Shown: positions 1-64,000 of the stretch, piece after piece
Layout: every line of letters starts with the position of its first letter
Numbering within the stretch: position 1 is the stretch's first letter
Assembly: GCF_048128805.1 (NCBI RefSeq)
Contig: NC_136003.1
Coordinates: 24,943,340 to 25,007,339, forward strand
Length of the DNA: 64,000 nt
Reading direction: 5' to 3'
Origin: Centroberyx gerrardi
Taxonomy: Eukaryota > Chordata > Actinopteri > Beryciformes > Berycidae
The notes under the pieces: generated by a model
The model's input: only the letters and a program-made list of their open reading frames with translations
Databases searched by the model: none
Told to the model about the DNA's origin: nothing
Made by a program: the position numbers and the translations under genes

Positions 1-28
1 CACACACACACACACACACACACACACC
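1..28. repeat. (CA)n microsatellite
   Basis: Uninterrupted CA dinucleotides run from the window edge, so the array may continue to the left. Confidence 0.95.
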
Positions 29-719
29 CCAGCCCCCCCTAGAGATATTTGCATCATGGCTGCGAAGATGTTTGACTGTTCAGACAATGGCATACAATTA
101 TTTTATCATATGGCCTTGGATTGGACAGAGATTTCAAACATATCTCTGAATAAAAAGTAAAAAAAAATTCCAGAGCTTGATCTGTGCCAGGGAAACAGCT
201 CCGTAATGCAAGTGTTTCCACCAGATTTTCAATGAAGTTACTATAGCACATGGTCGCCGACGGTTTTGCACTAGCATGAATATAAAACCCCCTCATAATG
301 AGCCTTTCAGCTCAGTATTGAATAGGGAGGCAGAAATCATCGCTCAGCTTCGTCCTCCTTAGTTACAGATTTTTCTAGCTGACCAACTGTTGGCAAGAAG
401 TGTGCAGTGCCAATTAAGGGAGAATTTGTTTCTGTTCAAACAAGCCACATACACACACACATACATACGCGTACACACACACTGAATGTGATGAAAGAGG
501 CACTGTCACGCTGAGACACTAAAGCGTCTGAGATGAGGAAGTTAAGAAGGTGAATACCGGTCCTCTTCCTCGGGATCAGGCTCTCTTCCTGCCTGATCCT
601 CCTCAAGGCATTCCATGGCATTCTGCTCCTTTCACAGCGACCGCTCGCCCGCCGTTCACCCTGACCTGGGAGACCAGAATTCAATTCAAGCTGGCGTCCA
701 TACTCAGCCTCCCCTCCTT

Positions 720-813
720 CTCTCTGCTCTACCCTCTCTCTCTCTCTCCCTCTCTATGGTCGGCATAGCAACAGGCGTCAGGCTCGTCAGAGATGGCACT
801 GTGGTCTGTTTCT

Positions 814-846
<33 letters not shown>
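720..846. repeat. (CT)n microsatellites, two tracts
   Basis: Two CT-rich tracts, at about 728-756 and 811-846, are separated by unique sequence. They generate spurious Ser/Leu and Arg/Glu open frames. Confidence 0.9.
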
Positions 847-850
<4 letters not shown>

Positions 851-1279
851 GCCTCCCTAACTCTCTATTTGCCAACAGTTGGTGCTGTCGACCAGTATGA
901 TACAGCTGCAAAATGTATTAGGAATTTCAGATATCGACGATACGCATAGGTGGAGCAGTTTTCGAGGATAAGATAGTAGTATTAGTATTGCCCTGCCAAA
1001 ACATTTCTCTTCATATCATCCTGAAATTTGAATCCGATACCGGCTATTTGTGTGTGGCACTCAGCGGTACAGTTGACATTTACACCGGCTAAAAGAGTGC
1101 ACCGCTCCCCCTAATGGCCAATAACCTGCAGTATGAATTCTGCCTGACTGCTGTCAAGTCAGAGGTCTATTAAGTATAATCCTCCGGTTTACGTCACACG
1201 TCTTCCCACAAATCCCCTTGGGCGGACTGCAAATCTCTCACGTAGGAGGATGCCGACTTTTTAACACTTCTGCCGCTTA

Positions 1280-1314
1280 TCTACCTGCCTGCCTGCCTGC
1301 CTGCCTGCCTGTCT
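1280..1314. repeat. (CTGC)n tetranucleotide microsatellite
   Basis: About seven tandem copies of CTGC (or CCTG by phase), ending in CTGTCTG variants. Confidence 0.9.
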
Positions 1315-1586
1315 GTGAGTCCGGCCCGTTCCGTACCGAGACTCAGATGGTGACTAGTGACTTTGTAAAAAAAAAATACACAAAAAAAAAAAAGTTGTTG
1401 TGTTAGCATGAGTGGCCTCCCTCATGTGTTGTGTGTGGTGTGTCATTGTGTGTGAAGACGTGTGTGTCCTCAGGTCGTTTGTCAGGTTTAAAAAAAAAAA
1501 AAGCACCCGCCCCCTTTCCCTTACCCTGCTACATTTCCCCCCTCACACTACTCTGCTACAATACTATGTAGCTCCAACCCTCTCCC

Positions 1587-1600
1587 CCCTCTCTCTCTCT

Positions 1601-1640
<40 letters not shown>
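1587..1640. repeat. (CT)n microsatellite
   Basis: A long CT run with one interruption (TATT) near 1600. Confidence 0.9.
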
Positions 1641-1641
<1 letters not shown>

Positions 1642-1836
1642 CCCTTTGTCTGATAAGAGGCCTGTGTTATGAGGACAGTTGGTATTGGTATTTTGCACTC
1701 TGCTCGCTGATCTTAATGCACTTACAAGCGTGGCAGTCCCACTCTGGTCCCACGCGCTTCCATGCTGCTCCACGTTTTTCCCATCACACACACATTCCCA
1801 CCATGTATCTGCTGAAGCTCACTGAAAGCACAGGTG

Positions 1837-1837
<1 letters not shown>

Positions 1838-1863
<26 letters not shown>
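1838..1863. repeat. (CA)n microsatellite
   Basis: Twelve or so CA units. Confidence 0.9.
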
Positions 1864-1867
<4 letters not shown>

Positions 1868-2289
1868 TGCAAAGGTCCCCCCAGCTTCTGCTCGCCAACT
1901 TCTCCTGGGTGGCAGCTATAAAGAATCAAAGCCTCCATCCGTCCTGGAAGTGTGAGAGGTAAAACGTGGAGCGGGGCGGTGTGAACCGGGCCGGGGCGCG
2001 GCTGCCATGCTGGTGTGGGGAGTGACTGTGTCCTGTCAGCCTCTGGTTAGTGTCCTGTTCTAATCTGCTGGGCTCCCTTCGTGAACCTGTGGACGGTGCT
2101 TCTGTTCCGAGTGCCATGTGAGAAACAAATGCTTCAGTAAAAGGATGTTTTACTTAAATATGTTATCTTATTTTATTTTACCTTTATATTTTTTTTGTTG
2201 TTTTTTTTTTTTTTGTTCGTTTGTTTCGTTATCCAAGGGTTTAAAGTTCAAAGTTCATACTCTTACGTGGGGACCTGCTAAATTGCATT

Positions 2290-2290
<1 letters not shown>

Positions 2291-2323
<33 letters not shown>
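2291..2323. repeat. Poly-T tract
   Basis: About 33 consecutive T. Such a run could be the A-tail of a minus-strand retrocopy or SINE, but I recognise no element next to it. Confidence 0.85.
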
Positions 2324-2327
<4 letters not shown>

Positions 2328-4885
2328 GTGACGAGTCTTTCTGTTGGTCCGAACCATTTGTGCCAAATTGTATGTATTCCTCTGTCAATGCTTTGAATAT
2401 TAACAGTGCATAAAAAAAAGAAAAATGTGAAGAAAATGAAGAAAAAAAAAAAACAATGAAAGAAAATTCTGTTTCTGGATACGTTTTCCTCGACCTTGTA
2501 GAAAAACAAAAATACAAAAAAGTTGTCACAGTGTGTAAGATTTGTATCCCAAATGCTCACGGGTGCTGACAGAATTTTTGCTGCAGTTTACAAAAGGTTT
2601 AACAATTTGTAGTTCTCGATCGGTTGCAGTCTTGCTCAAGCGAAGGCCTGCACTGTGCCTCTGTCCGTGCACACAGCTTACCTCATCCCGAGGCACCTCC
2701 CTCCACATCCATGTCCTTCTCACTGTGCTTTACTCGCCCTCAGCTGTAGGCTACATCATGTCAACCACAACAGACTGATTTCTCCTACGTGTTTACAACC
2801 ACAACGTCAGTATCACAGTGAAAAGGAAGTGGACAAGGTGCGTGAAAGGTTTCAAAAACATCACCAAAAGACACGTAGATGCATAGAATTCTGAAATATT
2901 CCTCCACACTCCAAAGCTCCACACTCAAAAAGTTGGGTTTTTTTCCACATACTTTTTCCACATACTCTGGATTTCACTTTCTTTCAGCCTGTTTCCAAAT
3001 GGTTTGTATAGCAAGTGAGGGAGCAGATGTTTTCTCACAGCTGTGTAGGGATGTCATTGCTGCAACACAGCTGCACAGAAACCCAGCTTATTGGCTGATC
3101 GTAGCTCAGTCCTGGCCTGACCCAGACGCAACATTTCCGCTTTACAGCTGATCTCGGTTCACTCAAGGCTTATTCCAGTCGTTCTACTTTTCCTGCGTTG
3201 CATCCCCAGAGCCTCTTGGCCGCTGCAGCGGTCGCAGTCCATTATCGGCCTGCCAAAACTCCGCTCCATATCTCCCCTTCTTTCTCCATACACATTCATT
3301 ACTGAATAAAACATTACTTTGACATCTGGAATTTGAAATTGCATGCATTCATCGGCATGTGGAAAACAGATTTTTTTTCCCCCCAACATTTTCCCCTCGG
3401 TACTTTTGAACTAAAATGCCTTTGAGATGAACTCAGTCAGTGTGGTGGGTGTTTCATGTCTAGGGTTGGGGTACAAGTGAGTAGCTTGAGTGGATCTGCT
3501 GGCTAAACCCAGGCTCCGCCCCTTCCTTCCCTGGCCTACTGCCTGACAGCTTTTCCACCATGGTGAAGCTGCGATGTATGTCATCTTGAAATGCTTTCCC
3601 AGTCATTCCAGACATTTTTATGCAAGAGCACTTATCAACTCAGAGATGCACAGGGAATAAAAGCAGTGTTTCAAAGTAGAAAATGAGTAAAATGGTAATT
3701 TTCTGAACGCTTGCAGTTATAGATTTGATATTACCAATACACAGTCTTAGTTCTTGGTCTGAACAATGCGCTAAGACAATGAGCTTAGTATTTCCAATAG
3801 CTAGTTTTCTGTCTGTCTTGGCTTGTATTGCCAAAGTCCCTCGCAGGCAACCACCATCCAGCTTTGAAATGAATTTATTTCACTTTATATGGTTTCTCAC
3901 AGGTCATTCCAAACAGCAGTTTCCCTTATGTAAGAAACCACTTAATTTTGCATCCATTAACAAACACAAGATCATTCTGTGCTTCACTCAAATTCACCGC
4001 AGAAACTGTCGCACCCATTTCTCCTTCACACTATCAGTGTTTGATGTAAGCTATAGTATTTCAAGTCAAAATGAGAGGGCTCTGACGGAGGGTTATTGCC
4101 ACATCCAGAGCCGCTGTCCTCACTCATCCACTGCAAGACAACACAAACACACCCCCCTCCCTCAAAGAAAACAACCACATCTGGCTGCAGCTGCCTGTCC
4201 CTTAGTAATCACTTTAAAACTTATGCAATGCAGCAACATCACCGCAACATTGCAGAGATGCTAAGAGGGCCGCTCGCCTGGGCTTGTTCATGTACAGTAC
4301 TAGGATCCATGTTTAGATGACCAGAAAAATAAGGCATGTGTAGTAGTATGTATAGCTCGGCGTCTCTTTCATGTTAGTTTAGCGGTCGTGTAGTGGTGTG
4401 GTGCGAGGGGGGGGATGTCCTTCCAGTCGTATCAAGTTGCCAACTGCAGCCAAACCACTGCCCCCCACCCACCCCCATATCCTTACCCTCAGCACTGGCA
4501 CCGTCAGGCTCAGCTGGTACATACATGATACACATTAACCGATCTCTGGGAATGCTTCAGAAAAAACAAAAAACATTTCACATCCATCCTGCTATACACC
4601 TGCTGTTAGAGTTCAGTCACCACTGGTAATTTTCTACAAGGCATACCCCAACAGGTTGATTTGTAAGCTAGTTCTCCTCCTCGACTCTCTCCTTCCCCGT
4701 GTTGTTTTTCCCTGTTGCAAACACTCTTCTCGTCTCCACTTTGTTTTTTAAACCCTTTGAATTGATGCTGCTTCTGTGCTTGACTCTGGGTTTACTGCGT
4801 GGTGCCATGTTGTCCACATGGCCTCTAGAGCTTGTAACGCTTCAGTGTGTAATGTTACCATATGCCTTACATGTTTTCCAGGACT

Positions 4886-4935
4886 AATAAAAAAGCATAA
4901 CAAAAAAAAAGTCAGAGGAGATGTGCTTTTTTATT
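4886..4935. terminator. Convergent poly(A) signals, one per strand
   Basis: AATAAA lies on the plus strand at 4886-4891, followed by an A-rich stretch and a TGTG/T6 region that resembles a downstream GU/U element. On the minus strand AATAAA occupies 4930-4935. The minus signal is about 900 bases beyond the DTX3L-like stop codon and is a candidate end for that mRNA. The plus signal would serve a gene to the left. This is motif evidence only. Confidence 0.35.
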
Positions 4936-5574
4936 TCTGTAGCCGTTCTGACCTCAGAGAAAACACATGAATAGAACAGAATAGAATGTTTCTTACAAAA
5001 ATAATCAATTTTTACTTCCCCCATATCCTACAAATATTTTCCCATTTCTTTCTACAGTAGATCATCCTCAAAACAAGACAGGAGAGTACAAAATATACAT
5101 GTATAAAATACTGTACCATATAAAAGACACTTTTACACAGCGGCGCTCACATAAAGTGGAATACTAATTATGTTCAGGAATGTAATGAGCAATAATGAAG
5201 ACTATGGTGGCTGATCAAACAATGTTAGCTTCAGATTAAATTTGTCACAGATACATTTGTCACTTCTAGGCAAACTTGAAAAGTCAAAAATCAAACAGTG
5301 CAAATCATTTTAAAAGAGGCAAGTGCAAGGCAAGTTATAAAATTTAAAAATTTAAAAAAAGCTGCAATGGCAATCCTAACTCCAATAAAATTAAGCTTGG
5401 TAGGAAAAAAAACCCTACTGCTATTATCTTTTCAGAACTGTACATTTCAGTGTTTTACATACATAACATCATCAGCCATCATGAACCTGCTAAAACAGAG
5501 CAAAACACCTCTGGCCCTTTAATCAACATACAAATACAGTGCAAATGACATTGCCATATCGCTGCTGTTGTGTG

Positions 5575-5780
5575 AAAACCTCATAACTCCAATTTTGGTA
5601 ATTTTCATGTTTTAACTTCAGCTGAAGGATCGCATGGTTCCTCTATGGGTTGAGAAAATTCAAACCCATCGGATAAACTCAAAAATGCATGGTGGTCATT
5701 CTGAAAACAAGGCGTTTTTTCCTAGTTCCTGAAAAGTTGACGTTTGGGAGATACAAGGTTTTCACCTCACGATAATGATA
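5575..5780. repeat. Dispersed repeat, copy 1 (mate at 24690-24950)
   Basis: The stretch is clearly similar along its length, in the same orientation, to a second copy inside znf652 intron 2. Shared blocks include AACTCCA, TTTTCATGTTTT, TTCAG-TGAAGGAT, GGGTTGAG-AAATTC, GTTCCTGAAAAGTTG and GGGTTTTCACCTGA-like ends. It is an unclassified interspersed repeat. This copy sits just downstream of the DTX3L-like stop and probably within its 3' UTR. Confidence 0.7.
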
Positions 5781-5836
5781 TATACACATGAGAAAAAGAT
5801 ATAAAACTAGATAAAAACTCACGCTCAGCTGTTTTT

Positions 5837-8800
5837 TTAATCTTGAGACTTGGCTGGTGTCTCCTCAATCCCATGGGAGGCCAAGACCGCAGACAAGCGA
5901 GTCAAGTAACCGGAATCTGGGTAACCGTTCCTGAGAGAGACAAAAAGAAGACTGTTCAGCTCAAGATACATGGACTAGTGTCTCTGACCTTTAATTCTGC
6001 AGCTCCGTTAGACATGCCCGGTGGCCTCGCTCACCCTGATCTGCCGCCCTGTAGGCTGGTCTTGTGTGGGATGCAGTCCCAGGTGACCCTCGCCCCTGCG
6101 TCTTTACCGGTCACAGTGAAGGTGAGTCCCAGCCTGAAGGCTTTCTCCAGCCTGGGCAGCAGCTTCTTCGTCTTCTCACAGAGAGGAAGGAAGGCATCAA
6201 ACACTCCTCCTCGAAATGGCAACCCAGGAGAAGGGTGACCCTCCTGGTACGATACAAAGCAAAGAACACAGTCTTTAACGTTGTCTCTAGGTAATGCCAT
6301 GCAATTAAAAGATAATTTTACATGAGCTGGCTTTAATAGCACAGTCCCGTCATCAATCTACATGATTGCGGTGTAATTTAATACATTGGTTATCAGTGAG
6401 ATTTAAAGCCCCTCACCCCTTGGATGCCATCAGGGATACAGTAAGTGATCTTGACGGTGGAGTCCTTGCTGTGACCCAGCAGGCTGATGGGCAGCTCAGA
6501 ATAGCTCATGTTGCCCTGGATGCCCTGGGGCATCAGCTCGGTCTTAGGACAAACCCTGCAGTGGACGTGCACTTTGGCCAGGCACTTTGAGCACAAGGTC
6601 ACCCCACACTCCATCCTCTTCACCGACGCCCCGCTCTCCCCACACACACAGATGCCTCCCAGGCCTCTTTGAATTGACCTGGACCCCCCTGGGTTGTCCT
6701 GGATCTCCGGATCTTGCTGCCTATCATCCCTCTGGGTCACCCTGGAATGTATTTTGCTCTCTTTTTGGAGAGTGGCCATGTCTTGATCGGTATATACTGC
6801 TGCCGACCCGATACCATTCACACGTCTCACACTTCTGTCGCTTCCTTTAGCAGAATGGCTGATAGATGCGTCAGTCTTCTGTCCGTCTACCTGCACTGTG
6901 CCTGGCCTTCTCACTTTCTCCTTCATGACAGGGTCTTTCCTTACTAATGGTTGGCTAGCAGATCCATTCACAAGCTCTGCCTCACCGTTCCTCTGTGTCT
7001 CACTAGAGTCACCTCTTTGGATTGATTTCCTTTCCTGGCCGCTACCAGTCCCGTCATCTCCGCCTGTTCGGTCCTCTAGCTCCTGCGGAGGGTTACTGTT
7101 ATGGTGCAGCGTGGTATTTTGGTCCTCGTTCCCCCGTAAAGGGATAGACTGATTCCACGTGGAGGTAGAGGGGCCGGAGAAGTCCTGCTGTCCAGGAATC
7201 TGGACTGGTGCTCCAGAAAACACCTCTCTCAGTGCAGCACCCACCTGAGAACACAACTGTTTTGGGCCAAGAAGAAATAAGCTCTCCTTCAATGTCTGGA
7301 TGGAAACTTTCTTGAACCGGCTCCGCACCTCAGCACAGCACACCTCTAAAGTTTCATCTGCTGGGTCAGCCACACCCAGCACTGACAAACGCAGCTCCTG
7401 CACACAGAAATCTGCGGCAACCATGTCAACCAGCTTCTGTAAACCTAGCTGACAAGAGGTGACTGTGGACAAGTCCAGCCCTGTTAAGATGACAGTCAGA
7501 TCCCGGCTAGCTTCTAAGTGGCTCTCTTTCATCTGCAGATCAGAGGTCAAGTCTTCCAGCCGAGTTCTGAAGGCCTGCTTTATGTACTGCCACATCACGA
7601 TGGACAATTTAATCTCTGCACTATAGACTTCCCGCTTTTCCCTCCCTGTTCGGAAGCTAGATGACCTGCCCCTGACTCTGGATGTGGACGTCCCAGAGTC
7701 CTCTTGTACCTTTTGACCCAAAACCTGAGCCTTAGGCCGGGACGTACCTGAGAAACTACTGGATCGCTTCAAGCTGGACCCAGACCCAGCAGGTGGGAAT
7801 GCAGTGCTCCCTGACAGATCGGTCTGAGTTGTGCTGAGGGAGGCTGTTGTAAACTTATGCCGAGTACCCACTAATTCTGAGCTCACAGAGGTTTTAAACA
7901 AAATGTCATCTCCAGTGTTTTGAGCTACTGCTCTGGAGAGTCTCCCACCGGCAAACCCTGCTGTTTCTGACAGTACGTCATGCCCCAACATAGGACCGAG
8001 GCCTGTTCTTCTACTGGGAGATGAGACCCCTGGTAAGGCGAAGTCGCCTGATCGAGTCCCTAACCCACCCAACCCTGAGTCTTTAAACCGAGCAGCTAGT
8101 TTATACCTTCTGGCTGCGTCAGCTCTCCTCTCCTCCTCGTCTAAACTCAGCATCTTATCTGTCCCTGCTGTGGAGGACCTGGCGAGGGCGACTCTCTCCT
8201 CCTCAGCTGGATTTGATAAATCTGAGTCAAATGAAGGAGATCTAAGAAGACTGGCCACATCCTCTCCATTACCACTCACTCTACCGCGGCCCAGGAGAAG
8301 AAACTGCTTGGCCTCAGACACGTCACTACTGCTCCCAATGATGTAGACGTTTCGGTCATCTTCACTCAGAAGGAGCTTGGGGAGTCTGACACCCAAGTTC
8401 TCCATGGCCCTTGGCAGGCCTCCTCTGGGGGTGAGGATACTCTTGGATAGCTGAGCTCGACGGATCTTGGCCTCATTCTCCTGGTAAAGCCTACTTATTT
8501 CCCCGCTTGCCGACCTCAGGCGCTCCTGCTCACGACCAACCTCCCCCACCCCTGCTGCGCTCTGCAGAAACAGCGTGGTCACGCCCTGAGCTGTCACATC
8601 CACCACCTCAACACCATACTGCCTGAGGATATGCTGGTACTCCTCCCCAACGTGTTTCTGCAAATACTGGAACATGTCTGCATCCATAATGAGTGAGAAG
8701 TCCTCCTCGGCCGTGGTGGGATCCCCAGGAAGCTGCAGAGCCACAGCCCCACCCTTCGTCTGGCCTGTGTCTTCCCAACCGTGACCCTCGGGTGTCAGGT

Positions 8801-9977
8801 CTCCATGCGGGCTCGAGCTGCAGTCACCAGAAGGCCTGGCAGTGTGACCTTGCTCTGTATGTTCTCTCTGCCCATTAGCTCTCCTGCCCTGATCTACTGA
8901 GCCCTGGGTGTGAGGCCTCTGCACTGTATGGGCGGCCCTGGAGCCGCTGGAGGCAGGGTGACTCGTGTCTTTGTGTTCTGCTGATCCCGGACCTCCAGGA
9001 CGCCCGAGCAGCTGTGCCAAGGCAGCCTGGACGTGGGAGTAGGCGCCCCTCAGTGTGCACAGTTCCTCGGGAGTATTATAGTTTATCTGAACATCAGGGT
9101 GACTCTTATGAAGGCTTGTCACTGCTGCTCGTCCCAGAGGAAGCTGGCTGTAGTCGACAGTTACTGACATGCTCAAGATAACCTATGATGAGGGAAGAGG
9201 AGAGAAATAAAACATTCAGTGATTTGATATTCAGTATTCCAAGAACAATTTCTGTCATTTTTTCCACAATATTTTGGTTATCTATACCTTATCTGGTTCC
9301 AGACTTTTGCGATGCTCAGTTAAGGTTAGTTCATACTTCTTCCCATCCACTCTCAGGGTGTGTCGGCCATGTTGAATAACTCTCTGTGCCACTGTGTGAG
9401 TGGGGTCACCAGAGGGAAATCAATCTCAGTCTGTGAAGCATCCTGACTAAGCACTTTTACCACTAGCCTCTCCATTGACATGCATGCCAACTTTCCAGCT
9501 CAGTGCAAATCACTGGTGACAGGCAATACAGAACAATACCTTACACATACTACTTTGCAAATGATTGCAACTACATTTTGGGGTCTTGGAAATAAATCAA
9601 GATGTGTTCTGGGCCTCGTTATAAGAGAATGTTACTAATTGCACAGGCATTATTTTACAAAAAGTCTTTGAATCACAAGTGTGTCTTCTCAACAACATGT
9701 CTCATGTATAAAATCAATTGATTAAGTATTCAGAAAACTCCCCCTCCCTGTATAAGTAATGCACAGACACACGCACACCCTGATCTTACTGACCTCCACA
9801 GTCCTCAAAGGTGATGAGGGCAGAGCCGGGCGTTGTCTTGACGATGGTGACAGAGGCTATCTCCCCTCCCCCATGCCGGGCCCTGAGGAAGTGGATATAT
9901 AGCTTGTCTGTCAGCCTGTCATCCTCAATGTCTGTGGGCAAGCCGCTCACCCTCACTGTCCGGCCCTGCTCTGCCAT
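5837..9977 (-). CDS. DTX3L-like RRM/KH-RING-Deltex C-terminal domain protein
   Basis: Five coding exons on the minus strand: 9794-9977, 9288-9391, 6417-9182, 6035-6243 and 5837-5930. All junctions are GT/AG and in frame, giving 1118 residues. Residues 1-95 resemble the RRM/NMI-IFP35-type N-terminus of DTX3L and RBM43 (VSGLPTDI, ALITFEDCG, then VAQRVI). Two or more KH-like segments follow, one near 265-405 and one near 620-770, separated by Ser/Arg-rich linkers. A RING-like Cys cluster spans about 940-978 (CVCGES, CGVTLCSKC, HCRVC). The Deltex C-terminal domain spans about 979-1110 (GNMSYS, GIQGEGHPSPG, WDCIPHKT, NGYPDSGYL). Deltex proteins are ubiquitin ligases, and DTX3L partners PARP9 in interferon and DNA-damage responses. 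Several catalytic-position residues differ here, so activity is doubtful. At 1118 residues it is longer than mammalian DTX3L (about 740). The class is secure; the exact orthologue is not. Confidence 0.85.
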
Positions 9978-10944
9978 CTGCTGGGAGAAACACAGTCACC
10001 GCTGTAAAGGAGTGCTGGAGAAAATCAGAGTGGCTGCATGACTTTCACTGACAGCAGCACAGAAATGTCTGGATTCTGCGGTGACGGAGCGAACAGCAAC
10101 ATGATGATGACTACAAGCCAAAACACAGCGCTTCTTAATGCAACTGTTTGTTTACATACGCATACATTCAACAGGCCTATCAGGTCAATCAAATATGAAG
10201 GGTTATGCACATATTTTATAACATAACACCCTCTGTTGGGGGTTGCTAGGACACTACATCAACATACTCAAAAAACTTCCATGTCAGCTGCCATCACCAA
10301 TGACACTACTGTTTATTATTATTTTTAAATTGCAAGCCTAAACATGGAGAATAAACTTATATCTTACTTTTATTAAAGTGTCTTCTCCAACTAGTCTCTA
10401 CCTGCTTCTTAAAATAAGGCTAAATCATAGTCATGATTATGTTGAGATATTTGCTGTGATTCCGTATTTTCATAATAAAACCCGTTGCCCCCTTTTGTAG
10501 TGCAAATCACCCTGTGTTGATGTAAATATGTATTTTCATGTACAGAAATAGTTAACGCCCCTTCCTCATATCTGGCGACTGGCTGCAAAAGAATTTAGAA
10601 TTTATATAATAGTTGGACGATGTGCTTTTCGTGCATATTTGGCATTTGTAATTGTACTCGTCCACCAGTTATTCAGTGGTGACATTTCTGGACTAATTCA
10701 TCCGTCCTAGATGTACGCAAAATGTGAAAGTTTACTCATGCAGGATGTCAATAACAGCGAAAATGAAAGCCACATCGCAGAGTGGAGCTTCAAGGAAGTG
10801 CAAAAATCAGACCCATCTAAACTGCCAATCTGCACTATCGCCGGATCTGGGCTTGTTTCTAAGCGCGAAAGGAATTAACAATTAACGTTATCTCAACGGT
10901 ATCATCTTTTTTATATATATTTATTTCTTTTCTGATAATCTTAC
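9978..10944 (-). other. Putative 5'-UTR intron of the DTX3L-like gene
   Basis: On the minus strand a CAGCAG acceptor lies directly before the start ATG at 9977. A good donor (CACG|GTAAGA) ends a possible non-coding exon at 10945. The stretch between them has no coding signal. It contains GAAAATGAAA at 10759-10768, which fits the GAAANNGAAA interferon-regulatory-factor core. Confidence 0.45.
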
Positions 10945-11021
10945 CGTGCAAATCTTTCACTGCCCTTTCTTTCAAAGACCGTCGCACTCGAAACACAAGA
11001 CATGGAAGAAAAGTGAAACTA
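10945..11021 (-). promoter_or_regulatory. Putative ISRE-containing promoter and first exon of the DTX3L-like gene
   Basis: Read on the minus strand, AGTTTCACTTTTC (about 11008-11020) matches the ISRE consensus AGTTTCNNTTTC with one mismatch. It lies just upstream of a short stretch that ends in a donor (GTAAGA, exon boundary at 10945). That is the expected layout of an interferon-stimulated promoter with a short non-coding exon. The transcription start is not known from sequence. Confidence 0.45.
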
Positions 11022-11049
11022 CAAAATGATTGTGTGGTTTGTAGTTTCC

Positions 11050-11066
11050 GCGCCAGGGGGCGACCA
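11050..11066 (+). promoter_or_regulatory. Weak CTCF-like motif between the two divergent promoters
   Basis: GCGCCAGGGGGCGACC matches about 11 of 14 core positions of the vertebrate CTCF consensus. It is placed between the DTX3L-like and phb start regions. Motif match only. Confidence 0.3.
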
Positions 11067-11080
11067 AGTGCTGTCATACT

Positions 11081-11102
11081 GTGTGTGTGTGTGCGTGTGT
11101 GC

Positions 11103-11147
<45 letters not shown>
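11081..11147. repeat. (GT)n microsatellite
   Basis: About 33 GT units with a few GC interruptions at the left end, lying between the two divergent promoters. Confidence 0.95.
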
Positions 11148-11150
<3 letters not shown>

Positions 11151-11379
11151 TAATTGGCATTGTATACCAAAGTCCCTTGCGTTGTATTGATAAGGTAATC
11201 AAGACGCAAGACGATAAACATGGCACCAAAATGCTAAAAGTTAAACTACCCTGCAGCCTCTAATCAAATAAAGTGCTTGATTAGAAACACCTACTTGTGA
11301 ACAGAGTTTCTCCGTCAGAGTCAAATGTATCTCTTTAACCACCAAGTGCGTGCATTTTCTCAACAGAGTGGCTCCTTTA

Positions 11380-11571
11380 ACTACAATTACCAGAATGCTC
11401 TGTGATATTTCTCGATCACCAATGGATGCCAGGCATAATCCCGAGGCCACCATCCGCTGTCCAATCGGAGAGGACGTTGTTACCAGCGATACGCATGCGC
11501 TCTAGACGAGATATTTCATGTGTTCTGGTCCCTACGTCGTGTCCGGTGGAGGTCACAGACATCTGACTGAG
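11380..11571 (+). promoter_or_regulatory. phb: phb promoter and non-coding exon 1
   Basis: ACTACAATTACCAGAATGC at 11380-11398 differs by one base from the ZNF143/STAF consensus (ACTACAATTCCCAGAATGC). An NRF1-like palindrome (TACGCATGCGCT) occupies 11490-11501. Both factors are typical of housekeeping and nuclear-encoded mitochondrial gene promoters. A good splice donor (GAG|GTGAGT) at 11571/11572 ends the inferred non-coding first exon. There is no TATA box. The exact start of transcription is unknown. Confidence 0.6.
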
Positions 11572-12158
11572 GTGAGTTCTGATAAAAGGTGTGCTCGTAG
11601 TATCACTGAATATATTTAATAACCATAATTTGGTAAAATAACATGTCATTACTCAGAGAATGAGGCAGATTAACATAATGAATGTGTTATTCATTACGTA
11701 TTAACTGTTGGATAACGCTAACACGAGCGACCAATTTGCAAGTCGCATTTGCGTGAGCAGCGTAAGGTACATGCATGCAGGCACCAGCTTACTAGTTGAA
11801 CCTAGATGACATGAGCTATCCTATGGTTTTAGTATATCTGAAATGGTTTAAATATCGTTTACATCTCGTTAACCCTAGGCCTTAGAACCTGGTTTGGCCA
11901 GCTCAGCTTAGTAGCTAGCTAGCTTACACCTAGCCGGCGAGCTAACGTTAGCTAGCATCCTCAGCCTTGGCATTACTCAGCCCAAGGCCAAAGCCAAACT
12001 GTTACTTGACAGAGAAACTGTAACCTTGCTTGTATTTGTCACACAAGCTCAAATTGTTCAGCAAGAGCAAATGGTCTGGAGTTTATTTTAAGAGAGTAGT
12101 GATGTATAATCAAGCTTTCAACCTCTTGCATCATTTTCAGTGTCACTGGATTGCTATC

Positions 12159-14733
12159 ATGGCCAAACTGTTTGAGTCCATTGGGAAGTTGGGTCTGGCC
12201 CTAGCCGTTGGTGGAGGTGTTGTGAACTCTGCCCTTTTCAATGGTGAGTGCTGATCACTTCTGAGACTTGCATTACCTTCTTAAAAGATATTTCTGGTTA
12301 TTTTGCTAGATTTTGCCAATTGACTCTGATCAATTTGACCAATTACCTCACTGTAGAGCTTAGGGTACCTCTGAATTTGCAGGGAGTGCTGCTCTCTATT
12401 ACAGTCTAACAGGGTCAAGGGAAACAAATAGTTGAGCTCAAAAGCACCAACAACATGTCATTTCCACACTGCAGTGAGACCTGCTTAAATCAGATTTTCC
12501 AATAATCCACGATCAATGGGCTGAAAGTATATTGAGGCACGAGATTTGTTGTTAGCAAGTACAACATTAAAGTACTCTGATGTTGCGTCCATGTCACATC
12601 CGACTTAACCATAAATACAAATTGCAAACTGGGATAAAGCATTCATGTCAATCTCCTAGTGTTAATTATAAGTAGGATATGTGGGAATTTTTTGCGGGCT
12701 CTGATATCTCCCACTTGGCGTTGTGAATTTAACAAGTGTGGAAACATAAGTAGTAAACATAGCACTGCCACACTGATGTTGGCAGTCCAAGGTAATAAAA
12801 ATAAAAATCATCAGCTATATTCACACTAATACAGTCAACTTCACTTACGAAAAGTGATATTTGCTGCTGATTGATTCTAGATTCATAAATAGAAATTATT
12901 TTTGTATGTGGGCGTCTAAGCAATGCTGAAAAGTGTCAGATATTATATTATATTATAACTTGCGTGTTGTGGTAATTGTTCAGTCACAGCAATTTAAAGA
13001 CGTGTAACTGGAGTTTGAGTGTTGTGATGAAAGGGAGTTTTAATTGCTTTTTGGGTTTGACCCAGGTTGGAAAAAAAACATAGTTATCCTTTAAATTTTT
13101 TACTTTGCAGATACCTGAAGAAATGTTAAGCCAGGGTACTGGTTAAAAGATTTATGACAGGTGTAGCTTTCAACCATAAAAGGAAGCTGCATGCTGTATA
13201 CTCTGACCTTTTGACAGAGAGTCTAACTATCCTTTCTGCCACAGTTGACGCAGGGCATCGGGCGGTCATATTTGACCGATTCCGAGGAGTGCAAGACGCC
13301 GTCGTTGGTGAGGGCACCCACTTCCTCATTCCCTGGGTCCAGAAGCCTATCATCTTTGACTGCCGTTCCCGTCCACGCAATGTGCCTGTCATCACAGGCA
13401 GCAAAGGTACATCAATGAGCAATAGCTGTCCTGTCATCTTTGTTTTGCTCATACACATACGGTCTCTCCCACAAACCTTTTTCATTAAGCTCCCCCTTCT
13501 GTGATTTCCCTTAGATGCACATGGGCTAAATGGGTTCTTCTAGGCTACAACTAAACTGCAACTGCTTGCTGTGTTATCAGTTTCTTTAGGCAAATGCATG
13601 AAAGTTGTCATGGTTAACATCCTAACTTAACAACAACAATAAGAGATGTCCACAAACAATCTTGAAATTAAAGTTTGGATGGAACTCTATGAGTGGTGTG
13701 CATCCTACTTGTGTGTTAATTTCTGCCACAGCCCCAACTCTCTGTTTATCTATTAACTTTGCACTTGCACAGTCTGAGCTCTTTATCTTTGAACCATCTA
13801 CCCTACAGATCTGCAGAATGTAAACATCACACTGCGTATCCTCTTCCGGCCGGTGACCGGCCAACTCCCCCGCATCTTCACCAGTATCGGAGAGGACTAC
13901 GACGAGAGGGTGCTACCATCTATCACCACAGAGGTCCTGAAGGCTGTAGTGGTGCGTATCAGACAAAAAGAAGGATTCTACATAAACAGGCCGAACCGGT
14001 TTTGTTTAGCGAGCTGTATAAACTATTCCTGATTGTGTGTGTGTCACAGGCTAGGTTTGATGCCGGTGAGCTCATCACCCAGAGAGAGCTGGTGTCTCGG
14101 CAGGTCAGTGAGGACCTGACAGAAAGAGCATCCACCTTCGGCCTCATCTTGGATGACGTTTCACTGGTATGACTGCGCTGGTAAAATTGCCTTTACGCTG
14201 TCTGTATTATCTTTTCTATGGGGTTTTAACGAGGAAACCTTTTATCGTGTTTTTCCAATAGACACACTTGACCTTCGGCAAGGAATTCACAGAAGCTGTT
14301 GAGATGAAGCAGGTGGCCCAGCAGGAGGCTGAGAGGGCCCGTTTCGTGGTAGAAAAGGTAATGTTTGTGTTTGACACAGAAGTAGCCACCAGTTGTTATC
14401 TCCATAACACTTGTGCAGTTGTAAAGACAGTATACAGACCCTGGGGGGGAAATGTTGGGAGGTTGTAACATAGTTATTGTGAATGAAAGTAGCTCACCAG
14501 GTCTTTTTTCGTCCTTCCAGGCGGAGCAGCAGAAGCAGGCAGCCATCATCTCAGCAGAGGGAGACTCTCAGGCCGCCTTGCTCATCGCCAACTCCCTGAT
14601 GGAGGCTGGAGACGGTCTGGTAGAGCTGCGTAAGCTGGAGGCAGCGGAGGACATCGCTTTCCAGCTATCCCGCTCCCGCAATGTCACTTACCTGCCCTCA
14701 GGCCAGGGCACGTTGCTCCAGTTACCCCAGTGA
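12159..14733 (+). CDS. phb: Prohibitin (PHB1)
   Basis: Six coding exons: 12159-12243, 13245-13406, 13809-13951, 14050-14166, 14262-14357 and 14521-14733. They join in frame to 271 codons plus stop; human PHB has 272. The start ATG ([20 protein letters not shown]) follows an acceptor at 12140. Prohibitin forms ring complexes with PHB2 in the mitochondrial inner membrane, acting as a scaffold and as a chaperone for membrane proteins. The N-terminal hydrophobic segment is residues about 2-27. The SPFH/band-7 domain is about 26-187 ([33 protein letters not shown]). The C-terminal coiled coil is about 177-250 ([18 protein letters not shown]), and the protein ends in LLQLPQ. No break or missing residue is visible. 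Confidence 0.98.
12244..13244 (+). other. phb: phb intron after the first coding exon
   Basis: About 1 kb of AT-rich intron between a strong GTGAGT donor and a TTCTGCCACAG acceptor. I see no embedded gene or recognisable transposon. Confidence 0.8.
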
Positions 14734-15580
14734 TGGCATCACACGCCCCTATCCACCCCCTCTCTTTGTCACCAGCCACGACATGGGCTATAGAAGGGGT
14801 GGCTAGGATTCAATAAGGACTCTTCCAGCTTCACTCCTCCCACTCTTTCTCCAACCAACTATGGACTAGGCACTGCTGATAACGGCAGCATGGGAGAGGG
14901 AGTGAGAGGAGGTCCATGATGGATAAGGCTATAGAGTCCTTTCCTGTTTGTGTGGAGGAGTGGAGGGAGTTAATTGCTCCATCTATGGTAACCTACATAT
15001 AGTACTTGGTGTTGAAACAGAATTGGCAATGCAGTAAATTCTCTTAAGATTCGTCTTTGCTGCATTGTTGCAGTTTCAAAGCACTGCATGTGATTATGTG
15101 GAATGGAAAAGAGATAGCGATTCTATATCTAGGGAAGCAGATTTTGGGTTCCACAAAAAATAACATGATAAATCATTGATGTAATGACAAATGCCATTAG
15201 ACAGTTATTGTTTTGCTGGACAGAGTTTCATCCAGTTGTGTAAGTATGTTCAAATCTCTATGAACAATGGATATAGCTGGCTCTCCTTTGCATTCAGATG
15301 TAATTGGCTAGAGGTGGTTTATTAATTTGACTGAAGTTCTCTTGCTAGATGGAGGGTTTAACTTTCTTGGAATATGTCTGGTTTCTAGCAAAGGATCATC
15401 ATCAGTAACGTGCCCCCATTATCAAGTGGAATAAAACGTGCCTGTCAGATAGTAGAGGATGGTCCTTCAGTCTTGACAGTTGTCGCTGTGTCTTTACTTT
15501 GTGAGGAGGATATGTAAGCCCCGTGTTACAAAATGGCTCAATTTAACAATAACAATAAAATTGTCTTTCTACATCCCAGT
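14734..15580 (+). other. phb: phb 3' UTR with candidate poly(A) signals
   Basis: There is no open frame after the stop. AATAAA occurs at 15430-15435 and again at 15554-15559, the second followed by a T-rich region. Either could end the transcript, giving a 3' UTR of about 0.7-0.85 kb. Confidence 0.5.
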
Positions 15581-16074
15581 GATTACGCTTGTTCTCTAAG
15601 GCCTTTGAGGTGGATGTATTTTCTGCTGTGCGTCATCATAGTTAGTTGTCACCACAGGAGGGTGCTCTATAACTGTCATTGCCTTTTTGATACAAAATTA
15701 ATAGTGAAGCAATCGGTTCCACTGTTCATTGTTTCATCCGTAACAATTACGCCATGATGTTGTTACAAAAATGGATGAAGTAGTTGATCTCTCACTGATA
15801 TGTTTTATCAATGACTGATGATTCATTGGAAGTTATTCCTATGTTTTGTTGTGAGAAAGTTATGGTGGTATGAAATAGTGGTAAACTGTGCAACTGATAA
15901 GTGTTTCTTTTAAATCTGTATTGTGTCTCATTGTATTGAGTCAAGTTGAATATCATGTAGTTGAAGACAATCTGAGTGTGCTCTTGCACAATCTAAAGTT
16001 CTTTTAAATTTTCACATTCTACCACGAAGGGTTAAATCTCAGCTACACAAAAAAATTTGAAGTTTCTGGACAAG

Positions 16075-16117
16075 AAACCTGCTGGTAAGGAAGCACATAT
16101 TCCTTACCAGCAGGTTT
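16075..16117. repeat. Perfect 18-bp hairpin, 7-nt loop
   Basis: AAACCTGCTGGTAAGGAA at 16075-16092 is exactly complementary to 16100-16117, around the loop GCACATA. A further ACAAG/CTTGT pairing can form outside a five-base bulge. It lies in AT-rich DNA downstream of phb, in a gap without coding sequence (15.6-17.1 kb). Confidence 0.9.
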
Positions 16118-16548
16118 AGATTCTTGTTAGAAGACATCATTTTGAATACTACAGCATTTCACAATTCAAATGTTTTCTGTTAGGAAAATTGAGTATTCCT
16201 GAAAATATACAATTGGCTCCCTTTGCTGGGAGCTACAAAAACAAATTGAAAAGTTGCTAAATAAATTACAGGTTGGACATTTTGTGTTTCTCCACATCAA
16301 GGTAAATTGTTGAAAAGTAGGAAGTATAATGGGTTAAGCTCCAAAAACAGATCTCAACCATTTGAAAAAAATCTGCACTCTTACAAGATGTTTGCGTTTT
16401 CACTTACTGAAAGGAATCTTTATTTTTGAGGAGTTGGATGATTAAATGATGAGGGGTCACAATATGAAATCTAATATTTTATCACAAGAAATGCAAAAAC
16501 ATCAGGAATGCCCCTCTTGTTGCAATTGGCTTCACTATCTTTATTTAT

Positions 16549-16596
16549 GTTTGTTTGTTTGTTTGTTTGTTTGTTTGTGTGTTTGTTTGTGTGTTT
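16549..16596. repeat. (TTTG)n microsatellite
   Basis: Tandem TTTG/GTTT units with GTGT interruptions. Confidence 0.9.
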
Positions 16597-17059
16597 ATGT
16601 AATTTTCAGACAACCAAGTTTCAGAGTAATGAGCTTTTCTCCACTATATAGCTGTGGTTTCCAAAGTAGGGTATGGGACCTCCAGAGGTTCTCGAATGGG
16701 TTTCTTGGGATCTCCAGAAAAATAACGAATAGTTTAATTTCACTATTGTTTCACACTCTGGATGTTAGCAGAATGAGAGTTTGTATAAGGATGGCTTTTC
16801 TCATCAGAGCTTTAAACTCTCTCCACTGGTTATCACTCCACCTATAGTAAAAAATGATAGGGTCCCTTGGGTCAAAATCTTATAAAGGAAAACGTACCAA
16901 TATAAAGAAGTTTATAGCATTTTTAAAACGGTTTACAAAGTGCTTTAACAAATAAAACCAAACATGAAATGAAAAAGGATAAATTAAAACAAGAAGGCAC
17001 CATAAGACAATAGGATAAGAATAGAGAGTAAGAATAAAAGATGATTTCATTACACTGAG

Positions 17060-17502
17060 CATTTTCCTTTGAGGGGATAGAAATGCTCCTCGGGGTCTCT
17101 TCATTATTATTTCATCAATCAATGAATTCAGCTCAACGCGTGCACGCGCACCGTGCCCTGTCTGGTTTGAAGGGGAGACGTAAAGAATCCAGACACGCTG
17201 CCGCGCGCCTGCCCAGACAGCGGCCTGAATGCTTGGGATGAGCGCGGGACGGCGGTGTGGTACGCGCGAGACCTTGGCCGGGCCACGTAGCGGTGCTGAG
17301 GACGCCGGTACGCAGATATCTCCGTAGCCCACAACGTACTTCAGCAAAAGATCTCCCAAATTTTACACAAATAAACTACTGCCCGTGCTAAATGCACATC
17401 CGCGAATGCAGAGAGAGGGTGAGCGAGAGAACTGCGCGTGCAACACTGAATCTGTGCAACTCTGATTGCACGAAGGCAGGAGGGAGGGCGCTCTCGACGG
17501 AG
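17060..17502 (+). promoter_or_regulatory. znf652: znf652 CpG-rich promoter and probable non-coding exon 1
   Basis: The stretch is GC- and CpG-rich against AT-rich flanks (ACGCGTGCACGCGC near 17136, CTGCCGCGCGCC near 17200). It ends in a splice donor (GGAG|GTAAGC) at 17502/17503. This suits the promoter and first non-coding exon of the next plus-strand gene, znf652, whose coding exon begins 5.9 kb later. Transcription start and exon 5' end are inferred. Confidence 0.55.
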
Positions 17503-20502
17503 GTAAGCCAGAAAACCGACACAAAATCTTGCTATATAACTTATTTTATACATTTACAAATATGACAATCATGGCCGCTGCTAGGAAAAGCAAACATATG
17601 TCACTGGTAGCCGGTGGTCGTAGCTACGGTGTGAACTGCCCGTGAGCGCAGCTAGCATTGACTTTCTGACAGTGTCGAGTTCAGTGGGTTTGTCAGCACA
17701 GCAGTCTGGTTTTTGTTAGGAAAGCGGCGCTTTTCATCTTGCACGACAAGCTAGCTACACTGCTAACGAAGCTTGACATTGGATTATCATTTATGTTCAC
17801 GTGCATCAAATAATTGTCACTATTTCACGTGGAAGTGCATCATCGGGGTTGAGTGTAACGGTAATGCTAAATATCTGACGTTAATGCTAGCTATTAGCTA
17901 ACTAGCCTAATCTGGGCGGTTTTGGGTTAAAAAAAGTGAAAGTCCTTTAGCTGTCGTTAGCTAATGCAAGTCAGCAAGCACTAGCCTTTTGGTGGTATGG
18001 TGCAAGGTAACATAATTGTTTTTCAGGCTGTGTAACGTTAATTGTACTACAAGTTCTCATGGCTGCACCTCAGCTAATGTAGCCAAGTTAGCTTGTCATG
18101 TGTGAGCAGGTTACTACCTATCGAATATTGCTAGCTGGCTAACTAGCCTAAGTTGGCCAGGCCTGCCTAGTGTTACTGTTCTTCAGTCTACAATGTTGCC
18201 TTTTCTGGTTTAACCCTTTCTTTGCTTCACACACACTACAGCGTTACTACAAAGTCTTGTAGCTGAAGCGGTTGCCCTCTACTAATTGTAGCCCTATTAA
18301 CGTTTTTTAACTGCCACATCATATCTGAAAATGTCACTTCAACTGTTGTGTAGTTTTGCATTCGCATTTGGTAACCTTGTTTGTCAGAGATAATGAGCCT
18401 TGCAGGAGCCGGTCTTTCCTAGTCAAAATTACACAGCCTGTTTTCCTTCCTTTTGCAAGATCTGTACAGGGGAAACTTTGGTATTTGTTTATATTCCTTT
18501 TTAAATAATCATGTTTCAGTATTTGTGTACAAACAAAATCGGCTTTTAAAACATCAGTGGCATGTGGACTCCTACCCTTGTTATCTTTCCCTTTTTAGTA
18601 TGGAGATATCCCTGGTAGTGGAAAATCAGAGGACTATCAACTGTCAGTATTCACAGTCCGTCTCTCTCTCTCTCTAGTGAATTGAATAAACATATTTGAT
18701 ATGGAAGAGTATAGAACTGAGATCATACTCTCTCCATTTCCCTGTGATGCCTCAGACTATCTGTACTGGACCAAAAAGACGAGGCACTGCTCCGTGACCC
18801 GACTAGAGGCTTGAGGGCCAAATACCTACAGAGGTATAGAGCACCCCTGCAGTGCACCACACAGTGAGCTGGTTAAGGTCTTATGAGTTTGGACGGAGTC
18901 AGGAATGTGAACCCTCACACGTTTCTCTCGAAGCTGTGAAAGGGAAAGCTCATTAAAGTCTAGACTGAGGAGGGAGCATGGATTTGAGGAGCACTGCTGC
19001 ATAATAAAAGGTAAACATGATGCATTTGACTGCCTCAAAGGTCTCATCTGCTTTACTGTGACGGTTTAGCTAAGCACTTGACTTTTTAATGCCATTGGTT
19101 TTGGGGTTGATGTGTAGTTTCTCTGTCGGTAAAGCTCTCATCCTGTGTCATTCAAATCTAAGCCTGAGTAGCATCTATCCGGTGTATGACATCCAGGCTT
19201 TGTGTGATGTCCTATAGTAAATGAGAGTGGTTTGGCTTCTCGTTATCTCTGTGAAGCGTGATTGAAGAAAGTCAGGGTTTGGTTATTGTGGAATAAACTT
19301 TGATTTCTTGGCCAGAGAGTTGCTGAGCATTAGTAATGCTCTGGATTATTGAAATGGACTGTCAGAAGGGAACTTCATTGATATACTGGTAGTGTTGTCT
19401 TTCTCTTTTTTTTTTTCTTTTTTTTTTTTTTTTGCCAGGGAGCAAAGTTCGTCTTTGAAAGCTGTCCAAACTGAAAAAGGCAGTCACAAACGATCATCAT
19501 TCCACTAGGTTTGACCTCAAGATCTGACAAGGTGATTGTGCAGGCTAATTACCACTGATATTGAGAAGTCTGCTCTCTACTTGCTTCCCACATCAAAGGA
19601 CTGCGTTATTTCACTGTGAGTGAAACTCCGAAATGACTCATCATTGATAACGATAAGCGGGTGGAAGGATTTTACTAAACATGGGTTACATAACCACGCT
19701 GTGTGTATGCATGCACTTGTATTTTTGACAGTTTTCAGTGCTTGGCAGTGAATTTATCACTCTAGATCAGTTTAATATTGTGAACAACACAACAAAGTTA
19801 CTTAATGCTGAGTTTAGATGCATAAGTTCATGTCCTGTAATATTTGTTTATAGCCAACTATGTCCTGACCCAGCATTTGCTTGAAGGTTTAGCCCATCAG
19901 AACCAGCTGGTGGCATGAGCAGTTGGGTTCAGGCAATGGTTCCTCATGTGATTTATATTCTTCTGTCATCCAGACGCAGGATAATCTATTAGACTTTGTG
20001 TCTAAGGCAGCCATGTGAGTTGAGTTGCTCTGTCAGTGCAGAGCTCGCCCTCCCCCCGTGGTCTTAATGCTCTCAGAGCTGCTGTCCAATTCTCAGAAAG
20101 GATCAGAGTCAGCATGCACAGGAAGACAGGTGTGTGCCTGCATGTGCGTAACATCGAATTGTATATAAATGGCTTACCCCGCTGCATACAAAATTGATAC
20201 AACATGATTCATGCGTGTTGCCTGTTCTGTTAGCTTAGCACATACAGTATGTTTGCCATTTAGTTCTGCTAACACCTTCCTCCATTCTTGCATGCTGCTT
20301 ATTACCCATCTAACAAGATAAAGGAATAGGAGGAATAACAGTCAGTTTAGTACTCATTGAGAAAGATTTAGCTAAACTTGTCATGCATATTATTATTGTG
20401 ATGAGTTGAAAGTTGGTTTGTATCTGAGCATCTTGTTGGCTTTGTGAGCTAAAGCACATACCATGTATTCACAACACTGTGTGTTTGAATCCGGCTCTCA
20501 TC

Positions 20503-21165
20503 TAGGGCTTCACACTTATGTGTATATCACAATTTTATGTTTCCACAATAAGGCTAATAATCGTGTAATTAGGCGATATTGAAGTGTTTATGTTTTAAAT
20601 TCCCTTGAAAGTCCCGGTGTGGTATATCAAACCCTTCCATCACGTGACCAATCACAACCTTTGAATGTGCAACGTGCAGCCATGTGGCCGAAACAAAAGT
20701 TTAGCTGGAGAAGCACGCAGAGAAACCGTACATAGACCATCTTTGAAAAAACATAGCAACGAGCAAGGTGGAAAAGACTGGATCAGCCCGACATTCGAAA
20801 GGAAAATCCTTAAAACTTAGTTTTAGTTCCTAAAAGGGATCATCATTTATCATTTGGAGATTCTTTGGTCTTAAACCAGATGACGACCAGATGACAACAA
20901 AGAAGTATAGATTCTGTGCAAAGTTTGCCTTCCGATTGTAGCTGCACCCTTATTTTTAAGTACCACAATAAGAGTAAGACAGGAAGGGGGAAAACAAGAC
21001 TTTCTAGCTGCTGCTACTTTGAACAGTTGTGCACTTAAAAAGGTGAAAAAGTGAAAATATACTGTATGTTAAGTTGCAAAAGTGCAATAAAATAACAAAT
21101 AATCATGATTATATTATTTAGCAAAGTAATTGGATTATCATTTTTGCCATAATCGTGCATCCCTA
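20503..21165 (+). mobile_element. hAT-type DNA transposon remnant with BED-finger fragment
   Basis: The left end begins TAGGGCTTCACACTTAT and the right end is ATAATCGTGCATCCCTA, imperfect inverted repeats of the TAGGGNTGCACGATTAT type common in fish hAT elements. In the plus frame starting at 20852 one can read IWRFFGLKPDDDQ followed by RFCAKFA. This is the pattern of the N-terminal BED zinc finger of ZBED/hAT transposases. The rest of the transposase is missing, so this is an internally deleted, inactive copy in znf652 intron 1. Confidence 0.7.
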
Positions 21166-22249
21166 CCCTCACCATATGCCACGTCATCCCCTCTCTTGCT
21201 CTCTGTCTCACAAATCTTCTGTGTTTATCTCTACTGTAAATGAAAACAAAAATGTCATAATGAAAATTGTCTTCATGGTGAGAAAAAAAGAAAATGAAAT
21301 CACCTCATATCCTATTTGTGCTTTGTTCTTAGACACTGGAGAATAGTTTGAGACAAAGCAAAGGCATGTGACTTTACAAGACAGGAGAGGATGTTTATTG
21401 TTTTTGAGAAAGGAAATGTGTTGTTGTGCTGCTCAGGGAGGTTTCTAGTGAAAAAACCCGCCCTGGTGCACACTCCGTTATTATGCCTAAAAGTGTCTAA
21501 GGTCATTTGGGGTCAGCCAACCGTCACCTAGGGACACCCGTCATGCAGATGTACGCAGGCGGCAGGATCTAAATTGTGCACATGCAATAGCCACAAAAGC
21601 AAGAAATCCATAAGAATAAATAGATTTCCTCTTCTGATACTCGTGCTCCTTGCACTTGTATATGCATCATATTACTGTGGGCTCCTAACTGCTCAGTGCT
21701 CACTCATTATTGAAAAGGTGAAATACAGTTTCCTGTGGTTGTATTTGCAATACGAGCTCCTAAACTGTGGTTACATTACGCTCTCTAACAGTCAAAGGGA
21801 GGTGTGTTCCTGTCGGTGTGTGAGACATAGGCTACATTTAGGCAGCCATAGTGTTTAATCAGTGCATCAAAGGCGCCTTGACATCAGTAATTCAGGTTAG
21901 TGTGGATTGGTGTTCCTGCTAAAGTAAATTTGAGTTCATTTTTTATTATTTGTACCATGTATTACACTTGTTGGTTACTATGGTTTAATGAACATTTGAT
22001 CGGTTATATTGTTTTATTTAATTTATTATTACCCGTTTAAAGTTTTCAGATAGTAGAAACAGAAGGCTCATGTAGATACTTTTCTTTTGAACACCGTCAG
22101 GAATATATATCTTTTCTATGTATACAACTTTTCTTTGGGGATTAAGTAGTGTCTTAAGTAGTGTCCTTTCACAAATCTTCTAAACGTGCTCTTAGCTGAT
22201 GAGCAGGGTGATGGTGTGTTAATCTAGCAACCGAACAATCTCTGCATTA

Positions 22250-22577
22250 GATTTTAGAGTGAGGGGTTTAGAAATTATTAATCAATTAAATCGCTTTAGT
22301 GATTTATCAAGTGAAAATAACAAACATTTGCTGGTTACAGCTTCACAAATGCTAAGATTTGCTTTCTTTTCTCTGTTTCATAACATTATAAAATTAATAC
22401 TTTGGGTTTTTTTGGCTGCTGGTCAGATTAAGTAAGCAATTTTAAGACATCACTTTTGGCTCTGGTAACTTGTGATGGGCATAATTATTTTTGACATTTT
22501 ATTTACTAAATGATAAATCGAAAAAATTATTGATAGATTAATGGATAATGAAAATAATTGTTAGTTGCAGCCCTAGA
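22250..22577. mobile_element. hAT-derived non-autonomous repeat, copy A
   Basis: The right end (TAATTGTTAGTTGCAGCCCTA) matches a very common fish repeat terminus. Internally it shares long near-identical blocks (ACAAACATTTGCTGGTTAC, CACAAATGCTAAGATTTGCT) with copy B at 54040-54416, in the same orientation. Its left boundary is approximate. Confidence 0.75.
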
Positions 22578-23359
22578 GGTGTTGTAGTTGTGCCCTAGAG
22601 AAATTTAGGATATTTGATTTTTGAAGTTTAATCCACTCTCATTCAGTTGTGAAGGTTGTGGTTGTGATTCTTACAAACGGTACTGAAACATTTGTGGGCA
22701 AGTGTGGCGCTCAGTCTTGGTTTTCATGCTATTACAGCGTAGTTTCAGTTCACAGACAGCTCTATGATAGAGAGATAGAGAGGAAAACCACTTTTTCTGA
22801 TCTCACCTCTCTTTCTGCCTCTTCTTTCTCTGTTCTTTTTCACAGGTAGCAAATTGTAAATGGCTCTTCAAGCAAGACACAGAAGTCTTTACTGCAGTTC
22901 CATATATGGCATTCAGCTCATCTTCACCTGCTCTGCAGTTTAAAGACACTGGCACCCTACAGGGCAGAAGCCTTGAAGGAAACTGAGTCTGGCAGCCTGC
23001 CTTCACCTTAAGTAATAACTAAAGGGGAGACCTAGCTTCAAATGTTCAGCATCAGAGAACATTTGATTTTAAAGTCTGATTGTTAAGCTTATGGAACAAA
23101 ACTTGGAACAGATTGTATGTCTTTCCAACTGCCTTTCCTACCTTGGACAACATGGATGCCCTCTTTGAATCGGGTTGAAGATCTCTCACCTTATCCCCTC
23201 CTTCCTATCTCTTCAGTAGAAGGAGGGGTGGGGGATTGGTGTGGCTCCCCCTGCCCCTCCTTGTAGAGTAGGCTAGTCTAACTAGGCGCCATAGCATTAA
23301 CTCTTTCCCACTGCCTAGTGCTCCCACCACCTCCATCCTTCCATTCCCCCTCCCTCTTC

Positions 23360-31531
<8,172 letters not shown>

Positions 31532-32794
31532 ACTGCGCTCCAGGCCTGCCTCACACCAAACCGCACCTCCTTCCTCCTCTTCTCATACCTGGTCCTGCCT
31601 CAGTCTCTTACCTGCAAGGCCTCAAATGTATGGGGCTCCTCTAAAACAGATACGGACATGTCACGCTAAGCATACACACCTGTGTACATGTGAAAGATTC
31701 AGACTGATACACCCTCAGTACACACATTAGCTAAGAGACACCTACTTAGAAACCCCCAGGCAACTGACAAAGATTTTACAACCTCTTGATGAAATGTTTT
31801 GTTTTTCTTTGAACATATTCTTAGGAAATCTGCAGAAAAGAAATTTGTAGAATTCTTATCACAATTGGTAGGAATGTTGTATGTGAGATCTCTATTTGTA
31901 CATTCATGGGTGTTTGTGTAAAGTATATCCTCTTCATCATTCAAGGCTGCTGATGGAAGTCTACGTATGTATTACCTGGGCTTAGTGGATCATCAAGGAT
32001 CCATTTCATCAAACTTTCCTCTTTATGTCAAGTTGACTTATAGTTGCACATTGGTCAGGGCTTTTGCTTTGTGTGCAAGTCCTCCCAGTTGTACTGCAGA
32101 GCCTTGGGCCTCACAGATTATATATGATGAATGTTGTAACTGGCTCTACCTGAGCCTCTCTCTGTCCTTTGGCCCAGGCTGGAGCTTTCAGTCCTCACAA
32201 GGTCAGCAGCAGTAGTGCGAGACGCAGTGCCATAGGTCACCGCGCGAAGGGAGGAAGGAATGTTTTTTTAAAAGGACACCTAAAAAGGTTTTGTAAATGG
32301 TTAGTTGGATCTAGACCTAGTCAGAGATTCATATGATGGTTTAATGGTGCTTTCCATTCCAGTACTTAATATAGTTCTTAATTTCGCTTTTCCATTTGAG
32401 TTTCACAGTGTAATATTACAAAATAATTGTGTATTGTATCATACAGAAGTGTAACATGTCCAGCCAGCCTGATTTTTATTCTATGGATTTGAGGTTATAA
32501 GGTTTGACTAAATATTTTGTGAACGAAAAAAATGCAAGTTGAGCAGGACATGCCCCAGGCACACACACCCTCACACTTACTCAAGCACACACACACACAC
32601 AGATACAGACTGTGTGGTCACTGATCTATTTAGTTTGATCAACCTCAGCTCTCAGTACTGTTAGTCAACAGATACTTTTAGATAACAGGTGACTCAAATA
32701 CTGCCACTGTGAGGGGCCAGACCCATGGCCCCATCTGCATTTCTCTTGCCCCCCTTAACCCCCACCCCACCTCCCTCCGCTGCTGTCAAAATGA

Positions 32795-33110
32795 TACGGG
32801 TTACCATGTTAAAGGTCATTTTACATAACATACAGTATACAGGCTTGGGACCTTTTTCATCACAGTTCTTAACAGATAATTATGCATATTCCGATCAGCC
32901 TATATTCCACAGTTTGGTGTGGGGCTTTTTTGTAATCTAAAGGTTTGTTTTTGACTTTCCTCATACTTTACACACCCACTGACATACTTTGATCCACAGA
33001 GGCAAACACATGTCAAAATCTGTTGAATGTTGCCTACCCAGAACGATGGCGCAGCCTGGAGGCTGTCAGTCACTCGTATGTTTTGATGTTCTCAGAAAAT
33101 TTGCTCTGCT
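32795..33110. repeat. Dispersed repeat, copy 2 (mate at 27890-28200)
   Basis: See copy 1. This copy lies about 1.3 kb beyond the znf652 stop codon, so it may be transcribed in the 3' UTR. Confidence 0.65.
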
Positions 33111-34141
33111 CAGTTTAAACTAATGAATGGTTCTCTAGTGTAGATATACTGTTGCTAGCACATCATAGGAAATGTGGATAAAAAGCAATGGTTATACAAT
33201 TTCTAATACTTGCAATTCTTGTATAGATAAGCATACATGTAATCGAGTCATCGCAAGAAATTACATTTATTAATGTAATGTCTGATTGTCTGAATGTTAT
33301 TTGTTAAAACGGAGCAGAAAAGGCTGGCAAGTATTTGGAATGATTTTTGGTTGCTTGATGGGAGCGGGTTGTTGCCCCCTCACCCAGTCTCAGACTGTTA
33401 TCAGATTAGTGTTTAGGAACAACATTGAGCTTTGTTCATGTGTGAGTGTGTGTGTGTGTGCGAGTGTGAGTGAGCGCGCGCATGTGTCTCTACCAGTCTG
33501 TCTGTCCGGTTGTCCCCGGTGCTCTTGTACCAAAAGCTGCTTTTACACAGTCTGCCCCAATATTTGTGTATTTGGGGATACCTGAGATGGACGATAGCAG
33601 TAAATTTAGCACGACCCTCTTATCTACCGCCTTGACGGTATTTGGTCCTGGAGTGTTTAAGCTCAGTAGCCTAGCTGTCCCTCCTTGTTTGAGACCTACA
33701 ACTATCCTGCCATTTCTGTGGGTCTTAATACCCCCTGCGTTTGCTTATCAACCTGTCCCCTCGGGTTCACTACTGTGCTTCAACATTTTGCAGTATGGAT
33801 CTTTATTTTGTTTTTTGTTTTTTTTTGTCTTTTTTTTTATTTTAAAGCCTTTTCATTTGTGTGTATCCTCTGCACTTTACTGCTGCGTGGGTGAGGCGCA
33901 GGGAAGGGAGGGACTGACAATGCATTGTGGAAGAGAGTGAAGTTTTGGCTGCATGGGAGAGGATGGTGGTGATGACTTTGATGAGCGGATGTTTTTAGGC
34001 AAGGAAAAGGAGGAGAATCCCGAGTGGAGGCGGGTAGTGTGGAAGGGACCATAGCAAGCGAAGGACATTTCTTTTAGTCTGTGCATAATATTGTTTTATT
34101 TTCTACTTTTTAAAAGAAATATACTTTTGCTCCGATATGGG

Positions 34142-34165
34142 ACCCCCCCCCCCCCCCCCCCCCCC
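34142..34165. repeat. Poly-C tract
   Basis: About 24 consecutive C followed by A6. Long homopolymers like this are a frequent site of sequencing-length error. Confidence 0.9.
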
Positions 34166-35000
34166 AAAAAAGTGTGAATGTTCCTCCTGCTTTGGTGATT
34201 TTACACTAGCCCCTCCAAGCTTCATCTGAAATACATTCTTTCGTTTTGTGTTCTCACCGAGTTTCTTCTCTGCCGTGTCCCTGTTGTTTCTTTCAGTTTG
34301 CTGTATGATTCTCCTCCTCTTTTCTTTGTTGTATAGAATGCACTTTCTACTAAAATTCTTGGCTAGTTAAGAAAAAAATAACATTGTATATTCTTTAAAG
34401 ATGTTTTAAAAAAAATCAATATACTTTTTCCCCTTTGTATTTTTAACCACTTAATGTAGCATTGCGTATTTTATTATTGTATCTGGTACAAAATGTGCAG
34501 CTTTATAATGTCCTGGGTTGTCTTTGTTTTTTTTTTTGTAAGTTTTCTGGAGGTTGAGGAGAAATGGAAATGTTGGGCCTTTTTTGATAATGTACATTTA
34601 ACTGACTCTGCTAACTTTGAGAAGTAAAAACAAGTAGCCATGATTATCACATATTTGTGTGCCATTCTTTATCTTCAAATGTACTGTTTGTTTGAACAGT
34701 ACCGTGAACAGTGGCAAACTAAAGCTGAACGAGGAGCAAGTGATCAAACACGGAAAGCAGCGAAATGTGGAATTGTGAACTATGTTTTGTGAAAGTGGGT
34801 CAAAGGGTTCGACTCGACAGTTAGCCACCAAGTTGCTCTTCGTTTTCTGACAAACTGCATTCCAGATGTAATTCCAGCTGGCTGTTGTAATGACACAGAT
34901 TTATTTGGTGGAGGGCCATTAGTTTACTATGTAGGTTCAGTGGGTTCTTCCTTTGATACAGCCTCGAGCCTTGGCAGGGTCAGGCCATGGCATAATTCCC

Positions 35001-37060
35001 CAGACAAAGACCTTGTGTTTGGTTACGCATGATACTCAGGACTCAGCTGCTCTGACCTCTTTATTTTATTTTTTCAGCCTTTTATTGACTGCAGGGAAGT
35101 TTTAGGTCCTCTTCTTCTTGACCACTTCCTGTTCTTTTGACATCACTCCCCCCCCCCAACCCCCCCTCCCCACCCCAAACCCGCCTGGTACTTTTTCCAA
35201 TTCTTCTTTTTATAGCGTTTACGGTATATTCGTGCAGTTGAACTCTGGTGATCTGTGAGAGCCTTGCAGTCAGTCTAAGTGTGTTTCTTTTCACAGGGCA
35301 GTGACCTTAAACATCACTGGCTTTTATCAGGGATTCTCCAGTTGTTTATTGTTTATTTGGATAAATTAGGTCAAGTACACCTCCAGTCTTTTTTATAATG
35401 CTTCTCAGGTAAATTCTACAGATGAGCAGTTGTGTGGAGGTGGAGGTTTGAGACGGTGAAATATCTTCATTTTAGCACCTTTTTTTTTTTTTATCTACGT
35501 GACAAAGGGAAGAGAAGTACTGGTCGGCTTTTTATTGACTGTTTTATATCACACCTACGAGCCGAGAGTTGCACATAATTTCGTACCCTTTCAGACTCTT
35601 TGCAAACAACATATGGTTCGAGTATCCGTGGCACCGATTTGACACATTAAGAGAGTACGCCTCTTGCAAGAGCGTGTAAAGACATTTGCTGTTGCTAGAA
35701 TACCTCCTAAATTGCTGTGTGCTCAACATCACCATAGGCAGGTAATGGTTCAAGCGGAGCACCGGTGAGTCACATAATCCTATGTAGGGTGGCAGAGCGG
35801 GCCGATCGGTAGAGGAAAGTGTGAGTGACTCACTGCTGGTGAGTGGGTGGTCAGGTACCGAGGCTCACTTCACGAGCGGAGGAGAGGAGATAATAACACA
35901 CCGTCTGTACATCTACATTCCCATTTGGGTTTGAAAATAGTCAGCCGCCCCAGCTGTTAGTCATTACGCCTTATGGTGGAGAGGCAGGAGGAGGGGAGGG
36001 AGGCTGCGTCTGTCAGCAGGCAGATAAGGAGAGGAGGGGAGCGCGGCGTGTTTTCAGGCATGTTTTCACCAATCTAAAAAGTTGCTGTGCGGTTCATTTA
36101 TCACAAATGTTTTCGCAAGGTTTTGTCTACTGTGTGGCGGAGAAACAAGAAACCGGCATCAACGCAAATGTTTTGCTGCGTTTAGTCGAGGGGAAACGCC
36201 ACCATGTTTCAGATTTGAAATAATGGAATGTGTGACACTGTATTTATCCCTGTTGTGAAACTGTCTTTTGCCACTTAAAAAGGAGGTCAGAGGTCAGCAT
36301 GCCTGGAGCTGGTATGGATACACAATGTCTTGCTCAAAGACACTTCAGCAGGGGAAGGGGAGGGGGAGGGGGGGGGGGGGTCATCCAGTTTTAGGACAGT
36401 TTTTCTACCCACTAGGCCGCCCTGCTGCTCCTCAGTGCCTCAGGTGGGTTGAACCGGTAAATCTAGATTATTCAGATGTTTTCCAGTGACTGTCTGAACT
36501 TCTAGCCATCGGGCAGCAAAGTAGGCTAAAACAAACCATAAAAGGCATGGCACTTGTAGATATTATTTGACCCAGATCTGTTCAGGAGAAAACATGAACA
36601 ACGTCACACCCAGAAGCGAGACAAGAGTTCATCCCACCCCACAATCAGTGTCACAGCTTTGTACAGCTCCACTGGAAATGGGTGGCTGCCAGCTGGGACG
36701 GTGTTGTGAGCATATATGTTTGCAGCCTGTCTCTGGTCTTCTGTGGTACTTCAGTGGTATTAAGCTTATTAGCTGTAGAAGTGAAGGCAAGGCAAATATT
36801 GAGACAGTCGCCTGACTTGTCTGCTGGCTGATACATTAGGCCTATATTCAGGAAGGCAACTGTATACTTTCTCCTTATCCATCTGCTTTCTTTTCTTTAT
36901 TTCGTTCTTTTTTTATTTCTTTCTTTTTTTTATTTCTTTATCTCTTTCCCTCCTCCCTTCCTCCCTCCCTCCCTCCCTTCCTTCCTTCCTTTCTTCCTTT
37001 TCCACTCTGCTGAGATGACATGCACAATGCTTCCTCCCCTCCTTCCCTCCTGGAGAGACC
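35001..37060. other. Intergenic znf652-phospho1 interval
   Basis: No exon recognised on either strand. It contains a degenerate interspersed element at about 36300-36440, a G-rich run near 36357-36380 and a polypyrimidine stretch with TTCC/TCCC units at about 36890-37000, immediately before the inferred phospho1 promoter. Confidence 0.6.
36300..36440 (+). repeat. Remnant of a common fish interspersed repeat
   Basis: The phrases TGTCTTGCTCAAAGACACTTCAGCAG and CTACCCACTAGGCCGCCCTG resemble a widely scattered teleost repeat whose typical text runs through TTGCTCAAGGACACTTC to a final TGAGCCACNGCCGCCC. The middle is replaced by a G-rich tract. Recognised by pattern only. Confidence 0.45.
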
Positions 37061-37315
37061 GTGAACGCGCTCGGTACTATTAAATGGGCGGGCTCTGAGG
37101 CGCGGTCACGTCCCCAGCAGCACCGGCGGTTTTGACGGTCACATAAAACCACGCGTCCCACCGGAGAACCGGGACAATCTCTCTTCTCTTAGAGACCCGA
37201 GCGGAGCTGACCGGGAACAGCTTGTGGACCTTGTGCGACGGATCCAGTTCCGGTGATATATTTTGCTCTTTTGTAGCCTAAGCCAGTAAAAAAATATCCA
37301 ACTTTGTTCCATTGA
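37061..37315 (+). promoter_or_regulatory. phospho1: Probable phospho1 promoter and non-coding exon
   Basis: This is a CpG-rich block in AT-rich flanks. It has TATTAAATGGGCGGG at about 37078 (an AT-rich TATA-like stretch abutting a GC box) and a candidate donor TTGA|GTAAGC at 37315/37316. Possible further non-coding exons lie at about 38332 (acceptor TTTTTAG) and 39070 (acceptor TTTCCCAG). The assignment to phospho1 is by position. Confidence 0.4.
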
Positions 37316-37840
37316 GTAAGCTATAGGCGCACTGCATTATTGTTGTTGTGTGTCTGCGGGCTGGACCAAGACCAGCTGGCAGACTGACAAATTATTTTCA
37401 GGCAGGGTTACCTGATCTCATTGTTTGGCATTTCTTTGAAAATTGCCCTTCCGAAAAATAACCTAGATTGCTTGATTGCTATGGGTTCTGTGGTAGGCTA
37501 CTAATTAGTGACCTATATTGTCCTTATTGTATCCTACTTTATGGTATTTTTTTAAATCTCCTATACTATCTTTGTAATATTATGATATTATCCCTATATG
37601 GACATATAGTGTGTCTGTGCTACTAAATAGCGAGTTTATAATGATCTTATCATACTTAAGATATCACTTTATTAATCCCCTTGGGGAAATTCGGGTGCCA
37701 CAGCAGCAACTGGCAGAACAGTACCAGGGGAAAATAAGTACAGAAGATAATAAAGAGAAGAGGTAATAAGATAAAAAATAAAGGTAATGTACATAATATA
37801 AAACTATAGAGACAGTGCTAAATGCAAATAAATGCAAACA

Positions 37841-37858
37841 ATAATAATAAATGCGTAT

Positions 37859-37922
<64 letters not shown>

Positions 37923-37940
37923 ATACGCATTTATTATTAT
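37841..37940. repeat. 100-bp perfect palindrome around (AT)30
   Basis: The left arm (37841-37860) is the exact reverse complement of the right arm (37921-37940). The 60 bases between are uninterrupted AT, so the whole 100 bases are self-complementary. The unique arms read ATAATAATAAATGCGTATCC and its complement. Confidence 0.97.
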
Positions 37941-37943
37941 ATT

Positions 37944-37964
37944 AATGACACTAATTATGTATAT

Positions 37965-38015
<51 letters not shown>

Positions 38016-38027
38016 ATTAGTGTCATT
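37944..38027. repeat. 84-bp near-perfect palindrome with AT core
   Basis: The 27-base left arm (37944-37970) is the exact reverse complement of the right arm (38001-38027). The 30-base core is AT-rich. It begins three bases after the first palindrome ends. Confidence 0.97.
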
Positions 38028-38639
38028 CATTTTTATCTCCTATGGTTATAATATTCGTATTCCTATAAAATCCTGTGGGTGCTTGTAGTGTGATTCAGTA
38101 GTGGTGGCATCACTATAATATACCTGTAATATTCCTATATTGTGGGATTACTGTAGTGCTAATATAGAAGTAGCTACTATAGTTCTTATAACAGTGGATA
38201 GATTGATGATTTTTCTGGAACTAACTGCTACTCTGCAACGTAATTTTCATGTGAAAGCACAATGTTGTCACACGTTGTTGTCTCGTGCGATTCTGTATTG
38301 AGTAAATCGGTTTTTCCCCCCATGCTTTTTAGGCTGCCTTACAGTTTGAAGCCTGCTTGGGATCTGGGTAATGTGCTGCCTGAGACCAGAGATCCACTGC
38401 TGACACACCGACTATTAAAGGTATAGTGTTACAGAGCGGAATATGCTGTATGCATCCTCTATAAACCTGTATATATTATATGTATAGGGTTTAATCAGTT
38501 CATGTCATTTATGGTTGATTGCTTGCTTGCTTGCTTGACCTTTGAATTAGAGGTCACAGGAGCCACTGTGTTTATTCATCACACTGATGTCTGGATTACC
38601 AACAGGCCATGGAGGGCACATGGGCCCAGGAATTTAATT

Positions 38640-38669
38640 GAATTACAAATGTAGATACATTTGTAATTC
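38640..38669. repeat. 14-bp perfect hairpin
   Basis: GAATTACAAATGTA (38640-38653) pairs exactly with 38656-38669 around a two-base GA spacer. Confidence 0.9.
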
Positions 38670-39180
38670 AGTTGTAAATTTGCACTCATGAAGAAGGGGG
38701 GGGGGGGGCATAGAGCATGGTTACCTTGGGGCTGTAAACGGGATAATCCTGTTAATGTTATAATCACATTTCACAATAGTTTTATAGTTTTCACCCCTAG
38801 TTGTTGGGGTATGTTGATGTGGCTCAGCACCCCCACCCCACCCCACCCCACCCGCCTGCTGGATGCTGTCTTGATTCCTCCAGGTTGAAAAAGGCTGCAG
38901 GCTGTTATTCGCTACCTTTTTTTTTTTTTTTTTCCCATGCCCTCGTCTGATTCTGATAATATCCAAATTATGTCAGTAGTTTTGTCTATTTCTCATCTTA
39001 AATCCGTCCCTATGATTCTGTCTCCATCACTCCCCCCTCCCTGTCTATTTATACACTAATGTTTCCCAGAAGGCCAACCTTGGTAGCCTCCACCTTGCGT
39101 GGGATGCTGGAGAGCGGGGGAGCAGGAGTGGAGTGTTTTGATGCCACTTGGCAACAGTAACAGGTGTGGCACAGTCAGTC

Positions 39181-40035
39181 ATGGGGGACTCTATCTTCAA
39201 CTGCTGTTATGTCCCACCCCATCCCCCAGGCGAGGAGGAACCCCCGCGATCCAGACGTTCAGAAAACATGGCCTCCCACTCGGCCCAGATCTCCTCCGAC
39301 AAGCGCTTCCTCATCTTCTTCGACTTTGACGAGACCATCGTGGACGAGACCAGCGATGACATGGTGGTGCAGACCGCCCCGGGGCAGCACCTGCCGGGCT
39401 GGCTGAAGGACACCTACCAGCCCGGCCGCTACAACGAGTACATGCAGCGCGTGCTGGCCTACCTGGCGGAGCAGGGCGTGACCGAGAGCAACATCCGCGC
39501 CGTCATGGAGAAGATCCCCGCCACGCCGGGCATGCCGACCCTCTTCCAGTTCCTCCGCACGCGCCCGCCGCAGGACTTTGAGATCGTGCTGCTGTCCGAC
39601 GCCAACTCCTTCTTCATCGAGTCGTGGCTCCGCCGGGCGGGGGCCCGCCAGCTCTTCCACAGGGTCTTCACCAACCCGGCCACCTTCAACAAGGACGGGC
39701 GGCTGGTGCTGCGCCCCTTCCACTCCCACGACTGCCAGCGGTGCCCCGAGAACATGTGCAAGCAGGCGGTGGTGCGGGACTACGTGACCCGCAGGACGCA
39801 GGAGCGCGGCCGGCCGTACCAGAGGGTCTTCTACGTGGGCGACGGTGCCAACGACTTCTGCCCGGCGCTGGCCCTGGGGCCCCGGGACGTGGCCTTCCCG
39901 CGGCGGGACTTCCCCATGCACCGGCTGATCACGGAGACCCACGAGGCCATGCCGGGGGAGTTCAAGGCTGTCACGGTGCCGTGGGTCAGCGCGGAGGAGG
40001 TGGTGCAGCGTCTCAGGAAGCTGGTGGCAGAGTAG
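39181..40035 (+). CDS. phospho1: Phosphoethanolamine/phosphocholine phosphatase 1
   Basis: A single coding exon of 284 residues. The first in-frame ATG is at 39181; the GTG/TTG-type upstream start is not used. PHOSPHO1 is a HAD-superfamily enzyme of matrix vesicles. It releases phosphate from phosphoethanolamine and phosphocholine to start bone and cartilage mineralisation. The catalytic HAD motif DFDETIVDE is at residues 48-56, with Asp48 the nucleophile and Asp50 the acid/base. Other family marks are LLSDAN (motif II), RPFHSHDCQRCPENMCK and FYVGDGANDFCP (motif III/IV). Human PHOSPHO1 is 267 residues. The fish protein has a longer N-terminus, and Met30 (MASHSAQ) aligns with the start of the shorter mammalian form, so a second start is possible. 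Third codon positions are almost all G or C. Confidence 0.97.
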   Translation: MGDSIFNCCYVPPHPPGEEEPPRSRRSENMASHSAQISSDKRFLIFFDFDETIVDETSDDMVVQTAPGQHLPGWLKDTYQPGRYNEYMQRVLAYLAEQGVTESNIRAVMEKIPATPGMPTLFQFLRTRPPQDFEIVLLSDANSFFIESWLRRAGARQLFHRVFTNPATFNKDGRLVLRPFHSHDCQRCPENMCKQAVVRDYVTRRTQERGRPYQRVFYVGDGANDFCPALALGPRDVAFPRRDFPMHRLITETHEAMPGEFKAVTVPWVSAEEVVQRLRKLVAE

Positions 40036-40260
40036 AAGTGAAGAGGTGGAGGAAACACAGAGGAGAGAGATATAGGGGATAAGGGGCCAGATTTAGTAAT
40101 GTAGACCTACACTGCCACACACACACACATATCAAGACACTTGGAGCTATATTCTCAGGTACAATCCCACACAAGCTGATGATCACACTCATTTCAAAAG
40201 CTATAAAACAATAAAGTTGTCTGCTCAGTGAATAAACAACATTGTTCCCCCGGCTTGGCT
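40036..40260 (+). terminator. phospho1: phospho1 3' UTR with candidate poly(A) signals
   Basis: AATAAA occurs at 40210-40215 and 40231-40236, about 180-200 bases after the stop. Another AATAAA with GT-rich downstream sequence lies at 41007-41012, so a longer 3' UTR is possible. Confidence 0.45.
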
Positions 40261-41540
40261 CTGTGCCATCCAGCCCTGTCCCAGTCCAGCTTCTCACGTT
40301 TTGGTCCAGAGGTCACTCTGCAGACAGAGGCCCTTAACAACATCACCAGGTTAATTATTATGGAGACCAGCCAGCTGCCGCTGTCACTGTTATTCACTGT
40401 ATCAGGACAGTACTGATTAATCCAATGCTATGATATATGGAATGATGTGGAAGAAAAGGATATGGTAATCATTAACTGAATAGGTGATAGTGAGTGTATT
40501 TTATTTTGTTTTGTTTTAAGTGAAGATCCCCTCATATGCTTCGGCAAAAGCCTCATTACTTTTTATCAAGTGTTAAACTGGGTCAGTAGGGCAACAATCC
40601 TTTTTAATTGCCTTAATATGTTAAAAACAAAAATATTTCCTTATGTACAATAATAATGACAACCAACTGATGGGTTGCTATTGAATAATAGAGAGAGCAA
40701 TAGGGTGTGTTTTATAAATTGCACTTCTTTTAAATGTCAAGTCTTAAATTAACTACGTAAATGAAATTAGAGTAACACTGCCATCTGATGGTAGGTCTGA
40801 ATACTCAGTGGGGATTTCAATAAGCCCAAGATGACCAAACTACAGTATTTATATCAACAAATGTGTCAGAGAAGAATCAATCTATAATTTGAAAATGTAT
40901 GAGTATTGTTTAAATGTGTATGTTTGTATGTTACTTGTTTATCCGTCTGTTTTGTGTTGTTACTTTGTAGGCCAGGCCTACTTAGGAATCTATTAACACC
41001 AGCAGGAATAAAGCCATCAACTGAAATGCTGCCTGTGTCTGAATTTACTGTCAAACCTCGTTACACATCATTGACAAAGATCAATTCAGAAAGCATGTTG
41101 CTTACATATAACATGCTGCCTTTTGTAACCCAGCTAGCCAAGGCAGGCCACATTTCACACTGAACATTTAATACTTATTATTATACATATTCATCAACCA
41201 CCAGCCAATCTACCTGTTTACCACTGTCTGATAAGATGCACATGCCCTCTTCCCTGGGGTCTGAAGGTAATAGTTCTTGGCTAAGCCTCCTATCTGGCTC
41301 TATCCATTATGTTCATCCATATGTCATGCAAAAATGCCAGATGGGTGATCCAGTGTAGTGACATGACAAGACAATGACTGAAATCCATGAGAAGTCAACG
41401 CTGATTTATACAAATTAGTAAACTATATGTGTAATGATGAATTAAAAAAGTTTCTGAAGTAAGGCTAACATTGAGCAATAAGGCTTGAAGGGCCTCAGAA
41501 AGAGAATTTGGGACCGTGGGATTATAAGGTTTCGTGTGAC

Positions 41541-41580
41541 ATTTGGTTTCCCTATTTGGTTTCCCATTTGGTTTCCCTAT
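41541..41580. repeat. Tandem repeat, about 13-bp unit, three copies
   Basis: The unit ATTTGGTTTCCC(T) repeats three times in direct succession, with small length differences between copies. Confidence 0.85.
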
Positions 41581-41984
41581 TAATGCTGCTCTACAAATAG
41601 ATCTTCACCTGAGGGTCAAATTTGATTTTTCAAAATGTTTATTTCATGTGTCAATAATGCCAATAACTAAGTTTCTATCTCTGAAAATGCCCACATTTCT
41701 AGACATTTACATGCATTTGCTGCCCCTGATCTGGCCAGTTGAAACTATTTCTTAATGTTCAGCACTATGGGAATTGCATGCAGCTAAACTAACTAGACAA
41801 AATTAAACTTGAGTAATGTAGACTGAACTAAAAACCAAACCTAAATTTACTGGACTAAATTATATGAAATCAGACTGAACACACACGCACACAGACACAG
41901 ATCTATATATAGGCCTGCATATTATATATAATTTTGTTAGGCACTTTTCAATTTTCATGTAGGCTGTTTATAAGCGTTTCGTTT

Positions 41985-41985
<1 letters not shown>

Positions 41986-42019
<34 letters not shown>

Positions 42020-42045
42020 ACGCACGCACACGCACACACACACAA
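41986..42045. repeat. (CA)n / (CACG)n compound microsatellite
   Basis: A CA run followed by mixed CACG and CA units, then GA repeats. Confidence 0.9.
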
Positions 42046-42399
42046 AGAGAGAGAGATCTATAGGCAATACAGGCAAATCCAAAAATCTATCGGCGATATA
42101 GGCAAATCCTACAACGTATATTATTGCCAGAACACCTTCAAGGGTCCTTAGTCATCCAATTTTATTATGTGACCCACAACTGACATACTTCAATTTGGTA
42201 TTGGTATTTGGGTTCCAGTTCTTGTTTGGGTGAGAAGGGATAAAGCTGTTGATGTCCTGGAAAATAAATGTACACTTTTAGGATTTTGGAAATGCTAGGA
42301 TTTGTGATAGGATTTAGTTTGCTTTAATGAAAGAAAGGATAATTATGCTGTGTACCGAAAATTATCTGTTGTCCACATGCCGCAGCAATAGGGGCGGTA

Positions 42400-42576
42400 G
42401 TGAGTCTTAAAGTTGGATGCTAACCGCCATTAAAAGAATAGAGTAAGAAAAGCCGGAACTAGTGCTTCGTGCGCATGGCGGTATTTGGAAAATTATATCT
42501 TATATTTTGAATAAACACCCAACTTTTCCCGTGTTTTGAAAGCATATTTGGATAACTACATTGTAACGAAATCCAG
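42400..42576 (+). promoter_or_regulatory. eftud2: eftud2 promoter and non-coding exon 1
   Basis: An ETS-type core (GCCGGAAC) lies at 42452-42459 and a GCGCATGGCGG stretch just after. A donor (CCAG|GTGAGT) at 42576/42577 ends the inferred first exon. TATA-less, as expected for a housekeeping splicing factor. Start of transcription not determined. Confidence 0.55.
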
Positions 42577-43512
42577 GTGAGTGTGTTTTGCATCTTTCAT
42601 CTTGCAGTCCAATACATAAAGCTATCGTTACAGCGTTTAAACTCGGCAACAACGCAACTCAAACGTCGCCTTGAAGTCATTCATTTCAGTGCTTGTTAGC
42701 TAGCATGCTAGTCACCTTGCTAACGTGTCAAAAGCAGTTGATAGTCATTGAAAACAGTGTGCTCCTAAAAATTACGATCATAAGCGGTCGAGATGTCAGT
42801 CTCAACTTTTCTGTGTTACTTGGAAAACAGCTGTAAATTAATTGAAGTGTGGTGGTGCATATATCAAATACAATGTTAGCATTAGCTTGAGTCGTATATT
42901 AGTTCTTGCTAGCTAAACCCTATCCCCCATACGTGCTGTTGTCGTATAGAAAGAACATCACGCAAAACTTCATTAAATAATCGGGCTATTTAATGTTGCT
43001 TTGCATATCATGTTACGAATAGTTATGGTCTATTGCATGCGACGGCATGCAAATGACCCATGTATAAGTCGCACTTAATTAAATACATTTTCAACTTGTA
43101 GAATTGGTTCACACTGCTCGCTACCGTCCACCACGGTGTATTTTGGTGAAGAAGATTGTAAGTTTTTAAGTGAAATCCTATGGAAGTAATCGCTCCCCTG
43201 TGTATTGGATACACGCCGAATTGAAGATTAGCTACTATTCATTCTTTAAGTCATGTTCTACAACCTGTGTACTTTTGCCAATATGTAAGACAATAGTAAA
43301 CTGCGAGATTTTTACATGGAGTTTGGCGTGTTGTTCTCTACATACCAAAGAAAATGGCACGCATCAGGTCTAGTATTTCAACTTAAGTGTTGTGTGTCAT
43401 GCATTGGTCTGTTGGCCTTGAACTCTGTTAATATATTGGCTTTTGCTAATGTTAGAAAACCCACTAACATATAAATAACCATTAATAAACAGACTTTCAC
43501 CCCTTGTCTCAG
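42577..43512 (+). other. eftud2: eftud2 5' UTR intron
   Basis: Intron between the non-coding first exon and the acceptor (CTTGTCTCAG) 11 bases before the ATG. No embedded gene seen. Confidence 0.7.
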
Positions 43513-43523
43513 CTCTCTACAAG

Positions 43524-57989
<14,466 letters not shown>

Positions 57990-58530
57990 GAGACTCGGGG
58001 ACGGAGCCCTACTAGTGCAACATCCACCCCAACCCACTACTGCAGTCAACATCGCAGCCTCCTCCCTACGTCTCTTTCTTTTTATTTTTTGAGGAGACCT
58101 GGGGCAGAATAGGGACACCATAGCACAGAAGCCATGAAAAATCCTCCTGTCTCCCTTTTTTGTAATGGGAGTCATAAAACCTACCATTGATGAAAGATTT
58201 GTAACAAGGGGAAATCACCTGTTGCCTCATTGGGTACTGGCTTGATTTTAAAAAAATGGAAAAAAAAACCAAAACTGAAAATTTACAGCCCCTCAATGCA
58301 GAGTTGTTTCTCATAGTGCATTCTACTATAAAGGCTCAGTGTGAACTGGACAGGCTCTAAATGACAAACATTGCAGAAGTGCGTTGCGTCTCATCTTTGT
58401 CTTGTATTTTATTTTTTTATATGTATAAATTCTCAATGTTTTTGTAGAATAAGATAACTTGGAAAACTTTTTTTTAATGAAGCTGGATGTCATTGATCTG
58501 GTGTATGACCGTTTGAATAAAAGATGTCTG
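57990..58530 (+). terminator. eftud2: eftud2 3' UTR and poly(A) signal
   Basis: A 3' UTR of about 530 bases without coding potential ends at AATAAA (58516-58521), followed by TGTCTGT. This gives a well-placed single polyadenylation signal. Confidence 0.7.
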
Positions 58531-59101
58531 TAATTCAAATAAGACATTACACTGTTCTGTACTCAACTCTTTCTTAGAACAGGAAAAAATCCTCCCTCTT
58601 GAGGATGTAGACATAGAAACCTTATGTAGTTGTAGATGGGGGAGAGGGGATTTGAGAGGCATTTACTGTCTAGTTCTGTGGGTGGAGAATAGTGCCATGT
58701 TGGAGCTTTGCTGATGGTTTGAGTGATTGGCGTGTCTGTCTGGGACGCTGTGTGGGCTGTGACTGATGGACAGGCTTTGGGATGGGTCGCGGCAGGGACA
58801 GAGGAAGCAAAGGTTAGGGGTCACATGGCCGGCTGAAAGGAAAAATGAGGGATGATGCAGCCTATCAAGGTAGATCACTCCAGCGACAAGAAGCTTGGTG
58901 TTAACATCAGATTTAGCTGGAAATTAAGCCTATATGTTCTATTTCTCATACCATTACAATATGGAAAGGTGGAGTGGAGCAAAGAGATTTCTGCAGGCAT
59001 AGATTACAGTTGAGTTCTTAATTTTTTTTTTTTTTTAATCTTTTATGCTAACGGGGAAGTACTTTGGAGATCCTGGAGTCCTATAAGAGACTTATGCATG
59101 G

Positions 59102-59303
59102 TTTAAAACTGCACTAGGCAACATTTTTATGTAAAAATACACCTGTCTAATCAGCCTAAATCACAAAGTGGGGCTGCAACGGAGAACAGGGTCCCATCCT
59201 CACTAATTGAGTTCCCACAGATTCATCCTATTTAAATTTATGTGTTTTTTTTAATGTCAGGTATGGATTCCTGGGTATTTAAGTTGCCTAGTGCAGCTTT
59301 AAA
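59102..59303. mobile_element. Small MITE with about 20-bp terminal inverted repeats
   Basis: TTTAAAACTGCACTAGGCAAC (59102-59122) is inverted at 59283-59303 with one mismatch or indel. The 202-bp element has no open frame. The outermost TTTAAA on both sides may include a TTAA-type target duplication, as for piggyBac-like elements; that is inference. Confidence 0.8.
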
Positions 59304-60361
59304 GAGCTGTTCCCAAAACAATTCTGATAGTCTGAATATGAACAAAGGTGTGATGACATCATGGTGACAGTATTGTGACTCACTGCTTTGAATTCACTTA
59401 ATACACAATAGTGTTCCTTAAATGTAAAAAGTAGGGTTTTACTACACTAACACACTGACACAGCTAAATTAATGATGCCTTTGTGTTGTGATGACTTGAT
59501 GTGTGAGTCTGTCACACCTAGAGAAGACTCTGACATCTGAACAGCTCAGTCCCTCGTCACTCACTACTGCCAATGGCACTAACAGTCGTAGACGAAGGGG
59601 GGGGGGGGGGGTTGTTGGGGATGGGGAAGGTAAGAAACGGGACAGGACGGGGTCAGCAATTGCTTGGGCTGCCTTGACATTTGGACTGAATGTCAATCCT
59701 TTCCAGGGAGACGGGGGATTTTTTTATTTCAGCAGACATGGGTAGACGGTGACGAGGGACACTGCGGGATACCGAGGGATACTGTGCCCTTTGCAAAATG
59801 CTTGGGGGAGAGAGAAATGAATAGGTTGAGCAATTACTGTAAACATGCTCAGGGTTTCAGAGTGTTGAATGAAACGTTCCTCATGGAGGTACCGACACGG
59901 GGGAGGGGGGAGGGGGGACGCTTTCAGGGGTTCGGTTCGCAACGCCTGCTCTTGTATCCTCTCACCTCTGCTTTGAAGACATCTGCTCTGACAGAATGTG
60001 ATCAACTCTGCCCATGTGTTAAGTCAACGTGTACGCAGACGCCGCCGCCCGTCCCGTCACCCCTCCTCCTCCCCCTCATGTTGGCGTGAGCGGGGATCGC
60101 GCGTGACCCCGGGCGCTGAGACGGATGGCAGCAGTTCTTGCCGGTCTGAACGCGAGGCCCCGGAGCGCTCACTGCAATCTGTGGACCCTGTGCTAAATAT
60201 AGACAGGAGCGAGACTCTGCTTTGGTTAAGGCCTGCTAGGGGCAGCCTCCTGCAAGTCAGGCCTCTCCTCCGTCCTTCCCAGCTCCATCTGCTCTCATCC
60301 TCCTCTTCATCCTCCTTTTCGTGTAATGTAGCTCTCCTCTGCTGTCTCCTTCCTTCGTCTT

Positions 60362-60366
<5 letters not shown>

Positions 60367-60411
<45 letters not shown>
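60367..60411. repeat. (CT)n microsatellite
   Basis: About 22 CT units. Confidence 0.95.
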
Positions 60412-60413
<2 letters not shown>

Positions 60414-61615
60414 CCTACTCACCTCTCTGGCTCTGTCATGTGTCTGTGACTCGATCACACTTGTCCCTTTCTGCTAACATCACAAGCAGACCCTTCCTCT
60501 CCAACATCCACCCCAAAGTGAGTAGCTATAGGCACGGCGAGCCTGATGAGGCAGCTTCAGCATATTGATTCATATTACCAATGACTGCTCACAGCTAAGA
60601 AGTGGCCAATTACACAAATCATTAATAGATCTGCGGGCTGAATGAAGATTACGAAGGTTGAATCAGCCTACAAACAATGTCATGTCTCCAAAAAAAGTTT
60701 CTGCAAGTTGTACATGACTTGAGGTTAGATGAGAATGTGTCCTCGCTTTATCCGTTTACTAAGGAGCTTTGTATGTGTTGTGACATCCCTCCATCCCTCT
60801 TGAACAGTCAGATGGAGTCTATCCCACAGAAACACAGGAGGGCGCCATCGCTGCCCGGCAGGTCAGTGACAAGCTGAGGTCCGGCAAGGTCGGCGCAGTG
60901 AGCAAACAAGAAAAAAACCCACCACCACATGACTGTGTGACTCCTGCACCCTAGGGCACCTGAAGGACCCACAATACTGAATCATCGTCTAATCACAGAG
61001 ATCAGAGGATCGAGAGGTCAATCCATCCCAGAGTATAGCCCACAGACTGATTGAGGCTGTGCGACACACACACGCATGCACAGCTGCCTGAGAGGGCTGC
61101 AAAATCAGAGGGGGGGTGGAGGAATATGTGAGCAAACCCCTTCAGAACAATCAAGCTTCAAACTCAAAGCAACTAGCTATTTCAATTTGCCAAATGAGCC
61201 ATATGTGTTCCCTTGCTCGGGGCCTTGCACAAAAGCATATTGAGACCAGACCCAGGCCCTCGCACAGTGGGCCGGCTGAGCTGGTAGCAAACGGTAAAGC
61301 ACCTTGGAATTAATCTAATCTTTTCCACCGGTTTCCGGATGGGAGGCTCATTTGACAGTATGGAATAGCAGACCTCATCTGTCGAAGGCATCCTGAGGAA
61401 CCCGATCATCTCCTTGGAATATGGTTTGCGGCCTGATGGTGAAATCTGTCGTTCTGTGTTATGGGTCATCAAACTGTGTCAGTTCACTTTCCATCCAACA
61501 GATTGAACTCATCAAAGTTGCATAGGATCCAACTTTGCCATGTGTGCTCAGTAATAACGACTGAAATCCCAAAGTAATTTTAGCTTGCTTCATCTTTGGG
61601 GGCCCTCACAGGTCA

Positions 61616-61686
61616 GACCAGACCAGTCCAGTACAAACCAGACCAGACCAGACCAGACCAGGCCAGACCAGGCCAGACCAGACCAA
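61616..61686. repeat. (CCAGA)n pentanucleotide array
   Basis: About a dozen CCAGA units with CCAGG, CCAGT and CAAAC variants. Confidence 0.9.
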
Positions 61687-62269
61687 TCCTGTCAATCAGA
61701 AACGGAGAGTGATCAGGGAAGAGTCACTCTGTTATCACTCTGTATTCAAATGCCCTCTGACAGCAGGCCTGCCTGCCAAAAAACAACCACGACTTGCAAC
61801 TTTTTTTTTGCCTTGTAATGTGGGACAGAGAAAAGGAGGCCCTGTAACCAAGCAGCCAGCCCAAGAGACTCAGCGTCACCCCTTACAAAAATAACCAGTT
61901 ATATTTTAAAAGGATATTATACAAATACCAGAGCAAAGCTATAAGTCCCCATAGGAATATCATAATATTATAGTGATATCATAGGAGATATAAATCCCAT
62001 AAGTGTGATAAGGTCACTATAAACTAACGACTGAGTGCCACAGACACACTACAGATCTCTATAGGAATATACTGAGAATATATTACAGTGATTTCTAGTT
62101 AGGGAGTGGGCTTTGAGTTGATGTATAGATAAAACAGATAGGGTTAACAAGGCTTTCATTTTTATTTTTATTTTTTTTTTGTTAAATTTTCATTTTCATT
62201 ATTCTGCATAATTTCCCCCCTTCTAATCAGCCTATGCTTAAAGGTTTTAGGTCCGAATTGTGAAGCGCA

Positions 62270-62540
62270 TCCAAGATGTGTAACCTGCCGGGTGCGCGCA
62301 CTGTCAAAGACGCGTACGCGCAACATCCTATTCCACAGCTTCCCCCCTGCAAAGACGCGTCGCCAAGCTTTCAGTCAGAAAACCCCGCTGTCACTCAGCG
62401 GGATCCTCACTGACCCAGTGTCAGACTTTGTGGCACATGGTGGAAAGACTTGTCGTGATAAATACGAGCGCGAGACGCCGCTGGATGTAGGCGGACCGGT
62501 GATCAACAGATCGGCAACTCAACTATCCACTCTCCCGAAG
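62270..62540 (+). promoter_or_regulatory. CpG-rich block, possible promoter/5' UTR of a gene continuing to the right
   Basis: High CpG density (GGTGCGCGCACTG, AAGACGCGTACGCGC, GAGCGCGAGACGCCG) stands out in an AT-rich setting. It runs into the possible start codon at 62541. This is the usual look of a vertebrate promoter CpG island. Confidence 0.4.
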
Positions 62541-62581
62541 ATGAGCGACCCAAAGGACAATACCGGAGACAACTGGCACAT
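62541..62581 (+). CDS. Possible first coding exon of an unidentified gene (partial)
   Basis: An ATG in fair context (A at -3) at 62541 begins MSDPKDNTGDNWH, and the frame meets a good donor (ACAT|GTGAGC) at 62581/62582. The CpG-rich upstream block supports a promoter here. I do not recognise the peptide, and no second exon is identifiable before the window ends, so this could be a chance start. The in-frame stop just after the donor would end a 14-residue peptide if unspliced. Confidence 0.3.
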
Positions 62582-64000
62582 GTGAGCGACTGACATATTT
62601 ATCATTATAGGCTCGAGCGAGTCACAGAGATGTGGGCGAAATAGCTCTCGAGATTTGGTTGTGATCAGCCGATGCAACTGTTCCTGGCAGCGAAGTAGCT
62701 TTAATGACAGCCCGTGCCAAAATGAGCGGACCATTGTCTCGCATCGCTGTAATGGAATGGGCCTGTAGGGATTTTGGCACCGGTTTTACGCAGCAGACAA
62801 CATAGTTTAATCGACGTCCTCGACTGAAGACAGAATAGCCTATAGCTGACATGGACAAAGAATGCTTAATAACCCTCGTAGTGATGCTATGAGATAAAAA
62901 CAACAACACACATCAGTAATACTCTGCTGGTTCCTCCGAGAAGTGGAGCAGATAATCAACGGCGGGATTCAAGTTTGGACCTCAATAAGTCCAAAGCGAC
63001 CTTTTTTTCTCTCACAAGGAACACCTTATATCTTAAAGCATCTTCACAGACTCGCATAGCGGTAAGGATTTGTCTATTAATTCCTATTACTGTAAGGTTA
63101 TCATCTATATCTGCTCTTCATGTGGCTAATTTCTACGCCTATATGGACGCCCTGGGAGTCATATACGCACCATTTGGCACAACACCATAACGCACACGAC
63201 GGTTGCATCCTCGTTCATTTCTTTTCTTTAATATGCATTTTTTTTTCTCCCGTTTATGCATGTTTTACACGTTGGCCCAAGACAAGCTGTGAGCAACAAG
63301 AGAGCAACTTCTCCATACAAACGTGATTTTGGGAAGCATCTGCGACCGGCGCGTCTAATTGGCATAAGCTGCTAATTTGCAGTCCATATGTCTGGCCATC
63401 AGTTGTAAAGCGTGTCACTGAATATTAGGCCTGTTTTAGGTTTTTAAGAGGTATTTTATTTTAACAGTGTTTTCAGACTGAGACACAGTGGCTCATAATC
63501 TTTTCTTTTCAAATAATTTCAGCAGCAGCGTGGTTTGGATGGGCGGTGCAGGGATTCTCCATTGGGCTTTGTTAAATCCTACAGGAGCTGTAAAAATGTG
63601 TGAAACCACATGGTACAGTGCAGACTTTCTTTTTGTGATTTAATTGCTAAACTCATATGAGCTTGGTGAATACATTTCACAAGTGCTATAATGTCAAAGT
63701 ATATTGCCTATATGCAATTTTTAGTTTTGATACCCAGTAGTTTTTAGTGGCTTGGTTAGTTTTTTTTATTGAATAATATACTGTATGTTACACAGGCTAG
63801 ACTTTAGGCTCATAGCATAACAACCTAAAGCTGAATTATGTGAATTTTAATGACAATAGGGTTAGGGTTAACTAGAGCTGATTGCAGCAGTATAGGCTGA
63901 TTATAATAAATCAAGTTTATCGCCGATTAAATCATTTACAGTACAAAAAGAAGACAAACATAGCATATGTCTAACCTTTACCATATATTCCAGGTGTAAA
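62582..64000. other. Right-end stretch, possible first intron
   Basis: No exon recognised. If the exon at 62541 is real, this is its intron, running past the window edge. Confidence 0.4.

Follow-up and report, generated by a model that had tools for sequence, protein, structure and literature searches.

In DTX2, a hydroxyl-His582-Glu608 arrangement has been described (PMC7615817), and these two residues are called strictly conserved among DTX proteins (PMC7615817, PMC10810221). Mutating them impaired the ubiquitylation of NAD+ and ADP-ribose, and every substitution given there as tested at either position impaired the formation of Ub-NAD+ (PMC7615817). H582 contacts ADP-ribose and binding needs H594 (PMC7615817, PMC11460948). 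The equivalent residues of DTX3L are H707, Y719 and E733, and Y719A is defective on single-stranded DNA (PMC11460948). H707A and E733R abolish nucleic-acid ubiquitylation, and H707 and E733 are dispensable for canonical lysine ubiquitylation (PMC11467253). DTX3L is described as having an RRM and five KH-like domains through which such contacts are made, KHL1 serving dimerisation and KHL4 the contact with PARP9/PARP14 (PMC11080071). An Ala-Arg insertion is given as a feature of DTX1, DTX2 and DTX4 (PMC11467253). Residue numbers of DTX2 and DTX3L follow PMC7615817 and PMC11460948 throughout.

This His/Glu dyad is the basis on which the Deltex C-terminal (DTC) domain transfers ubiquitin to ADP-ribose and nucleic acids. 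A DTC in which both members are naturally replaced would be a ready-made loss-of-function comparator. Such domains would allow binding by the DTC to be told apart from its chemistry, and they would show the His and the Glu being gained and lost as a unit. No title on a DTC without the catalytic dyad appeared among the literature matches listed. Here we describe such a domain in a fish gene. Judging from its sequence, we hold with rather more belief than doubt that it is an intact, single-copy DELTEX gene of the KH type, whose RING and DTC have been disarmed and whose product would serve as a non-catalytic partner.

A DELTEX-like gene with a substituted DTC

The gene occupies positions 9977 to 5837 on the minus strand of a 64 kb stretch of contig C7 (the window); the genome searched comprises 778,876,752 bases. 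Its five coding exons join into 3357 nt and encode 1118 amino acids with a single terminal stop. All exon borders are GT-AG, the splice sites are good and the frame is clean. The features are as follows.

9794..9977, minus strand: coding exon 1, start codon and first part of an RRM-like domain (gene model, Pfam, PDB)
9288..9391, minus strand: coding exon 2, remainder of the RRM-like domain (gene model, Pfam)
6417..9182, minus strand: coding exon 3, open over 922 codons (frame analysis), holding the KH-like candidate region, long low-complexity linkers, the degenerate RING and the first DTC part
8297..8687, minus strand: candidate KH-like region, residues 262-390 (Pfam KH_DTX3L below cut-off, weak model hint)
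6549..6656, minus strand: degenerate RING, residues 939-974, GICVCGES...MECGVTLCSKC...HCRVC (alignment; RING profiles silent)
6417..6518, minus strand: first part of the DTC, residues 985-1018 (PDB alignment, Pfam)
6035..6243, minus strand: coding exon 4, central DTC (gene model, PDB alignment, Pfam)
6067..6069, minus strand: codon of Pro1077, at the position of the catalytic His582 of DTX2 and His707 of DTX3L (IPHKT aligned to IHHKT)
5837..5930, minus strand: coding exon 5, with the stop codon and the last part of the DTC, up to residue 1109 (gene model, alignment, Pfam)
5927..5929, minus strand: codon of Asn1089, at the position of His594 and Tyr719 (NGYPD aligned to HGYPD or YGYPD)
5885..5887, minus strand: codon of Val1103, at the position of the catalytic Glu608 and Glu733 (Val of YLTRLSAV aligned to Glu of YLQNVLAE)

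Neither the frame nor the splice sites are broken, as they would be in a pseudogene. Exon 3 has no stop in its 922 codons, whereas in 500 first-order random sequences matched to it in composition even the best frame never had fewer than 20. When the protein of this exon was searched across its own genome the sole match was itself, and no second copy was found; among viral contigs, 16 stretches matched by pattern and none was confirmed as a relative.

The initial annotation had placed a DTC fold in the last two exons, within 5837-6243, which corresponds to coding exon 4, an intron of 104 bases (6034-5931) and coding exon 5. The fold is there. The Pfam DTC profile (PF18102), whose cut-off is 25 bits, matches residues 985-1109 at 93.2 bits, which makes the protein a member of the DTC family, and phmmer matched it to the PDB chains of DTX2 (6y22, E 2.7e-21), DTX1 (6y5n, 3.2e-21) and DTX3L (3pg6, 8.2e-18). 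The last two exons do belong to the domain, but its full extent was missed, for the DTC starts in exon 3. The alignments are ungapped between the HHKT motif and the end of the match. They bear out the replacement of the first His of HHKT by Pro and of the Glu after YL by Val: against the three human proteins, the catalytic columns hold neither His nor Glu. Where catalytic DELTEX ligases have His582 and Glu608, the window gene thus has Pro and Val. The three altered sites are real, but they give an incomplete picture. The invariant residues R535, G565, S567 and N579 are also gone, the loop before IPHKT is three residues shorter than in DTX3L-type genes, the adjoining RING is degenerate and, as shown below, the paired change recurs elsewhere.

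In mutants of close relatives at these same residues hydroxyl ubiquitylation is impaired or abolished, so we strongly infer its loss here, both on ADP-ribose and on nucleic-acid ends. Less firmly, we would expect that ADP-ribose is not bound in the ordinary way and that the E2 is activated weakly, if at all. One might instead suppose that the domain reads ADP-ribose or a related nucleotide without catalysing anything, since the fold signature, the second His of HHKT, Lys584, Thr585, Pro597 and Asp598 are all kept. Yet H582, which contacts ADP-ribose, and H594, which is needed for binding, are both changed (in the accounts of PMC7615817 and PMC11460948), and the nearby loop is shortened. This makes such a reader quite unlikely.

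The RING points in the same direction. Ordinary fish DTX3/DTX3L-type RINGs follow the pattern C-x2-C ... C-x-H-x2-C-x2-C ... C-P-x-C, whereas alignment of the window gene gives C-x-C for C-x2-C, Val for the His ligand and CRVC for CPxC. The residue after the last Cys, at the linchpin position described in PMC7615817, is Pro. No Pfam RING profile reached E <= 1 in the window protein, while four were over cut-off in each of two ordinary fish paralogues (2 of the 10 were scanned). Hence the gene lacks the intact C3HC4 RING which adjoins the DTC in catalytic DELTEX proteins. Next to the last Cys pair stand two His, either of which might take over as a ligand, and the region may thus still bind zinc.

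Could all this be an assembly error, or the choice of a wrong exon? The gene is read from a single assembly. But the differences fall in many separate codons, frame and splice sites are clean, and among the DTC exon matches of the whole genome there is no other on this contig. No other last exon that would bring the motif back was therefore found there, and we consider an artefact most improbable.

Lineage and DTC relatives in the same genome

The window gene appears to be a KH-type relative, of the DTX3/DTX3L lineage, because its DTC lacks the Ala-Arg insertion and its introns lie where those of DTX3/DTX3L-type genes lie. In the alignment one intron (phase 0) follows GIQ and the other (phase 2) splits codon 593, two positions common to six DTX3/DTX3L-type genes and to the C22 gene presented below. 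In three of the four WWE-type genes codon 593 and HHKT share one exon; the fourth (L010) has an intron just before HHKT. Trees of the DTC leave the window gene outside the WWE-type clade (100/100). Its own branch is very long, with 2.21 and 2.72 changes per column in two trees, and its placement is unsure.

Among human proteins, DTX3L (BBAP; DTC 3pg6) resembles it in having an RRM-like N-terminus, a C-terminal RING region with DTC and no Ala-Arg insertion, to which we add the intron positions shared with fish DTX3/DTX3L-type genes. It differs in that H707, Y719 and E733 are Pro, Asn and Val in the window gene, in the altered RING ligands and in its KH-like domains, for which the window protein offers only a candidate below cut-off; the two DTCs are 40% identical. 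DTX2 and DTX1 (RING-DTC 6y22 and 6y5n) share the fold signature, with 39% identity in the DTC. Unlike the window gene, they are WWE-type, carry the Ala-Arg insertion and have dyad and RING intact.

A DTC profile search of the genome gave 30 exon matches, grouped into at least 12 genes including the window gene; this count is a lower bound, and the DTC of all 12 was read. The 10 ordinary genes keep His582 and Glu608 and have His, Tyr or Phe at 594. The three human chains bring the number of ordinary DTCs to 13, with 41 invariant columns. When each is left out in turn, it departs from the invariant columns of the others at 0-2 positions. The window gene keeps 28 of the 41. Hence the earlier reading of a fold kept and a chemistry lost is upheld at the level of the sequence, both catalytic residues being among the losses.

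Contig C5 carries three tandem DTX3L-type copies (L015, L016 and L017), with Phe at 594. The large exon of L016 is divided between a frame at 3515-4183 and another, overlapping it, at 4134-4886, and this copy may be broken.

A second gene of this genome also departs from the rule. The C22 gene (L009, about 5230-8983), which is apparently undescribed, has Pro582, Glu594 and Leu608 and keeps 31 of the 41 invariant columns. Like the window gene it has Pro582, has lost Glu608, has neither His, Tyr nor Phe at 594 and has a loop shorter by three residues. Unlike it, there is no recognisable RING before its DTC exons and the N-terminus is short, with a hand-read first exon beginning MGSGQS, a start which we take to fit an N-myristoylation motif. 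The two DTCs are 40% identical.

The two genes have lost N523, R535, G565, S567, G571, N579, H582 and E608 in common (DTX2 numbers). These eight shared losses compare with 3.2 expected (hypergeometric P 0.00045, if columns are independent). Adding two bacterial DTCs to the ordinary set leaves 34 invariant columns, 26 of them retained by the window gene and 27 by the C22 gene; within the 34, the common losses are R535, S567, N579, H582 and E608. The two genes came out as sisters with support of 50/88, a value that carries a long-branch warning, and when either was removed in turn the remaining one had no firm common place in the tree.

Is the window gene simply decaying? A duplicate drifting towards a pseudogene under relaxed selection would fit the long DTC branch as well as the joint degeneration of RING and DTC. 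Yet the window gene has five open exons with good splice sites, its 922 stop-free codons contrast with the 20 or more stops of random sequence, and its losses cluster where the C22 gene has lost residues too. We therefore regard decay as very unlikely. The evidence for constraint is the retention of 28 of the 41 family-invariant positions together with the 922-codon stop-free exon, and within the DELTEX superfamily the window gene is probably non-catalytic and under selection.

Bacterial DTCs and the pairing of Pro582 with loss of Glu608

The most interesting part of this case is that the paired change at 582 and 608 recurs. Searching prokaryote genomes with the DTC alignment gave 16 stretches, of which two loci were confirmed, both from Endozoicomonas; none of 19 stretches in viral contigs was confirmed. 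Within the Endozoicomonas family, 12 of 37 genomes have the domain, in 14 matches (L028-L041). Across the order it was found in four of 293 genomes, all four among these 12, and across the class in one of 369, the starting genome. These bacteria probably acquired their DTCs from animals. In one bacterial frame of 1058 residues (L045), a Macro domain is joined to a DTC.

Position 582 is His in ten of the 14 bacterial domains, Thr in one and Pro in three. Glu608 is present in eight of the ten with His582; the other two, L039 and L041, carry Cys and Ser and are short, weak matches (28.0 and 30.7 bits). Thr582 goes with Lys608 (L033), and the three with Pro582 have Ile (L030), Val (L031) and Thr (L040) at 608. 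Taking the 13 ordinary vertebrate domains, the window gene, the C22 gene and the bacteria together, Glu608 is found in 21 of 23 His582 domains and in none of the five Pro582 domains, which represent at most four events as L030 and L031 are near copies.

Divergence alone does not remove the dyad, as L029 shows. It is 33% identical to the window DTC and 40-51% identical to ordinary fish and human DTCs, retains H582 and E608, and has Asn at 594. Hence the Asn before GYPD is indeed a substitution in the window gene, but it is not diagnostic as had been proposed; among these sites only the changes at 582 and 608 would be.

A single origin of the Pro582 domains was considered but is not favoured. 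In an unmasked tree with five of the 14 bacterial DTCs, 78% of bootstraps gathered all five Pro582 rows to one side of a branch. Once columns 582 and 608 were masked, in a tree with four of the 14, this grouping appeared in 0/200. Two or more origins appear likelier, and a single one, against which the starred branches alone do not decide, less so.

The bacterial RING-DTC proteins (L030/L042, L031/L043 and L040/L044) share with the window gene Pro582 and an Ile, Val or Thr at 608. They differ from it in being single large bacterial open frames and in matching a RING profile, which is over cut-off in the two that were scanned, L042 (L030) and L044 (L040). L030 and L031 further retain R535, S567, W578, N579 and H594, and of these R535, S567, N579 and H594 set them apart from the window gene. 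This raises the possibility that the product of the window gene still works as an enzyme. The pair of Pro582 and an aliphatic 608 would then mark a second functional state of the DTC, one that serves another ligand or the ubiquitylation of lysines rather than hydroxyls. The recurrence of the pair in the window gene, the C22 gene and three bacterial DTCs speaks for it, as do the residues kept in L030 and L031, the RING profile over cut-off in the scanned frame of L030, and the lysine ubiquitylation spared in H707A and E733R of DTX3L (PMC11467253). But the window gene also lacks R535, S567 and N579 and has a degenerate RING. This suggests changes in the pocket as well as in the E2 contact, and a working enzyme seems unlikely. 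The favoured reading of a disarmed, non-catalytic partner gains from the same recurrence, for a deliberate non-catalytic version is likelier than a broken copy when the C22 gene and marine bacteria share the paired change.

Possible partners and the upstream region

What might such a protein do? Its N-terminus matches three Pfam profiles over cut-off: NID (53.9 bits, residues 5-41), RRM_PARP14_1 (31.2 bits, residues 17-85, cut-off 27) and RRM_PARP14_3 (28 bits). An N-terminal RRM, as in DTX3L, is therefore present. The best PDB matches of the RRM-like domain are NMI (21nh, E 1.3e-8) and IFI35 (21ot, E 1.6e-8). NMI (N-myc-interactor) and IFI35 are interferon-linked proteins.

The KH-like candidate is less clear. 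KH_DTX3L aligns to residues 262-390 over nearly the whole profile with 13.8-16.0 bits, below the cut-off of 27.4, and no KH domain exceeds the Pfam cut-off anywhere in the window protein. Searched genome-wide at E <= 1, the same profile found one place, on C5, and the window is absent. A single-sequence model of residues 255-400 has the strand and helix order of a KH domain (mean pLDDT 55.4), and many KH domains are among the 50 PDB matches listed by Foldseek, the best with E 0.026 and none reaching 0.001. The single-sequence model of residues 612-760, taken as the candidate KHL4 region, is poor, entirely helical with a mean pLDDT of 41.5. Comparing residues 1-938 with fish DTX3L-type proteins, pairwise and by profile, gave nothing reliable for KH-like domains. 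KHL1, the dimerisation domain of DTX3L, was not recognised in the window protein, and 644 of 5000 shuffles scored as well.

One might speculate that the N-terminal half, with its RRM-like and KH-like parts, and what is left of the DTC surface serve to bind proteins or nucleic acid. During an interferon response the protein could then, for example, compete with complexes of DTX3L/PARP9/PARP14 or scaffold them. Such a contact with DTX3L or PARP9 lacks support in the sequence, since the KH domains are below cut-off and KHL1 is unrecognised. More broadly, Pro582 with a non-acidic residue at 608 might be a second, recurrent DTC state, at which fish and animal-associated bacteria arrived independently and in which hydroxyl ubiquitylation was traded for binding or another kind of transfer. 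The window gene would then be its extreme form, an interferon-controlled RRM protein restraining or scaffolding DTX3L-type complexes. We put this forward tentatively, as a possibility about which we are more doubtful than hopeful. Should interferon induce the window gene, fish would have in its product a natural candidate for inhibiting the DTX3L/PARP9 pathway.

A hint of such control lies upstream:

11008..11020, no strand assigned: IRF-element-like perfect match SAAAAGYGAAASY (also GAAAAGTGAAACT), the only match in 64 kb

The sequence matches what we take to be the IRF-element consensus, of which 0.04 matches are expected in 64 kb and one occurs in 4 of 100 shuffles. A putative 5'-UTR exon of the window gene is close by, with a likely splice donor about 60 bases downstream of the site, near 10945. 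The site can only hint at interferon control, because it was spotted by eye before being searched for and because it sits between the window gene and its plus-strand neighbour, prohibitin 1 (best PDB match E 7.5e-86), which it may serve instead. Such a gene order, along with the gene content, suggests a teleost host. The core pattern GAAANNGAAA is unremarkable, with 15 occurrences in the window and one within 9000-12500. Among 25 loci, a perfect match to the consensus was found in one, L009, about 5 kb upstream of the hand-read first exon of the C22 gene.

Further along the plus strand of the window are open frames with C2H2 zinc fingers (30908-31528), with a match to the HAD-type phosphatase family PF06888 (39142-40032, 281 bits) and with a match to EF-Tu domain 2 (48560-48988). 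These might be ZNF652, PHOSPHO1 and EFTUD2, respectively.
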